The position numbers were made by a program, and so were the translations under genes. Below the pieces are notes generated by a model, which was not told where the DNA came from, did no database searches, and was given only the letters and a program-made list of their open reading frames with translations. Below, in pieces: positions 1 through 64,000 of a DNA stretch of 64,000 bases. The stretch lies in assembly GCF_009720385.1 (NCBI RefSeq), contig NZ_WARX01000006.1, forward strand, positions 434,001 through 498,000, read 5' to 3'. The stretch comes from Catellatospora vulcania (GTDB taxonomy: Bacteria; Actinomycetota; Actinomycetes; Mycobacteriales; Micromonosporaceae). Position 1 is the first letter of the stretch. Every line of letters starts with the position of its first letter.

Positions 1-277
<277 letters not shown>

Positions 278-281
<4 letters not shown>

Positions 282-1129
282 AGGGAAACCTTCCGGTAGC
301 GCAGCACGAGCAGCGAGGTGCAGCCGGCCACGAGCAGCAACGTCACCAGGCCGTACACCGGCCCGTACGGTCCGACCTCGAGGGACGTGCCGTACAGCCA
401 CTGGCGTACGCCCTCGGGCAGCAGGAACGGGCTGAACATCGGGGCGATCTGGGCCATCGGCCCGTCGCCGCCGAGCGCCATCAGCAGGCCGACGACCGGC
501 GAGGTGACCATGAAGACGACCACGATCGCGCCCGCGGCGAACGCGCGGCGGCTGGCGATCGAGGCGATCAGCACCGCGAGACTGCTGAAGATCAGGGCGT
601 ACACGGCGGAGACGACCCAGCCGCCGAGCAGCCCGCGGGCCTCGGCTGCGACACCGGAGGCGTCGGCGGCGGTGAACGCCGAACCCAGGAAGATCAGCGT
701 CTGTGGTCCGGCCAGCAGCAGCCACACCGCCACGACCAGCGCGGCGAGCTTGGCCAGCGCGTAGTCCGAGCGCCGGATGGGCCGCGAGAAGTACAGCGGC
801 AGGGTCTGGTTGCGCAGGTCCCGGGAGACCAGCTCCGGCGCGACGACGGCGAGGAACACCATGGCCACCACGCTGATCGTCGAGGGCAGCTGCTGGTAGG
901 TCAGCACCATCTCCCCGGTCTGCGACTTGATCGCGACCACGACGACGGCCAGCGCGGACACCATGCCGATCACGATCCACGGGAAGATCTTGGCCTTGGC
1001 GCTGCGGCCCAGCCCGAACGCGACCCGCAGGCCGTGCTCGAACAGCGAGCGGGCGGCGTAGCCGCGGCCCAGCCGGGTGCCGGTGTAGCGCTGGTAGCCG
1101 ATGTCGTGGATGACACTCTGGTCAGACAT
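278..1129 (-). CDS. ABC-2 type transporter permease
   Basis: 283-residue integral membrane protein. A roughly 50-residue cytoplasmic N-terminus (YQRYTGTRLGRG) is followed by about six hydrophobic segments, beginning IFPWIVIGMVSALAVVVVA. The segment VAPELVSRDLRNQTLPLYFS, with a conserved-looking SRDLR, is typical of ABC-2 permeases next to the first coupling helix. The ATG at 1129 overlaps the end of the upstream ATPase gene by 8 bases, and its stop overlaps the next ATPase. It presumably forms the channel for the two flanking ATPases; the substrate cannot be inferred. Confidence 0.85.
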
Positions 1130-2054
1130 GGCTCACCTCCAGAGACGGGGTCGGGACGGCGGTGGAGAACAGCTCGGCCACCCGGTGGCGGCGCTGGTCG
1201 AGGCGGTGCAGCGGCAGGTCCAGCTCGGCGACGGTACGCAGCACCAGGTCGTAGGTGGCCTCCTCGGTCAGCGGCACCAGCAGCATCCGGCCCTCCGCGG
1301 TGGCGGTCAGCCCCCGCTGCGCCAGCGCCGCCGACAGCTGCTCGGTGCCCTCGGCGACCTCGATGGCCAGCACGTCGGTGCCGGTGGTCATCGCGTCGAT
1401 CCGGTCGGCGCGCAGCAGCCGCCCGCCCTCGATCGCGATCAGCGAGTCGCAGATCCGCTCGATCTCGCCGAGCAGGTGCGAGCAGACCACCACGGAGATG
1501 CCGAACTCGGTGCCGATGCGGTGGATCAGCGTCAGCATCGCGTCGCGTCCGGCCGGGTCCAGGCCGTTGGTCGGCTCGTCGAGCAGCAGCAGGTCCGGGT
1601 CGTGCACCAGGGCCTGGGCCAGCTTCACGCGCTGCTTCATGCCGGTGGAGTAGCCGCCGATCTGGCGGTAGCGCTCCTCGTACAGCCCGACGTGGCGCAG
1701 CGCCTCGGAGGCGCGCTCGCGGGCGACGGTGCGCGGCAGGCCGGTCATCCGGCCCATGTGCGTCACGAACTCCGCGGCGATCATGTCCGGCGGCAGGCAG
1801 TCGTGCTCGGGCATGTAGCCGACGCGGGCGCGCACCTGCTCACCGGCGGTGGTCGGGTCCAGGCCGAGCACCTCCACCCGGCCGCTGGTCGGCGTCAGCA
1901 GCCCGAGCAGGGTTTTTATCATCGTGGACTTGCCGGCGCCGTTGGCGCCGACCAGGCCGATGATGCCCGGTTCGACGGACAGGGTCAGGTCGGACAGGGC
2001 GGTCACCCCGCCCGGATATGTCTTGGTCAGCGACTGGGTCGCGATGAGGGCCAC
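1122..2054 (-). CDS. ABC transporter ATP-binding protein
   Basis: 310-residue ATPase of the ABC-2 exporter class. Visible motifs are Walker A GANGAGKS (about residue 36), signature YSTGMKQRVKLAQ, Walker B LLLLDEPTNGLD and an H-loop in VVVCSHLLGEIE. The C-terminal 80 residues form the accessory domain usual for this class. It heads the operon that continues leftwards. The start is GTG (VALIATQSL). A TAGGTT box at 2061-2066 lies 6 bases before it, so the transcript is probably leaderless. Confidence 0.88.
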   Translation of the reverse strand: MALIATQSLTKTYPGGVTALSDLTLSVEPGIIGLVGANGAGKSTMIKTLLGLLTPTSGRVEVLGLDPTTAGEQVRARVGYMPEHDCLPPDMIAAEFVTHMGRMTGLPRTVARERASEALRHVGLYEERYRQIGGYSTGMKQRVKLAQALVHDPDLLLLDEPTNGLDPAGRDAMLTLIHRIGTEFGISVVVCSHLLGEIERICDSLIAIEGGRLLRADRIDAMTTGTDVLAIEVAEGTEQLSAALAQRGLTATAEGRMLLVPLTEEATYDLVLRTVAELDLPLHRLDQRRHRVAELFSTAVPTPSLEVSHV

Positions 2055-2060
2055 GCCGCC

Positions 2061-2121
2061 AACCTAGACCCATGTCGCGCCCGGCAGATCAGGTGGCAAC
2101 CCTGGTCTCGACCCTGAGACC
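2061..2121. promoter_or_regulatory. Divergent promoter region with inverted repeat
   Basis: Minus-strand -10 box TAGGTT at 2061-2066 serves the ABC operon. An inverted repeat GGTCTC (2104-2109) / GAGACC (2116-2121) with a 6-base spacer lies between the two divergent genes and could be an operator. Function is inferred only. Confidence 0.35.
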
Positions 2122-2198
2122 TGGTCAGGTGGCCTGCGGTGCCCCTCGGGGTCAAGGTGGCCGGCTGGTCTGTCCTGCGGTCCGATCTGGATGGAAGA

Positions 2199-3152
2199 AT
2201 GCCCGCTGTGACCGAGCAGACTGCCGACGCCCCGCCGCCGGTCTCACCCCCGGTGACCTCGGCTCCGGCCCAGGCCACACCCCGGGCGGACCCGGACTCG
2301 GCGGCGCCCGCGCCGACTCCGGCCGCGGCGGCCGTGGCCGGCGAGCGGCACGGCTTCTACCTGGGCCTGGTGTCGGCCGCGTTCCCGGCGATCCTGGCCG
2401 GGGTGCGCCTGTTCGTGCTGTCCAACGGTGACGACGCGACGCTCAAGGCCCTCGCCCAGCACACCAGCATGCAGGCGCTGCTGATCGGCAGCTACGTGCC
2501 TTTCCTCCCGCTGATCCTCATCCTCGCGGCGTATCTCGCGCTGTCCGAGCGCCGGGCCGCGATCCGCGGCGCGGTGTTCCAGCCCACGGTGCTGGCGAGC
2601 ATGCCGCCGCCGGTCGCGCTGATGCTGCTGATCGTCGGCCTGCTCACCGCGCCGGTGTACCTGCTGCTCCTGCTGCTGGCAGCCGCGGCGCTGCTCGCCG
2701 TGCTGCTGCTGCGGCGCGGGCGGCCCGCCCCGGCGCGGGCCGGTGGCCGCCCGCCCAGCCCGCTGCTCGGCGGGCGGGTCCCGAACCGGTGGGTCGACGC
2801 GCTGACGCTGACCCTGGGCGTGGTGCTCGCCGGGATGGTCACGCTGCAGGGCATGTGGCTGCCCGCGACCGCGCTGACCGTCGACGGCACGACGAGGGTG
2901 GCCTACCTCCTGGGCCAGGAGGACGACCTGGAAACGGTCCTGTATCGCGACGGCGGCGGCCCGCAGCAGCTCAAGTCCGACCAGATCACCGCGCGCCGGA
3001 TGTGCAGCGAGCGGGAGGCGGGGCTGCTGCGCCGCCCGCTCGCCGCGCTGATCTTCGCGCCCGACGTCAAGACCTCGGACGTGCCGCTGTGCCGTGACCT
3101 GCTGGCACCGGGCGGCTCGGCGAGGGCGCCGGGCGCGCCAGCACCTCGCTGA
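2199..3152 (+). CDS. Multi-pass membrane protein of unknown function
   Basis: About 317 residues. A proline/alanine-rich N-terminal tail of about 45 residues (cytoplasmic by inference) is followed by about five hydrophobic segments: GFYLGLVSAAFPAILAGVRL, a segment around SYVPFLPLILILAAYLA, two Leu-rich helices, and LTLGVVLAGMVTLQGMW. A hydrophilic roughly 85-residue C-terminal domain holds two Cys (MCSER and PLCRD). ATG 2199 is used here; GTG 2208, nine bases after a GGAAG, is an equally good start. The 3' end overlaps the convergent SPFH gene by 86 bases. No family recognised. Confidence 0.65.
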   Translation: MPAVTEQTADAPPPVSPPVTSAPAQATPRADPDSAAPAPTPAAAAVAGERHGFYLGLVSAAFPAILAGVRLFVLSNGDDATLKALAQHTSMQALLIGSYVPFLPLILILAAYLALSERRAAIRGAVFQPTVLASMPPPVALMLLIVGLLTAPVYLLLLLLAAAALLAVLLLRRGRPAPARAGGRPPSPLLGGRVPNRWVDALTLTLGVVLAGMVTLQGMWLPATALTVDGTTRVAYLLGQEDDLETVLYRDGGGPQQLKSDQITARRMCSEREAGLLRRPLAALIFAPDVKTSDVPLCRDLLAPGGSARAPGAPAPR

Positions 3153-3663
3153 TCCGGACGCTGCCGACCTCGGCCCACTGGCCGGCCTGCGCGGACAGTG
3201 CCGTGGTCAGTTCCTGGTCGAAGGCCGTCCGGCTGGTCATCGCGGCCTCCTGCGGCATGTCCGCGATCAGGTGGCGCAGCGTGGCGGCGGCCAGGTCGTC
3301 GATGGCCCGGTTGGGCCCGTGCGGCTGGTACGCCGCCTGAACCGGGTCGGTGACCCGCCACAGGATGCGCATGCGGACCTCGACCTCGCCGCCGTCGCCG
3401 GCCGCGAAGGCGTCGCCGACCGGCTGCTCGGTGGTGCCTTCCGGTGGGGCCGGGGGCCACAGCAGCATCTGCTGGGTTAGATCGATCTTGGCTTTGACCC
3501 GGTCGAGCAGGGGCACCGCCAACCGCCGGCCCGCGGCCAGCGCGCGATGGAAACGCCGGTGGCGCTCCACGATCCATACCTCGTCCTCGGGCACCTGCCA
3601 CAGGGCCGTCCGCGCCGCCAGTGGCAGGAACGCGGTGAGGGTCATGAGGGGGGAGTAATCCAT
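3067..3663 (-). CDS. SPFH/band 7 domain protein
   Basis: 198-residue soluble or membrane-associated protein. The stretch VPEDEVWIVERHRRFHRAL, followed by VRMRILWRVTDPVQAAY and AATLRHLIADMP, fits a short SPFH (stomatin/prohibitin/band 7) core. In that fold the E-x-V/W-V-x-R-x-G-x-F segment opens the domain. The family usually continues into a coiled coil that is absent here, so this is a minimal version. The C-terminal 28 codons overlap the end of the convergent membrane-protein gene. Role unknown; SPFH proteins usually scaffold membrane microdomains. Confidence 0.6.
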   Translation of the reverse strand: MDYSPLMTLTAFLPLAARTALWQVPEDEVWIVERHRRFHRALAAGRRLAVPLLDRVKAKIDLTQQMLLWPPAPPEGTTEQPVGDAFAAGDGGEVEVRMRILWRVTDPVQAAYQPHGPNRAIDDLAAATLRHLIADMPQEAAMTSRTAFDQELTTALSAQAGQWAEVGSVRISEVLARPAPSPSRPVPAGHGTAARPRS

Positions 3664-3712
3664 ACGGCACAGCGTGGGTCATCCGGGCGAATTCCGCGCG
3701 GCTCGACAGACG

Positions 3713-3737
3713 CGTACGGCGTACGGTACGGTGTACG
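3713..3737. promoter_or_regulatory. Operator-like inverted repeat upstream of the DrrAB-type pair
   Basis: 25-bp odd palindrome made of repeated GTAC units. Ten of twelve base pairs are complementary around the central G at 3725. It ends 25 bases before the GTG of the ATPase gene. The size, symmetry and position fit a TetR- or PadR-type repressor site, but no such regulator gene is adjacent. Confidence 0.55.
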
Positions 3738-3762
3738 TCGACCGAGTGGGAGGAGCCTGCGC

Positions 3763-4725
3763 GTGGCAGAGCTGGCGATATCGGCGGACGGGGTCCGCAA
3801 GACCTACCGGGGAGCGCAAACCCCGGCACTCGACGGATTCGATCTCCAAGTGCCCCGGGGCACTGTGTGCGGTCTGCTCGGCCCGAACGGGGCCGGCAAG
3901 ACCACCGCCGTGCGCATCCTGGCGACGCTGATGCGCCTGGACGCGGGACGCGCCCTGGTGGCGGGGCACGACGTGACCACCCGGGCGGCCCAGGTGCGGC
4001 AGCGCATCGGGCTGGTCGGGCAGTACACCGCGGTCGACGAGATCCTCAGCGGCAGGCAGAACCTGGTGCTGTTCGGCCGCCTCAACCATCTGGGCAAGGC
4101 CCGGGCCGCGACCCGCGCCGACGCGCTGCTGGAGCGGTTCGGTCTGGCCGAGGCGGGCGGCAAGCCGGTCGCGAAGTACTCCGGCGGCATGCGCCGGCGG
4201 CTGGACCTCGCGACGAGCCTGATCGTCTCGCCCGAGGTGCTGTTCGTCGACGAGCCCACCACCGGGCTGGACCCGCAGGGTCGCCAGGAGGTCTGGTCCG
4301 CGCTGCGGGAACTGGTCGCGGGCGGCACCACCATCCTGCTGACCACGCAGTACCTGGAGGAGGCCGACCAGTTGGCCGGCAGGATCGCCATGCTGTGGCA
4401 CGGCCGCGTCGTCAGCGAGGGCACCCCTGACGAGCTCAAGGCGGCCATCGGCGACGACTGGATCGACCTGGCGTTCGCCGACGCCGAGCAGGCGTGCCGG
4501 GCGCTGCCCGCGGTCGCGCTGCACGCCGACGGCGAGCCGCGTTTCGAGCAGCACCGGATCAGCGTGCCGGTGCGGCAGCGCACCAGGGCGCTGATCGCCA
4601 TCAGCACGGCGCTGGCCGCCGAGGGCATCGAACCGGTCGAGGTCAACCTGCGCCGGCCCACACTCGACGAGGTGTTCCTCGACCTGCACCGCAAGCAGGG
4701 CGACAAGCAGGAGGTGGCGGCATGA
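3763..4725 (+). CDS. Daunorubicin-resistance-type (DrrA-like) ABC ATPase
   Basis: 320-residue ATPase. Motifs are Walker A GPNGAGKTT (about residues 38-46), signature YSGGMRRRLDLA, Walker B VLFVDEPTTGLD and H-loop TTQYLEEAD. The TTQYLEEAD form and the C-terminal domain ending in LDEVFLDL are characteristic of DrrA-like exporters. The GTG start at 3763 is chosen because GGGAGGAG (3748-3755) lies 7 bases upstream and the product then starts VAELAISADGVRKTY. It overlaps the permease by ATGA. It probably powers efflux of a drug or secondary metabolite. Confidence 0.88.
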   Translation: MAELAISADGVRKTYRGAQTPALDGFDLQVPRGTVCGLLGPNGAGKTTAVRILATLMRLDAGRALVAGHDVTTRAAQVRQRIGLVGQYTAVDEILSGRQNLVLFGRLNHLGKARAATRADALLERFGLAEAGGKPVAKYSGGMRRRLDLATSLIVSPEVLFVDEPTTGLDPQGRQEVWSALRELVAGGTTILLTTQYLEEADQLAGRIAMLWHGRVVSEGTPDELKAAIGDDWIDLAFADAEQACRALPAVALHADGEPRFEQHRISVPVRQRTRALIAISTALAAEGIEPVEVNLRRPTLDEVFLDLHRKQGDKQEVAA

Positions 4726-5477
4726 CGGCCGTGTTGGGGGAGACCTGGGTGCTCGCGCGCCGCGAGCTGACGCACTGGCGGCAGCAGCCCGCCGGGGTGA
4801 TCGTCAACTGGCTGTTCACCGTGATGATCGCGCTGATGTTCGGCGGCCTGTTCGGCGGGGCGATCGGCGCGGACTACTTCGACTACCTGATGCCGGGCAT
4901 GTTCGCCCTGGCCATGTTCTTCGGCGTGGAGGCGACCATGACCGCGGTGTCCACGGACGCCGCCAAGGGGGTCACCGACCGCTTCCGGTCCCTGCCGATC
5001 AACTCGGCGTCGGTCGTGCTCGGACGCTGCCTGGCCGACCTGATGAACTCGGCCGTCGGCCTCGCCGTGCTGGTCGGCGCGGCCGCGGCGCTGGGCTGGC
5101 GCTGGCACGAGGGCCCGGGCCGCGCGCTCACCGCGTTCGGGCTGCTCCTGCTGCTGCGCTTCGCGCTGCTGTGGGTCGGCATCTTCCTCGGCCTGGTCGT
5201 CAAGGGACCCGAGTCGGTGACCATGGTGCAGATCCTGGTCTGGCCGGTCGGGTTCCTGTCCGGCGTCTTCGTCGACCCGGCGACCATGCCGTCCTGGCTC
5301 GGCACGATCGCCCAGTGGAACCCGCTGTCGGCCACCGCCGCCGCGTCCCGCGAGCTGTTCGGCAATCCCGGCCTGGTTCCCGACCACGCCCTGCTGCTCG
5401 CCGTGCTCTGGCCGCTCCTGCTGACCGCCGTCTTCCTCCCCCTCTCCGTCCACCGCCACCGACGCCTCGGCTCCTGA
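4722..5477 (+). CDS. ABC-2 permease, DrrB-like
   Basis: 251-residue permease with about six transmembrane segments. The N-terminus is MTAVLGETWVLARRELTHW, and the central TAVSTDAAKGVTDRFRSLPI is the conserved ABC-2 segment. GVFVDPATMPSWLGTIAQWN near the C-terminus is the usual NP/W motif region of DrrB-type proteins. ATG 4722 overlaps the ATPase stop by four bases. Together they form a two-gene efflux operon ending in the hairpin at 5482-5527. Confidence 0.87.
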   Translation: MTAVLGETWVLARRELTHWRQQPAGVIVNWLFTVMIALMFGGLFGGAIGADYFDYLMPGMFALAMFFGVEATMTAVSTDAAKGVTDRFRSLPINSASVVLGRCLADLMNSAVGLAVLVGAAAALGWRWHEGPGRALTAFGLLLLLRFALLWVGIFLGLVVKGPESVTMVQILVWPVGFLSGVFVDPATMPSWLGTIAQWNPLSATAAASRELFGNPGLVPDHALLLAVLWPLLLTAVFLPLSVHRHRRLGS

Positions 5478-5481
5478 CGAA

Positions 5482-5527
5482 GGAAGGGCACCCTCTTGTC
5501 GGAATCCGATGTAGAAGGTGCCCTTCC
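5482..5527 (+). terminator. Long hairpin after DrrAB pair
   Basis: Perfect 11-bp arms GGAAGGGCACC (5482-5492) and GGTGCCCTTCC (5517-5527). The loop contains a second small inverted repeat, TCGG-AAT-CCGA. It starts 4 bases after the permease stop and is the likely terminator. The arms lack a T-tail, as is common in actinobacteria. Confidence 0.7.
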
Positions 5528-5587
5528 CCACAGCTGATGCCCGGTGAGCTGCGACGGGACAGCGGGGAGGGTGGCGGGGGTGGCAGC

Positions 5588-6532
5588 ATGGCGGGCATGA
5601 CGATCGCGGGGGTGTACGCGGAATTCGCCGCGTCGGAGGCGCGCGGGGTGTCGCCCGCGTACGAGCGACTCGGCTGGGCCGTCAGCCGGGACGAGGACGT
5701 GCCGGCCCTGCTCGGCACACTGCCGGAGCCGAAACGGCAGCCGCAGCTGCTGTTCGGCGTCGTCCGCCTCCTCGGCGGGCCGGTGGCGGATCCGGCCGCG
5801 TTCATCGCCTTCACCGTCGAGAACTGGCCCGCGATCGCGGCCGAGCTGACGGCCCGGGCCACCCAGACCAACGAGGCCGGGCGGTGCGCGGTGCTGCTGC
5901 CGGTGCTCGCAGCGCTGCCCCAGCCACTGGCCCTGCTGGAGGTCGGCGCATCCGCCGGGCTGTGCCTCTACCCCGACCGTTACACCTACCGCTACGGCGA
6001 GCACCTGCTGGGCTCGGACGGCCCGGTGCTCGACTGCGCGATCACCGGCGCGACACCGCCGGACCGGCTGCCGGAGGTCGTGTGGCGGGCCGGCATCGAC
6101 CTGAACCCGCTCGACGTCACCGATCCGGCGGACGTCGCCTGGCTCGACGCGCTCATCTGGCCCGAGCACACGCACCGTCGCGAGCGGCTGCGCGCCGCGG
6201 CGGCCGTCGCCGCGGCCGATCCGCCGCTGCTGGTACGCGGTGACCTGAACGACGCCCTGCCCGCGCTCGCGGCACAGGCCCCGTCCGGCGCGACCCTGGT
6301 GGTGTTCCACACGTCCGTGCTGTACCAGGTGCCCGCCCCGCAGCAGGCGAGGTTCGTCGACCTGGTGCGTGACCTGCCCGGTCACTGGGTCTCGAACGAC
6401 ACGACCGACCTGCTGCCCGCCCACGCGGTGCCGCCGACGCCGGACGGTGCGGCGTACAACCTGCTCGCGCTCGACGGCAGACCGCTGGCCTGGACCCGCT
6501 CGCACGGCCAGGCGATGACCTGGCTCGCCTGA
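5588..6532 (+). CDS. DUF2332 family protein
   Basis: About 314 residues, soluble. The layout fits DUF2332: GVSPAYERLGWAVSRD, then EAGRCAVLLPVLAALP, LLEVGASAGLCLYPDRYTY, the basic RRERLRAAA segment, and the C-terminal VVFHTSVLYQVP. The LLEVGASAGL motif resembles the SAM-binding loop of Rossmann methyltransferases, but catalysis is unproven. Start: ATG 5588 lies 7 bases after a G-rich stretch; ATG 5597 is possible. It is monocistronic between a hairpin and a broken gene. Confidence 0.75.
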   Translation: MAGMTIAGVYAEFAASEARGVSPAYERLGWAVSRDEDVPALLGTLPEPKRQPQLLFGVVRLLGGPVADPAAFIAFTVENWPAIAAELTARATQTNEAGRCAVLLPVLAALPQPLALLEVGASAGLCLYPDRYTYRYGEHLLGSDGPVLDCAITGATPPDRLPEVVWRAGIDLNPLDVTDPADVAWLDALIWPEHTHRRERLRAAAAVAAADPPLLVRGDLNDALPALAAQAPSGATLVVFHTSVLYQVPAPQQARFVDLVRDLPGHWVSNDTTDLLPAHAVPPTPDGAAYNLLALDGRPLAWTRSHGQAMTWLA

Positions 6533-6567
6533 GCCGCGCCCGCACGGGTCCAGGCCAGTGCCTGCCG

Positions 6568-6853
6568 TCAGGCCCCGGTCAACGCGGCGTCGAGGACCCG
6601 CTCGTACGTCGTCCAGGACGGCAGGTGGGTCAGCAGATGCCGCATGTTGCGGTCCGCGTACCGCGTCTCCTGCTCACCTTGCGCGCTCAGCGCCGCGTCG
6701 GCCTGCCCGGCGACGTAGTTCAGCAGTCCCGGCCAGGGATGCCTGAGCACCGGCGAGCGTGACCTGCGGGTCACCGTCGCGCAGCCCGGCCAGCAGGTCT
6801 TTGGCCTGCCTGCGCAGGTGGTCGAGGTCGGGATTGTCGGGCAGCGTCTTCAT
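6568..6853 (-). pseudogene. Frameshifted remnant of an ankyrin-associated N-terminal domain gene
   Basis: From ATG 6853 the frame reads MKTLPDNPDLDHLRRQAKDL then LLAGLRDGDPQVTLAGAQ, the N-terminal helical segment I associate with many actinobacterial ankyrin-type proteins. After about 6742 the sensible reading jumps to another frame: HPWPGLLNYVAGQADAAL, ending LPSWTTYERVLDAALTGA at the stop at 6568. The expected helix between these parts is shortened, so a small deletion plus frameshift is likely. Two separate short genes are the alternative. The 170 bases upstream (6854-7024) show nothing else. Confidence 0.5.
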
Positions 6854-7024
6854 GCGAGCACCTCCACGCCCGGACTCGCACAGGCGGATGAGAGCGTCGG
6901 CGAACGTCGCCCAGCCTGACCACAGGCGGGGTGGCTTCGAGCCTTCCGGCGAGTCTCGGCGCGTACCCGAACGCGCTGGATCGAGGCTTACCGAACCCAC
7001 CGCGGCACTGTCAAGCCCGACGGG

Positions 7025-7459
7025 TCACGGCAGCACGGCGACGACGTCTCGGGCTAGCCGGGGCCGCACGTCGTCGAGGATGGTCCGGTAGAACGCGCCC
7101 GTCGGGTCGGCGAGCCTGCGGTGGACGCCGTGGCGGACCGAGTACACGGTGTCCGGGGTGACCCGGAGCACGGGGTGCGCGCCGGTGCTCGGCGTGACGA
7201 CGAACCCGCGGAAGCCGAGCGGGGCGGCGGGCTGCGCCGTGTCCTGGAACTCCGCGGCCCGGCCGGCCAGCTCGGCGTGGATCCGCTCGGCGACGGGGAT
7301 GCTCAGCGCCGCCTCCGGGTTCTCGCGGCCCGAGAACAGATCCACCGAGACCTGGTACGCCACCGGCGCGGGCTCGCTCGGCGCCGGCGAGCACGCGCTC
7401 GTGCCGGCCACCAGGGCCAGCGCCAGCAGACCAACGTTGATCGTCCTCGCACCTGACAT
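7025..7459 (-). CDS. Small secreted lipoprotein
   Basis: 144 residues. A signal peptide with an n-region MSGARTINV and a hydrophobic core is followed by lipobox VAGTSAC (Cys about 23), so the mature protein should be lipid-anchored on the outer face of the membrane. The mature part of about 120 residues shows no family I recognise; SVDLFSGRENPEAAL opens a compact domain. GAGGGG lies 9 bases before the ATG. Monocistronic. Confidence 0.65.
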   Translation of the reverse strand: MSGARTINVGLLALALVAGTSACSPAPSEPAPVAYQVSVDLFSGRENPEAALSIPVAERIHAELAGRAAEFQDTAQPAAPLGFRGFVVTPSTGAHPVLRVTPDTVYSVRHGVHRRLADPTGAFYRTILDDVRPRLARDVVAVLP

Positions 7460-7520
7460 GGGCCGGTCCCCTCACTGGTCGCTGGACCCCAGTATGGAGC
7501 CCTCGCGCTTGGCGGGCAGA

Positions 7521-7937
7521 TCACCGCCTGACGGTCGCGCCGATGGTGACGTGCTCGCTGCCGGTGGATCCGGCCAGCCGCCGCCCGATCGACCCGGCGA
7601 TCCGGCCGGCCTGCGTCTTCGCCAGCTCGGCGACGGGGCCGGCGTGGCGGTCGTCGACGGTGGTGTGCCACAGCAGCAGCCAGCGGTCGAAGTGCGCCTG
7701 CTCCAGCCGGACCAGCCGGTTGAGGTCGAAATGCGCCTGCAGCGCGTTGCGGCGGTAGCTGCCGGTGCGCAGCAGCACCGTCTCCCAGAAGTCGCACATG
7801 ATCGGCAGGTGCGCCGGGAGGTCCATCCGGGCGATGTCGATGAAGATCGGGCCGAGCAGGTCGTCGGCGTACACCCGGGTGTAGAAGTCGGTCACGACGC
7901 CGGTGATGGCGGTGCGGTCGGTGATGTCGGTGCGCAC
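7521..7937 (-). CDS. Group III truncated haemoglobin
   Basis: 138 residues. ITGVVTDFYTRVYADDLLGP, PIMCDFWETVLLRTGSYRRN and HFDRWLLLWHTTVDD match the group III truncated globin pattern; the His of HFDRWL is the expected proximal haem ligand. The GTG at 7937 is chosen over the upstream ATG 7961 because a perfect AAGGAGG lies 5 bases before it, while the longer frame would translate that ribosome site as KKED. It is divergent from a cysteine-containing regulator across 43 bases. A nitric-oxide or oxygen-related role is inferred from family and context. Confidence 0.85.
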   Translation of the reverse strand: MRTDITDRTAITGVVTDFYTRVYADDLLGPIFIDIARMDLPAHLPIMCDFWETVLLRTGSYRRNALQAHFDLNRLVRLEQAHFDRWLLLWHTTVDDRHAGPVAELAKTQAGRIAGSIGRRLAGSTGSEHVTIGATVRR

Positions 7938-7964
7938 AGGATCCTCCTTTTTTACTATCGCCAT

Positions 7965-7976
7965 CGTATATATTCG
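7965..7976. promoter_or_regulatory. Divergent promoter/operator between globin and regulator
   Basis: AT-rich imperfect palindrome CGTATATATTCG (10 of 12 positions symmetric) in a 43-bp divergent spacer. On the plus strand TATATT (7969-7974) ends 6 bases before GTG 7981, fitting a leaderless regulator mRNA. Binding by the adjacent regulator would control both genes; this is inference. Confidence 0.5.
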
Positions 7977-7980
7977 GGCC

Positions 7981-8661
7981 GTGGCCGACGACATGACCTA
8001 CGGCGCACTCGCGGTGGCCAGCCGAAGGCGCGTGCTTGAGGCGCTGCGCGAGGCCGGCGCGGCGCAGGACGCGACCGCGCTCGCGCAGGCCACCGGCCTG
8101 CACCCGAACACGGTGCGTTTCCACCTGAAAGTGCTGATCGAGGCCGGATACGTGGGGCAGGCCAGCGTGTCGCGCGGCGGCCCTGGCCGCCCGCAGGCGG
8201 TGTACGCCTGTGTGGCGCCCGCCGCCCAGGCAGGCGGTTACGCGCTGCTCGCCGAGGTGCTCGCCGGCCAGCTCGACGACACCGACGGTGCCGCGCTGGC
8301 CCAGCGCGCCGGCCGGCGTTGGCTGCATCCCACGACCGGCCCCGGCGCGGGCACCGCTGCCGCGACTGGCGGCGGTGCGACCGCCACGCTCGACGAAGCC
8401 GCCGTACGCGCCACGGCGCTGTTCACCGAGCTCGGCTTCGATCCCGTCCGCACAGCGCAGGACGGAGCCGCCCGGATCGAACTACATGCCTGCCCGTTCC
8501 TGGACGTGGCGCGGCGGCACCCCGACGTGGTGTGCGGCGTGCACCTCGGGCTGCTGCGCGGCACCGTGGACGGGCTCGCGCCGCAGGCGTTCGACGCGGA
8601 GCTGCACCCGTTCGTCCGGCCCGGCGTGTGCGCCGCCGAGATCCGGCGCCGGGAACCGTGA
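7981..8661 (+). CDS. Winged-helix (ArsR/SufR-like) transcriptional regulator with candidate metal-binding cysteines
   Basis: 226 residues. The N-terminal winged helix is SRRRVLEALREAGAAQDATA, then TGLHPNTVRFHLKVLIEAGY and the wing SRGGPGRPQAVY. The C-terminal domain has three cysteines in ELHACPFLDVARRHPDVVCG and RPGVCAAEI, plus nearby His. This resembles SufR-like regulators that bind an Fe-S cluster, although the classical four-Cys set is incomplete. The GTG start follows a TATATT box by 6 bases; ATG 7993 is an alternative. Divergence from a truncated globin suggests NO or redox sensing. Confidence 0.75.
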   Translation: MADDMTYGALAVASRRRVLEALREAGAAQDATALAQATGLHPNTVRFHLKVLIEAGYVGQASVSRGGPGRPQAVYACVAPAAQAGGYALLAEVLAGQLDDTDGAALAQRAGRRWLHPTTGPGAGTAAATGGGATATLDEAAVRATALFTELGFDPVRTAQDGAARIELHACPFLDVARRHPDVVCGVHLGLLRGTVDGLAPQAFDAELHPFVRPGVCAAEIRRREP

Positions 8662-8744
8662 TGAGCAGGTCCGGCAGCACTGGGCAGCCCGCCGGCAGCT
8701 GCCGGACACCCGAACGAGTCGGTGGCTTTTGATAGAACGCCGGA

Positions 8745-9542
8745 ATGGATTCCAGCAGAAGTGATCGGCGACGGCCGCGCGTCGTGGTGTCTTCGGTGGT
8801 GTCGGCGGACGGCCGGCTCACGCTCAGCGGTGATCAACTGCTCTTGAGCGAAGAGCCGGGCCGGGTATGGCGAACGCTGCAGCCGCCGAGCGCTCCGGCG
8901 GTCGAGCAGGCACGTGCGGCGCTGCTGGAACGGCTGTACCAGCCACAGGCCGTGCTCGAAGGCAGCGGGACGTTCGTCACCCGCGACACCGGGCCGGTGA
9001 GCGGACTGCCCGTGGCGGACCCGGCGCAGGACCTGCACACGGACTTCCTCCCCGACGACGTTGCCGGCGATCCGGCGGGTCAGAGGTGGTTCGTCGTCGT
9101 GGACAGCCGCGGACGTGTCCGTTGGAGCGTCAAGAGCAGCGGTGGTCACCGGCTTCTGATCCTGGTGGCCATGGCGACACCCGCGGACTACCTGTCCTTC
9201 CTGCGGCAGGAGGGGATCCCCTATCTGGTCGTGGGCGAGGCCCGGGTCGACCTCGGCACGGCGCTCGACCGCCTGGTGGACAGACTCGGCGTCACCTGCG
9301 TTGTCTCAAACGCCGGAGGCGAGCTCAACGGCGCCCTGCTGCGCGCCGGACTCGTCGACGAACTGCAGGTCGTCGTCCTGCCGGCCCTGATCGGCGGGAG
9401 GAACACGCCTGCCCTGTTCGATGGTGCCGCACTGGCGCCCGCAGAGCTGCCGACACCGCTGCGGCTGCTCTCCGTCCACTCCGAATCCGACGGACTGCTA
9501 TGGCTGCGCTACGACGTCGTCCGGGTGGAGACCCCGGCTTAA
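8745..9542 (+). CDS. RibD C-terminal / dihydrofolate-reductase-fold reductase
   Basis: 265 residues. PRVVVSSVVSADGRLTLSGD at the N-terminus, YLVVGEARVDLGTALDRL and the glycine-rich VSNAGGELNGALLRAGLVDE, followed by VVVLPALIGGRNTP, match the RibD_C NADPH-dependent reductase fold. No deaminase domain is attached and no riboflavin gene is near, so it is probably a stand-alone paralogue of unknown substrate. A GATAGA box about 8 bases before ATG 8745 allows a leaderless start. Confidence 0.75.
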   Translation: MDSSRSDRRRPRVVVSSVVSADGRLTLSGDQLLLSEEPGRVWRTLQPPSAPAVEQARAALLERLYQPQAVLEGSGTFVTRDTGPVSGLPVADPAQDLHTDFLPDDVAGDPAGQRWFVVVDSRGRVRWSVKSSGGHRLLILVAMATPADYLSFLRQEGIPYLVVGEARVDLGTALDRLVDRLGVTCVVSNAGGELNGALLRAGLVDELQVVVLPALIGGRNTPALFDGAALAPAELPTPLRLLSVHSESDGLLWLRYDVVRVETPA

Positions 9543-9591
9543 GTGGCGACCGACCGTTGATGGATCCCGGTGCGGCGTCGACACTGTCGCG

Positions 9592-10323
9592 ATGTTCGCC
9601 GATGCCGACGCTGCTGCTTTGTACGACCTGCTGAACCCGTGGGACGGGGCGAGGTTCGCCGGTGACGCGTTCTATGACGACCTGGTGAGGAACGCGGACG
9701 CGGTGCTCGACGTGGGCTGCGGCACGGGCGCCATGCTGCACCACGCCCGCGAGGCGGGCCATCAGGGCAGGCTCGTCGGGCTCGACCCGGACCTCGCGGC
9801 GCTGGACCGGGCACGGCGGCGTGCCGACGTCGAGTGGGTGGCCGGGGTCGCCGCCGAGGCACGCTGGGACCGCGAGTTCGCGCTGGCGACGATGACCAGC
9901 CACGCGTTCCAGTTCCTGGTCGGCGATGACGAGCTGCGCGCGTCGCTGGCCGCGATCCGGGCGGCGTTGCGCGACGGCGGCCGGTTCGCGTTCGAGACGC
10001 GCCATCCGCAGGCGCGGGCCTGGGACGACTGGAACCCGTCGAACGCCACCGAGGTCGTCGACGCGCAAGGCCGCACCCTGCGGGTATGGCACGAGGTCGA
10101 GCAGGTCGGCGACGTGGTGCACCTCGTGGAGACGACCGGCGGACCCGACGGCGACGTCCTGCGGGTCGATCGTTCCCGCCTGCGCTTCCTCGACGTGCCG
10201 GCGCTGGCGGCGTTCCTGGCCGAGGCGGGCTTCGTGATCGAGGCCCAGTACGGGGACTGGCATCGGGGCCCGGTCACCGGCTCGAGCCGTGAGATCGTCA
10301 CGATCGCGTGCCGCCGCGGGTGA
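9592..10323 (+). CDS. Class I SAM-dependent methyltransferase
   Basis: 243 residues. The SAM-binding motif I is VLDVGCGTGAMLHHAREAG (about residues 39-57), with an acidic end to strand 2 in LVGLDPDLAALDRARR and post-motif FALATMTSHAFQFL. The C-terminal half (WHEVEQVGDVVHLVETTG) is a beta-rich cap often seen in this subfamily. ATG 9592 begins MFADADAAALYDLL. Substrate unknown. A hairpin at 10360-10403 separates it from the convergent regulator. Confidence 0.83.
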   Translation: MFADADAAALYDLLNPWDGARFAGDAFYDDLVRNADAVLDVGCGTGAMLHHAREAGHQGRLVGLDPDLAALDRARRRADVEWVAGVAAEARWDREFALATMTSHAFQFLVGDDELRASLAAIRAALRDGGRFAFETRHPQARAWDDWNPSNATEVVDAQGRTLRVWHEVEQVGDVVHLVETTGGPDGDVLRVDRSRLRFLDVPALAAFLAEAGFVIEAQYGDWHRGPVTGSSREIVTIACRRG

Positions 10324-10359
10324 CGGCAGGCGAGGCCGCGCTGGTGGAACCGCACGCGG

Positions 10360-10403
10360 GACGCCGCCCCGGGTGAACCCTGAGGTCCGCCCGGGACGGC
10401 GTC
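10360..10403. terminator. Bidirectional terminator hairpin
   Basis: 14-bp arms (10360-10373 and 10390-10403, GACGCCGCCCCGGG against CCCGGGACGGCGTC) with one mismatch. They sit between the 3' ends of two convergent genes. Confidence 0.65.
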
Positions 10404-10412
10404 TGCCGCCGG

Positions 10413-10748
10413 TCACCGGTCGCCGGTCACCGGCGTCTGCTCGACCTGCTCGACCTGCTGGATGAGCTGCTTGAGGTGGGTGATCTCGTCGCGCAGGGCG
10501 GTCTGGCCGGCGGGCGTGAGGGTGACCCAGGTGCGCGGGCGCTTGCCCTCGTAGCCCTTCTCGATCTGGATCAGCTCGGCCTTCTCCAGCACGGTCAGGT
10601 GCTGTCCGAGGTTGCCCGCGGTCAGCTGCAGGGTGGCGCGCAGGAAGCCGAACTCCACCTGTCGGGCCTGGTGGGCGATGGCCAGGATGCCCAGCCGGAC
10701 GCGCTGGTGGACCACGTCGTCGAGGCCGTTGGTGGGATGGTCGGTCAT
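10413..10748 (-). CDS. Winged-helix transcriptional regulator
   Basis: 111 residues. LDDVVHQRVRLGILAIAHQA, FLRATLQLTAGNLGQHLTVL and EKAELIQIEKGYEGKRPRTW fit a minimal winged-helix domain of the HTH_27/MarR-like transcriptional regulator group, ending in an EITHLKQLIQQV helix for dimerisation. Its ATG shares one base with the stop of the upstream membrane-protein gene (TGATG). The regulator therefore probably controls the membrane protein and itself. Confidence 0.8.
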   Translation of the reverse strand: MTDHPTNGLDDVVHQRVRLGILAIAHQARQVEFGFLRATLQLTAGNLGQHLTVLEKAELIQIEKGYEGKRPRTWVTLTPAGQTALRDEITHLKQLIQQVEQVEQTPVTGDR

Positions 10749-11479
10749 CACGCCTGGACCTCGGCGGCCGGGCGGAGCAGGGCGAACGCGGCACTGCCGA
10801 GCAGCAGCAGGGCTGCCGGGACGAGCAGCTGCGGCAGGAAGAACCACGGCGACGACGAGTGGATGACCTGGTTGCCCATGAACGCGCCGACCGCCAGGTA
10901 GCCGACGCTGTATGCCAGCAGTGCCCAGTGGCGTTCGACCCACGCGAGCACCAGCAGCGCCAGCCCGATCACCGCCAGGGGACTGGCCAGCCCGTTGACG
11001 AGCCAGGCGACCGGCCCGGCCGGGACCTTGACCGTGTCGGCGGAGAGCGGATCGGCGGGCACGGGAATGAGCGGGTGGAACGTCAACCAGATCGACACGG
11101 CAGCCATGAGCAGAGCCAACGTGATGCCGACGATGACGTACGGGCGGATGGGGGTGCCCACGCCGCGCTGCCGGGACTGCCTGAGGTAGAACGCTGCGAT
11201 CGCCGCGTAAGCGAGCACCAGCGCGCCTGTCCAGTACCCGAGTTCGGCCGGGTTGGGCGACGGGCAGACCGTGTGGTCCGCGTCGGAACGGCAGGCGCTG
11301 AACAGGTCGAGGTAGGGGGCATACCGGTAGACGGGGATCGCGATCACGGTGATCACCGCGAAGACCAGCAGTGGGAACCAGGTGCCGCGCTGGGCGACAC
11401 GTACCTGGCGCGTCAGGTCACGCACGGCCGCCAGAAGCTCGTGAGGGCTACCCGCCTGGGAAGCGGATTCGTGTGTCAT
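10748..11479 (-). CDS. Six-helix membrane protein co-transcribed with a regulator
   Basis: 243 residues with about six transmembrane helices, the first in TWFPLLVFAVITVIAIPVY, followed by an extracellular-looking loop with two Cys (FSACRSDADHTVC). The remaining helices span roughly residues 80-240. No transport or enzyme motif is evident. Overlap with the downstream regulator gene indicates one operon. Membrane proteins paired with such regulators are often poorly characterised; no function is proposed. Confidence 0.7.
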   Translation of the reverse strand: MTHESASQAGSPHELLAAVRDLTRQVRVAQRGTWFPLLVFAVITVIAIPVYRYAPYLDLFSACRSDADHTVCPSPNPAELGYWTGALVLAYAAIAAFYLRQSRQRGVGTPIRPYVIVGITLALLMAAVSIWLTFHPLIPVPADPLSADTVKVPAGPVAWLVNGLASPLAVIGLALLVLAWVERHWALLAYSVGYLAVGAFMGNQVIHSSSPWFFLPQLLVPAALLLLGSAAFALLRPAAEVQA

Positions 11480-11523
11480 GCAGTTAGCTTTGCATCACAG
11501 ACCTTTCTGCGCAAGAGATAAGG

Positions 11524-11555
11524 CCCGACGATCGGGTGGCGCGCTCGGTTAGGCT
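11524..11555 (+). promoter_or_regulatory. Promoter with small inverted repeat
   Basis: TAGGCT (11550-11555) lies 7 bases before GTG 11563, and CCCGA-CGA-TCGGG (11524-11536) lies about where a -35 or operator would be. This fits a leaderless promoter. Confidence 0.5.
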
Positions 11556-11562
11556 GACCGCC

Positions 11563-12039
11563 GTGGTCGTGCAGCTGATCTCCGGATACGGAGTGCGCCT
11601 GTCCGGGCTGCCGGATGTCACCTTCGGCATGAGCCGCCAGGAGGTGCTGGCCACGTGGTCCGGAAAGCGCGTGCACCGGCCTTTCGTCTGCGGCATGAGC
11701 TGGTCGGGCGGCATCGACCTGACCGGGGTCGACCTCGGCGTCTTCGGCGACGACGAGCAGCGGCTGGGCCTGGCGCTGATCTCCCGGATGACAAGGTTCT
11801 ACGAGAACTGCCGCGAAGGCCTGCTGCCGTACGAGCCGGTCGTCTTCGACGACGTCGACCTGTTCTACTGGCCGGCCGCCGAGCTCGTCGACTTCCTGCG
11901 GGCCTCCGGGCGCCAGGTGACCGAGGGCGTGACGATCACCCGGGTGGGCCGGGAGCTGGAGCTGTGGCGCGATCCGGTCACCGCCTGCTTCACCTCCGTC
12001 ACCTTCTGGGGACCGCGTGCGACCTTGGCCGAGCGCTGA
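11563..12039 (+). CDS. Hypothetical protein
   Basis: 158 residues, soluble, starting VVVQLISGYGVRLSGLPD. Recognisable but unassigned features are WSGKRVHRPFVCGMSWSGGI and FDDVDLFYWPAAELVDFLRA. The GTG start is preferred over ATG 11536 because of the leaderless promoter just upstream. The overall look is of a small actinobacterial protein related to SMI1/immunity-like or DUF folds, but no assignment is justified. Confidence 0.6.
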   Translation: MVVQLISGYGVRLSGLPDVTFGMSRQEVLATWSGKRVHRPFVCGMSWSGGIDLTGVDLGVFGDDEQRLGLALISRMTRFYENCREGLLPYEPVVFDDVDLFYWPAAELVDFLRASGRQVTEGVTITRVGRELELWRDPVTACFTSVTFWGPRATLAER

Positions 12040-12137
12040 CGCAGAAGACGCCGCAGTGTGGGTTCCAGCTCGCTCCGGCGCGCGACTGTCACGCGTCGAG
12101 TGACGAAATTCGTTTTGCCGGTCGACACTTCTCGCCG

Positions 12138-13151
12138 ATGATCCGAGATGTGGACATCTCGCGGCTGGATCCGGTCGACTCTGCGGCGATGGACAGGTGG
12201 TACGACCTGATCGTCGAGACCGACCGCCACGACGTGCCCGACTTTCCGACGCCCGGCAGGCGAAAGCACCTGGGCCGATTCGAGCACCCCTGGCCCGCGA
12301 CGACCGAAGAGGCGCTGCTGGCCTGGGACGGCGAACGGGTGGTCGGTGCGGCGTCATACGAGCTGCCGCAGGCGGCGAACCTGAGCGCGCTCCACCTGGA
12401 GCTGATCGTGCACCCGCGACACCGGCGCCGCGGCATCGGCACCAGGCTGTTGGAGGAGGTCTACGCCGCCGCTCGACGGCACGGCCGCAGCCTGATCGAG
12501 GTCCAGACCGTTCGGGCACTGCCCGGCGGCATCGCTCGCGACGAAGCCGGCTACGTCCATCTCACCCGCCGCGGTCACCTGCCGTCCATGACCAGCATCA
12601 GATCCCGGTGTCACCTCGCCGACGTGTCGCACGCCGAGGCGCCGAGCCCCGCGGCCGGGTATTCACTGGTTCAATGGCGCGACGCTGTACCGGACGAGAT
12701 CATCAACGACGTCGCCGCGTTGCAGAACAGACTCCTGCTCGACGCACCCACCGGCGACCTCGCGGTGGAACGGGTGACCTACGACGCCGACCGGCTGCGC
12801 GCCGATGAGACGACCCAGCTGGGGCGTGGCCACCACTGGTATTCGACGGCGGCCCGGCACGACGCGTCGGGGCAGATCGTCGCCCGCACCAAACTGTCGT
12901 TCGAGTCCGAGGACGACACACACGCGCGACAGCGGATCACCATCGTCGAGCCGGGCCATCGCGGTCTGCGTCTCGGGTTGACCGTCAAGGCGGCCAACCA
13001 CGCCTACGCCCGCTCCCACGAACCGGCGCTGCGATTCGTCGACGCGTGGAACGCCGAGGACAACACACACATGCGGGCGGTCAACGCGCTGCTCGGTTTC
13101 CGGCCGGTGGACGGCTGGTCGGTCTTCCAGCTGCCGGTGCCACCCGCGTGA
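12138..13151 (+). CDS. Double-GNAT N-acetyltransferase
   Basis: 337 residues. The first GNAT domain shows the acetyl-CoA loop in LHLELIVHPRHRRRGIGTRL (about 98-117). The second half repeats the fold with ITIVEPGHRGLRLGLTVK and a NTHMRAVNALLGFRPV ending typical of motif B. Such tandem GNATs acetylate amines of small molecules or aminoglycoside-like substrates; the substrate here is unknown. ATG 12138 gives MIRDVDISRLDPVD. It overlaps nothing and is likely monocistronic. Confidence 0.8.
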   Translation: MIRDVDISRLDPVDSAAMDRWYDLIVETDRHDVPDFPTPGRRKHLGRFEHPWPATTEEALLAWDGERVVGAASYELPQAANLSALHLELIVHPRHRRRGIGTRLLEEVYAAARRHGRSLIEVQTVRALPGGIARDEAGYVHLTRRGHLPSMTSIRSRCHLADVSHAEAPSPAAGYSLVQWRDAVPDEIINDVAALQNRLLLDAPTGDLAVERVTYDADRLRADETTQLGRGHHWYSTAARHDASGQIVARTKLSFESEDDTHARQRITIVEPGHRGLRLGLTVKAANHAYARSHEPALRFVDAWNAEDNTHMRAVNALLGFRPVDGWSVFQLPVPPA

Positions 13152-13187
13152 GCCTGCCGCCACGCCGAAGGCCTGGGTGGCAAGGAT

Positions 13188-14333
13188 CTACGGCGAACCT
13201 ACAGCGGTGTTCCGGCTGAGGTCGACGCCGCGGGCCGCCAGGAAAGGGTACGGGTCGACCGCGTTCGTGGTGGTGGCCGACGGGCCGGCGTGGGTCTCGA
13301 AGTGCAGGTGCGGGCCGGTGCTGTGCCCGGAGGAGCCGACCACGCCGAGCTGCAGCCCGGCGGGCACCCGCTGTCCGACGTGGACGTAGGGACGGCGCAG
13401 CAGGTGCGCGTACCGGGTGACGGTGTGGTCGGCGTGGAAGATGTCGACGTACCAGCCGTAGCCGGGGGTGTCCAGGGTGCCGTCGACGTCGCAGTCGCCC
13501 TGGTCGCAGCGGGCGATGAGCACCGTGCCCGCCGCGGCGGCGTAGATCGGGGCGCCCTTCGGCGCTGCCAGGTCGACTCCCTGGTGGGTGGGCCGGTCGG
13601 GCGTGCGGAAGTCACTGGTGGCCCGGCCGTGCAGGGGCGCGGTCCAGCCCTGGGCCGACACCGGCGAGCTGCTCACGCCGCAGGTGAGGCCACCCTCGGC
13701 GAAGGCCAGAGCGAGCGCCGTGGCCAGCGGCTCGTGCTCGGCGTAGGCGTCCGGCAGTGCCGACCGCTGGACCTGCTGCGCGGCCACGGTCAGCGGGAGC
13801 TGCTCCCAGTCCGGGACGGTGAGCAGCGCGGCGTAGAACTTCGTCGCCGCGACCCGGGGCGTCATCAGCTCTTCTACGGCGCCCCACCCGCCCTTGCCGC
13901 CGAACGGCAGCGAACGCTGCTGGAACAGGCCGACCGAGCCGTGATCGCCGCCGACGCCGTCGTGCGGGACGCGCAGTGATTCGGGCACGTTCGCGTTGGC
14001 GAGGTTGCGCAGCCGGCTTTCCCGCAGTGCGGTGGCCAGGGCGATGACCGCGGCCCGGGGTGGCAGCTGGGCCTGGGCCGCGACGTCGTACACGGTCCGC
14101 GCCTGCCGGATCTGGGCGGCGGTGAGCCGGCCGAGCGCGCTGCCGGCTTCAGCGGAGTCCTGGGCGGGCAGGCACCCGGAGGCGGTGGTGGCGAGGGGGC
14201 GGGTCTGCCCGCCGGCCGGGCCGGCGAAGGTGAGCAGGCCGGTGGTCACGGCTGCGGCGACGGCGAGGAGGCGGATCGGGAACCGGTGGGCCGGGTGCGG
14301 CCGGGGCGTCGGGGCGGGGGTCGGGTGGATCAT
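13188..14333 (-). CDS. Secreted M23 (LytM-type) peptidoglycan endopeptidase
   Basis: 381 residues. A proline-rich leader and signal sequence (FPIRLLAVAAAVTTGLLTFA) is followed by an N-terminal helical domain with IALATALRESRLRNLANAN and GSVGLFQQR, reminiscent of lysozyme-like segments. The C-terminal M23 domain has the zinc motifs HQGVDLAAPKG and GPHLHFETH and the TRYAHL histidine. The catalytic set appears complete. It is exported, acting on cell-wall peptides. Upstream, 14334-14425 is promoter sequence. Confidence 0.87.
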   Translation of the reverse strand: MIHPTPAPTPRPHPAHRFPIRLLAVAAAVTTGLLTFAGPAGGQTRPLATTASGCLPAQDSAEAGSALGRLTAAQIRQARTVYDVAAQAQLPPRAAVIALATALRESRLRNLANANVPESLRVPHDGVGGDHGSVGLFQQRSLPFGGKGGWGAVEELMTPRVAATKFYAALLTVPDWEQLPLTVAAQQVQRSALPDAYAEHEPLATALALAFAEGGLTCGVSSSPVSAQGWTAPLHGRATSDFRTPDRPTHQGVDLAAPKGAPIYAAAAGTVLIARCDQGDCDVDGTLDTPGYGWYVDIFHADHTVTRYAHLLRRPYVHVGQRVPAGLQLGVVGSSGHSTGPHLHFETHAGPSATTTNAVDPYPFLAARGVDLSRNTAVGSP

Positions 14334-14425
14334 GTGTAGCAGTCCACCTGAACTGGCGATACTACAGCGTGAGCAGTTTCGCTAACGCGCTGTTAACGTG
14401 CTCGCGGCTGCTCCCTCCCCGGAGA

Positions 14426-14471
14426 CACGCGACCGCCCCCGAGGCCGTAGCGGCTCGGGGGCGGTCGCGTG
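14426..14471 (-). terminator. Strong terminator after ABC exporter operon
   Basis: Perfect 18-bp stem (14426-14443 / 14454-14471) with a 10-base loop. It begins 5 bases beyond the stop of the exporter gene at 14477. Confidence 0.85.
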
Positions 14472-14476
14472 GTGGG

Positions 14477-16426
14477 TCACTCGGTGGCCGCGCCGGCGAA
14501 CTGGGCCTCGTAGAGGCGGGCGTACGCGCCGCCGGAGGCGATCAGCTTGTCGTGCGAGCCGTGCTCGACGATCGAGCCGTGCTCCATCACCAGGATCACG
14601 TCGGCGTTGCGGATGGTCGACAGCCGGTGCGCGATGACGAAGCTGGTCCGGCCGCTGCGCAGCGAGTTCAGCGCCCGCTGGATGAGCACCTCGGTGCGGG
14701 TGTCGACCGAGCTGGTCGCCTCGTCGAGGATGAGGATGCTCGGCTCGGCCAGGAACGCCCGCGCGATCGTGATGAGCTGCCGCTCGCCGGTGCTGAGGTT
14801 GGTGCCGTCCTCGTCGAGCACCGTCTCGTAGCCGTCGGGCAGCGTGCGCACGAAGCGGTCCACGTGGGCTGCCTTCGCCGCCTCGATGATCCGCTCCCGG
14901 GTGGGGGAGTCCGCGCCGTATGCGATGTTGTCGGCGATGGTGCCGCCGAACAGCCAGGTGTCCTGCAGCACCATGCCGGTCTTGGAGCGCAGGTCCTCGC
15001 GGTCCATCGCGGCGATGTCGACGCCGTCCAGCGTGATCCGCCCGCCGGTCACCTCGTAGAAGCGCATCAGCAGGTTGACCAGCGTGGTCTTGCCCGCGCC
15101 GGTGGGGCCGACGATGGCCACCGTCTGGCCGGGCTCGACGACCAGCGACAGGTCCTCGATCAGCGGCTTGTCCTCGGTGTACCGGAACGCCACGTGCTCG
15201 AAGCTGACCTGGCCGCGCAGGTCCTGCACCCGGGCCGCGGGCACCGGCTCGGGGCTCTGCTCCTGCGCATCCAGCAGCTCGAACACCCGCTCGGCCGACG
15301 CGACACCGGACTGCACCAGGTTGGACATCGCCGCGACCTGGCTCAGCGGCTGGCTGAACTGCCGGGAGTACTGGATGAACGCCTGCACGTCGCCCAGCGA
15401 CAGCGAGCCCGACGCCACGCGCAGCGCGCCGACGACCGCGACCAGCACGTAGTTCAGGTTGCCGATGAAGAACATGGCCGGCTGGATCATGCCGGAGATG
15501 AACTGCGCCTTGAAACCGGCCGTGTACAGCGCCTCGTTGTGTTCGCGGAACTTCTCGGCCGCCTCGTGCTGCCGACCGAATACCTTGACCAGCGAGTGCC
15601 CGGTGTACATCTCCTCGATGTGGGCGTTGAGCTTGCCGGTCACGGCCCACTGCGCGATGAACTGCGGCTGCGCCTTCTTGCCGATGCGCATCGTCACCCA
15701 CACCGACACCGGCACGGTGACCAGCGCGATCAGCGCCAGCAGGGGCGAGATCCAGAACATCATCGCCAGTACGCCGACGATGGTGAGCACCGAGTTCATC
15801 AGCTGGCTCAGCGATTGCTGCATCGTCTGCGCGACGTTGTCGATGTCGTTGGTGGCCCGGCTGAGCACCTCGCCGCGCTGCTGGCCGTCGAAGTAGCTCA
15901 GGGGCAGCCGGGACAGCTTCGTCTCGACCTGCTCACGCAGCGCGTAGACGGCGCGCTGCACCACGGTGGTGATGATCCGGAACTGCATCAGCGAGAACAG
16001 CGACGCGGCGACGTACACGCCGAGCGCGATCAGCAGCACCCGGCCCAGCGCGTCGAAGTCGACGCCCTGCCCGGGGACCAGGTCCATGGAGGCGAGCATG
16101 TCGGCCAGCGTGTTGTTGCCCTGGGCGCGGGCCGCGTCGACGACCTGCGCCTTGGTCACGTCGTCCCGCAGGTCGCCGCTCATGATGCCGGTGAACAGCA
16201 CGTCGGTGGCGTGGCCGAGGATACGCGGCCCGATCACCGACAGGCCCACGCCGATGACGCCGAGCACCACGGCCGACCAGACGGCGGCGCGGTGCGGCGC
16301 CAGCAGTTTCAGCAGGCGGCGGGTGGACTGCTTGAAGTTGAGCGACTTGCCCTGCGGCGGGCCGGCCATCATCGCGCCGGGTCCGAAGCGAGGACCCGAA
16401 TCACGGCGTACGGGGGTGGAAGTCAC
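14477..16426 (-). CDS. ABC exporter, heterodimer subunit with canonical ATPase site
   Basis: 649 residues: a transmembrane exporter domain (about 60-350) followed by a nucleotide-binding domain with Walker [10 protein letters not shown], signature [13 protein letters not shown] and Walker [14 protein letters not shown]-loop FVIAHRLST. The catalytic Glu is intact. The GTG start overlaps the stop of the partner gene by GTGA. It pairs with the 577-residue subunit, whose Walker B ends in Asp, as in TmrAB/BmrCD-type heterodimers. The operon is headed by a TetR gene, suggesting drug-inducible efflux. Confidence 0.88.
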
Positions 16427-18156
16427 GCCGCCTCCTCCTCGGTGAGCTGGGACAGCACGATCTCGCGGTAGGTCACGTTGCTGTTCATGAGTTCGCTGTG
16501 CGTGCCGGTGCCGACGACCTGCCCGTCGTCCAGGACGAGGATGCGGTCGGCGTCCCGGATGGTGTTGACGCGCTGCGCGACGATGACGACCGTCGCATCG
16601 GCGGTCTCGTGGGACAGCTCCCGGCGCAGCGCGGCGTCGGTGGCGTAGTCCAGGGCCGAGAACGAGTCGTCGAACAGGTAGATCTCCGGTCGGCTGACCA
16701 GCGCGCGGGCGATGGCCAGGCGCTGGCGCTGACCGCCGGAGACGTTGGTGCCGCCCTGCGCGATCGGCGCGTCCAGTCCTTCGGGCATGGCCTGCACGAA
16801 GTCCTTGGCCTGCGCCACCTCCAGGGCCCGCCACAGCTCCTCGTCGGTGGCGTCGGCCTTGCCGTAGCGCAGGTTCGAGGCGACGGTGCCGGAGAACAGG
16901 TACGGCTTCTGCGGGACGAAGCCGATCGCCCGGGACAGCGCCTGCGGCGCGATCTCGCGCACGTCGACGTCGTCGACCAGCACCTGGCCGCCGGTGGCGT
17001 CGAACAGCCGCGGCACCAGGTGCAGCAGCGTCGACTTGCCGCTGCCCGTACTGCCGATGATCGCGGTGGTCTCGCCGGGCAGGGCGGTGAACGCGATGCT
17101 GCGCAGCACCGGCTCCTCCGCGCCCGGGTAGCTGAACTCGACGTCGCGCAGCTCCAGGTGGCCGCGCAGACCTTCCGGGACGACCGGCGCGGTCGGCGGG
17201 ACGACGCTGGAGGCGGTGTCCAGGACCTCCTCGATGCGCTCGGCGCACACCTCGGCGCGGGGCAGCATGACGAACATGAACGTGGCCATCATGACCGCCA
17301 TCAGGATCTGCATCAGGTAGCTCAGGAACGCGGTCAGCGCGCCGATCTCCATGCCGTCGCTGTCGATGCGGTGCGCGCCGAACCACAGCACGGCCACCGT
17401 CGAGACGTTGATGACCAGCATGACGAACGGGAACATCGACGCCATCAGCTTGCCGACGGCCAGCGCCACGTTGGTCAGCTCGGTGTTGGCGCCGGCGAAG
17501 CGCTCCTGCTCGTGCCGGTCGCGGACGAACGCGCGGATCACCCGGATGCCGGTGATCTGCTCGCGCATCACCCGGTTGACCTCGTCGATGTTGGTCTGCA
17601 TGGCCCGGAACAGCGGCCGCATCCGGTACACGATGAAGCCGATGCCGAGGACCAGCACGGGGATGACCGCCAGCAGCAGCCCGGACAGCTGCACGTCCAG
17701 CTGCAGCGCCAGCACGATGCCGCCGACCATCATGATCGGCGCGCTGACCATCATGGTGAAGGTCATCAGCGCGAGCATCTGGACCTGCTGCACGTCGTTG
17801 GTGGTACGCGTGATGAGCGAGGGCGCGCCGAAGTGGCCCACCTCGCGGGCGGAGAACGACTGCACCCGGTCGAAGATCGCGGCCCGGACGTCGCGGCCCA
17901 GCGCGCTGGCGACCTGCGCGCCGACGTAAACCGCGCCGATCGAGCAGATGATCTGCACCAGCGAGACGCCGATCATGGCGGCGCCGACGCGCATGATGTA
18001 GCCGGTGTCGCCCGTGACCACGCCCTTGTCGATGATGTCGGCGTTGAGGGTGGGCAGGTAGAGGTTGGCCACCGTCTGCACCAGTTGCAGGAGCACGACG
18101 AGGGAGACCTGCCGCCAGTATGGCCGCAGCTGGCGGCGTACGAGTGTGATCAGCAT
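16423..18156 (-). CDS. ABC exporter, heterodimer subunit with degenerate ATPase site
   Basis: 577 residues. Six transmembrane helices begin at [20 protein letters not shown]. The nucleotide-binding domain has Walker [10 protein letters not shown], signature [13 protein letters not shown] and Walker [13 protein letters not shown]. The usual catalytic Glu is Asp, the hallmark of the non-hydrolysing site of heterodimeric exporters. The H-loop reads VIVAQRVNT, so the His is also replaced (Gln). The ATG overlaps the TetR stop by 7 bases. Confidence 0.88.
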
Positions 18157-18755
18157 GCGGTTTCTTTCTTGGCCTCGGGGGAGAGCACGCCGTCCAGGAC
18201 GACGTCGACGATCTGGTCTTCGGGCAGGATCTCGCTGCGGTTGTTGAAGAACACCATCGAGATGAGCAGGGACGCGACGGTCGCCGGCGGCAGCCGGAAC
18301 CGGTCGGCATCATCTTTGATCAGCTCGGCGACCGCATCCGAGATACCGGTCAGCGCCTCGCGGGGGTCGAACACGGGCGAGGTGGTGACCACGGCGAGGC
18401 CGCTGCCGCGCAGCGACATCATCAGCGGGGCGTTGTCGCGGAAGCGGCGGGTCAGGATCCGCACCGCGGTCTTGAGCCGGAACCTGATGTCGGGGTCGCC
18501 TGCCACCGCCTTGATCGACTCGATGGTGGGGGCCGGGTCGAAGGCGTGGGAGAGGGTCGCCGAGATCAGGGCGGCCTTGTCGGGGAAGGCGCGGAAGATG
18601 GTTCCCTCCGCGACACCCGCGCACTCGGCGATCCGCTTGCTGCTCACGTGCACGCCTTCGGCACGCAGCAGGGGCAGGGTCGCCGCGATGATCGCGGCGC
18701 GCCGGTCCTCGGGGGTCAACGGGGAAACCCGGCGCCTGGGGGAGGCGTCAGTCAC
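18150..18755 (-). CDS. TetR-family repressor
   Basis: 201 residues. The N-terminal HTH is [20 protein letters not shown] and [20 protein letters not shown] with [11 protein letters not shown]. The C-terminal ligand domain is about 140 residues. GTG 18755 is chosen because a minus-strand TAGAGT box (18763-18768) ends 7 bases upstream, giving a leaderless mRNA; the longer ATG frame would translate through its own promoter. It is co-transcribed with both exporter subunits and presumably represses the operon through the palindrome at 18772-18787. Confidence 0.87.
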
Positions 18756-18771
18756 GGCGGCGACTCTAAAT

Positions 18772-18787
18772 GAGTGAGCACTCACTC
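18772..18787. promoter_or_regulatory. TetR operator
   Basis: Perfect 7-bp half-sites GAGTGAG and CTCACTC separated by CA, directly upstream of the -10 box (18763-18768) of the tetR-exporter operon. The position fits autorepression by blocking RNA polymerase. Confidence 0.75.
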
Positions 18788-18964
18788 CGCAACCTGATTT
18801 CCTGGCCCTTCCTCGGACCCCGCCCTGAACGGCGGCTCTGCCTGCACGAACGCGACAACACGAGCCAACAGGCCAGTGACCGGTTCCCCCGATGGGACGA
18901 CCCGACCCGCCGCCGCAGGCATCGACGGGCCACCCGCCGCCGCGCCCCGGCTTGTCGTAGACGC

Positions 18965-19013
18965 TGGCCTATCTGATCGAGTTTTTGAAGATCGGACTCG
19001 ATCAGATAGGCCA
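18965..19013. repeat. Perfect 18-bp inverted repeat in intergenic region
   Basis: Arms at 18965-18982 and 18996-19013 are perfectly complementary, with a 13-base loop (TTTTGAAGATCGG). The arms are less GC-rich than the genome. Together with the hairpin at 19038-19077 it lies downstream of the crystallin-like gene, so it could be a second terminator. The rest of 18788-18964 holds nothing I recognise. Confidence 0.65.
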
Positions 19014-19037
19014 ACTTCTATGGAATTGGGTGAGGTC

Positions 19038-19077
19038 GAGGCTGTGCCCCGGGGAGGTGTCCTCGGGGCACAGCCTC
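19038..19077 (-). terminator. Terminator hairpin of crystallin-like gene
   Basis: 13-bp perfect arms GAGGCTGTGCCCC / GGGGCACAGCCTC with an inner GAGG-TGT-CCTC stem. It starts 13 bases after the stop of the gene ending at 19090. Confidence 0.75.
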
Positions 19078-19089
19078 GGCGGGGCCGGG

Positions 19090-20349
19090 TCAGGCGGCGA
19101 CGAAGATGAGAGACGTCTGGTCGTTGAGGGACTTGCCGACCGTCGGGTGGTCACCCGCGGTGAACAGGCGGCACGCGCCGACCTCGCCCGGCGCCGCGTC
19201 GTCGTGCTCGCACAGCACCGCCCGGCCGCCCTCGGCCAGGCGCAGCGAGCTGATCGCGTCGTTGCCGACCGCCCCCAGATCGGCCGCGGCGAACATACCG
19301 GGCCCGAAGCCACCGGCCGAGCCCGTCAGCCCGCCGTCGGCGTACGCGGTCAGCACCTGCCCGGTCGACGGCCCGGCCGACACGGCCAGCAGCGAGATGC
19401 CGTCGTCGAGGCCCGTCCCGGCCAGTTCGTGCACCCCGGCGCCGAACAGCGTGCACTCGCCCAGTACGGCCGGTGCGACCTGGTCGCCGGCGCAGGCCAG
19501 CACCCGCTGCCCGGCCGCCACGCGCAGGGAGCTGATCGCGTCGTTGCCCGCCGACGCGAGCTGCCCGGCCGCAGCCTGGTGCACCCCGGGGCCGAACGTC
19601 TGCACCGCCCCGGCCAGCGCGGACCCGTCGGCCGCGGTGACCGCCGGGCCGCCGACGGCGATCAGGGAGACGGCCCCGTCGAGGCCTGCGCCGACCGTCG
19701 GGTGCTCGCCGGGTCCGAACGCCTGGCACAGGCCGGGGTTGCCGCTGGCGGTGGCGGTGGAGCGGTCGCTGTCGCAGAGCACGGCCTGATGGCCGTCGGC
19801 CACCACCAGCGAGCGGACCGCGTCGAGCCGGTCCAGGTCACCCGCGGCCGCCTCGTACCGGCCGGGACCGAGCGGCAGCCTGCCGCCGGAAAGGCGCGGC
19901 TCGCCGTACACGGTGACGCCCTGGCCGGTCTCCTTCGCGGCGACCACGGTCAGCAGCGAGACGCGGTCGTCGAGGCCCCCGCCGACCTGGTCGTACCAGC
20001 CGGCGTCGAAGTAGCGGCAGGAGCCGAGGCCGTCGACGGCGTCGGCGCTCTGTGCCGCGGTGCGGTCGCAGGCCAGCACCCGGAAGCCCTCGGCGACCCG
20101 CAGCGACGACACGGCGTCGTCGCCGACCGCGCCCATGCCGCCGGAGTCGGCGTCGAACACGCCCGCGCCGAACGCCTGCGACGCCCCGCCCAGCGCCGGG
20201 TCGGCGTACGCGACCAGCGGGTACACCGCGTCCGGCACGATCGGTTCCGGCGCCACAGGCACCGGGCCCGGCGCGCCCGCGGCGGCGGTCAGCGGCAGCA
20301 GCGCGTACGCCGTGCCCGCGGCGACCAGCAGCGACCTGCGAATCCACAT
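19090..20349 (-). CDS. Secreted beta-gamma-crystallin repeat protein
   Basis: 419 residues. A signal peptide (MWIRRSLLVAAGTAYALLPL, cut near AAAGA) precedes four domains of about 95 residues. Each domain has two Greek-key-like motifs with the crystallin calcium signature or a variant: GDDAVSS (76), LDDRVSL (126), LDAVRSL (175), LDGAVSL (223), GNDAISS (268), LDDGISL (314), GNDAISS (362), LNDQTSL (408). Paired cysteines recur in each domain (VLAC and GSCRYF). ATG 20349 has GGGGAG eight bases upstream. It is likely an exported calcium-binding structural or surface protein; the enzyme-free architecture argues against catalysis. Confidence 0.75.
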   Translation of the reverse strand: MWIRRSLLVAAGTAYALLPLTAAAGAPGPVPVAPEPIVPDAVYPLVAYADPALGGASQAFGAGVFDADSGGMGAVGDDAVSSLRVAEGFRVLACDRTAAQSADAVDGLGSCRYFDAGWYDQVGGGLDDRVSLLTVVAAKETGQGVTVYGEPRLSGGRLPLGPGRYEAAAGDLDRLDAVRSLVVADGHQAVLCDSDRSTATASGNPGLCQAFGPGEHPTVGAGLDGAVSLIAVGGPAVTAADGSALAGAVQTFGPGVHQAAAGQLASAGNDAISSLRVAAGQRVLACAGDQVAPAVLGECTLFGAGVHELAGTGLDDGISLLAVSAGPSTGQVLTAYADGGLTGSAGGFGPGMFAAADLGAVGNDAISSLRLAEGGRAVLCEHDDAAPGEVGACRLFTAGDHPTVGKSLNDQTSLIFVAA

Positions 20350-20440
20350 CTCAAAGCTCCCCGTGTCACCCCGACGTCCTGCACCACCGGTACCAACTGG
20401 CGGCGCGCCCGCTGGTGATGGACGTGACACGATCGGGCGG

Positions 20441-22114
20441 TCAGCGCCGCCGGTTGCGCATGGTCAGCTCGTGCAGCCCGGCCCGGGTGGCGACGACGGT
20501 GAGCCGGTCGCGTTCGCGTACCCGACGGGTCTGGCTCGGCTTCCACAGCGGCCGGGGCTCGCCGAACTCGGTCACCGCGACGACCCGGGTCGAGCCGGGC
20601 CGGTCGACGTTCGCGGTGGTCGTGCCGGCCAGCGGCGAGCCCATGGGCACGAACACCTCGGCGATGAGCAGCACCCGGCGGTCGACGGCGATGGTGCCGA
20701 TAACCTCGCGGCCCATCATGGCCTCCGCGAACGCGGGCACCGCCATGTTGGACACGCTGCGCGACAGCGGCAGGTCGAAGGTCGTGCGCACCCGGTCGGC
20801 GAGATCGGGGTCGAACAGGCGCAGCACCACCCGGACCCGCGGCTGGAGCTTGCGGGCGTACAGGGCGGTCTGCAGATTGGCCATGTCGGAGCGGTCCACC
20901 GCGAGCAGTGCCTTGCACCGGTCGACGCCCGCCTGCCGCAGCGTGGTCTCCCGGCTCGGGTCGCCGATGAGCAGCGGAATGTCCAGCTCGCGGGCCAACG
21001 GCACGCCGCGGGCCTGCTCATCCTGGGCGATGGCGACCATGGTGATGCCGCGGTCGTGCAGCAGCCGCATGACCCGGGTGCCGACGCCGCCGAGGCCGAC
21101 CACGACCACGTGGCCGGAGCGTGGCTGGGTCAGCCGCAGCTGAGCCACGGCCAGGCGGGCCCGCACCGTGCCCTCCACGACCAGCGCCGTGACCAGCGGG
21201 ATGAATGCCAGGCCGGCCAGCCCGAGCAGCAGTTGCAGGGCCTGCTGCCGGGGCTGGTAGCCCTCCTCCGGCTGCGGGCCGCCGAGCACCGTGGTGGCGG
21301 CCTCGTAGAACGCCGGCCAGGGCCGCAGGTCAAGGCTGAACGCCAGGGCCATGCCCGCCGCGACGATGATCGCGAGTACGACGGTGACCGCGATGCGGGT
21401 CTTGCGGGAGAACAGCGCGCCCAGGAACGACACCACCAGGCCGACCCAGGAGGGGCGTTTCGGGGTGAGCCGGCTCAGGCCGAGCGAGGTCTCCCACAGC
21501 GAGGCCGGTCCGCGGTCCTCGGCGAGCACCAGGTCGGCGGCGCGCTCGTCGGCGGGCAGCACCTCCGGCCCGTCCTCGGCCGAGGTGTCGGCGAGCCCGC
21601 ACACCACGTCCTGGGGTGCCACGTCCACGCGCGGCGCGACGACCAGGGTGCGCCGGGCGACCTGCACCGGCGTCGCGGCGACCTCGCCCAGCGCGGTGGC
21701 GACCAGCTCCGGGCCGGCGATCTCCGCATCGGACAGCACCCGCGCGTTGCCGAGCAGGGACTCGATGTCCTGGCCCAGCGCGGTGTGGTACATCCGCAGC
21801 ACCAGCCGCAGCCGTGGGGCGACGTCGCGGGCCAGCAGGGCCAGTGAGAGGTTGCCGACGTCGTCCTGCACGGTCAGCGCCAGCCCGGCCGCCGTCGCGA
21901 CGTCGACCCCGCGCAATGCCTCCTCGTCGATGCGCTCGGCCACCACCAGCGCCACCTCGGGCAGGTCCGTGAAGTCACGTGCCGCGGTCTGTTCCGCCTC
22001 GGTCATCAGCACCACCACCTCGGCGCGGTAGCGCTCCGAGAGCTGTTGCGCCAGGCGGTAGGTCAGGTCGTCCGATCCGTTCAGGACGAAGTGGTTCGTA
22101 CGGGCTGCGGGCAT
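20441..22114 (-). CDS. RCK/TrkA-N domain channel-like protein
   Basis: 557 residues. It has a first NAD-binding RCK domain (about 5-140), two transmembrane helices (TRIAVTVVLAIIVAAGMALA and LQLLLGLAGLAFIPLVTALV), then a second TrkA-N domain starting HVVVVGLGGVGTRVMRLLHD and a TrkA-C-like end. This order resembles CASTOR/POLLUX-type and related prokaryotic ion channels. The segment between the helices, FYEAATTVLGG, lacks a TVGYG filter, so potassium selectivity is uncertain. It is membrane-located and presumably nucleotide-gated. Confidence 0.78.
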   Translation of the reverse strand: MPAARTNHFVLNGSDDLTYRLAQQLSERYRAEVVVLMTEAEQTAARDFTDLPEVALVVAERIDEEALRGVDVATAAGLALTVQDDVGNLSLALLARDVAPRLRLVLRMYHTALGQDIESLLGNARVLSDAEIAGPELVATALGEVAATPVQVARRTLVVAPRVDVAPQDVVCGLADTSAEDGPEVLPADERAADLVLAEDRGPASLWETSLGLSRLTPKRPSWVGLVVSFLGALFSRKTRIAVTVVLAIIVAAGMALAFSLDLRPWPAFYEAATTVLGGPQPEEGYQPRQQALQLLLGLAGLAFIPLVTALVVEGTVRARLAVAQLRLTQPRSGHVVVVGLGGVGTRVMRLLHDRGITMVAIAQDEQARGVPLARELDIPLLIGDPSRETTLRQAGVDRCKALLAVDRSDMANLQTALYARKLQPRVRVVLRLFDPDLADRVRTTFDLPLSRSVSNMAVPAFAEAMMGREVIGTIAVDRRVLLIAEVFVPMGSPLAGTTTANVDRPGSTRVVAVTEFGEPRPLWKPSQTRRVRERDRLTVVATRAGLHELTMRNRRR

Positions 22115-22185
22115 GCGGGAATGGTCGGCCCGTCGGACCGACAGCGGGTGACGTCAAGGTGGACGTACGGTGAACCGATCCGTCC

Positions 22186-22650
22186 TCAGCCGCGACGCAA
22201 CGTCATCAGCATCGCCGGGTACGGCCCGGCGGCGATCTCCGCGGTGGCCTGGTCGGCCGGGATCACGTTGTCCATGCGCAGCTGGAGGGTGGCGCCGGTG
22301 GCGTCGATGATGATCCGCCAGCGCCAGCCGCCGCCGTAATCGGCCTCCAGCTCGACCACCGCGTCGTCGCGCAGGGTCCCGGGCATCGTGAACGCGGCGG
22401 GCTGCTGGTGCCACGAGTCGCTCCACAGCCCGACCACGGCGCCGGGCTCGGCGCCCGCGCCGAGGGCGAGCAGGCCCTGCTGTGGGCCGTCGGCCGGGTG
22501 CGCCCAGGTGTAGGCGACGGTGGTCATGTGGCCGCCCGCCGCCGTGGCCAGCGTCAGCGTGGCCGGCGACTCGGTGAACTGGTCCTGGGGCAGCAACCGG
22601 AAGCCGTTGGCTCCGGTCCAGGCACCGGTCGCGCCCGAGAGAATCGTCAT
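22186..22650 (-). CDS. DUF1579-like small beta-barrel protein
   Basis: 154 residues. The layout, TGAWTGANGFRLLPQDQF, then LATAAGGHMTTVAYTWAH, GAVVGLWSDSWHQQP and WRWRIIIDATGATLQLRM, suggests a lipocalin-like or DUF1579-type barrel found in actinobacterial proteins. No signal peptide. It shares a divergent 140-bp promoter region (22651-22791) with the dipeptidase gene. Function unknown. Confidence 0.6.
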   Translation of the reverse strand: MTILSGATGAWTGANGFRLLPQDQFTESPATLTLATAAGGHMTTVAYTWAHPADGPQQGLLALGAGAEPGAVVGLWSDSWHQQPAAFTMPGTLRDDAVVELEADYGGGWRWRIIIDATGATLQLRMDNVIPADQATAEIAAGPYPAMLMTLRRG

Positions 22651-22791
22651 TGGCGGATGCTAGCGGTTCGGTGCGTCATCGGCCGGTGACGCGCCTGTGT
22701 GAGCGCGGTGTGAGGACTTCCGCTCACGTCCACGTCGCAGCCGGTCGGGTGGACTGTGCGCCGTGACCGACCTGATTAGCGAGGCGGCGGC

Positions 22792-23436
22792 ATGATCCTG
22801 CTGTCCGACCGCCGGATCTCCGCCATCGCCCTCGGCGACACCGGCGAACCCATGATCGACCTGCGCGAGGTGCCGGAGCTGCGGATCGACTCCCGGCTCG
22901 CCGACCCGGCCGGGGCGTACGCCCATCTGCGCGAGGGTGTCGCCCAGCGCCTGCTCGACGCGCAGCGGGCGCTGCCGGACGGGCTGCGGCTGCTGGTGAT
23001 CGAGGCGTACCGGCCGCTGCGCCTGCAGACCCGGTACTTCGAGGACTACCGGGCCGAGCTGCGCGCCGCCCATCCCGGGTGGGACGCCGAGCGGCTGCAC
23101 ACCGAGGCGAGCAAGTACGTCTCACCGCCCGACGTCGCGCCGCACAGCACCGGCGGCACCGTCGACCTGACCCTGTGCACCGAGCAGGGCATGGAGCTGG
23201 ACATGGGCACCGCGGTCAACGCGAGCCCACTGGCCAGCGCAGACGCCTGCTTCACGGCCTCGCCGCACGTGTCGGCGGCGGCCCGCGAGCACCGCGACGT
23301 GCTGGCGCTCGCGCTGTCGGGCGTCGGCCTGGTCAACTACCCCACCGAGTGGTGGCACTGGTCCTTCGGCGACCGTTACTGGGCGCTGCAGACCCGGGCC
23401 GCGCAGACCCGGTACGGCCCGGTCGCGGCGGTCTGA
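22792..23436 (+). CDS. D-Ala-D-Ala dipeptidase family (M15D, VanX-like) protein
   Basis: 214 residues. The diagnostic motifs are LLVIEAYRPLRLQTRYF (catalytic Arg), APHSTGGTVDLTL (zinc His and Asp) and PTEWWHWSFGDRYW (general base Glu and zinc His). The catalytic set for a zinc D,D-dipeptidase is therefore complete. No vanH, vanA, vanR or vanS neighbour is present, so it is more likely a peptidoglycan dipeptide recycling enzyme than part of glycopeptide resistance. No signal peptide; cytoplasmic. Confidence 0.83.
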   Translation: MILLSDRRISAIALGDTGEPMIDLREVPELRIDSRLADPAGAYAHLREGVAQRLLDAQRALPDGLRLLVIEAYRPLRLQTRYFEDYRAELRAAHPGWDAERLHTEASKYVSPPDVAPHSTGGTVDLTLCTEQGMELDMGTAVNASPLASADACFTASPHVSAAAREHRDVLALALSGVGLVNYPTEWWHWSFGDRYWALQTRAAQTRYGPVAAV

Positions 23437-23516
23437 GCCGCCGGCGTGCGGAACAAGCGGAGCGGGTACGCGGTTGATCCAGCCGAAGACACCCGAGATC
23501 ACCGAGGAGTACCTCT

Positions 23517-24308
23517 ATGACCAGCTCCGCCGACGCCGTCATCGCCGCGCTGCGGTCCGGCCACGACTCGCTCGCCGCGCACGTGCGGGGCCTGTCGGCA
23601 GCCGACCTCACCGGCCCGTCGGGCGCGTCCGAGTGGGACGTGTCCCAGGTGCTCAGCCACCTGGGCAGCGGCGCCGAGATCAACCTGGCCACGGTCGAGG
23701 CGGCGCTGGCCGGTGAGCCCAATCCCGGCTTCGAGTTCAACAAGGGCGTGTGGGCGCGCTGGGACGCGATGGAGCCCGCCGACCGGGCCGAGGGTTTCCT
23801 CGCGGCCAACGACGCGCTGCTGGCGAAGTACGAGTCGCTCGACGCGGCCACCCGCGCCGACCTGCGGATCGACATGGGCTTCCTGCCCGCGCCGGTCGAC
23901 GTCGCCACCGCGGGCAGCCTGCGGCTGAGCGAGTACACGTTCCACTCGTGGGATGTGCGGGTCGGCGGCGACCCGCAGGCCGTGCTCGCGCCCGAGGCGG
24001 TGCCGCTGCTGGCGGGCACGCTCGGCGGCATGTTCGGCTGGCTGGCCAAGTCCGACGCCCTGGACGGCAAGGAGCTGACCCTGCGCGTCGAGACCACCGA
24101 CCCCGAAGCCGTGCACGGCCTGCGGCTCGCGGAGAAGGTCGAGCTGGCCGACGCCCCGGCCGACGCCGACGGCGTGCTGCGGCTGCCCGCCGAGGCCTGG
24201 CTGCGCCTGATCGCCGGCCGGCTCGGGCCGCGTTACACCCCGGACCCGGTCGAGGCCACCGGGGCGGCCGACCTGACCCTGCTCCGCAGCGTGTTCCGCG
24301 GTTTCTGA
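23517..24308 (+). CDS. Maleylpyruvate isomerase family mycothiol-dependent protein
   Basis: 263 residues. The N-terminal DinB-like bundle has ASEWDVSQVLSHLGSGAEIN with a metal-binding His, and SEYTFHSWDVRVGG provides the second His/Asp pair usual for this family. The C-terminal domain (LRVETTDPEAV, then LRLPAEAWLRLIAGRL) is the SCP2-like MDMPI part. Substrate unknown. ATG 23517 lies after GAGGAGTACCTCT. A strong hairpin follows at 24318-24358. Confidence 0.83.
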   Translation: MTSSADAVIAALRSGHDSLAAHVRGLSAADLTGPSGASEWDVSQVLSHLGSGAEINLATVEAALAGEPNPGFEFNKGVWARWDAMEPADRAEGFLAANDALLAKYESLDAATRADLRIDMGFLPAPVDVATAGSLRLSEYTFHSWDVRVGGDPQAVLAPEAVPLLAGTLGGMFGWLAKSDALDGKELTLRVETTDPEAVHGLRLAEKVELADAPADADGVLRLPAEAWLRLIAGRLGPRYTPDPVEATGAADLTLLRSVFRGF

Positions 24309-24317
24309 CCGCTGTTG

Positions 24318-24358
24318 CCGACAGCCTCCGGCCCGTGACCGGGGCCGGAGGCTGTCGG
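24318..24358 (+). terminator. Rho-independent-like terminator
   Basis: 17-bp perfect stem (24318-24334 / 24342-24358), loop of 7 bases, followed by TT. It is ten bases after the isomerase-family stop. Confidence 0.85.
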
Positions 24359-24410
24359 TTGGTATGCGTAGGTTTCGCCTGATTACTCGCGCCGGAGCTG
24401 TGACACTACG

Positions 24411-26240
24411 GTGGTGACCGGCGTAGACGACCGTGCGGGACTGCTCGCAGGAGTCGACCTGCGCGCGCTGGTGCAGCGCTACGAGCCGGTGCTGTGCTTC
24501 ACCGCGGGCGAGATGTTCTTCCCGATGCCCGTCGACACCTACCTGGCCGGGGCGGCGCTGTGGGCCTCGCACCACACCTCGCGCGGCGCGCCGACGCTGC
24601 TGGTCGACCACGGCGAGCTGGACCCCGAGCGGCTGGCCGAGACCGCCCGCGCGCGTCCCGAGGCCGCGCTGTTCCTGCGCTACGCCCCGCGTGGCCTGCA
24701 GCGCCGTGAACTGCGGGAGTGGCGGCGCAGGCCGGACCGGCCGAAGTTCACCGGGGTGTCCCGGCTGGCCGCGGTCGGGCTGCTCGGCCGGTTCATCGAC
24801 TCGCTGCTGCGCCTTTCGCTGACCCTGCGAGGGCGGGTGCCGGGCGGGCTCACCGCCGCGGTGCAGCGCCAGTACGCGGCCGCCGGTCCGCAGACCGACA
24901 CCTACCACGCCCACGTCAGCTCGGACGGCGGCTACGTGGTCATCCAGTACTGGTTCCTCTACGCGATGAACGACTGGCGGTCGAGTTTCAGCGGCGTCAA
25001 CGACCACGAGTCCGACTGGGAACAGCTGACCCTCTACCTGGTGCCCGCGCCCGACGGACCGGACGGGTTCGAGCTGGCCTGGGTGGCGCTGTCCTCGCAC
25101 GACGAGGTCGGCGACGAGCTGCGCCGCCGCCCCGACGACCCCGATCTGACCTGGGTCGACGGCACGCACCTGGTGGCGAACGCGGGCGCGGGCTCGCACT
25201 CGGGGGCTTACCTGCCCGGTGACTACCTGGTGCGGGTGCAGCCGCCGGCGCTGGAGGGCGTGCTCAACACCGTCACCCGGGTCCGCGCCGTGCTGTTCCC
25301 GTGGACGCGCGGCACGGCCGCCGAAGGGCTGGGCATCCCGTACGTCGACTACCGGCGCGGTGACGGGGCGCGGATCGGGCCCGGCACGTCCCGGCCGTGG
25401 ACCCCGATCCTGATCGACTCGGCGACGCCCTGGGTGCGTGACTACCGGGGGCTGTGGGGGCTGGACACGGCCGATCCGTTCGGCGGCGAGCGGGCGCCGG
25501 CCGGTCCCCGCTACGAGCGCAGCGGCGCGATCCGGGCCTCGTGGGGCGACCCGGTCGGCTGGGCCGGCCTGGACAAGGTGCCGCCGACCGCGGCGCGGGC
25601 GCTACGGGCCGGGGCCGACCGGACCCGCGAGCTGGCGGAGACCATCGCCGAGCTGGACGGCAGGATCGCCGAGGGGCAGGAGGAGCTGCGGCGCATGTCG
25701 GCCGGGCTGGAGGTGCTGCCGCCGACGGTCACCGCGAGCCGCCGCGGCGGTGACGGCGCGGCCGCCGCGCTGATCGCGCAGGAGCAGGCCGTGGCGCTGC
25801 TGCGGGCCCGCCGCCGGGCGGCCGTCAACGAGCGAGACCAGCTCCAGGCGGTGGGCGGCGTGCCGCCGCTGCCGCCGCCGCACGCGCACCTGCGCAACCG
25901 GGTCGTCCCGGACGTCGCCGCGCCCGCGGGCGCGCTGATGCGGTTCTGGGCCGGGGCGTCGCTGTCGGTGCTGCTGCTCCTGCTCGGCTTCGCGCTGCTG
26001 CTGGAGCAGGGGTCGCTGCTGCTGGCGTGCACGCTGGCGGTGCTGGCGGTGATGGGAGTCGAGGCGGTGCTGCGCCGCCGCCTGCTGCTGTTCCTGGCGA
26101 GCCTGGCGATCCTCGTCGGCGTCGGCTGGCTGACCTGGCTGCTGCTCACCAACCTGCGCATCGCCTTCGGCGTGGTCGCGGTGGCCGCCGCCGTCGCGAT
26201 CGGCGTCGCGAACCTGCGCAACCTGTTCGGCCGCCGCTGA
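24411..26240 (+). CDS. Vps62-like protein with C-terminal membrane anchor
   Basis: 609 residues. The N-terminal two thirds contain RYEPVLCFTAGEMFFP, YHAHVSSDGGYVVIQYWFLY, NDHESDWEQLTLYLV and SGAYLPGDYLV, the pattern of Vps62-related proteins (plant/fungal and bacterial). A coiled coil (about 400-470, ELAETIAELDGRIAEGQEEL) leads to about four transmembrane helices (515-600). The biochemical role of the bacterial members is unknown. GTG 24411 is used; GTG 24414 is equivalent. Membrane-attached, domain side by inference cytoplasmic. Confidence 0.7.
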   Translation: MVTGVDDRAGLLAGVDLRALVQRYEPVLCFTAGEMFFPMPVDTYLAGAALWASHHTSRGAPTLLVDHGELDPERLAETARARPEAALFLRYAPRGLQRRELREWRRRPDRPKFTGVSRLAAVGLLGRFIDSLLRLSLTLRGRVPGGLTAAVQRQYAAAGPQTDTYHAHVSSDGGYVVIQYWFLYAMNDWRSSFSGVNDHESDWEQLTLYLVPAPDGPDGFELAWVALSSHDEVGDELRRRPDDPDLTWVDGTHLVANAGAGSHSGAYLPGDYLVRVQPPALEGVLNTVTRVRAVLFPWTRGTAAEGLGIPYVDYRRGDGARIGPGTSRPWTPILIDSATPWVRDYRGLWGLDTADPFGGERAPAGPRYERSGAIRASWGDPVGWAGLDKVPPTAARALRAGADRTRELAETIAELDGRIAEGQEELRRMSAGLEVLPPTVTASRRGGDGAAAALIAQEQAVALLRARRRAAVNERDQLQAVGGVPPLPPPHAHLRNRVVPDVAAPAGALMRFWAGASLSVLLLLLGFALLLEQGSLLLACTLAVLAVMGVEAVLRRRLLLFLASLAILVGVGWLTWLLLTNLRIAFGVVAVAAAVAIGVANLRNLFGRR

Positions 26241-26338
26241 CCGGCGGTGCTGTCGCGCCGTTCCGGCCCGGGCAACCACCGGATTCCGACCGCGTCTGCC
26301 GCACTCGAGCACGCATTGCCGTCCCCATTCCCGAGCAA

Positions 26339-26354
26339 TTGCACATTTGTGCAA
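26339..26354. promoter_or_regulatory. Palindromic operator-like site upstream of secreted protein gene
   Basis: TTGCACA-TT-TGTGCAA, perfect 7-bp arms in an unusually AT-rich stretch (26330-26370) that also holds TATAAA. It lies about 85 bases before the GTG of the next gene. It is probably promoter plus operator. Confidence 0.5.
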
Positions 26355-26436
26355 ATTCAAATATAAAACTTGGTCCCTGCGAAGAGCCTCGATATGTTTC
26401 CCAGCGCCAAATGCAGCGCTCACGAGGGGAAAATCA

Positions 26437-27354
26437 GTGGCTACGTCAAGGCGTAACTGGCACCGGGCGAGGAGACTGGCGATAGCGCTGGTCCTTGCCG
26501 GGGCAAGCGTCAGCGCATTCAGCACTCCGGTGAATGCGGCCGCCGAGGGGACGACTCCGTCGGCCGGCATCGCATCGGTGAACCTGTTGACCGGACAGGC
26601 CGTGCCCATCGACCCGACCAAGCGGACCAAAGAGCAGGAGACAGCGTATCGGGACCAGATCACCTTGCTGTCCGCGCAGGGAAAGCTCACCCCGGCGATG
26701 ATGTCTCAGATGGGACTTCGCACGCTCACCGTCGCCACCGGCAAGACGCCGGTCGCCCAGGCGCCGGCGGCACCGCCGACTGCGCAGGGGAGCGGCGTGA
26801 GCCCGATGGGTTGCTCCATCACCAATCCGCAGACCGGCGCCGGTGCGATGTCCGTGCCGGCCCCGACGATCGTTTTCAATGGCTCCAGCCAGGGCTACCA
26901 GATGTACGCCACCGCGACCTACAAATGGAATTCCCACCCGGAGGCGCCCAGCACCTGCAAGGTGGCGGTCGGCGGTGTGGACGGGATCGCGGTCGCCCTC
27001 GACATCTCGGTGCTCAATGACGGTGTTTCGTTCATCGGCTGCAACATCTACAACAAATGCGCATCGACGGGTTACCTCGAGACCAACGGCCAGTACGGCG
27101 CGGGTTGGGCATTCCAGGACTGGGCGACCTCGACCCTGCTGGGTGGCGGGGACACGTACCGGGGTTCGCTGACGTTCGCCTTCCGTTTCCGCGGAGGGCT
27201 GGGATGTGTTCAGGCGTTCTCCAGGTACGGGCACAGCTGGGACAGCACGGCCCTCAACGGATTCGGCATCGGCCCGTGGTCGATCAGCGCGCAATGGACC
27301 TCGACGTCGTCCAACTGGGGCACGAGCAGCCAGACGGGAAGGTACGGCTGCTAG
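26437..27354 (+). CDS. Secreted protein of unknown function
   Basis: 305 residues. GTG 26437 follows GAGGGGAAA. The signal peptide is NWHRARRLAIALVLAGASVS with probable cleavage after VNAAA. The mature protein has a Thr/Gln/Ala-rich propeptide-like stretch (about 40-125), then a C-terminal domain with Cys pairs (MGCSITN, STCKVAV, FIGCNIYNKCA, GCVQAF, YGC end) suggesting disulphides, and Trp/Gly-rich beta repeats such as TYKWNSHPEAPST. Codon use is slightly less GC-rich than its neighbours. No family recognised; a possible secreted toxin, inhibitor or wall protein. Confidence 0.65.
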   Translation: MATSRRNWHRARRLAIALVLAGASVSAFSTPVNAAAEGTTPSAGIASVNLLTGQAVPIDPTKRTKEQETAYRDQITLLSAQGKLTPAMMSQMGLRTLTVATGKTPVAQAPAAPPTAQGSGVSPMGCSITNPQTGAGAMSVPAPTIVFNGSSQGYQMYATATYKWNSHPEAPSTCKVAVGGVDGIAVALDISVLNDGVSFIGCNIYNKCASTGYLETNGQYGAGWAFQDWATSTLLGGGDTYRGSLTFAFRFRGGLGCVQAFSRYGHSWDSTALNGFGIGPWSISAQWTSTSSNWGTSSQTGRYGC

Positions 27355-27409
27355 GACGGAGATCGCAGCCCTGCCGGGGATCTGCCGGTGAGGCAAGGAT
27401 CAGGTGAGT

Positions 27410-27452
27410 GTGGCGAGGCTCCGCCGGTCGTCGGCTGACGGTGCCTCGCCAC
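27410..27452. terminator. Bidirectional terminator hairpin
   Basis: 10-bp perfect arms GTGGCGAGGC / GCCTCGCCAC between two convergent genes. It ends 3 bases before the stop of the phosphatase gene and is followed by CTTTC. Confidence 0.7.
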
Positions 27453-27455
27453 CTT

Positions 27456-28631
27456 TCATGCCCGGACCTGGATCAGCCCGTGCGTGCCGTCCAATCGCCA
27501 GCCCAGCCCTGCGGCGTCGAGCGCCGCGACGTCGGGCGCGCCGACCAGGACCTCGGATTTGAGCGTACGCAGCGCCGCGACCGCCCCGGGAAAGTACGCG
27601 GTCACCGCCTCGAACGGCGTCTGCGCCGGCCAGTGCCGGTCCCCGACCAGGCGGCGGTAGTTCAGGTCGCCCTTCACCATCGTCAGCTTCGCCGACCGGA
27701 ACCGCGCGGCGAGGTCGCCGGGCAGGTCGTGATAGCTCAGCGGCTCGCAGTAGAACGGGTGGGTCACCACTTCCAGCGATCCGTCGCGTTGGGCGGTCCA
27801 CAGTCGCCCGCGCAGCGCCGGTTCGGCATCTGCCAGCCGCCGCAGGCAGGACAGCAGGTCGTGCAGCATGGCGTCGGAGACGAAGTACGGCTGGGGCTTG
27901 AGGTGCAGCTCGACCCGGTCGGCCAGCCCGTTGCGCAGCAGCACGTCGACCAGCACCAGGTCGGGGATGAGTTCGCGCCCGGCGTTGTCGGCGACCAGGC
28001 ATACGGTGCCGCCGGTCCCGGGGGCCAGGATCTGCCGCAGCGCCGCGCTGTCGTCGGCGACCAGGTCGGACGCCTGCTTGCGGTGCTCGGCCTCCGGGTC
28101 GGACACCCGGGTCGCCAGGTCCGCCCGGTTGCCCCACAGGGCCGCGTCCACGGCTGCGGTGAGCTGCTGCTCGGCAGGTCTGCCGGCCAGGTCGGCCAGC
28201 GCGGCCAGGTCGGCGTCGAGCGCGGGGTCGGCCAGCTCCGCCGACTTCTGCGGGGTGAACGGGTCCAGCCCGCGCCACGGGCCCGGCCGGAAGTACTCCA
28301 CGGCTTCCAGCAGCCGCCGGTAGAAGTAGTTCTCGGCCCACAGGAACGGCACGTCGTACCAGCTCATGCCCAGGAACGGCGCGCTCCAGCGGGCCCAGTC
28401 GGCGGCGTCGTGCGCGTCGGCGGGCAGCGGCTCCACGACGCCGGACACGGCGTCCTCGGCCAGCCGCGCCAGGGCGGCGCGGATGTGCGGCGGGTAGGGG
28501 AACGCCGAGGCCACCTGCTCGATGATCGCCGGATGCCGGTCGTGCAGCACCCGCCAGGTGAAGGATCCGGGCACGTCGCTCAGGATCGGCGGTGCGTCGG
28601 ACAGTGCCTGCTCCCGGTCAGCTTCGGACAC
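27456..28631 (-). CDS. ARMT1-like (DUF89) damage-control phosphatase family protein
   Basis: 391 residues. The metal-site motif VADNAGRELIPDLVLVD and the later MVKGDLNYRRLVGDRHW correspond to the DUF89/ARMT1 metal-dependent phosphatase core. The N-terminal helical domain (WYDVPFLWAENYFYRRLLEA) is also typical. The family hydrolyses damaged or excess phosphometabolites; the actual substrate is unknown. ATG 28631 gives MSEADREQALSD. Single gene between two terminators. Confidence 0.82.
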   Translation of the reverse strand: MSEADREQALSDAPPILSDVPGSFTWRVLHDRHPAIIEQVASAFPYPPHIRAALARLAEDAVSGVVEPLPADAHDAADWARWSAPFLGMSWYDVPFLWAENYFYRRLLEAVEYFRPGPWRGLDPFTPQKSAELADPALDADLAALADLAGRPAEQQLTAAVDAALWGNRADLATRVSDPEAEHRKQASDLVADDSAALRQILAPGTGGTVCLVADNAGRELIPDLVLVDVLLRNGLADRVELHLKPQPYFVSDAMLHDLLSCLRRLADAEPALRGRLWTAQRDGSLEVVTHPFYCEPLSYHDLPGDLAARFRSAKLTMVKGDLNYRRLVGDRHWPAQTPFEAVTAYFPGAVAALRTLKSEVLVGAPDVAALDAAGLGWRLDGTHGLIQVRA

Positions 28632-28674
28632 TCGTCGCCCCTCGCGTCGCCCGTCATCCGATCATGGCCAGTCT

Positions 28675-28704
28675 AGGGGGACGCCCCCGGCCGGACGTCC
28701 CCCT
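28675..28704 (-). terminator. Terminator of lipoprotein gene
   Basis: 9-bp arms AGGGGGACG / CGTCCCCCT with a 12-base GC-rich loop, just downstream of the minus-strand gene ending at 28730. Confidence 0.65.
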
Positions 28705-28729
28705 GTGCCGTGTGGCGACGAGCCCGACC

Positions 28730-29578
28730 TCAGCCGACCTTGGCGGCGGTGATGGCGTTGCCGCCGCCGAGCCTGCTGCCGTTGACGGTGAACGTCCAGC
28801 TCCCGGAGCCGAGCGGAAGGCCGGTCACCTCCACCGTCCAGGTGTTGCCGTTCTGGGTGGCGTGGGTCTGGCTGCCGGTCGGCGGGGTCTTGCCGGTGAA
28901 CATGTTCGCGATCGACGAGCTGGAGAACCGTGTCATCCGCTGCTTGTTGCCGTCGCCCCAGGCGGCCATGAAGTAGCCGACGTAACCGGCCGCGTTGTCG
29001 GCATAGTCGGTGCGGTTGAGGAACGCGTCGACGGTCGCCGTCGGGTGGCCGAGCTGGGTGGTGTCCATGGTCAGCCGGGCGTCGTCGCCGTGGGCGTTTC
29101 GGTAGTTGCAGGCGGTGCGGTCGGCCCCGGACGGCTCGCAGTTCAGCGTCGTCCACTGGCTGTTGGGCTTGCCGTGGCCCATGAACTGCGCCACCGCGGC
29201 CTGCACGGCGTACAGGTCGAGCTTGGACTTGCTGCCGGTCGCCCACGCGGCGAGCGTGGCCAGGCCGTATTCCTTGGCCGCCTTCGGGAAGGTCGGGGCC
29301 TGGTTGCCGCTGCCACCGGTCGCCGACGGCTGCGCGGTCGCCGTCGCGGAGCCGGATGGCAGGGCGCTGCCGGTGGCCGCGGGGCTCTCCGTGATCACGG
29401 TGTTGGCGCTGGCACTGGCCTGCGGGTCGCCCTTCTTGCCGCAGGCGGCGGTGCCCAGCAGGGCGAGGGCGAGCACACCGGCGACGGCGACGGCGGTGCG
29501 GGCGGTGCGGTGGGGACGGTTGTCGGTACGCACGCCGTCGTTGCCGGGGGCGGCGTGGCGCAGCGGAGAGGCGGTCAT
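28730..29578 (-). CDS. Putative lipoprotein
   Basis: 282 residues from ATG 29578. An unusually long basic n-region (about 27 residues) precedes the hydrophobic core and lipobox ALLGTAAC, then a Ser/Ala/Thr-rich linker. The mature domain (YGLATLAAWATGSKSKLDLY, then TTLNCEPSGADRTACNYRNA with a Cys pair, and WTFTVNGSRLGGGNAITAAK) has no assigned family. A start nearer the hydrophobic segment cannot be excluded. Membrane-anchored on the outside by inference. Confidence 0.65.
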   Translation of the reverse strand: MTASPLRHAAPGNDGVRTDNRPHRTARTAVAVAGVLALALLGTAACGKKGDPQASASANTVITESPAATGSALPSGSATATAQPSATGGSGNQAPTFPKAAKEYGLATLAAWATGSKSKLDLYAVQAAVAQFMGHGKPNSQWTTLNCEPSGADRTACNYRNAHGDDARLTMDTTQLGHPTATVDAFLNRTDYADNAAGYVGYFMAAWGDGNKQRMTRFSSSSIANMFTGKTPPTGSQTHATQNGNTWTVEVTGLPLGSGSWTFTVNGSRLGGGNAITAAKVG

Positions 29579-29667
29579 GGCCGACACGGTAAGTTGATCG
29601 AGCACCGTTGCCTAGGCCCCGTCGCAAATCTGACGGCCGCCCGGCCGGCGCGGGTGTTCCGGCTGCC

Positions 29668-29711
29668 GCCACAACCCGTGTGTGGTGGGTATACAACACA
29701 TGGGTTGTGGC
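29668..29711 (-). terminator. Terminator hairpin at end of exporter genes
   Basis: 16-bp arms (29668-29683 / 29696-29711) with one G-T pair, built on GCCACAACCC / GGGTTGTGGC. It begins 5 bases downstream of the exporter stop at 29717. Confidence 0.7.
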
Positions 29712-29716
29712 CACGG

Positions 29717-31492
29717 TCAGGCGTATGCCCTCGCCTGCAACGTGAACAGATCGTGGTAGAGACCGCCGCGGGCCATCAGCTCGTCATGGCTGCCCAGCTC
29801 GGCGACCGTGCCGTCACGCAGCACCACGATCAGGTCCGCGGCGCGTACGGTCGAGAAGCGGTGCGAGACGAACAGGGTGATCGCGCCGGAGCCCCGGGCC
29901 GCCCGGCGGGCCGCGGTGGCGAACCGGGTGAACAGCGCGTTCTCGGCGTGGGCGTCGAGCGCGGCGGCGGGCTCGTCGAGGGCCAGCAGCAGCGGCCGGG
30001 GCCGCATCAGCGACCGGGCCAGGCCGAGGGACTGCCACTGGCCGCCGGACAGCTCGGTGCCGTCGGCGTACCCCCGGCCGAGCATCCCGTCCAGGCCGCC
30101 GGCCTGGTCGACGGCGTGCCCGGCGCGGGCCCGGTGGATCGCCGCCTGCAGCGCCGCGTCGTCGTCGTGGTGGGCCAGCTCGCCGACGCCGACGTTGTCG
30201 CGGACGCTCCAGTGCAGCCGGGCGAAGTCCTGGAACAGCATCGCGATCCGGCGGTGCCACGACCCGGCCTCGATGCCGGACAGGTCCGCGCCGTCCACGG
30301 TGAGCGCGCCGCTGGTCGGGGTGTAGAGGCCGCAGAGCAGCTTGACCAGGGTGCTCTTGCCCGCGCCGTTCTCACCGACCAGCGCCACGGTGGCCCCGGC
30401 GGGCAGGGTCAGGTCCACGTCGCGCAGCGTCGGCCCGGCCGCGCCGGGGTAGGCGAAGGTGACGCCGTGCAGGCGGATGCCGTGCCGCAGCCGCCGCGGG
30501 GCGGGTGTGCTCGCGGATTCCGGCGCGGGCGCGGCGGCGGCCAGCTCGGCGAAACGGCCCGCGGTGCGGGCGGCGGCGGCGACGGTCGCGTGCAGCCCGA
30601 TCGCCCCGGCCACCTGCACGCTGATCTGCACGGCGAGGGTCACCACCAGGATGACCTCGCCGACGGTCGCGGTGCCGTCCACGGCCCGGCCGAGCACCAG
30701 CAGGATCGCCCCGCCGTACGCGAACGCGAACAGCAGCTGCCCGCACCCGCGCAGCAGCGCGGCCCGCCACTGTGCCGCCCACAGCGTCTCGGTCGTCCGC
30801 GCCCAGGTCTGCGCCTGCCGGTCCAGCAGGAAGCCGGCCGCCCCACCCAGCCGGATCTCCTTGACCGCGTTCGCGTCGGCGGCCAGCGCCAGCAGGTGGC
30901 TGGACAGCCGACCGGCCTCGGCGGTGCGCTCGCGGGCGTGTTCGGCCAGCTTCGCGGCTCGGCGGGCGACCAGCACCGGTGGCACCGCGGCCAGCGGGAG
31001 CAGGGCCAGCCACGGGTCGACGCCGGCCAGGATGACCGTGGTCACCGCGGCCCGCAGCAGGAGCCCGCCCAGGTGCAGCAGCCCTTCCAGGGACTGCCGG
31101 GTCTGCGCGGCGTCCTGGGCGGCGAGCGCGAGCGTGTCGGCGAAGCCGGGATCGTCCAGGTGGGCGAGGCCCGGCTGCCCGTTGGCCAGGGCCAGCAGCC
31201 GCCGGTCGAGCACCGTGCCGGCCTGCTCGCCGACCTCGAAGTAGGACAGGTGCGCGAAGTGCCCGAGCATCAGCTCCACGACCAGCAGCGTCGCGACGCC
31301 GACGGCCAGCGCGGTGGCGGGCCCGGTGAGACCGGCCAGCGCGGCGTCGGTGAAGTCGCGCAGCAGGAACCCGATGAACGGGGTGGCCAGGTAGCCGCCG
31401 GCCAGCAGGACGAGCGCGACGGTCAGCCTGCGCCGGTCGGCGGCCCAGGCCAGGCCGAACACGAATCCGAACGCGGTACGCAGCGTCCTCAT
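29717..31492 (-). CDS. ABC exporter (fused TMD-NBD), biosynthetic-cluster subunit B
   Basis: 591 residues. The transmembrane domain begins RRRLTVALVLLAGGYLATPF. The nucleotide-binding domain has Walker A GENGAGKST, signature LSGGQWQSLGLARSL, Walker B LLALDEPAAALD and H-loop FVSHRFST. Its ATG overlaps the stop of the subunit A gene (ATGA), so the two very likely form a heterodimer. Similar pairs export lanthipeptides and other peptides. Adjacent to NRPS and glycosyltransferase genes, it is the probable product exporter. Confidence 0.86.
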   Translation of the reverse strand: MRTLRTAFGFVFGLAWAADRRRLTVALVLLAGGYLATPFIGFLLRDFTDAALAGLTGPATALAVGVATLLVVELMLGHFAHLSYFEVGEQAGTVLDRRLLALANGQPGLAHLDDPGFADTLALAAQDAAQTRQSLEGLLHLGGLLLRAAVTTVILAGVDPWLALLPLAAVPPVLVARRAAKLAEHARERTAEAGRLSSHLLALAADANAVKEIRLGGAAGFLLDRQAQTWARTTETLWAAQWRAALLRGCGQLLFAFAYGGAILLVLGRAVDGTATVGEVILVVTLAVQISVQVAGAIGLHATVAAAARTAGRFAELAAAAPAPESASTPAPRRLRHGIRLHGVTFAYPGAAGPTLRDVDLTLPAGATVALVGENGAGKSTLVKLLCGLYTPTSGALTVDGADLSGIEAGSWHRRIAMLFQDFARLHWSVRDNVGVGELAHHDDDAALQAAIHRARAGHAVDQAGGLDGMLGRGYADGTELSGGQWQSLGLARSLMRPRPLLLALDEPAAALDAHAENALFTRFATAARRAARGSGAITLFVSHRFSTVRAADLIVVLRDGTVAELGSHDELMARGGLYHDLFTLQARAYA

Positions 31493-33288
31493 GCGACGGC
31501 CGCCACGTCGTCGCGGAACCGGCTGGCCTGCAACGTGAACATCTCGGCGTAGTGGCCGCCCGCCGCGAGCAGCGTGTCGTGGTCGCCGCGTTCGACGACG
31601 TGCCCGTCGGACAGCACCAGGATCTGGTCGGCGCGGCGCACCGTGGAGAAGCGGTGCGAGATGATGACGCTGGTCAGGCCCTCGGTCTGGGTGAGGAAGC
31701 GGTCGAAGAACTCGACTTCGGCGCGTACGTCGAGGGCGGCGGTGGGTTCGTCGAGCACCAGCAGGCGCGCGCCGCGGTCGACCGCGTGCAGGGCGCGGGC
31801 CAGCGCGATGCGCTGCCACTGGCCGCCGGACAGGTCGCGCCCGCCGGTGTAGCGGGCGTGCAGCGGGGTGTCCAGGCCCGCGGGCAGGCCGTCGAGCAGG
31901 TCCTGCGCCCCGGCTCGGGTCGCCGCGGCGTGCCAGGCGGCCGGGGTGCCCGCGCCGAGGCCGATGTTCTCGCCCGCGGTCAGCTCGTAGCGGTTGAAGT
32001 CCTGGAAGATGACGGCGAGCCGGCGCTGCCAGGAGGCGGGGTCCAGGTCGCGCAGGTCGAGTCCGTCGACGGTGACCGCGCCGCGGTCGGGGTCGTAGCA
32101 GCGGGTCAGCAGCTTCACCAGGGTGGTCTTGCCGGCCCCGTTGAGCCCGACGACGGCGGTGCAGCGCCCGGCGGGGATGACCAGGTCGAGAGCGGTGAAC
32201 ACGCGCCGCCCGCCGGGGTAGGCGAAGCCGACCTGGCTGAACCGGATCTCACGCTGCGGGGCGGGCGCCGGCGCGGCGCCGGGCAGGGCTTCCCCGCGCG
32301 CCGCGTGCTCGAAGCCGGTCAGCGCGGCCAGTGCGCGGCCGCCGAACTGGGTCTGCACGTCGGCTTCGGGGAAATAGACGCCGAAGCGGATCGGCACCAG
32401 CACCGCCTGCACGGCGACGGCGTACCCGAGCAGGTCCAGCTCGCCGCGCGCGGTGGCCTGCGCGACCGCGGCCAGGGCCAGCGTCGCGCCGACGAGCCCG
32501 GCCAGCGCGAAGCCGAGGAACGGGCGCAGCAGCAGACGTCGCCGCATGCTCCAGATCGGATCGAGGTAGCCGCGGTGCTCGGTGTCCAGGCGCGCGGTGA
32601 GGAAGCCGAGCAGCCCGAGCACCCGGATCTCCTTGGCCGCCGCGGTGCCGGTGGTCAGCGTGCGGGTGTACGCCACGCGGCGGCGCTGCGGGGACAGCGC
32701 GTCCCATTCCGCCGCGAAGCGGCCCAGCGAGCCGCGCTGCCCGAACCGGATGACCAGCGCGGTCGCCGCGACGACGAGCCCGGCGAGCGGGGACAGCACC
32801 ACCGCGATGAGTGCCACGGCCCCGGCGAGCCCGGTGTAGCGGGCCAGCAGCGCGGGCAGCGCCGCGGCGGCGTTGCCGGGCGACGGGCTGGCCCGGTCGA
32901 TCGCCGTGCGCACGTCGGCGAGCAGGTCCAGCGTGCCGGGCCGTTCCAGGGCGGCCACCGGCGCGTCGGTGTACGCCGCCCGCAGTGCCCGCTGCACGAC
33001 GTGCCCGTCGACGCGGCGCGAGACCAGCTCGGCCAGCGCGAGCTGCATGGGGCCGAGCAGTTGCTGGGCGACGAGCGCGGCGAGGGTGAGCGCGACGGCG
33101 GCGCCGAACGCGGCCTCGCCGCGGGCCACCGCGGGCACCCGGGCCAGCAGCCCGGCCATGCCGACGATGAACACGATCGGGGCCAGCCCGAACGCGGCGC
33201 TGACTCCCAGCGCGACGGTGACCGGCAGGCCGCCCGCATGGCGGAGCAGGCCGATGAGGTCGAGCCACCGGCGCAGTCGGGGCCTCAT
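31489..33288 (-). CDS. ABC exporter (fused TMD-NBD), biosynthetic-cluster subunit A
   Basis: 599 residues. Transmembrane domain to about residue 330, then Walker A GLNGAGKTT, signature LSGGQWQRIALAR, Walker B LLVLDEPTAALD and H-loop VIISHRFST, all canonical. ATG 33288 is chosen for the GAGGA about 8 bases upstream. It is transcribed away from the biosynthetic genes through the short promoter region 33289-33345. Confidence 0.87.
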   Translation of the reverse strand: MRPRLRRWLDLIGLLRHAGGLPVTVALGVSAAFGLAPIVFIVGMAGLLARVPAVARGEAAFGAAVALTLAALVAQQLLGPMQLALAELVSRRVDGHVVQRALRAAYTDAPVAALERPGTLDLLADVRTAIDRASPSPGNAAAALPALLARYTGLAGAVALIAVVLSPLAGLVVAATALVIRFGQRGSLGRFAAEWDALSPQRRRVAYTRTLTTGTAAAKEIRVLGLLGFLTARLDTEHRGYLDPIWSMRRRLLLRPFLGFALAGLVGATLALAAVAQATARGELDLLGYAVAVQAVLVPIRFGVYFPEADVQTQFGGRALAALTGFEHAARGEALPGAAPAPAPQREIRFSQVGFAYPGGRRVFTALDLVIPAGRCTAVVGLNGAGKTTLVKLLTRCYDPDRGAVTVDGLDLRDLDPASWQRRLAVIFQDFNRYELTAGENIGLGAGTPAAWHAAATRAGAQDLLDGLPAGLDTPLHARYTGGRDLSGGQWQRIALARALHAVDRGARLLVLDEPTAALDVRAEVEFFDRFLTQTEGLTSVIISHRFSTVRRADQILVLSDGHVVERGDHDTLLAAGGHYAEMFTLQASRFRDDVAAVA

Positions 33289-33321
33289 AGTGACGTCCTC
33301 TCGACAGCCGGTAACATCAAC

Positions 33322-33345
33322 AAACTTAACAGTTAAGATACTTAA
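33322..33345. promoter_or_regulatory. Divergent promoter with CTTAAC-A-GTTAAG operator
   Basis: Perfect odd palindrome at 33325-33337 inside an AT-rich stretch. On the plus strand TAAGAT (33334-33339) ends 6 bases before ATG 33346, a leaderless layout. The palindrome overlaps this -10 box. The 9-mer AAACTTAAC at 33322 recurs at 37262 upstream of another cluster gene. Confidence 0.55.
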
Positions 33346-34446
33346 ATGCACGCGTCGATTTCGGCCGCGGTCACCGCGCACCCGCGCCGCCGCCTGGAGG
33401 CCGAAGCCCTGGCTGCGAGCCAGCCCGGCCTGGACTTCGCGGTGGTCCTGGACCCGGAGCCCGACGGGCCGCGCAGTGCGCTGCGCACCGCGCGGCTGGC
33501 CTGGCGGACCGCCGACCCCGGCTGCACGCACCGGCTGCTGGTGCAGGACGACATGCGGCTCGCGCCCGGGTTCGCCCGGCTGGTGCGCTCGGCCGTGGCG
33601 GCACAGCCGGACCGGATCCTGTGCCTGTTCACCGAGTGGGGTTCGCGCACCTCGCCGGCGGTGCGGCTGGCCGCGCTGGCGGGCGCGGGCTGGGTGCCGC
33701 TGCTCGACCCGTACGTGCCGACCACCGCCGTGGTGCTGCCGACCGCCGTCGCGCACGCGCTGGCCGAGTTCCCGGCCGAGCCCGGTGAGCCCGACGACGT
33801 GCTGCTGCTGCGCTTCGCTCGGGCGCACGGGATGACGCCGCTGGTCAGCTCCCCGAACCTGGCCGAGCACGAGCAGGGCGACTCGCTGATCGGCAACGAC
33901 GTGCTGCACGGCCCGCGCCACGCGGCGCTGTTCGGCGGCCCGCCCGGCGACTGGGGGCGGGTGCTGGTCCCGCCCGTGGTGCCGCATCTGCTCCTGTTCG
34001 ACGGGGTGGTGGTGTGCCAGGTGCCCGACGGCGACGGGTGGCGGGCGGTGCTCGCCGACGCCTTCCTCGCCCCGTCCGGCCTGACGCTGCCCGACCTGCT
34101 CGAACGGTATGCCGCGGCGGTCAGGGCGGGCGACCCGACCGGGCGGGTGCGCCGGGTGGTGGCCGACTCGCTGCTGCTGCAACTGTGGCTGGCCGCCTTC
34201 TGCTACGGCGTCGCGGCGTACGCGGTGCTGGGCGACGTCGCGGTGGTGGAACGTGCTTTGCGGACGGTGCCCGGGGCGGCGGCGCTGCGCACGCTCGCCC
34301 CGGGTGCGCTGCGCCGGTTCGTGCCCGGCCACCGGCTCGCCGGGCTGCCTGTACTCGTCGATCCACTGCTGCGCTTGGCCATATCGGACGGATGCGTACA
34401 CGCTGGTCAGACCGGAGATCAGTTCTGGAAGGAATATTTACAGTAA
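33346..34446 (+). CDS. Putative GT-A-fold glycosyltransferase-like protein
   Basis: 366 residues. The N-terminal region DFAVVLDPEPDGPRSALRTA followed by CTHRLLVQDDMRLAPGFARL suggests a nucleotide-sugar binding fold with a QDD metal-type motif. SSPNLAEHEQGDSLIGND is a candidate acceptor or second-metal loop. The C-terminal half is unassigned. Located between exporter and NRPS genes. Leaderless start. The assignment rests on motif appearance only; an unrelated fold is possible. The next 160 bases (34447-34608) are AT-rich then ordinary and look like a promoter. Confidence 0.5.
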   Translation: MHASISAAVTAHPRRRLEAEALAASQPGLDFAVVLDPEPDGPRSALRTARLAWRTADPGCTHRLLVQDDMRLAPGFARLVRSAVAAQPDRILCLFTEWGSRTSPAVRLAALAGAGWVPLLDPYVPTTAVVLPTAVAHALAEFPAEPGEPDDVLLLRFARAHGMTPLVSSPNLAEHEQGDSLIGNDVLHGPRHAALFGGPPGDWGRVLVPPVVPHLLLFDGVVVCQVPDGDGWRAVLADAFLAPSGLTLPDLLERYAAAVRAGDPTGRVRRVVADSLLLQLWLAAFCYGVAAYAVLGDVAVVERALRTVPGAAALRTLAPGALRRFVPGHRLAGLPVLVDPLLRLAISDGCVHAGQTGDQFWKEYLQ

Positions 34447-34608
34447 AGGTCAACTGTGCTATCAGTTATATGCCCATGCGTGGATGACCTCCGGTGCTGG
34501 GCGGTCCTGTGCGCCCACCCCGGCGCGCGCCGTGTCACCCGGTTCCCCGCAGACAGGCAGGCGTCGATGGATAACCCAGCACCGCGCGGCAGCGAGGAGG
34601 TGGGCTGA

Positions 34609-35922
34609 GTGCAGGTCATCCCGCGTCGCGCCACGCCGTCCGGCACCGCGCCGCTGTCCCTGCTGCAGCAGCGGTGGTGGCACCTGTGCACCGCGTACGA
34701 GGGCGACGCGTCGCCGATCGTGGTGATCGCCGACCGCATCACCGCGCCGCTGGACGTGCCCGCGTTCACGGCGGCCGTCGACGCGCTCGCCGACCGGCAC
34801 GACGCCCTGCGGACCACGTTCGCCGTCGGCCCCGACGGGCCGCGGCAGGTGATCGCACCACCCGGCGGCCTGGCCACGGAGCTGCTCGACGTGTCCGGCG
34901 AGCCCGACCCGCCCGCCCGGGCGCGTGAGCTGGTCGCGGAACTCGCCAGGACGCTGCTCGACCTGGCCGGCGGCACCCTGGTGCGCTCCCGGCTGATCCG
35001 CCTCGGCCCGGACGACCACGTCTGGTGCCTGGCGGTGCACCACATCCTGGTCGACGGCGAGTCGACCATGATCCTGCAACGCGAGGCCGTGGCGCTCTAC
35101 CGGGGCGAACCGCTGCCCGAGCCCTTCATCGGGTATGCCGACTTCGCTGCCTGGCAGTGCGCCGACACCACCGGAGCCGAGGATCTGGCCTGGTGGACCG
35201 AGCGGCTGCACGGCGTGCCTCCGCTGGAGCTGCCCACCGACCTGCCACGCCCGCCGGCCAAGACACTCCGCGGCGGCCAGATCGACGTGCAGGTCGCCGC
35301 ACCGGTCGCGGACGCACTGGACCGCTTCGCCCGGCAGCGGCGGGTCACGCCGTACATGGTGCTGGTCACCGCACTGCTGGTGGTGCTCGCGCGGCGTTCG
35401 GGGCAGACCGATCTGTGCGTGGGCATGCCGGTGTCCGGCCGCCTGCTCGAGGAGACCGAGCGCACGGTCGGCCTGTTCGCCAACACGATCGCGTTGCGGG
35501 CCGACCTGACCGGCGAGCCGGATCTCGGCGAGCTGCTGGGCCGGGTGCGCGCCGCGACCATCGACGCTCTGGCCCGGCAGGCGGTGCCGTTCGGGCAGGT
35601 CGTCGCCGCGGTCGACCCGGACGCCGACCGCTCCCGCACCCCGGTCTTCCAGGTGACGGCGGCGCTGCACACGCATACCGCCGGCGGGCCGGCCGATCCG
35701 CACTGGCGGCCGTTCGCCCAGGCCGTTCCGCAGATCCTGCACGACCTGGGGGTGGACGCCTGGCGCGAGCCCGACGGCCTGGAGCTGACGCTGCGCTACG
35801 ACACCGGGCTGTTCACCGCTGACACCGCCGCCGCGCTGGCCGACGAGGTCGTCGCGGTGCTGCGGGACCTGGCCGAGGGCGCGACGCCGCCGGTCTTCGC
35901 GGTGGAGGCGCGGCATGGGTAG
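34609..35922 (+). CDS. Free-standing NRPS condensation domain
   Basis: 437 residues making a single condensation domain. C1-like SGTAPLSLLQQRWWHL at the N-terminus, C3 active site HHILVDG (144-150) with the catalytic second His, and later motifs VTALLVVLARRSGQTDLCVG and GLFANTIALRADL are present. The GTG start has GAGGAGG eight bases upstream. With no adjacent carrier it may couple an activated acyl/peptidyl-carrier to a free amine or alcohol, or release the chain; this is inference. It overlaps the next gene by 8 bases. Confidence 0.88.
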   Translation: MQVIPRRATPSGTAPLSLLQQRWWHLCTAYEGDASPIVVIADRITAPLDVPAFTAAVDALADRHDALRTTFAVGPDGPRQVIAPPGGLATELLDVSGEPDPPARARELVAELARTLLDLAGGTLVRSRLIRLGPDDHVWCLAVHHILVDGESTMILQREAVALYRGEPLPEPFIGYADFAAWQCADTTGAEDLAWWTERLHGVPPLELPTDLPRPPAKTLRGGQIDVQVAAPVADALDRFARQRRVTPYMVLVTALLVVLARRSGQTDLCVGMPVSGRLLEETERTVGLFANTIALRADLTGEPDLGELLGRVRAATIDALARQAVPFGQVVAAVDPDADRSRTPVFQVTAALHTHTAGGPADPHWRPFAQAVPQILHDLGVDAWREPDGLELTLRYDTGLFTADTAAALADEVVAVLRDLAEGATPPVFAVEARHG

Positions 35923-37150
35923 CCACCTGGTGTTCTTCAACATTCCGGCGCTCGGGCACCTGTTCCCGACCCTGGGTGTGGTGTCCGAGCTGGTCCGGCG
36001 CGGGCACCGGGTCAGCTACGCCGCGCCCGCCGACCGCGCCGCCTACGTCGCCGCGGCCGGGGCGCGGGTGATCCCGTACACCTCGACGCGGCCCGGCGAC
36101 ACCGATCCGCAGGCGCGCACCCCGGCCCGCGCCGAGCACATCGGACGCAGCCTGCTCAACTTCCTCACCGAGACCGAGCACACCCTGCCGCAGCTGGAGC
36201 CGGCCCTGCTGGCCGACCCGCCGGACCTGGTGCTGTTCGACCGGATGGCCTTCGCCGGGCACGTGTTCGCGCACACCCAGGGCATCCCCGCGATCCAGCT
36301 CTGGCCGATGATCGTGTCGGCGGGGCCGTGGTCGCTGAACGAGGCGGTGCCGGTCGACTTCGGCCATCCGACGCTCGCCGAGTACACCCTGCGCCTGGAG
36401 CGTTTCCTGGCCGGCCGCGGGCTGACCGGGCTGCCCGCGGACGAGTTCCTCGCCCCCAGGGTGGTGCGCCACCTGGCCTTCCTGCCGCGGGCGTTCCAGT
36501 ACGCGGGCGCGGCCTTCGGCGAGGAGTTCTCCTTCGTCGGGCCGTGCACGACCCCGCGTGCCGGTGATGTGCCCTGGTCGCCGCCTGCCGACGGCGCGCC
36601 GGTGGCGCTGGTGTCGCTGGGCACGCTCAACAACCACTGGCCCGACTTCTACCGCCTGGTGTTCGAGGCGTTCGCCGACACGCCGTGGCATGTGGTGCTG
36701 GCCGTGGGCCGCCGCCTCGACCCGGCCTCGCTGGGTACGCCGCCGCCGAACGTCCAGGTCATGCCGGTGGTGCCGCAGCTGGCGGTGCTGGCCCAGGCGC
36801 GGGTGTTCGTCTCGCACGGCGGGCTGGGCGGGGTCATGGAGGGCGTGCAGGCCGGGGTGCCGCACGTGGCCGTGGCCCGCACCCTGGAGCAGGACCTCAA
36901 CGCCGCCCGCATCGTCGACACCGGCATCGGCGCGGCGCTGAGCCTGGACGGGCTCACCCCGGCCCGGCTACGCGAGGCGGTGACCCGGGTCGACACCGAC
37001 CCCCGCATCGCGGCCGGGGTCGCCGCGATGCGCGCCGAGGTGCTGGCCGCGGGCGGTGCGGCGCGGGCCGCGGACATCGTCGAGTCGTGCCTGCGGGAGC
37101 CCGCCCAGCGCGGTGCCGCGGGCGTCAGGACCCTGGCCCCTCAGGGATAG
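35915..37150 (+). CDS. GT1-family glycosyltransferase (macrolide type)
   Basis: 411 residues. N-terminal HLVFFNIPALGHLFPTLGVV is the acceptor domain with the GH catalytic-His region. The C-terminal VQVMPVVPQLAVLAQARVFV and SHGGLGGVMEGVQAGVPHVA match the PSPG-like donor-binding loop of OleD/MGT enzymes. It transfers a sugar from an NDP-donor to a small molecule. In this cluster it could decorate the peptide or confer self-resistance. No NDP-sugar biosynthetic genes are here, so a common sugar such as glucose is likely. Confidence 0.87.
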   Translation: MGSHLVFFNIPALGHLFPTLGVVSELVRRGHRVSYAAPADRAAYVAAAGARVIPYTSTRPGDTDPQARTPARAEHIGRSLLNFLTETEHTLPQLEPALLADPPDLVLFDRMAFAGHVFAHTQGIPAIQLWPMIVSAGPWSLNEAVPVDFGHPTLAEYTLRLERFLAGRGLTGLPADEFLAPRVVRHLAFLPRAFQYAGAAFGEEFSFVGPCTTPRAGDVPWSPPADGAPVALVSLGTLNNHWPDFYRLVFEAFADTPWHVVLAVGRRLDPASLGTPPPNVQVMPVVPQLAVLAQARVFVSHGGLGGVMEGVQAGVPHVAVARTLEQDLNAARIVDTGIGAALSLDGLTPARLREAVTRVDTDPRIAAGVAAMRAEVLAAGGAARAADIVESCLREPAQRGAAGVRTLAPQG

Positions 37151-37154
37151 ACGG

Positions 37155-37184
37155 CGGGCCGCCCGGCGCCCCCCGGGCGGCCCG
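37155..37184 (+). terminator. GC-rich terminator after glycosyltransferase
   Basis: 12-bp arms CGGGCCGCCCGG / CCGGGCGGCCCG with a 6-base loop, starting 4 bases after the stop. Confidence 0.75.
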
Positions 37185-37189
37185 TCGCC

Positions 37190-37345
37190 TACGTGCCATC
37201 GAGAGATGGGGCCATTTAAATCAGCCGAACCGCCACCAGTGATCGATGCTTTGTACGTAAGAAACTTAACTATTTATTGGCATCGTGGTCGCGTCGGCGG
37301 GACAGCCCGCCACATCCCCCTCGGGAATCGATGGAGGTTCCACTA
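37190..37345 (+). promoter_or_regulatory. Promoter region of SGNH/NRPS transcription unit
   Basis: AT-rich island with AAACTTAAC (37262-37270), the same 9-mer as at 33322, followed by TATTTATT. GGAGG at 37333-37337 is the ribosome site of the next gene. It is a candidate binding region for a cluster-specific regulator, which is not encoded here. Confidence 0.45.
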
Positions 37346-38593
37346 GTGATGATCAAACGAAGGCGCGCCACGGCCGTGCTCGCCGGTCTCGGCCTGCTCG
37401 CGACCACCCTGGTCGCCGCGGCCGGTCCGGCCTCGGGCAGCCTGCCCGCGCGCTGGGTGGGGACCTGGGGGACCGCACTCACCGCACCGAGTCTGGCCAA
37501 CACCGGCAGCTCGCTCAACGGCTTCACCGACCAGTCGATCCGCCAGCTCGTGCGGATCTCCCTCGGCGGGGAGAAGGTGCGACTGAGGATCACCAACGCG
37601 TACGGCACCGGCCCGCTGAGCATCGGCCACGCCAGCGTCGGCCTGCCGGTCTCGCCCGGCTCGCCCACGCTGCAGCCGGGCAGCATCCGCGAGATCACCT
37701 TCAACGGCAGCGAGTCCGCGGTCGTCTACAAGGGCGCGGAGCTGCTGACCGACCCGATCGACCTGCCGGTGTCGCCGACCGCGGAACTCGCGGTCACGCT
37801 CTACCTGCCGACCGCGACCGGGGCCACGTCGTGGCACTGGACCGCCCGGCAGACCTCGTACGTCTACGCCGGCGACAAGGCGGAGGATTTGACCGGAGCC
37901 GGGCAGACCGCCGCCTACAGCCACTTCTACTACCTGGCCGGCATCGAGGTGCTCACCAAGACCGGCGCGGGCACCGTGGTCGTGCTCGGCGACTCGGTCA
38001 GCGACGGGTCCGGCTCCACGCTCGGCGCGAACACCCGCTGGCCCGACCAGCTCGCCACGCGCATCACCGGCACCTGGCCCGCACTCGGCGACCCCGGGGT
38101 GCTCAACGTCAGCCTGGCCGGCAACCAGGTCACCAAGGACGGCCTGGCCATCAACTCCCCGGCGCTGGGCGACAGCGCCCTGGCCCGCCTCGACGACGAC
38201 GTGTTCAGCCAACCCGGCGTACGCACCGTCATCGTCGAACTCGGCATCAACGACGTCCACCTGTCCGGCTTCCCCGCCGCACAGATCATCGACGGGCTCC
38301 GCCAGCTGGCGGTCCAGGCCAAGGACCGCGGCGTACGCGTCGTCGTGGCCACCCTCGGCCCGTTCGAGGGCTACTCGACCTGGACACCCGAGAAGGAGGC
38401 CGTCCGCCAGGCGGTCAACACCTGGCTGCGCGGCGACAACGAATTCGACGGGCTGCTCGATTTCGACCAGATCCTGCGCGACCCCGCCGCACCCAGCAAG
38501 GTCCTGCCCGCCTACGACAGCGGCGACCACATCCACCCCAACGACACCGGCGCCCAGGCACTCGCCGCGGCCGTACCGCTCTGGCTGCTGTGA
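37346..38593 (+). CDS. Secreted SGNH/GDSL-family hydrolase
   Basis: About 415 residues. Signal peptide MIKRRRATAVLAGLGLLATT. The N-terminal beta domain (SLPARWVGTWGTALTAPSLA) precedes the SGNH hydrolase with block I VVLGDSVSDGSGS (nucleophile Ser), block III VELGINDVHLS and block V DHIHPNDTGAQAL (Asp/His). This is an active-looking lipase/esterase or acetyl-esterase. GTG 37346 is 8 bases after GGAGG; ATG 37349 is equally valid. The stop is 4 bases before the NRPS gene, so it is co-transcribed. Confidence 0.85.
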   Translation: MMIKRRRATAVLAGLGLLATTLVAAAGPASGSLPARWVGTWGTALTAPSLANTGSSLNGFTDQSIRQLVRISLGGEKVRLRITNAYGTGPLSIGHASVGLPVSPGSPTLQPGSIREITFNGSESAVVYKGAELLTDPIDLPVSPTAELAVTLYLPTATGATSWHWTARQTSYVYAGDKAEDLTGAGQTAAYSHFYYLAGIEVLTKTGAGTVVVLGDSVSDGSGSTLGANTRWPDQLATRITGTWPALGDPGVLNVSLAGNQVTKDGLAINSPALGDSALARLDDDVFSQPGVRTVIVELGINDVHLSGFPAAQIIDGLRQLAVQAKDRGVRVVVATLGPFEGYSTWTPEKEAVRQAVNTWLRGDNEFDGLLDFDQILRDPAAPSKVLPAYDSGDHIHPNDTGAQALAAAVPLWLL

Positions 38594-38597
38594 CCCG

Positions 38598-41830
<3,233 letters not shown>

Positions 41831-41834
<4 letters not shown>

Positions 41835-44800
41835 GCACCGCCACCCCGGCCCAGCACGGCATGTGGCTGACCGAGCGCCTCGGTCTGGCCGCCACGGCCT
41901 ACCACATGCCGCTGCCGGTATGGCTCGACGGCCCGCTCGACCCGGCCCGGCTCGCGGACGCGTGCGCGGCGGCGGTCGCCCGGCACCCGGTGCTGTCGTG
42001 CGCGTTCACCGAGCAGGACGGCGAACTGCAGACCGCCCCGGCGGCCCGGACGCCGTCGCTGCGGCTGAGCGCGGCTCCGGACGACCTGGCGGCGTTCGTC
42101 CGGGAGCGCACGCTCGCGCCGTTCGACCTGGCCGCCGGGCCGCTGATCCGCTTCGACCTGGTGCCCGCGGGTCCTGGGCGGCACCTGCTACTGATCGTCG
42201 CGCACCACCTCGTCTTCGACGGCGAGTCGAAGGAGATCCTGCTCGCCGACCTCGCGGCCGCCTACTCCACCCCGCCTCCCGCACCCCGGGATCCCGCGCC
42301 CGGCGCGGGCCGCACCGAAGCAGGGCCTGCGGTTTCGGGGAAACCGCAGCAGTCCCGCACCGAATTCCTGCACCTTCCTCGAAACTGGCCGAATCCTGCG
42401 GCGAGGCAGGACGGTGTGGCGGGCGGTGTCGGGGAGGAGGGGTGGAGTGGTGAGGTGATGGTGCGGGCGGTGGAGCATTGGGCGGGGTTTCGGGCGCCGG
42501 GTGAGCCGAGCTTGCCGGGACTGCGCGGGGTCAGCGCCGCGGGTGCGCGGCCGGGCGTTGCCGTGCCGTTCGACCTGGACGCGGTGGCGGTCCGGGCGGC
42601 CGCCGCGGAGCTGGGCGCGACGACGTTCGAGGTGGTGCTCGCCGGGCTGCTGACGCTGCTGGACCGCTACGGCGACCCGGCGCCCACGGTCGGCGTCGAC
42701 CTCGGCACCCGGCCCGCCGACGGCCACGACCGGGTCGGGCTGCACGTCAACGAACTGCCGATCGGCATACCCGCGACCGGCCCGGCGGACCCGGTCACCG
42801 TCCGCGAACGCGTCGCGGCCGTACGGCACACGCTGCGGGAGACGTATCCGCTGCGTGCCGTGCCGCTGTCGCGGGCCGTGTCCGGCCTCGCCCCGCGCGC
42901 CGCGCTCACCCCGGTGTCGATCAGCTACCGCCGCCGGGCCCGGCCCGCGCCGGTGTTCGCCGGGCTCGACGCGCGGGTCGAGTGGACGGCATTCCACCAC
43001 GCCGCCCGCAACGCCCTGCACGTCCAGCTGCTCGACGACCCCGCCGCGGCGGACCTGCCCGTGCTGCTGCACGTCGACCCGGCCCGGCTGGACCCCGCCG
43101 ACGCCGCCAGGGTCGGCGCGCACCTGCGTACCCTGCTCGACGGCTTCGCCCGCCAGCCCGACGCGCCGCTGCACGACCTCGACCTGCTCGATCCGTCCGA
43201 ACACGAGCTGCTCGCCACCTGGAACGACACCGGCCGGGCCGTTCCCGGGCCGCAGGCGCTGCACGAGCTCGTCGGCGCGGCGATCGCGGCCCGACCCGAC
43301 GCCGTCGCGGTGGTCGCCGCCGACAGCGCGATGACATACGCCCAGCTCGACGCCGAGGCCGCCGCGGTCGCGGCACAGCTGCGCGGGCGCGGGATCGGCC
43401 CCGGCGACCTGGTCGCGGTGTGCCTGCCCCGCACCTCGCGGCTGCTGCCCGCGCTGCTCGGCGTCCTGCGCACCGGCGCGGCCTACCTGCCGCTGGACCC
43501 TGAGCACCCGCCGGCCCGACGCGACGGCCTGCTCGCCGACGCGGGCCCGGCGGCGGTGCTGACGGCCGACGCCGACGGGTCGACCGTGCTCGCCGAGACC
43601 ACGCCGCCGATCCCCGGCGACCCGGCCATGCCGCCGACCGTCGGTGATCCGGCCACGCCGTCGCGGCACGAACCCGGGCTCTGTTACGTGATCTACACGT
43701 CCGGTTCGACCGGGCGGCCCAAGGGTGTGGCGGTGGAGCATCGCGCCGTGGTGAACCTGCTGCACGCGCTGCCGGACGTCGTGCCGACCGGCCCGGGGGA
43801 CGTGTGGCTGGCCGTGGCGTCGGCGGCGTTCGACATGTCGGTGCCGGAGTTGTGGCTGCCGCTGGTCACCGGCGGCACGGTCGTGCTGGCCACCGCCGAG
43901 CAGGCGCGCGACGGCGAGCTGCTGCTGAAACTGCTGCGCCTGACCGGGGCCACCCACGCGCACCTGACCCCGTCGACGTGGCGGCGGCTGCTCGACGCCG
44001 GTTTCGCCGAGCGCGGCGTGGTCGCGGTGTGCGGGGCCGAGGCGCTGCCCGCCCCGCTCGCCGCCGAGCTGCGGTCGCAGACGTCGCGCCTGGTCAACCT
44101 GTACGGCCCGACCGAGACGACGGTGTGGTCCACCGCCGCCGACCTCACCGGGGGCGGTCCGGTGACCATCGGCCGCCCGCTGGCCAACACGACGGCGTAC
44201 GTCCTGGACGCGGCACTGCGGCCGGTGCCGCACGGCATCGTGGGCGAGCTGTGCCTGGGCGGGGCCGGGGTCGCCCGGGGTTACCTGGGCCGCCCCGAGC
44301 TGACCGCGGACCGGTTCGTGGACACGGCCTGGGGGCGGCTCTACCGCACCGGTGACCGGGTGCGCCGGCTGCCCGACGGGTCGCTGGAGTTCCACGGGCG
44401 GATCGACGACCAGCTGAAGGTGCGCGGGCACCGGATCGAGCCGGGGGAGGTCGAGGCGTTCCTGCGGGCGGCCGAGTCGGTAGTGGACGCGGCGGTGACC
44501 GTGTCCGCGGACGGGGACGCGCTGGTCGCGTACGTCGTCGGCGCACCCGATCCGGCCCGGCTGCGCGAGCAGCTCGCGGCGGGACTGCCCGGATACCTGG
44601 TGCCGTCGGTGTTCCTGCTGGTCGAACAGTTGCCGCGCAACGCCAACGGCAAGCTGGACCGGGCCGCGCTCGCCGGGCTGGCCGGCGCGCCGCTGGTGCC
44701 GCAGGCGTCGCCGCGGCCCTACACGGGGCTGGCGCTGCAGGTGTACGAGATCTGGCGGGAGGTGCTCGGGCACGGCGAGATCGGGCCCGACGACGACCTG

Positions 44801-44938
44801 TTCGATCTCGGCGGCCACTCGCTCACCGTCACGAAGATCGCCGCCCGGTTGCGCCGCAGGCTCGGCGTGGACCTGCCGCTGCACGTCTTCTTCGACACGC
44901 CCACCATCAACGGCATCGTCGCCGCCGCGGACCGGTGA
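41831..44938 (+). CDS. NRPS C-A-PCP
   Basis: 1035 residues. Condensation domain (1-450) with HHLVFDG (125-131) intact but carrying an inserted 20-residue palindromic element at residues 167-186. Adenylation domain (about 480-940): A3 VIYTSGSTGRPKGV, A4 ASAAFDMSVPELW, A5 NLYGPTETTVW, A10 NANGKLDRAAL. My hand-read pocket is D-M-P-H-V-G-L-V-W-K, which does not match a code I know. Carrier LGGHS (Ser about 997), and the protein ends without thioesterase. The ATG overlaps the previous stop (ATGA). Confidence 0.9.
42329..42388. repeat. 60-bp nested palindromic element in NRPS condensation domain, copy 1
   Basis: Three 20-base parts: arm 1 (42329-42348), itself a 9-bp hairpin GCGGTTTCGGGGAAACCGCA; centre (42349-42368); arm 2 (42369-42388), a degraded inverse of arm 1. 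Its length and start on codon 167 keep the reading frame, adding AVSGKPQQSRTEFLHLPRNW. A copy in reverse orientation lies at 45799-45858. Confidence 0.75.
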
Positions 44939-44995
44939 CCGCGGCCAGGAACGTCGTCTCGGCGCCGGGCAGGGCCGTCGGCTCACCATCGCACG

Positions 44996-45037
44996 CCCGG
45001 CGGGTCCCGTCCGTGGTGGCTCACGGGACCCGCCGGG
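44996..45037. terminator. Bidirectional terminator at end of NRPS cluster
   Basis: Perfect 15-bp stem CCCGGCGGGTCCCGT / ACGGGACCCGCCGGG with a 12-base loop, between the NRPS stop and a convergent lipoprotein gene. Confidence 0.82.
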
Positions 45038-45043
45038 GCACGG

Positions 45044-45685
45044 TCACGGCGTGTACGGCGCGTCCGTGTGGGACTCCTCCTTGAGGATGCTGCCGTCGGC
45101 GAAGTACACGGCGGTGCGCTTGACGCTGACCACCGCGGAGCCGGCGTCGGCGGGGCGGGTCAGGTAGACCAGGGTGAGCTTCTTGCCGGCGACGGCGACG
45201 GACTCGATCGGGTCCCGGTCGCCGAGCACGAAGTGCACCACGCACTGCGCCCGGTCGCCCGGCTTCGCGCACAGCATGACGCCCCAGTACCGGCCGGTGG
45301 TGTCCACGACGCTGCTCATGATCGTGCCGACGGTGACGGCGCCGATCTCGCCGCCCAGGTCGCCGGTCGCGCAGGGCTGCTGCACCGCCAGCACGAGGCC
45401 GTCCTCGCCGGAGAACATGCCCTCGGTGAGCGGCGCGCCGTCGTCGCCGAACGCGTAGTAGGGGTCGATCAGCCCGCGCACCATCGCCTCTTTCACCTCG
45501 GCGCAGGTGGGCGTGGGCTTGGCGGGGGCGGCGGCGCTCGGCGAGGCCTCCGGCGACGGGCTCAGCACGGTGACCGCGCTGGGCGCGGCCGAGGGTGATT
45601 CGGTGGACTTGCAGGCGCTCGCCAGCCCGGTGAGGGCGAGGACCGGGATCAGCAGCAGGGCGGCGCGGCGGGGGTGGTGCGGCAT
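45044..45685 (-). CDS. Putative lipoprotein
   Basis: 213 residues from ATG 45685. Signal peptide PRRAALLLIPVLALTGLASA with lipobox ending at Cys 23, then a Ser/Pro/Ala linker. The mature domain has CAEVKEAMVRGLIDPYYAFG and paired Cys (QQPCATGD, MLCAKPGDRAQCVV). No enzyme motif. Outer-surface lipoprotein by inference. Longer frames upstream run through the palindromic element at 45799 and are rejected as starts. Confidence 0.7.
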   Translation of the reverse strand: MPHHPRRAALLLIPVLALTGLASACKSTESPSAAPSAVTVLSPSPEASPSAAAPAKPTPTCAEVKEAMVRGLIDPYYAFGDDGAPLTEGMFSGEDGLVLAVQQPCATGDLGGEIGAVTVGTIMSSVVDTTGRYWGVMLCAKPGDRAQCVVHFVLGDRDPIESVAVAGKKLTLVYLTRPADAGSAVVSVKRTAVYFADGSILKEESHTDAPYTP

Positions 45686-45798
45686 GGGTGGTCCTTCGAC
45701 GACAGCGGGATGGGGATGCGCCACTGCACGATAGGGGTGATCCACCGCACCCGACGCGGCGTCGTCGCCACCCCGACAGACGCGCGCGCGCAGGCCGC

Positions 45799-45858
45799 AC
45801 GCAGTTTCGGGGAAACTGCATGAAAAGCGGCGGCGGTTCGTGCGGTTTCCCCGAAACT
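45799..45858. repeat. 60-bp nested palindromic element, intergenic copy 2
   Basis: Two hairpin arms, GCAGTTTCGGGGAAACTGCA (45799-45818) and its inverse (45839-45858, TGCGGTTTCCCCGAAACTGC), flank a 20-base centre. Compared in reverse orientation with copy 1, arm 1 matches 19 of 20 bases and arm 2 matches 16 of 20, while the centre is diverged. It lies between a lipoprotein gene and the 3' end of an ankyrin-type gene, 16 bases from the latter's stop. Confidence 0.75.
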
Positions 45859-45874
45859 GCAAGCCGGTTGGGGG

Positions 45875-47524
45875 TCAGGGGCGGGCGGCGGCGTGGCGGT
45901 CGTGCCAGAGGCGGACGAGGAAGGTGAGGTCGTCGCGGCGGGCGTGGCCTGCGGCGACGCTGCCGGGGCAGGCGCCGTGGACCGTTTCGGCGAGCGGGTC
46001 GGCGCCTGCGTCGAGCAGGGCGCGGATCAGCGGCACGTCGCCGCCGTTCATCACGGCGACGTACAGCGGGGTGCGGCCGATACGGTCGGGCACGTCCACG
46101 GGCAGACCTGCGGCGTCCAGCAGGGGGAGCAGCCGCGCGTGGTCGACCCACATCGCCATGTGCCGCAGCGACCAGCCGCCGCCGTCGCGCATCAGCGGAT
46201 CGACCACGCCCCGGGCCAGGCCGTCGAGCAGCCACCGCGTGTCGCCGTCGAGCATGCGCTCGCGTACCCGGGTGCGTTGGGCGGCCAGGGCTCTGGGCAG
46301 CCGCCCGTCGCCGGTCAGCCAGGTGTCGCGTACCGCGAAGCAGCCCGCGCTCGCCCCGCCCATGGCCCGCAGGGCCTGCTCGCGGCGCAGCTCGTCGGCG
46401 TCGTGGTCGGGCAGCCGCAGCGCCCCGTCCCGTACGCCCACCACGTGCCACTCGCCCCGGCAGCGCACCCGGACCGGCGTGCCGGGCTCACCGTCGGCCG
46501 GCACGACCGGCGACTCGCGGACGGGCCGCGCGGCGGGCGGCGGCAGGGCCGGGAACAGCGCGGCGCGCAGCAGCGGGTGCAGGTCGTCCGGGGTCAGCAG
46601 CCCGGCGTGCAGCAGGGCGAGGTCGGCCGGGACCGGCCCGCTCGCGACCTGCGGCGGGCCCTCGTTGTATTCGTGCGGGTCCGATTCCGCGGCCACGAGC
46701 TCGTCGCCGACGCTGACGTTGAGATGTGCCCCGAACAGCGTGTCCACCCGTTCGGCCGGAAATCGCGAGCGCTGGGCGAACGCCGCGGCCGCGGCCCGGA
46801 TCTCGGTGGCGAGCCCGACCGGGCAGGTCGGCGCGGCGCAGTCGCGCTGCAGGGCCTTCGTCTCGGTGAACGGAACCTCGATGCCGCAGGTCTGCCAGGC
46901 GGCGGCGTACTCGCCCGCGGCCAGCATCAGGTAGACGCGCTCGGTCGCGGCCGCGGCGTCCTCGCCGACGCCCAGCGCGGACCAGGCCAGCGGGGAGCCG
47001 TCGGGCGCGAGCAGCGGCGGCCGGTCTGCCGAGCAGCCCCACGCGGCACGCAGCGCCGCGGTCTCGCGCACGTCCCAGGTGTGCCGCGGTGCCAGGTACC
47101 AGCGGTGGTCGGCGAGCCGGCTCAGCGTCACGACGTCGAGGCGCAGCCGCTGCGGGCCGGTCGGGGACAGCGGCAGGCGTACCCGGATCAGCGGGCTGCC
47201 GTGGTCGGCGGCTCGCGGCGCGAGCACCGCGCTGGTGCGGGCCCGCAGCGAGGTCATGCCGCCCTGGTGCCGGGGCAGGTGCCAGTGCAGCAGGTCCAGG
47301 GCCAGGTGGCGCAGATCGTCGGCGACGGCCTCGGCGGCGTCCACGCCGAACCGGTCCCGGACGGCGTCGAGGTCCAGGTCGACGTCGGTGTCCGCGAGGG
47401 CCGCGGCCGCGCGCCAGTCACCGGCCGCGCGGGCGTCCGCCGCCGCGGCGATGGCGGCGGGGGAGGGCATGCGGGCGCGGATGCGCCGCCACTGCGTCAG
47501 GTCGGGCCGCAGCAGCGTGATCAT
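45875..47524 (-). CDS. Ankyrin-repeat protein
   Basis: 549 residues. A long N-terminal region, MITLLRPDLTQWRRIRARMP, then RLDVVTLSRLADHRWYLAPR and WGCSADRPPLLAPDGSPLAW, has no family I know. The C-terminal part carries about two or three ankyrin units, including GWSLRHMAMWVDHARLLPLL and GRTPLYVAVMNGGDVPLIRA. It may be protein-interaction or regulatory. ATG 47524 lies 28 bases downstream of the tRNA-like sequence. Confidence 0.72.
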   Translation of the reverse strand: MITLLRPDLTQWRRIRARMPSPAAIAAAADARAAGDWRAAAALADTDVDLDLDAVRDRFGVDAAEAVADDLRHLALDLLHWHLPRHQGGMTSLRARTSAVLAPRAADHGSPLIRVRLPLSPTGPQRLRLDVVTLSRLADHRWYLAPRHTWDVRETAALRAAWGCSADRPPLLAPDGSPLAWSALGVGEDAAAATERVYLMLAAGEYAAAWQTCGIEVPFTETKALQRDCAAPTCPVGLATEIRAAAAAFAQRSRFPAERVDTLFGAHLNVSVGDELVAAESDPHEYNEGPPQVASGPVPADLALLHAGLLTPDDLHPLLRAALFPALPPPAARPVRESPVVPADGEPGTPVRVRCRGEWHVVGVRDGALRLPDHDADELRREQALRAMGGASAGCFAVRDTWLTGDGRLPRALAAQRTRVRERMLDGDTRWLLDGLARGVVDPLMRDGGGWSLRHMAMWVDHARLLPLLDAAGLPVDVPDRIGRTPLYVAVMNGGDVPLIRALLDAGADPLAETVHGACPGSVAAGHARRDDLTFLVRLWHDRHAAARP

Positions 47525-47551
47525 CCGCACACCTCCGGGAGCCGTGGGCGG

Positions 47552-47623
47552 CAGGCCGACCGGATTCGAACCGGCGTCCTCCAACTGCGCGAAGTGGCGC
47601 GACGACCTCTGCGCTACGGCCTG
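47552..47623 (-). pseudogene. Degenerate tRNA-like sequence
   Basis: The minus strand folds with a 7-bp acceptor (CAGGCCG/CGGCCTG, extendable to 10 bp), U8-A9, a GCGC/GCGC D-stem, and a T-arm with loop TTCGAAT. The anticodon arm is faulty: it is about 2 bases short and no 5-bp stem with U33 forms. The likely reading is a tRNA pseudogene upstream of the ankyrin gene. Confidence 0.4.
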
Positions 47624-47750
47624 CCGCGGGCAGCCTACACATCGACTCCGACAGTGGAACCGCCCTCGGCCGGGTGCACGCGGCGTGACCGGCGGGCCTA
47701 AGGTGTCCCGTGTTCGCGAGTCAGGTTCGCACCCCGGGTAAGAGAAGGTC

Positions 47751-49751
47751 ATGAGCAGCGACACCACCACCGGCGAGGCCGTGGAGTACGCCATTCCCGC
47801 AGTCGTGGACAGCCCCGCGGGCGCGCCGACGCCCGCCGGGCGGCTCGGCGGCTGGCTGCTGCAGCACCAGGTGCAGCCGGTCGGGCCGGAGGCCGACGAG
47901 AGCCACGCCAAGCCGCAGGCCTGGTGGAAGGTGATGTGCCTGACCGGCGTCGACTACTTCTCCACGCTGGCCTACCTGCCCGCGATCGCGGCGACCGCGG
48001 CCGGCGCGCTGTCGCCGCTGGCAACGCTGCTGATCGTGGCGCTGACACTGCTGGGCATGCTGCCGATGTACCGGCGGGTGGCCAAGGAGAGCCCGCACGG
48101 GCAGGGCTCGGTGGCGATGCTGGAGGACCTGCTGCCGTTCTGGCGCGGCAAGGCGTTCGTGCTGGTGCTGCTCGGCTTCGTGGCCACCTCGTGGATCATC
48201 ACGATCACCCTGTCGGCCGCCGACGCCTCGGTGCACCTGCTGGAGAACCCGCTCGCCCCGCACTTCCTGGAGGGGCACGCCGTCACCATCACGGTGGTCC
48301 TGCTGCTCATCCTGGGCGGGGTGTTCCTGCTCGGCTTCAGCGAGGCCGTCGGCGTCGCGATCCCCCTGGTCGCCGTGTTCCTCGGCCTCAACGCCGTGAT
48401 CGCGGTGTACGGCCTGGTCGAGGTGTTCACCACGCCCGGCGCGTGGTCGTCCTGGACCGATGCGCTGACGACCGGCGGCCGGGGCTTCGGGGGCATGCTC
48501 GGCCCGGCGGTGCTGGCGTTCCCGCTGCTGGTGCTGGGCCTGTCCGGCTTCGAGACCGGCGTGAGCATGATGCCGCTGGTCGCCGCCGACGGCTCCGACG
48601 GCCGTGCGCGGATGGCGTCGCGGGTGCGCAACACCCGCAAACTGCTCACCGTCGCCGCGCTGATCATGTCGGTGTACCTGCTGCTGACGAGCTTCGTCAC
48701 CACGGTGCTGATCCCGGCGAAGGAATTCGAGCCCGGCGGGGCGGCCAACGGCCGGGCCCTGGCTTATCTCGCGCACGAGCACCTGGGCGAGGGCTTCGGC
48801 ACCGTCTACGACATCAGCACCATCCTGATCCTGTGGTTCGCCGGGGCGTCGGCGATGGCGGGCCTGGTCAACATCGTGCCGCGGTACCTGCCGTCCTACG
48901 GCATGGCGCCGGAGTGGGCCCGGGCCGTCCGTCCCGTGGTGCTGGTCTACACGGTCGTGTGCGTGGGCGTGACCATCGCCTTCGGGGCCGACGTCGAGGC
49001 GCAGGCCGGGGCGTACGCCACCGGCATCCTGGCGATGATGGTCTCCGGCAGCGTCGCGGTCACCATCTCCGCGATCCGCTACCGCCGCACCTGGGCGGCC
49101 GCCGGGTTCGCGGTGCTCACGCTGGTCCTGCTGTACGCCCTCGGCGAGAACATCCGGGAGAAGCCCGACGGCATCGCCATCTCGGCGCTGTTCATCCTCG
49201 CCATCGTGGTGATCTCGCTGGTCTCCCGGGCCGCGCGCACCACCGAGCTGCGGGTCAAGCACATCGAGTTCGACACCCGCGCCCGGCAGTACGTCACCGA
49301 CTCGATCGCCTACGACGGGCAGCTGAACCTGATCGCGAACCGCCGCCAGGCGGGCGACGTCGCGGAGTACGCCGGCAAGGAGGCCGAGCAGCGCGGCATG
49401 AACCCCGTCCCGGGCCGCGCCGACGTGCTGTTCCTGGAGATCGACGTGGTGGACCCGTCGATGTTCGCCGACGTGCTCCAGGTCAAGGGCGTGCAGGTCG
49501 GCGAGTACCGGGTGCTGCGGGCCTCGGCCCCGGCCGCGCCGAACGCCATCGCCGCGATCCTGCTCGCGCTACGCGACACGACCGGCGTGCGCCCGCACTG
49601 CTACTTCGAGTGGTCGGAGGGCTCGCCGCTCACCCACCTGCTGCGATACCTGTTCCTCGGCCGCGGCGACACCCCGCCCGTGGTCCGGGAGATCCTGCGC
49701 GAGCGCGACGCCGAGCCGGCCCGCCGGCCCGGCATCCACGTCGGCGGCTGA
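47751..49751 (+). CDS. APC-superfamily amino-acid/cation transporter
   Basis: 666 residues. The N-terminal [20 protein letters not shown] is the first-helix motif of APC permeases. About 12 hydrophobic segments follow to residue 490, with [20 protein letters not shown] in the middle. The C-terminal 160 residues are soluble ([20 protein letters not shown]). The topology and long C-terminal domain are as in KUP-like and related APC members. Substrate uncertain. ATG 47751 follows AAGAGAAGG. Confidence 0.82.
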
Positions 49752-49801
49752 GCCCGCCCACCAGGAGACGCCCCGGGGGCACGTGTGCTACAAAGCTTCG
49801 C

Positions 49802-50137
49802 GTGAGCGTGCCACCACCCCAGCTGAGCCACCACGTCGTCGCCGCGGACGGCGTGGTGCGCGTCGCGCTGGCCGGTGAGGTCGATCTGGCCGTGGCCGAC
49901 GACCTGCACGGCTGGCTGGCCTCGGCGGCGTCTGCGCACCCCGGCCTGCCGGTCGAGGTGGACATGGCCGCGGTGACGTTCATCGACTCCTCCGGGATCC
50001 GGGCCTTCGTGCGCGCCCGCAACGACGCGGTCGGGGCCGGGCGGGGCCTGCGCCTGGTCAACACGGCCGGGATGGCGCTGCGCGTGCTCCAGGTCGCCGG
50101 GGTGTACGCGCACCTCAGCGGCGAACCGCCGGCCTGA
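49802..50137 (+). CDS. STAS-domain anti-sigma-factor antagonist
   Basis: 111 residues forming one STAS domain: VRVALAGEVDLAVADDLHGW, then VEVDMAAVTFIDSSGIRAFV with the phosphorylatable Ser in DSSG, and VNTAGMALRVLQVAGV. This is a SpoIIAA/RsbV-type switch. The GTG start follows TACAAA by 7 bases, suggesting a leaderless transcript. It is followed by a MEDS/HATPase gene, its likely partner kinase/anti-sigma. Confidence 0.85.
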   Translation: MSVPPPQLSHHVVAADGVVRVALAGEVDLAVADDLHGWLASAASAHPGLPVEVDMAAVTFIDSSGIRAFVRARNDAVGAGRGLRLVNTAGMALRVLQVAGVYAHLSGEPPA

Positions 50138-50245
50138 CGCGCGGCTGTTCCGGGCGTGATCTCGAACCGGAATCGAACTCACGTGCCTGTGCTAGGTTGG
50201 GCGGACGCGTCAGGGGGTACCTGCCCGACGTGCAGGGAGGTCAGG

Positions 50246-50266
50246 ATGCGGAAGCGGTCGCCATGA
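50246..50266 (+). other. Possible translated leader mini-ORF
   Basis: ATG 50246 with GGGAGG 5 bases upstream encodes only MRKRSP and then TGA, overlapping the ATG of the next gene (ATGA at 50263). Such a layout could couple translation. It may also be chance, since the main gene lacks another good ribosome site. Confidence 0.35.
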
Positions 50267-51213
50267 GAACCGGCGCGGCCGCAGACCACCGCGGCTTCTT
50301 CCACGAGACGGCGTTCTACGCATCCGACGAGGAATTCCTCTCGGTCGTCGTGCCCTTCCTCCGGGACGGCGTGGCCGCGGGCGAGCCCACCCTGGCGGTC
50401 TTCGGCGAACCCAACGAACTGCTGATCCGCGACGCGATGGGCGCCGACTGCGGAGTGACCTTCGTCCGGGGCGACGCGCAGTACCAGCGGCCCGCCGGGG
50501 CGATCAAGCGGTACCGGGAGATGATGGCCGAGCACGTGGCGGCCGGAGCCGCCCAGATCCGGGTCGCGGGCGACGTGCCGCATCCGGGCGTGGGCGTGCC
50601 CTGGGAGTGGTGGGCGCGGTACGAGGCCGCGGTGAACCACGCCTACGACGACTTCCCCATGTGGGGGCTGTGCCCGTACGACACCCGGACCGCGCCCGAC
50701 GAGGTGCTCGACCACGTGCGCCGGACCCACCCGCACATCGCGACGCCCCTGGGCCACACCGCCAACCTCGCCTTCCAGGACCCGTTCGCGGTGCTGGCCG
50801 CCGGGGTGACCCCGTGGCGCGACCCGCTGGAGGACGCCGCGCCCGCGATCGAGCTGACCGGGCCGAGCACCGCCCAGGCCCGGGGCGCGCTCGTCGCGGT
50901 GCAGGCGACCGCCGGGCTGCCCGACAACGATCTCAGCGGCCTGCTGCTGGCGACCACGGAGACGGTCACCAACGCCGTGCTGCACGGACGGCCGCCGGTG
51001 CTGCTGCGGCTGTGGGCGACCCCGGGCCGCGTCGTGGTCACGGTCACCGATCACGGGCCCGGCCCGGCCGACCCGCTCGTCGGTTTGGTGCCCGGCACGA
51101 GCCCCGGCGGCTGGGGTCTGTGGCTGGCCCACCAGGTCTGCGCGTACGTCTCCCTGCAGCGCGAGCCGGACGGGTTCACGGTCCGGCTGCTGGGCGGGAA
51201 GCTGCCGGGCTGA
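50263..51213 (+). CDS. MEDS-domain sensor with anti-sigma HATPase (RsbW-like)
   Basis: 316 residues. The N-terminal MEDS domain (GFFHETAFYASDEEFLSVVV, then RYREMMAEHVAAGAAQIRVA) senses metabolic signals in related proteins. The C-terminal GHKL/HATPase_c domain has N-box LLATTETVTNAVLHGRPP, G1 TDHGPGPADPL and G2 GTSPGGWGLWLAHQ. It is a kinase-type anti-sigma regulator, pairing by position with the preceding STAS protein. The sigma factor is not nearby. Confidence 0.85.
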   Translation: MRTGAAADHRGFFHETAFYASDEEFLSVVVPFLRDGVAAGEPTLAVFGEPNELLIRDAMGADCGVTFVRGDAQYQRPAGAIKRYREMMAEHVAAGAAQIRVAGDVPHPGVGVPWEWWARYEAAVNHAYDDFPMWGLCPYDTRTAPDEVLDHVRRTHPHIATPLGHTANLAFQDPFAVLAAGVTPWRDPLEDAAPAIELTGPSTAQARGALVAVQATAGLPDNDLSGLLLATTETVTNAVLHGRPPVLLRLWATPGRVVVTVTDHGPGPADPLVGLVPGTSPGGWGLWLAHQVCAYVSLQREPDGFTVRLLGGKLPG

Positions 51214-51419
51214 GCAGCGCGCACCGGCCCCGCCGAGATCATCGGTGACGTCGCCGGGGGACGCGGGCCCGCGCGGCTGGTGCTCGGCGGCAGGCTGGGC
51301 GACAATCTTGCGGGGCAACCCTGTCGATCCGGGCGGCATGGTTGGCTCGACCCGGGTGTCCGGGGCCCGCTGGTCGCGGCCCGGCCGCCCGCCCGTTCCC
51401 ATACCTCAGGAGCAGCTTC

Positions 51420-53087
51420 GTGTCCGATGTCGACGTCGAGCCGGTGACCACGAGCCCGGACGACGCCCCAGAGCCCGCCGACTCCCCTGCCGCCCCCTGG
51501 TGGCACGAGCGGCTGCCGCACCTGCTGCTGGGCGCCCTGCTGCTGGTGATGAGCTGGTTCACCATCGCGCAGGGCCGGTTCCACGGCCGCACCTACGACG
51601 AGTACATGCAGGACGACTACGGCGCCCGGGTGCTGAAGTTCTACCTGTCCGGCACCGCCGACCGCTCATTCCTGGACTTCCCGGACTACATCCACATGCC
51701 CCAACACGGCGCCGGGTTCGAGCTGGTCGTGGCGTTCTTCCAGTACCTGACCGGCGAGGTGTGGAACACCCGCACCATTGTCAACGGGCTGTTCGGCGTG
51801 CTCGGCATGCTGATCACCGCGCTGGCGGCCCGGGAGCTGGCCGGGCGCGGCCGCCTCGGCGCGTGGGCGGGCCTGGCCGCCGCGGTCGGCCTCGCGCTGT
51901 ACCCGCGCTACACCGGCCAGATGATGAACAACTCCAAGGACATCCCGCTGGCCGTGGCGATGGTGCTGGTGCTGTGGCTGGTGCTGCGGTTGATGCGGCG
52001 CTGGAACTCGCCCGACCGCCGGTTCGAGGTGCTGGAGCTGGCCGCGATCGGCGCGGCGATCGGCTTCGCCGGTTCGATCCGGGTCAACGCGCTGCTGTGG
52101 TTCGGCCTGCTGGCACTGGTCGGCCTGGGCTTCTGGGCGCGTCACGGGTACAAGCTGCGCGGGGCGGCCCTGCGCAGCGAGCTGACCAACCAGGTCACCG
52201 CGATCCTCGCCATCGGCACCACGGCCTACCTGGTGATGTCGCTGTTCTGGCCGTACCTGCTGACCAACCCGACCGACGGGCTGCTGATCTCGGTCGAGTC
52301 GATGGCCAAGTACGACTGGGACAACGAGATCCTGTTCGGCGGCGAGATGGTCCGCTCGACCCAGCTGCCCTGGTACTACGCCCCCTGGTGGCTGGTGGTC
52401 GGCTCGCCGCTGCCCGTGGTCGCGCTGACCGTGGCGGGCGCGGTGGCCGCGGTCGTGGCGCTGGTCCGGCGGCAGCGGCTGGACGGGCGGATGCTGCTGG
52501 TCGGCGCGTACATCCTGGTGCCGCTCGCGCTGATCATCGGGGCGCACTCGACGCTGTACAACAGCATGCGCCAGTTCCTGTTCGTGGTGCCCGGCATGAT
52601 CGTGCTGGCCGCGGTGCTGCTGGTGCGCTGGGCGCGGGAGTCGTTCGACTCCGGCCGCACGGCGCTGGCCTGGGCGCTGATCGGGGCTGCGGTGCTCGGC
52701 CAGGGCGAGGCCCTGTACGCCTCCGCCCGCATCTACCCCTACGAGTACTCCTACTTCAGCCCGCTGGCCGGCGGCTACACCACGGCCCGCCACGACTACG
52801 AGAGCACCTACTACGGTTCGTGCACCCGGGCCGCGGCGGTCTGGCTGGGGGAGAACTACCGGCAGTTCACCAGCGACGTGGCTCCGACGTTCCGCGACGA
52901 GCACCAGTGGAACTCGCTGGCCGAGGTCGACCTGCCGGACAACTTCGTCTCGGTCGGCGAAGGCCAGCCGTTCTTCCGGATCACCACCGGTGAGGCCGGT
53001 CCCGGCTACCGCGAGGTCTACGCCGTGGTGGTCGAGGGCGAGCCGGTGTGCCGGGTCGCGGTGCTCGACATGGGCACGGGCTCATGA
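51420..53087 (+). CDS. Multi-pass PMT-like (GT39-type) glycosyltransferase
   Basis: About 555 residues with around eleven transmembrane helices. FHGRTYDEYMQDDYGARVLK after the first helix places acidic residues at the external catalytic site, as in PMT/ArnT-type GT-C enzymes. YPRYTGQMMNNSKDIPLAVA and HSTLYNSMRQFLFVVPG also look conserved. It probably transfers a lipid-linked sugar outside the membrane. GTG 51420 lies 7 bases after AGGAG. The C-terminal 100 residues form an external domain. Confidence 0.78.
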   Translation: MSDVDVEPVTTSPDDAPEPADSPAAPWWHERLPHLLLGALLLVMSWFTIAQGRFHGRTYDEYMQDDYGARVLKFYLSGTADRSFLDFPDYIHMPQHGAGFELVVAFFQYLTGEVWNTRTIVNGLFGVLGMLITALAARELAGRGRLGAWAGLAAAVGLALYPRYTGQMMNNSKDIPLAVAMVLVLWLVLRLMRRWNSPDRRFEVLELAAIGAAIGFAGSIRVNALLWFGLLALVGLGFWARHGYKLRGAALRSELTNQVTAILAIGTTAYLVMSLFWPYLLTNPTDGLLISVESMAKYDWDNEILFGGEMVRSTQLPWYYAPWWLVVGSPLPVVALTVAGAVAAVVALVRRQRLDGRMLLVGAYILVPLALIIGAHSTLYNSMRQFLFVVPGMIVLAAVLLVRWARESFDSGRTALAWALIGAAVLGQGEALYASARIYPYEYSYFSPLAGGYTTARHDYESTYYGSCTRAAAVWLGENYRQFTSDVAPTFRDEHQWNSLAEVDLPDNFVSVGEGQPFFRITTGEAGPGYREVYAVVVEGEPVCRVAVLDMGTGS

Positions 53088-53125
53088 CCGGTTAACGAGC
53101 CGTCGGGGCGGGGTATCGCGTCGCC

Positions 53126-54046
53126 ATGACCCTCAATGAGAACGCGGACATCGATACCAGCCAGGTCACCGACGCCCGGGGATCCGGGGGCGGCGGTGGC
53201 GTGGGCGGCGGTGGGCTCGGCGGCATCCCGATCCCGGTCGGCGGCGGCATCGTCGGCACGCTGATCGTGATCGGGCTGGCGCTGGTCGGCACGTTCCTCG
53301 GCCCGCAGATGTTCGGCGGCGGCGGCGAGGACGGCGGGCCGGGCGTGAGCGAGACCTGCTCGACGGCGAACCCGGACCGGCTCGAGAAGTCCGAGTGCCG
53401 CAACGCGCTGTACATCAACTCGATCCAGGCCTACTGGCGCGACGCGCTGCCGCAGACGTTCGGCGAGCAGTACCAGCAGACCGACACGGTGTTCTTCTCG
53501 CAGGCGGTGAACACCGGTTGCGGCGCGGCCGACAGCGGGGTGGGCCCGTTCTACTGCCCGCCGGACCAGCTGGTGTACATCGACCTGTCGTTCTACGACG
53601 AGCTGGCCACCCGCTTCGGCGCGGACGGGCAGTTCGCCCAGCCGTACGTGCTGGCCCACGAGTACGGCCACCACCTGCAGAACCTGCTGGGCATCTCGGC
53701 GGACGTGCAGCGGCAGTCCGAGCGTGATCCCGGCGCCGCCAACGCGCTGTCGGTGAAGCTGGAGCTGCAGGCTGACTGCCTGGCCGGGGTGTGGGCCAAG
53801 CACGCGGTGGAGACCAAGGACGCCAAGGGCGTCGCGATCTTCAAGTCGGTCACCCAGCAGGACATCGACCAGGCCCTGGAGGCGGCGGCCGCGATCGGCG
53901 ACGACAAGATCCAGGAGAAGTCGGGCAGCCCGATCGACGAGTCGAAGTTCACCCACGGCACCGCCAAGCAGCGCAGCGACTGGTTCAACAACGGTTACCG
54001 CAGCGGCGACGGCCGCCAGTGCGACACCTTCAGCAAGGGCGTCTGA
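53126..54046 (+). CDS. Neutral zinc metallopeptidase (YpfJ family)
   Basis: 306 residues. A Gly-rich region and one N-terminal transmembrane helix (GGIVGTLIVIGLALVGTFLG) are followed by a peptidase domain with zinc motif VLAHEYGHHLQ and a downstream LQADCLAG that supplies the third ligand. The Cys-rich beta region (TGCGAADSGVGPFYCPPDQ) is typical. The start is ATG 53126. Membrane-anchored, peptidase outside by inference. Confidence 0.85.
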   Translation: MTLNENADIDTSQVTDARGSGGGGGVGGGGLGGIPIPVGGGIVGTLIVIGLALVGTFLGPQMFGGGGEDGGPGVSETCSTANPDRLEKSECRNALYINSIQAYWRDALPQTFGEQYQQTDTVFFSQAVNTGCGAADSGVGPFYCPPDQLVYIDLSFYDELATRFGADGQFAQPYVLAHEYGHHLQNLLGISADVQRQSERDPGAANALSVKLELQADCLAGVWAKHAVETKDAKGVAIFKSVTQQDIDQALEAAAAIGDDKIQEKSGSPIDESKFTHGTAKQRSDWFNNGYRSGDGRQCDTFSKGV

Positions 54047-54066
54047 TCTCGGCTTTTTGATGACGA

Positions 54067-54098
54067 TCGGGTCCGGGACGTGTACGTTCCGGACCCGA
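54067..54098 (+). terminator. Terminator hairpin
   Basis: About a 14-bp stem (TCGGGTCCGGGACG and its complement) after a CTTTTT run; it begins 20 bases beyond the peptidase stop. Confidence 0.7.
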
Positions 54099-54140
54099 GT
54101 GCTGTCCGCAGACGGCTTGTCGTCGCCGGTAAACGGTTCC

Positions 54141-54146
54141 TATAGT
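54141..54146 (+). promoter_or_regulatory. -10 box TATAGT of oxidoreductase gene
   Basis: Near-consensus TATAGT 40 bases before the GTG of the oxidoreductase; GGGAG near 54173 is the ribosome site. Confidence 0.5.
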
Positions 54147-54186
54147 GGCCGGGACCGGGAACTGATCTTCGGGCGGGAGAACCACC

Positions 54187-55461
54187 GTGAACCCTGTGCG
54201 TCTGGCGCTGATCGGCGCGGGTGACCGCGGCAACGCGTACGCCCGGTGGGCCCTGGCCCATCCCGACCGGGCGCGGTTCGTCGCCGTCGCCGAGCCCGAC
54301 CCGGCGCGGCGGGCCCGCTTCGTCGCAGCCCACGGCATCGACCCGGCCGCCCGGCACGACGACTGGCAGGCCCTGCTGGCCGACCCGGACCTCGCGGTCG
54401 ACGCGGTCGTCATCGCCACCCAGGACGCCGGGCACGCCGACCCGGCCGTGGCCGCCGCCCGGCGCGGGCTGCACATCATGCTGGAGAAGCCGCTCGCGCC
54501 GACCGCGCAGGAGTGCGTGCGCATCGTCGACGCGGTACGCGAGGCCGACGTGATGCTCGCCGTGTGCCACGTGCTCCGCTATGCGCCGTACACGCGGCTG
54601 GTCAAGCACCTGATCGACGCCGGTGCGATCGGCGACGTGGTGTCGGTGCAGCACCACGAGCCGGTCGGCTTCTGGCACCAGGCGCACTCGTTCGTGCGCG
54701 GCAACTGGCGGCGCGAGGACCTGTCCAGCTTCATGCTGCTCGCCAAGTCCTGCCATGACATCGACTGGCTGCAGCACATCGTGGGCCGTGACATCGCCCG
54801 CGTGTCCAGCTTCGGCGGGCTGCGCCACTTCCGCCCCGAGAACCGCCCCGCCGACGCCGCCGACCGGTGCCTGGACTGCGCCGTCGAGCCGGACTGCCCG
54901 TACTCGGCACCCCGCCTCTACCGCGACCGGTTGGAAAGCGGCGACCACGGCTGGCCGCTGTCGGTGGTCACCCCGGTCTTCACCGAGGAGGCGCTGACCG
55001 CGGCCTTGCGTGAAGGACCCTACGGCCGCTGCGTGTACGCGTGCGACAACGACGTCGTCGACCACCAGGTGGTCGCGATGGAGTTCGACGGCGGGGTGAC
55101 CGCGTCGTTCACCATGAACGCCTTCAACACCGGTGGACACCGGCGCACCCGCGTCTTCGGCACCCGCGGTGAGCTGGTCTGCGACGCCGTCAGCGTGACC
55201 GTGCACGACTTCACCACCGGCGCTGCGACCAGCCACGACCCGCAGACCGCGGGCGGCGCGGACGCCGCCGGCGGGCACGGCGGCGGCGACGCCGGGCTGA
55301 TGGACGCGTTCACCGCCGCGGTGGCCACCGGCGACCGGGCGCGGATCCTGTCCGGCCCGGCGCAGACGCTCAACTCGCACCTGGCCACCTTCGCCGCGGA
55401 GCAGGCCCGGCACTCCGGCACCGTCGTCACCGTCGCCAGGCCGGTCGCGCTCGCGGGCTGA
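54187..55461 (+). CDS. Gfo/Idh/MocA-family oxidoreductase
   Basis: 424 residues. Rossmann motif LALIGAGDRGNAYARWALAH, then VVIATQDAGHADPAVAAARR and the catalytic-type EKPLAPTAQECVRI. The C-terminal substrate domain includes SKSCHDIDWLQHI-like Cys/His (SCHDIDW) and a Cys-rich segment CLDCAVEPDCPY, possibly metal binding. It oxidises or reduces a sugar or cyclitol using NAD(P). Its own promoter is evident. Substrate unknown; the AraC gene downstream may regulate it. Confidence 0.82.
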   Translation: MNPVRLALIGAGDRGNAYARWALAHPDRARFVAVAEPDPARRARFVAAHGIDPAARHDDWQALLADPDLAVDAVVIATQDAGHADPAVAAARRGLHIMLEKPLAPTAQECVRIVDAVREADVMLAVCHVLRYAPYTRLVKHLIDAGAIGDVVSVQHHEPVGFWHQAHSFVRGNWRREDLSSFMLLAKSCHDIDWLQHIVGRDIARVSSFGGLRHFRPENRPADAADRCLDCAVEPDCPYSAPRLYRDRLESGDHGWPLSVVTPVFTEEALTAALREGPYGRCVYACDNDVVDHQVVAMEFDGGVTASFTMNAFNTGGHRRTRVFGTRGELVCDAVSVTVHDFTTGAATSHDPQTAGGADAAGGHGGGDAGLMDAFTAAVATGDRARILSGPAQTLNSHLATFAAEQARHSGTVVTVARPVALAG

Positions 55462-55611
55462 CCCGTTCGCGAGCCCGCCTCGGATCCAGGCGCCTGCCCG
55501 GTCCAGGCAACACCCCGTTCCCCCGACCCTCGTTTCCTGGTTAGGCGACCCACCGAACACCTCGGCCGGGCCGCCGCACCGGGGATGGGTGACATGACTG
55601 AGGGTGTTGCA

Positions 55612-56568
55612 GTGCGGATACGCACGCGCGAGTTCACGACCGGGGACGTGGAGGTCGCGCACCACGCCCTGCGCGAGACGTATGTCGAGCACCGGCACCG
55701 GGTGTTCGGCGGGGCCCAGGACTTCCAGTTCCGCCAGCACGTGGTGACGGCCGGGGAGCTGGGCATGGACAGCGTGCGGCATACCGCGACCGTCGAGACG
55801 GTCACCGACCCGCTGCCGTACCTGATGTTCGTGGTGTCGCTGAACGCCGACCTCACCGTCCGGGCCGGGCGCGACGAGCTGCGCCCCATGCGCGGCGAGG
55901 CGTTCCTCTACCCGGTCGGCATGCCGCTGACCATCCGCTGGACCGACTTCGACCTGCGCCTGCTGCGCGTGCCCGCCGAACGGGTCGCCCGGGTCGCGGC
56001 CCGCGCCGGCGTCGCGCTGGCCGACTTCCGCTTCGACGGCATGAGCCCGGTGTCCGCCGAGGCGGGCCGGCACTGGCGCGACACCATGGCGTACCTGTTC
56101 CACATGCTCAACGCGCCGGACACGCCGCTGGCCAACCCGCTGGTGCACGCCTCCGCGATCGACCTCGCCGCCACCACCGCCATCGCGACGTTCCCGAACA
56201 CCGCCACCACCTCCGGCTACGTCGGCGAGCCGGGCCGGGTCGCGCCCGCCGCGCTGCGCCGTGCGGTGGCGTTCGTCGACGCGCACGCGCACGAGCCGGT
56301 GACGGTCGAGGACATCGCCGAGGCGGCCGGGATCTCCTCGCGCGGGCTGCAGGCGGCGTTCGCCCGGCACGCCGACAGCACGCCGATGGCGTACCTGCGC
56401 CGGGTGCGGCTGGCCCGCGCCCACCGCGACCTGCAGAACGCCGACCCGACCCGGGGCGACACGGTGGCCGCGGTGGCCCGCCGCTGGGGTTTCACCAGCC
56501 TGAGCCGCTTCGCCGCGGTCTACCGGGAGGAGTACGGCCGCTCGCCCCGGCAGACCCTGCGCACCTGA
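55612..56568 (+). CDS. AraC-family transcriptional regulator
   Basis: About 318 residues. The N-terminal cupin-like sensor (PLPYLMFVVSLNADLTVRAG) is followed by two C-terminal HTH motifs: VTVEDIAEAAGISSRGLQAA and DTVAAVARRWGFTSLSRFAA, ending YREEYGRSPRQTL. GTG 55612 is preferred for GAGGG seven bases upstream; ATG 55594 or 55585 would add 6 to 9 residues. The sensed compound is unknown; a sugar is plausible from the oxidoreductase neighbour. Confidence 0.85.
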   Translation: MRIRTREFTTGDVEVAHHALRETYVEHRHRVFGGAQDFQFRQHVVTAGELGMDSVRHTATVETVTDPLPYLMFVVSLNADLTVRAGRDELRPMRGEAFLYPVGMPLTIRWTDFDLRLLRVPAERVARVAARAGVALADFRFDGMSPVSAEAGRHWRDTMAYLFHMLNAPDTPLANPLVHASAIDLAATTAIATFPNTATTSGYVGEPGRVAPAALRRAVAFVDAHAHEPVTVEDIAEAAGISSRGLQAAFARHADSTPMAYLRRVRLARAHRDLQNADPTRGDTVAAVARRWGFTSLSRFAAVYREEYGRSPRQTLRT

Positions 56569-56575
56569 GCCCCGT

Positions 56576-57649
56576 TCAGATCCGGAACAGCAGCGCGATC
56601 AGCCGCCGCAGCTCGTCGACCTGCACCGCCAGACCGATCCGGGTGTACTGCTCGCGGCCGCCACCGGCGTACTCGACGTAGCGGAAGGCGGCGGTCATGG
56701 TGCGCCGGCGGGTGATGGTGACGGCGTTGCGGCTGATCCCGCCCACGTCGAAGATCACGTTGTCCGGGGTGAAGCTGTGTCTCGTCCCGGACTGCAGGCC
56801 CCGCATCTCGATCTCGTCGGCGGCGCCGTGGCGGAACTGCGCCTCGGCGACCTGCCCGGAGAAGTCCCGCGCCGCCGCGGGCAACTTGATCTCGGTCTCC
56901 ACCAGGATCATCACCCGCTGCGGGCCGCCGCCGGCGGGCGTGAAGCGCACGACGTACGCGGTGTCGGTGAACATGCGCCACGAGTTGCCGACCCGGGTCC
57001 GCAGGTCCACGACCCGCTCGATGTACACCAGCGCGCGGCCGTTCTTGTCGACGAACGACGCCAGGTCCAGCAGCGCGGGTTCACCCTTGGCGGTCAGCAG
57101 CCGGGTCCTCTTGGCGAAGTCGGCCGCGGACAGCGTCTGGCGCAGCGCCTCCTCGGCGGTGATCACGTCCAGTGCGGTGCGCAGCCCCTCGTCGGCCAGG
57201 CCCGCGAAGATCGCCTGCAGTTCCCCGTGGTTCAGGACCAGCTGCTCGAACAGCTCGCCCGCGAAGTTGTGGCGCAGCCCGGCCCGTTTGCGGCGCAGCT
57301 CGCCGATGCCGTACTCGGCGTACCCGGCGCGTTCGAGCATCTTCACCATGCGGTCGGCCAGGTCGGCGAAGTCCTTCGCGCCGAGGTCGGTCGGTGTGAT
57401 GCTGGTCTGCGGCAGCGTCTTGGCCAGCTCCTCGGTCAGCTTGGCGAGGACCTTCTTGCGGATATTGGGCCGCAGCGCCAGCGAGCCGACCTTGTGCAGC
57501 GCCTTCAGCGCGCCCTTGACGTCCAGCGGGGCGCCGGGCGGCGGCAGCACGGCCTTGACGGTCAGCCGGACCTCCTGCTCGTTGCTCGCCTGGCGAGCCT
57601 TCAGGCGCTCCTTGGCGGACAGCTTCTTCGTCGCGGCCCGGTTGCCCAT
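56576..57649 (-). CDS. Unknown protein 3 of the three-gene operon
   Basis: 357 residues, mostly helical and basic at the N-terminus (MGNRAATKKLSAKERLKARQ). The central part has SAADFAKRTRLLTAKGEPAL and DLRTRVGNSWRMFTDTAYVV. A later strand, VMILVETEIKLPAAARDF, contains E-x-K, reminiscent of the active-site strand of PD-(D/E)XK nucleases, but no preceding Asp motif was identified. Ends QVDELRRLIALLFRI. No family recognised. The last gene of the operon, 16 bases after the previous stop. Confidence 0.7.
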   Translation of the reverse strand: MGNRAATKKLSAKERLKARQASNEQEVRLTVKAVLPPPGAPLDVKGALKALHKVGSLALRPNIRKKVLAKLTEELAKTLPQTSITPTDLGAKDFADLADRMVKMLERAGYAEYGIGELRRKRAGLRHNFAGELFEQLVLNHGELQAIFAGLADEGLRTALDVITAEEALRQTLSAADFAKRTRLLTAKGEPALLDLASFVDKNGRALVYIERVVDLRTRVGNSWRMFTDTAYVVRFTPAGGGPQRVMILVETEIKLPAAARDFSGQVAEAQFRHGAADEIEMRGLQSGTRHSFTPDNVIFDVGGISRNAVTITRRRTMTAAFRYVEYAGGGREQYTRIGLAVQVDELRRLIALLFRI

Positions 57650-57665
57650 GACGGTTCCCTCCCCG

Positions 57666-59423
57666 TCAGCCGTCGGAGCCGAGCAGCGTCTGCACGTCGG
57701 CGTAGAAGCCGCGCATGATCAGCGCGCGCCGGGTGATCCGCCACCGGCTGCCCGCGATCGCCAGCAGCAGTTCCTTCAGCACCGCCTCGGTCAGCCCGGC
57801 CCCGAGGTCGCCGCGGGCGATCAGCAGGTCGCCCAGGTGCGCGAGCTGCTCCAGCCCGAACGCGTCCGGGGCCAGCAGCGCCGTCGACAGCATCACGTCC
57901 AGCTGCCGCAGCTGCCCCACCACGGAATGGATCTGGTACGCCAGCAGCGCCATGTCGATCAGGTAGGACAGCCCGGCCAGCGCGGGCACCAGCTCGGCCA
58001 GCGGCGTCACCAGCAGCGTGATCGACAGCGCCGCCGAGACCATGGTGATGGTGCGGAGCACCGCCTCGGTCGCCTTCGTGCCCGCCTCCAGGGCCTGCGT
58101 CTGCCGCTCCAGCTCGACGAGGTAGTGGTGCAGCACCACGTAGTCGAAACTGTCCCGCGCGACGTGCCCGGACTGCACCAACAGCCACCATGTCTGCTCG
58201 TGGACCAGCGCGAACAGGTGTTTGTCGGCGGACAGGCGGGCCAGCGCCGCAGCGGCGACCGCGGCCTCGGGCCCTGCGGCGGGCACCGCCAGGTTCTGCA
58301 CCTCCACCAGCGACACCTGCGCCTGCTCGCCGACGGCGACGCCGCGCAGCACCTCGCCGGTGAAGCTGCGCTCCGGGTTCAGGCCCGAGCCCAGCTCGGC
58401 GAGCTGGTCACGGAGCGAGTACAGCGCCCGGCCGAGCTTGGCCTCCAGCTCGTCGCGTTTGAAGCCCGGCCGCAGCCCGTCGACGACCAGCAGCGCCAGC
58501 GGCGCCCGCTGCCCGATGACCGCCTTGAGCTGCGTCAGCATGCCTTCGGCCGCCTGCCGCAGAGTCTGCTGCTCGCCCTCCTTGGCGGCCAGCGACTGCT
58601 CGCGTGCGGCGGAGTCGGAGGCGGCCGGGCCGCCGCTGCCGCCCTGCGCGCTCTGCGTCGCCGTCTGGGCCTGACGGCGCTGCTGCTGCGTCTGCGCGAT
58701 GTCGCGGACCAGGCCGTCGAGCACCACCCGCTGCTTGGCCGCGTCGTTCATGATCCGGGTCAGATCGTCCATGAGCGCCCGGTTGTCGAAGTGGTACACC
58801 GTCACCGGCACGCTGATCGGCGCACCGGGGCCGCGGGGGACACCGACCGGCTTCGACTTGTCCGCGGTGACCATGAAGACGCCCCGCATGGCCTGTTCGA
58901 GCTGCTCCGCCGACGCGGCCCGGCGCGCCTGCAGGACGGTGGCCGCGTGCTGCTCGATGCGCGTCAGCGACTCGCGGACCAGCAGCGCGACCAGGTTGCG
59001 GGTGAACACGAAGAACTCGTACGCCTTCAGCCACGGCAACGCCGGCGTGCCCGCGCTCGGCCGGTCCGGCACGCCCTGCGGCCTGGCCGCCTCCTTCAGC
59101 CCGGCCTCGATCGCGACCAGCGGCGCCCACCCGTCGGCCAGGTACAGCTCCAGCAGGGTCTGGAACAGGTCGGCGTCGATCGGGATCTGCTCGCCGTCGG
59201 CCATCACCACGCTGGGCACGAAGCTCATCGGCAGCTCGTCGCCCTGCCGCCCCAGCTGCTCGGTCAGCGCGTCGTGGTAGTGCCCGGCCCGCGCCCGGTA
59301 CGCCGTCATGAGGCTGTCGGCCAGCGGCTGCACCTCGGGCAGCAGCGGCTCGGCAGCCTCGTCCGGCCCGCCCGGGGTGAAGATGTCCGCCCGGGCGGGC
59401 TCGGCCGTGATCAGAATGCTCAC
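57666..59423 (-). CDS. Unknown protein 2 of the three-gene operon, with membrane segments
   Basis: 585 residues. The N-terminal region (PLLPEVQPLADSLMTAYRAR) precedes FVFTRNLVALLVRESL. A Gln-rich coiled-coil-like stretch near 235-290 (DIAQTQQQRRQAQTATQSAQ) is followed by a helical region and two likely transmembrane helices around 452-500 (MVSAALSITLLVTPLAELV and LAGLSYLIDMALLAY). No known family. Start GTG 59423 overlaps the stop of protein 1 by GTGA. Confidence 0.72.
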   Translation of the reverse strand: MSILITAEPARADIFTPGGPDEAAEPLLPEVQPLADSLMTAYRARAGHYHDALTEQLGRQGDELPMSFVPSVVMADGEQIPIDADLFQTLLELYLADGWAPLVAIEAGLKEAARPQGVPDRPSAGTPALPWLKAYEFFVFTRNLVALLVRESLTRIEQHAATVLQARRAASAEQLEQAMRGVFMVTADKSKPVGVPRGPGAPISVPVTVYHFDNRALMDDLTRIMNDAAKQRVVLDGLVRDIAQTQQQRRQAQTATQSAQGGSGGPAASDSAAREQSLAAKEGEQQTLRQAAEGMLTQLKAVIGQRAPLALLVVDGLRPGFKRDELEAKLGRALYSLRDQLAELGSGLNPERSFTGEVLRGVAVGEQAQVSLVEVQNLAVPAAGPEAAVAAAALARLSADKHLFALVHEQTWWLLVQSGHVARDSFDYVVLHHYLVELERQTQALEAGTKATEAVLRTITMVSAALSITLLVTPLAELVPALAGLSYLIDMALLAYQIHSVVGQLRQLDVMLSTALLAPDAFGLEQLAHLGDLLIARGDLGAGLTEAVLKELLLAIAGSRWRITRRALIMRGFYADVQTLLGSDG

Positions 59424-62400
59424 GGCTCGGGGGCGATCTCGGGCAGCTCCGTCTCACTGCCGTGCAGGTACACCAGTGAGGTGGGCAGCGTGAACTCCCA
59501 CGGCTCGCCCTGGGCCACCGCGCCGTACCGGTCGTCCTGCGCCTTGTGCAGCTCCTCGAACAGCGGCAGGTACAGCGGGTCGCCGATGACCGGCCCCGGC
59601 CCGCCCTCCCACGGCTCGCGGGTGGCCAGGAAGTGCAGCACCGCGTCGTCGTACGCCGGGGACACCGCGACCAGCACCTTCACCGCGCCCGCGCGCAGGA
59701 ACGCGGTGTACTCCGGGTCGGCCTCGTCGTTGCGGGCCAGCAGCTCCATCCACTTCGGCGGGGTCGCCCAGAAGTACGGGTAGCACACGTAGCCGAGCCG
59801 GTTCCACTCGAACGCCTGCTCCAGGAACTGGATGTAACGCCCCTTGATCTGCGCGGCGGCGGTGTTCGGCAGCGGATACGGCACCGGCCGGGGCTGCGGC
59901 TTGAACTGCGCGACCGGCTGCGCGCCCGACTCGTCGACGACCAGCTGCTGGTAGTCGACGTTGACGGTGCGCTCGCCCATCGTCTCCATCGAGGTGAGCA
60001 GGTCGTCGCCGTCGTAGGCGTCGAACTCCTTGGCCAGCATGGCCAGGCACTGCCGCCGCAGCTCCGTCATGATCATGTCCTGGTTGTACGCCGAGGACTG
60101 CCCCTGGATCAGCTCGTGCACCGTCGTCGCCTCCAGCTGCCCGAGCCGGTTGCGGTACGTGGTCATGTCCGCGTCGTACGCCGTCTTCAGCTCGCGGTTG
60201 TGGTCGTCGACGGCCTTGCGCTCGATCGCCTCCGCGGTCTTGAACACCTGCGTCTGCCAGCGCAGCAGCTCGTCGGCGGTCAGCACCAGGTCGGCCGTGG
60301 CCGTCAGCTCGTAGCCGCTGACGTCGGAGAACGTCAGCGTCAGATCCACCGCGTCGCGGGTCAGCGTCACCGGCCCGCCCGTCGGCGACCAGCTGAAGTT
60401 GTTGCCCCACACCCACTGCGTGGCGAACTGCTGCTCCCACACGGTCGTGCCGTCCAGCGCGATCCGCACGATGTTGCGGTCCTGCGGAGTCCTCGGGTCG
60501 TCGGCGTTCTGGTCGGAGAAGCCGATCCGGGTCGTGAACCGCATCCGCTCCACCGCGTAGCCGACCGCGTCCAGCTTGCAGTGGTGCGAGGCGGCATACC
60601 AGGCATCGTTGCCGTGGATGCCCGTCTCGGCGAAGAACGCCTTGCCCTCCATGTTCACCAGCGGCAGCGACTTGCGCATCACCGGGTACGCCAGCTCGCC
60701 GAGGTCGTACTTGAGCCGCAGCCGCTCGAACTGCGCCTTGTCGATGTCCTGCGGCCGGGCCACCCCGATATTGGGCGTCTTGAACAACGACGTCGGGTCG
60801 ATCGGCTTACGCGGCACGTCAAGGTTCGCCTCGTACGCCCGCAGCCGCGACTGCACCAGCAGCGCCGCCGGCTCCGGCAGCACGAACTCGAACATCAACC
60901 GCTTGCCGTAGTTGAACACCTGCGCCCGGTACCGCTTGTCCACCCAGCGGTAGATGCCCGAGACGTGGCCGGTGCCCTGCTTGTTGTCGAAACCGTGGGT
61001 GTTGGTCTCCTCGGTCTCGAAGGTCTTCGTGGTGGAGCGCTGCGTCGCCGACGACGACTGCACCCGCGACACGGCCTTGTCGACGACCTCGCGGGAGAAG
61101 TTCTGCGCCACCTTCTGCTGGTCGCTGCTGTTGCGGTTGTAAGCGAACCCGGCTCCGACGGCCACACTCACCACGGACATGTAGTTGTACTGCGCGCGCA
61201 GGCTCGCGTTGACGTTGAGGTCCTGCTTGAGCACCTGCTCGGCTTCGCGCTTGACCTCGAACCGGTCCGCGGACTGGGTGTCCCGGCTGGTCTCCGACGA
61301 CTCGCTGGAGCTGTACGAGAACAGCTCCTGGGTCTTCTCCAGCCGCCGGTGCACCCGGTCCTTGTGCTCGCCCTTCATCATGTTGTGGATGTCGGAGATC
61401 TCCCCGGCCTGGTAGGCCACCAGCCACTGCTTGACGACCTTCAGGTCCCCGACGCCCAGCGGCTTGATCGCGTTGAACGGCCGCAGCAGGTGGAACAACC
61501 GCGCGAACAGCAGATGCACCACCGGTCGCGCCTCCAGGTGCTCGGCCAGGTCAGCCGCCGTCGCCGCCAGCGGGAACCCGGGCACCGAGGTGCCGCCCGC
61601 CCAGTGGCGCAGGGCCGGGAACACCGGCTCCAGCCGCTGCAGCACCACCCGGTCGCGCGCGCTCAGCTTGTTCGCCTTGCCCCTGGCATAGATCTCGTCG
61701 ATCGCCACCGCCTCCAGGGCGTGCAGCGCCTGCAGCCCGTCCATGACGGACTCGAAGCTGCAGCCCACCGACCGGCGCAGCACGTACAGCGTGTAAAGGG
61801 CGTCGAACAGCACCCGCTTGGTCTGCGCGTACGCCTCGGTGTGCGCGCCGTTGCCCGCGAACACCATCTCCTCCACCGGCACCCCGTCGAACAGCGTCCT
61901 GAGCCGGTCGGACAGCTTCTGTCCCACCGGTGCGCCCCCGGCGGGCGGCGTGCCCGGCTCCGGTGGTGGCGCGGCGGCCTCGATCAGCAGCGGCAGCACC
62001 TCCACCAGCCGCCCGATCAGCGGCCCGTCGAGATCCTCGAACCGGTCCGGCAGCAGGATGTAGTGCCCGGCCACCGTCACGTACGCGTGGCGCTGCAGAT
62101 CGGCCAGGTCCAGCGGCAGCAGCTCCCGCTCGGGCTGGGCCGGCTCGTCCGAGCCGATCATCATCGTCGGCTCGCCGCCGTCGTCCGTCGACCCTCGCCC
62201 GCCCGAGCCCCACGGCTTGGGCAGGTGCGTCGACGGGTGGCTGCCCGTCTGCGGGCTCGGGCCGTCCCCGCAGAACGGCACGTAGATCGGCAGTGTCGCC
62301 AGCACCGCCTGCTGCAGGTCCTGCAACGCCTCGACCATGCTCGGGTTCTGCGGCTCGCAGAACACCTTCCGGTACACCAGCCGCGCGATCGCCGACGGAC

Positions 62401-62554
62401 TCTGCGGCGAGCGCAGGTCCACATCGGCCGGGCCGCCGACGTCACCGGTCAGCAGCTCGTCGCGGATATAGCGGCGGCGCATCAGCGCGTCCGCGGCCAG
62501 CTCCGGCGGGCGTACCAGCATGAAGTCGAAAATCGGCGTCGCGTCATCGGCCAT
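59420..62554 (-). CDS. Unknown 1044-residue protein 1 of the three-gene operon
   Basis: 1044 residues; ATG 62554 with GAGGAG seven bases upstream. The N-terminal helical part has MLVRPPELAADALMRRRYIR. The region 400-500 is Ser-rich and predicted coiled (FSYSSSESSETSRDTQSADR, then YNRNSSDQQKVAQNFSREVV). A motif HVSGIYRWVDKRYRAQVF and NYGKRLMFEFVLPEP near 530-560 looks strongly conserved. The C-terminal third includes GFSDQNADDPRTPQDRNIVR and VTLTFSDVSGYELTATADLV. No signal peptide or transmembrane helix. No family named; a large structural or toxin-like protein is one possibility. Confidence 0.75.
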   Translation of the reverse strand: MADDATPIFDFMLVRPPELAADALMRRRYIRDELLTGDVGGPADVDLRSPQSPSAIARLVYRKVFCEPQNPSMVEALQDLQQAVLATLPIYVPFCGDGPSPQTGSHPSTHLPKPWGSGGRGSTDDGGEPTMMIGSDEPAQPERELLPLDLADLQRHAYVTVAGHYILLPDRFEDLDGPLIGRLVEVLPLLIEAAAPPPEPGTPPAGGAPVGQKLSDRLRTLFDGVPVEEMVFAGNGAHTEAYAQTKRVLFDALYTLYVLRRSVGCSFESVMDGLQALHALEAVAIDEIYARGKANKLSARDRVVLQRLEPVFPALRHWAGGTSVPGFPLAATAADLAEHLEARPVVHLLFARLFHLLRPFNAIKPLGVGDLKVVKQWLVAYQAGEISDIHNMMKGEHKDRVHRRLEKTQELFSYSSSESSETSRDTQSADRFEVKREAEQVLKQDLNVNASLRAQYNYMSVVSVAVGAGFAYNRNSSDQQKVAQNFSREVVDKAVSRVQSSSATQRSTTKTFETEETNTHGFDNKQGTGHVSGIYRWVDKRYRAQVFNYGKRLMFEFVLPEPAALLVQSRLRAYEANLDVPRKPIDPTSLFKTPNIGVARPQDIDKAQFERLRLKYDLGELAYPVMRKSLPLVNMEGKAFFAETGIHGNDAWYAASHHCKLDAVGYAVERMRFTTRIGFSDQNADDPRTPQDRNIVRIALDGTTVWEQQFATQWVWGNNFSWSPTGGPVTLTRDAVDLTLTFSDVSGYELTATADLVLTADELLRWQTQVFKTAEAIERKAVDDHNRELKTAYDADMTTYRNRLGQLEATTVHELIQGQSSAYNQDMIMTELRRQCLAMLAKEFDAYDGDDLLTSMETMGERTVNVDYQQLVVDESGAQPVAQFKPQPRPVPYPLPNTAAAQIKGRYIQFLEQAFEWNRLGYVCYPYFWATPPKWMELLARNDEADPEYTAFLRAGAVKVLVAVSPAYDDAVLHFLATREPWEGGPGPVIGDPLYLPLFEELHKAQDDRYGAVAQGEPWEFTLPTSLVYLHGSETELPEIAPEP

Positions 62555-62813
62555 GGCCGAACTCCTCGGATCAGTTGTGCCGCAAGGGAAGGGCGGTGCA
62601 ACTGCCGTGATGGTGCCGACGGCATCGACGTAAAGCTAAGCTCCGGAGCCGTTGCGGTGCTCGCCCCGGACGCGGACCCGACAGCACGACCGACCGCTCC
62701 ACCGGCGTGGACCGGACGCCCGGCTGCCACCGGTCAGCCCGCCGTCGGCGCCTGCGCCCCGTCCGGCCGCCGCGAGCGGTCCGCTCACCCCTTGCGCACC
62801 TGCGCCGCCCCGC
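62555..62813 (-). promoter_or_regulatory. Upstream region of the unknown operon
   Basis: 259-base gap between two minus-strand genes. It carries the GAGGAG ribosome site and, on the minus strand near 62630, TTAGCTTTACG with a possible TAGCTT -10 box. No terminator hairpin or repeat was recognised in it. Confidence 0.35.
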
Positions 62814-63839
62814 TCACGGGCGCAGGTGACGCACGCCCTCCCAGCCGTGGTCCGCGGCGACCTTGACCTTCGCCCGGCCCGCGGACCAGCCCTTGGCCAG
62901 CTTCTCGACGGCGTCGGCGGAGAACCTGGCCGAGTCGGCGTACACGTGGAAGGTCCGCATCCCGTCGCTGGTCTCGTGGGCGATCAGCGCGGCGTCGGCG
63001 AGCACGTCGCGCAGCCGGTCCTCGAAGTCGCGCAACGCGGTTAGCGCATCCGAGTCCGGCATGCCGTTGTCCCGGCCCCGGAACGCCAGCGTGACCGCGA
63101 CGTGCGTGTCCAGCACCGGCCAGCGGGCCGGCTTCAGGGGCCGCTGGGTCGTGGCGATGCGCGGGACCTCGGCGTCCGGGCTGCTGCCCAGCAGCACCCA
63201 GGTCTCGTCCCGGTACTGCCCGGCCAGCTCCGCCACCGCCGCGGCCAGCCGCTGCGGCGGCAGCGCCCCGTCCGGCAGCTGCGTGACGGCGTCGATGCCG
63301 CCGATCCACGTCTCGACGGCGTCCTCGCCCAGCAGCCAGGCCAGCGACAGGAATGCCAGCCGCAGCCGCTCCGACTCCGTCATGGCGGCGAACGCGGCAT
63401 GGAAGACCACCACGTCGTACTCGCACCGCGGCTCGTCGAGGCTCCAGGCGTAACGCAGCTCGGCCAGCTCCACCCGGTGGCCGTCGGCCTGGAACACGGC
63501 CTCGAACATCTCCGGCTCGGCCTGCCGGGCGTCGTGGAACTCCCAGGTGGCGTCCGCCGCCGGGGCAGCCTGCCGCCAGCGGTGCGCGATCGCGCGCAGG
63601 GCCGTGTCGCCGGCCGCGCTGACGATGAACGCGTGCTCTGACACCCGGCCCTTGCTGAACTCCCATTCCAGCTCGGGGTGGATGCCCTTGACCCTGGCCG
63701 AAACCTCCGCGACCAGGTCGTCGGGGAAGTCGCCGGTGCCGATCGCCGCCTCCGACCGGGCGCGCAGCTGCGGCCAGGCCGCCCAGAACGCGGCGATCGC
63801 CACGGACTGCTCGGGACGCCGCTTCCGGGAGAAGATCAT
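62814..63839 (-). CDS. DUF695-like protein
   Basis: 341 residues from ATG 63839. IAAFWAAWPQLRARSEAAIG, LEWEFSKGRVSEHAFIVSAA, then PEMFEAVFQADGHRVELAEL and CEYDVVVFHAAFAAMTESER are the pattern I associate with DUF695-type proteins. HETSDGMRTFHVYADSARFS closes a second domain. Minus-strand TATGCT (63848-63853) is 8 bases before the ATG, so leaderless. The remaining 63854-64000 shows no gene. Confidence 0.68.
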   Translation of the reverse strand: MIFSRKRRPEQSVAIAAFWAAWPQLRARSEAAIGTGDFPDDLVAEVSARVKGIHPELEWEFSKGRVSEHAFIVSAAGDTALRAIAHRWRQAAPAADATWEFHDARQAEPEMFEAVFQADGHRVELAELRYAWSLDEPRCEYDVVVFHAAFAAMTESERLRLAFLSLAWLLGEDAVETWIGGIDAVTQLPDGALPPQRLAAAVAELAGQYRDETWVLLGSSPDAEVPRIATTQRPLKPARWPVLDTHVAVTLAFRGRDNGMPDSDALTALRDFEDRLRDVLADAALIAHETSDGMRTFHVYADSARFSADAVEKLAKGWSAGRAKVKVAADHGWEGVRHLRP

Positions 63840-64000
63840 GGTGCGGGAGCATAACGGCAGCCGGGCCGGGGCGGAAGGCCGTTGCCGACCGCGTCCGCGG
63901 TGACGCCCGTGTCGATCGATCGTGGTGCGGGAGCAACCGGGGCGGGGACCTGCCGGGTCCTTTCCTGCGGGACGCCATACGACCACGGGGAGGGCGCCTT

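What the first reader, a model, noticed from the sequence alone, without database searches (positions are those of the whole stretch)
42329..42388. 60-bp palindromic element translated in frame inside an NRPS condensation domain
A nested palindrome of three 20-base parts, starting exactly at a codon boundary and 60 bases long, adds 20 residues to a condensation domain 36 residues after its HHxxxDG motif. The same element occurs intergenically at 45799-45858. Arm 1 is 19/20 identical in inverse orientation and the total length is the same. This resembles Rickettsia palindromic elements, which insert into genes while preserving the frame. I know of no such report for NRPS genes.
Basis: partly seen in the sequence, partly recalled or inferred. 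Interest (0 to 1): 0.75.

Follow-up and report, generated by a model that had tools for sequence, protein, structure and literature searches.

The report
Hopping hairpin DNA inside protein genes
A 60-letter mirror-image DNA element that is scattered through the genomes of the soil bacterium Catellatospora, usually just after genes, has also got into protein-coding genes without breaking them, and its two ends stay largely unchanged even there, which suggests that the DNA or RNA hairpin itself does a job.

Summary
42329-42388 is a 60-bp element of two inverted 19-bp arms, 41 bp apart start to start, read in frame inside an NRPS condensation domain. It is one of about 76 copies in this Catellatospora genome; all 11 held genomes of the genus carry the family. 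Most own copies (56 of 75) lie within 60 bp after a stop codon. Six of 75 own copies and 5 of 91 in named stretches lie wholly inside open frames, in all three frames, in linker-like stretches. The NRPS copy is in 1 of 11 orthologues; AlkA, a carboxylase, CbiG, ComEC and a second NRPS show presence or absence between species. No clear target duplication was found; 5 of 11 genomes, among them the three richest in arms, lack a Y1 (RAYT-type) transposase. The arms look constrained as nucleic acid: in coding copies arm differences are flat over codon positions while the centre drifts. The same core geometry, with compensatory changes in the pooled set, occurs in two other groups of the order. The comparison with Rickettsia palindromic elements fits the behaviour, but this is a shorter, separate family. 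Movement and function are inferred. Novelty: new variant of a known kind.

The parts
42329..42388 (+). In-frame 60-bp palindromic element inside the NRPS condensation domain (residues 167-186)
   Evidence: absent from the orthologue in 10 of 10 other genus genomes
42329..42347 (+). Arm 1, intact (GCGGTTTCGGGGAAACCGC)
42348..42369 (.). Centre, 22 nt, variable between copies
42370..42388 (-). Arm 2, degenerate (4 mismatches of 19), inverted
41831..44938 (+). Host gene: NRPS module, condensation - AMP-binding - carrier domains
45801..45860 (+). Second copy, intergenic, both arms intact; 14 nt beyond the stop codon of the minus-strand gene at 45875-47524

Best explanation
It is one copy of a dispersed 60-bp hairpin element of Catellatospora. 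Shown: the unit is two 19-bp arms around TTCGGGGAA / TTCCCCGAA, inverted and 41 bp apart, with sharp edges; orthologous sites differ in occupancy between close species; it sits mostly within 60 bp after a stop codon, with convergent gene pairs enriched; and it lies in frame in linker-like stretches of proteins in all three frames, at places where some orthologues lack it. It can be tolerated there because 60 bp is 20 codons, the idealised unit has no stop in any of six frames, and no clear target duplication is added. Inferred: it spreads by copying through an unknown enzyme acting in trans, possibly on a single-strand hairpin. At its usual sites the symmetric hairpin marks or protects the 3' ends of both neighbouring transcripts (bidirectional termination or end protection); inside translated genes that activity is suppressed or harmless. 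The NRPS copy is a passenger in a naturally variable linker.
For: Copies and spread: 60+64 arm hits, control 0; 76 sites taken from the listing; 11 of 11 genus genomes, one single hit among 90 others. Geometry: partner at exactly 41 bp for 138 of 142 arms in G000 and 177 of 178 in named stretches. Sharp edges: same-genome copies at unrelated sites match at up to 20 of 22 centre bases with unrelated flanks. Usual site: of 75 own copies 27 convergent, 34 tandem, 7 divergent, 6 inside genes, 1 partial; of the 61 convergent or tandem ones 56 are within 60 nt of a stop, median 24; convergent enriched (27 of 68 v 51 of 318 element-free gaps), divergent depleted (7 of 68 v 92 of 318), 30 of 34 tandem copies nearer the stop than the next start. 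Turnover: 21 occupied and 34 empty of 55 scored site-by-genome pairs; G003 and G010 disagree at 9 of 14 sites that both could be scored for and at least one has. In-frame copies missing from some orthologues: NRPS, AlkA, carboxylase alpha, CbiG, ComEC, second NRPS. Arms inside genes: differences 8/13/8 % by codon position against 8/4/23 % in flanks and 36/50/45 % in the centre. Idealised unit open in six frames. Hairpin in relatives: covariation score 0.239 against 0.102 in shuffles, 0 of 500 as high; 0.051-0.088 with partners slid.
Against: No transposase or donor was found and no movement was observed. No T-run follows the element (0 of 88 transcript-sense 3' flanks with 4 or more T in 8 nt), so it is not a classical intrinsic terminator. 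Within Catellatospora neither hairpin reading shows covariation beyond shuffles, and a fixed 22-nt centre is not needed for a simple RNA hairpin. In the relatives one of five measures is not clear of shuffles (pairs with a change on both sides 10 v 8.2, 43 of 500 as high). Some coding copies decay (carboxylase of G004, 12 mismatches; CbiG of G003, 8; arm 2 of the NRPS copy). The codon-position test used pairs that are not independent, only copies with 9 mismatches or fewer, and skipped poorly alignable flanks. Small excesses of 4-nt and 6-nt flanking matches remain unexplained.
Confidence: 0.72

Rival explanations
1. A binding site for a sequence-specific DNA protein (chromosome organiser or roadblock) that needs two odd palindromes on the same face of the helix, about four turns apart; copies inside genes are simply further binding sites.
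For: Arms conserved at sequence level in all contexts while the centre drifts but keeps its length: 138 of 142 partners at 41 bp; arms 745 of 798 and centre 300 of 462 identical at occupied orthologous sites; flat codon-position pattern.
Against: In the pooled set from other genera the bases next to the cores change in a compensatory way, as for a base-paired hairpin and not as expected for a protein reading double-stranded DNA. 3'-end bias. Turnover between close species. No candidate protein was looked for beyond the Y1 family.
Confidence: 0.3
2. REP/BIME-type element mobilised by a RAYT (TnpA-REP) HUH transposase.
For: Inverted palindromes placed after genes and no clear target duplication, as in REP pairs (recalled).
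Against: The Y1_Tnp family PF01797 has no match in 5 of 11 genus genomes: G000, G002 and the three richest in arm hits, G005, G008, G009.
Confidence: 0.07
3. Palindromes kept symmetric by a mutational process (quasi-palindrome correction by template switching), with no selection or function.
For: The compensatory changes in the other genera could arise so.
Against: In Catellatospora the centre is not kept symmetric (50.6 % of its cells paired), while the arms keep one particular sequence over many sites, which symmetry repair alone cannot do.
Confidence: 0.1
4. Ordinary coding sequence: a linker of the NRPS that resembles the element by chance.
For: The linker is naturally variable (39-86 residues between DG and HW in 11 orthologues), and arm 2 is degenerate.
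Against: Arm 1 is perfect, spacing and total length are those of the family, the copy scores E 6.9e-10 in the genome search, and ten other in-frame copies exist.
Confidence: 0.02

Closest known systems
Rickettsia palindromic elements (RPE) and other protein-coding palindromic repeats
   Same: Dispersed palindromic repeat, intergenic and also in frame inside conserved protein genes, lineage-specific.
   Different: 60 bp against 105-146 bp (PMC2229807, section 9 read); fixed two-arm geometry; a high-GC actinomycete; three frames used; usual site just after stop codons; arms look constrained inside genes, whereas RPE copies are said to lose repeat identity with time (PMC6649704, passages read).
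REP / BIME elements of enterobacteria and pseudomonads (recalled)
   Same: Pairs of inverted palindromes at the 3' side of genes, no clear target duplication.
   Different: No Y1 transposase in 5 of 11 genus genomes; one invariant spacing; in-frame genic copies.
Small MITEs with open frames (ERIC/IRU, Correia 107 bp, YPAL)
   Same: Short non-autonomous repeats that can fuse in frame to genes (PMC2229807, passages read).
   Different: Shorter, no clear target duplication, a whole-length palindrome rather than terminal inverted repeats.
Spaced palindromic motif families between convergent genes of other bacteria
   Same: PMC5217627 (two passages read) reports motif pairs such as CCTAC(N)19TAGGT (57 copies, 18 between convergent genes) and GCTTAT(N)5AAGCG (114 copies, 44 convergent, 5 in genes).
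   Different: Other sequences and spacings, other bacteria; in the passages seen no in-frame insertion or comparison of orthologous sites.

Membership tests
Protein-coding palindromic repeats of the RPE type | Palindromic repeat present both between and in frame within genes | tested here: met
   11 of 166 copies wholly inside open frames
Protein-coding palindromic repeats of the RPE type | Genic copy absent from orthologues of relatives | tested here: met
   for four of the eleven host genes not examined, and for DUF5682 present in both genomes examined
Protein-coding palindromic repeats of the RPE type | Sequence kinship with a described RPE family | not tested
   RPE sequences were not fetched; lengths differ (60 v 105-146 bp)
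Protein-coding palindromic repeats of the RPE type | Insert is translated and the enzyme stays active | not testable with these tools
   needs proteomics or enzyme assay
REP/BIME with RAYT | Cognate Y1 (HUH) transposase in the genomes that carry many copies | tested here: not met
   no match in G000, G002, G005, G008, G009
REP/BIME with RAYT | Inverted pairs of palindromes placed after genes | tested here: met
MITE | Target-site duplication | tested here: not met
   166 copies: exact flanking repeats of 3-9 nt near chance; excesses only at 4 nt (2 v 0.66 and 5 v 2.3 expected) and one 6-nt match (v 0.075); two of the identity windows reach z 2.4 and 2.8
MITE | Parent transposon sharing the ends | not tested
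Intrinsic terminator | Stable hairpin after the stop codon | tested here: met
   mean MFE -37.9 kcal/mol (61 copies) v -26.6 (101 other post-stop windows, 14 % of which are as low)
Intrinsic terminator | Run of T after the hairpin | tested here: not met
   0 of 88 with 4 or more T in 8 nt

The most novel reading that the evidence does not exclude
An order-wide class of structured chromosomal site with fixed geometry (TTCGGGGAA - 32 nt - TTCCCCGAA, compensatory changes around the cores). It is maintained by selection as nucleic acid wherever it lies, even when it hops into the coding sequence of enzymes in any of three frames, so that a recognition system unrelated to translation writes peptides into proteins such as NRPSs.
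Probability: 0.3. Interest if true: 0.82.

Novelty: new variant of a known kind. Interest (0 to 1): 0.64.

Why it matters
The best described in-frame palindromic repeats are those of Rickettsia, and the review read here adds cases from enterobacteria, Neisseria and Yersinia; genic copies are presented as tolerated inserts, and RPEs as losing their repeat identity. Here an actinomycete genus has them in enzymes of primary metabolism and in NRPSs, with arms that look constrained as nucleic acid inside genes. Two close species differ at 9 of 14 sites, so both the mode of movement and the function can be tested by comparing strains.

Tried and rejected
RAYT mobilisation: rejected as the general mechanism, because PF01797 is absent from 5 of 11 genus genomes, including the three richest in arms. 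Target duplication: no clear one. Rfam, three loci only (L018, L128, L133): no family at the element; two matches elsewhere in L128 lie below the gathering score and are taken as chance. Classical intrinsic terminator: no T-run. Covariation within Catellatospora: not above shuffles for three hairpins or one long hairpin; seen only in the pooled relatives. Those were found by a pattern that fixes the cores and their spacing, so the 18 core columns say nothing and the spacing outside Catellatospora was not tested freely. Literature: the arm sequences searched for are in none of the held papers; searches on Catellatospora and repeats, RPEs, dispersed palindromic repeats with Actinobacteria, convergent-gene palindromes and bidirectional terminators listed no title or abstract start that describes this element. 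Seen beyond listings: passages of PMC2229807 and its section 9, passages of PMC6649704, two passages of PMC5217627. The 2002 RPE paper is not held. Structure prediction was not run: its rule does not cover proteins from genome-search loci, and the window protein alone would give a weak model.

Full report
Observation. The bases 42329-42388 hold an intact 19-bp arm (GCGGTTTCGGGGAAACCGC), 22 nt of centre and a degenerate inverted arm (4 of 19 mismatches), 60 bp in all. They lie in frame in the gene 41831-44938, an NRPS module with condensation, AMP-binding and carrier domains. The second copy is at 45801-45860 with both arms intact. Shuffles give 0.13 expected matches in the window against 6 found, three arms each counted on both strands.

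A repeat family. The genome (8.83 Mb, 36 contigs) has 60 forward and 64 reverse arm hits at <=1 mismatch and none for the reversed control pattern. A sequence model gave 155 matches over both strands, from whose listing I took 76 sites; only 150 first-look candidates were scored, so weaker copies may be missing. The 11 held genomes of the genus have 40-465 arm hits each; of 90 genomes of other genera in the family and order one has a single hit. Named records show that the genus is Catellatospora: of 78 stretches with both arms 77 are Catellatospora and one is Verrucosispora sioxanthis.

Anatomy. I counted 75 own copies with both arms and, after removing duplicates, 91 in the named stretches (one of them Verrucosispora). 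Of arms with <=2 mismatches, 138 of 142 own and 177 of 178 named have an inverted partner at exactly 41 bp; one own arm has it at 40, and 3 and 1 are alone. The named copies were selected by exact arms, so their arm identity is not a measurement. An idealised 60-mer that I wrote from the copies of KI3 and C. tritici is a perfect palindrome, open in all six frames; 79 of 148 intergenic copies and 5 of 11 genic ones are open in all six, against 52 of 296 neighbouring 60-mers. Similarity stops at the edges of the unit: copies at unrelated sites of one genome agree at up to 20 of 22 centre bases with unrelated flanks. No clear target duplication was seen; there are small excesses (4-nt matches 2 v 0.66 and 5 v 2.3 expected, one 6-nt match v 0.075, two identity windows at z 2.4 and 2.8).

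Usual site. With a home-made gene caller (coding fraction 0.91 in the window), 75 own copies fall 27 between convergent genes, 34 in tandem gaps, 7 in divergent gaps, 6 wholly inside genes and 1 partly; the 91 named copies fall 30, 47, 3, 5 and 2, with 4 at edges. The median distance to the nearest stop codon is 24 nt for 61 own and 41 nt for 77 named copies; 56 of 61 and 56 of 77 are within 60 nt. Against 318 element-free gaps of >=30 bp in the same stretches, convergent gaps are enriched (27 of 68 v 51 of 318, p 4e-5) and divergent gaps depleted (7 of 68 v 92 of 318, p 0.001); 30 of 34 tandem copies are nearer the stop than the next start.

Copies inside genes. Eleven copies lie wholly in open frames, in all three frames. 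The hosts are two NRPSs, a biotin-dependent acyl-CoA carboxylase alpha chain (next to and splitting its Biotin_carb_C match), CbiG, a PucR regulator, ComEC, Ada/AlkA, a family-2 glycosyltransferase, a DUF5682 protein, its downstream neighbour, and one protein without a Pfam match. Orthologues: the NRPS of the finding has the element in 1 of 11 genomes. AlkA has it in 2 of 11 (G002, G007). The carboxylase has it in 5 of 11, with a decayed copy in G004 (12 mismatches) and none in G001, G005, G006, G008, G009. CbiG has it in 6 of 7 genomes examined, with 2-8 mismatches (not G006). ComEC has it in 3 of 8. DUF5682 has it in both genomes examined, G005 and G009 (three rows, two from one genome). The second NRPS has it in 6 of 8, two of those with 5-6 mismatches. 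PucR, the glycosyltransferase, L132 and the second gene of L155 were not compared. By eye the sites are linkers or loops rich in Ala, Pro, Gly or Ser or variable in length; this was not tested on structures. Lengths vary there for other reasons too, so exact empty sites inside genes cannot be fixed to the base.

Turnover. For 32 intergenic sites drawn at random from 61 eligible ones, an orthologous gene end was found 55 times in G003 and G010 (9 of 64 not found); 21 are occupied and 34 empty. Mismatch counts are 0-4 when occupied and 15-20 when empty, with nothing between. G003 and G010, 95 and 97 % alike in two coding samples, disagree at 9 of 14 sites where both could be scored and at least one is occupied. 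Synteny downstream was not checked throughout; L162 in G010 seems to have a different neighbour. By eye some empty sites keep remnants, such as L160 and L205 in G010.

Constraint on the arms. At occupied orthologous sites arms are 745 of 798 identical and centres 300 of 462. Occupancy was itself defined by arm similarity, but the gap between 4 and 15 mismatches makes this bias small. Some low-identity centres could mean independent insertions at one site. In coding copies of five genes arm differences by codon position are 31/398, 53/416 and 34/402, against 268/3420, 141/3420 and 778/3420 in conserved flanks and 87/242, 111/224 and 108/238 in the centre. The third-position excess typical of protein constraint is absent from the arms. 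The pairs are not independent, copies with more than 9 mismatches were left out (G004 in the carboxylase), and flank pairs of low protein identity were skipped.

Beyond the genus. The model finds matches in 61 of 300 family genomes, 7 of 44 genera, 11 of the 61 being Catellatospora. Loci from four genomes of genus g4 (unnamed; Micromonospora is my inference) show a diverged form, often with TGCCTC...GAGGCA in the centre. A pattern of the two cores alone, TTCGGGGAA N32 TTCCCCGAA, hits 31 of 397 genomes of the order with control counts of 0: G000 (59), 22 of genus g4 (1-10 each) and 8 of a further family, f16 (1-2 each). That is 59 places outside Catellatospora, of which 53 were listed; I aligned 52, leaving out one identical row. 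On these the long hairpin has 90.5 % paired cells (shuffles 82.8) and a covariation score of 0.239 against 0.102 +- 0.009 (0 of 500 as high), and 0.051-0.088 with partners slid; further pair types 29 v 23.7 (3 of 500), pairs with a change on both sides 10 v 8.2 (43 of 500). The core columns are fixed by the search, so the signal comes from the inner pairs; several rows are close relatives, which shuffles do not correct for; g4 and f16 were pooled. Of 26 rows of context two repeat others and one is from G000; of the remaining 23, 15 are convergent, 5 tandem, 2 divergent and 1 overlaps a predicted gene (caller trained on Catellatospora). Within Catellatospora no such covariation is seen.

Mechanism. 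Shown: dispersal, difference in occupancy between close species, in-frame presence where some orthologues lack it, and a nucleic-acid-like pattern of constraint. Inferred: mobility by an enzyme acting in trans, and a role of the symmetric hairpin at the 3' ends of both neighbouring genes. Against a classical terminator is the lack of any T-run (0 of 88). Against RAYT is the absence of Y1_Tnp from the richest genomes. A duplex binding site remains the main rival, because the centre keeps its length while its sequence drifts.

Comparison. In behaviour it matches Rickettsia palindromic elements (PMC2229807, section 9 and passages). It differs in length, geometry, host, usual site and in keeping its arms. 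Sequence kinship was not tested, so I do not file it as an RPE. Palindromic motif families between convergent genes are reported from other bacteria (PMC5217627, two passages). Novelty: a new variant of the known kind of protein-coding palindromic repeat, with an unexpected link to hairpin sites elsewhere in the order.

Noticed in passing
L336 and L305 (G003), empty orthologous sites of L198 and L218: A different palindrome, GGATCTAGATGAGTTGTGGTC...GACCACAACTCATCTAGATC, sits after the stop codon where G000 has this element; a second 3'-end palindrome family that may replace it.
   Followed up: partly
L142:5437-5496: A copy with perfect arms in Verrucosispora sioxanthis between a convergent pair, beside a gene that looks like pdxT (name recalled); either transfer or an old shared copy.
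   Followed up: partly
L198 near 4001 (G000:C3:355509): Extra partial arm repeats (GCAGTTTCCC twice) in tandem next to the element.
   Followed up: no
window 42268-42460: The linker after HHxxxDG of this condensation domain varies from 39 to 86 residues among 11 orthologues while both sides are highly conserved.
   Followed up: partly
L155:4327-4386 and 6117-6176: Two consecutive genes (DUF5682/VWA protein and its neighbour) each carry an in-frame copy in the same frame.
   Followed up: partly
G001, G003, G004, G006, G007, G010: Y1_Tnp genes are present in 6 of 11 Catellatospora genomes, with a stop inside the match in G003 and G006; they do not track copy number of this element.
   Followed up: partly
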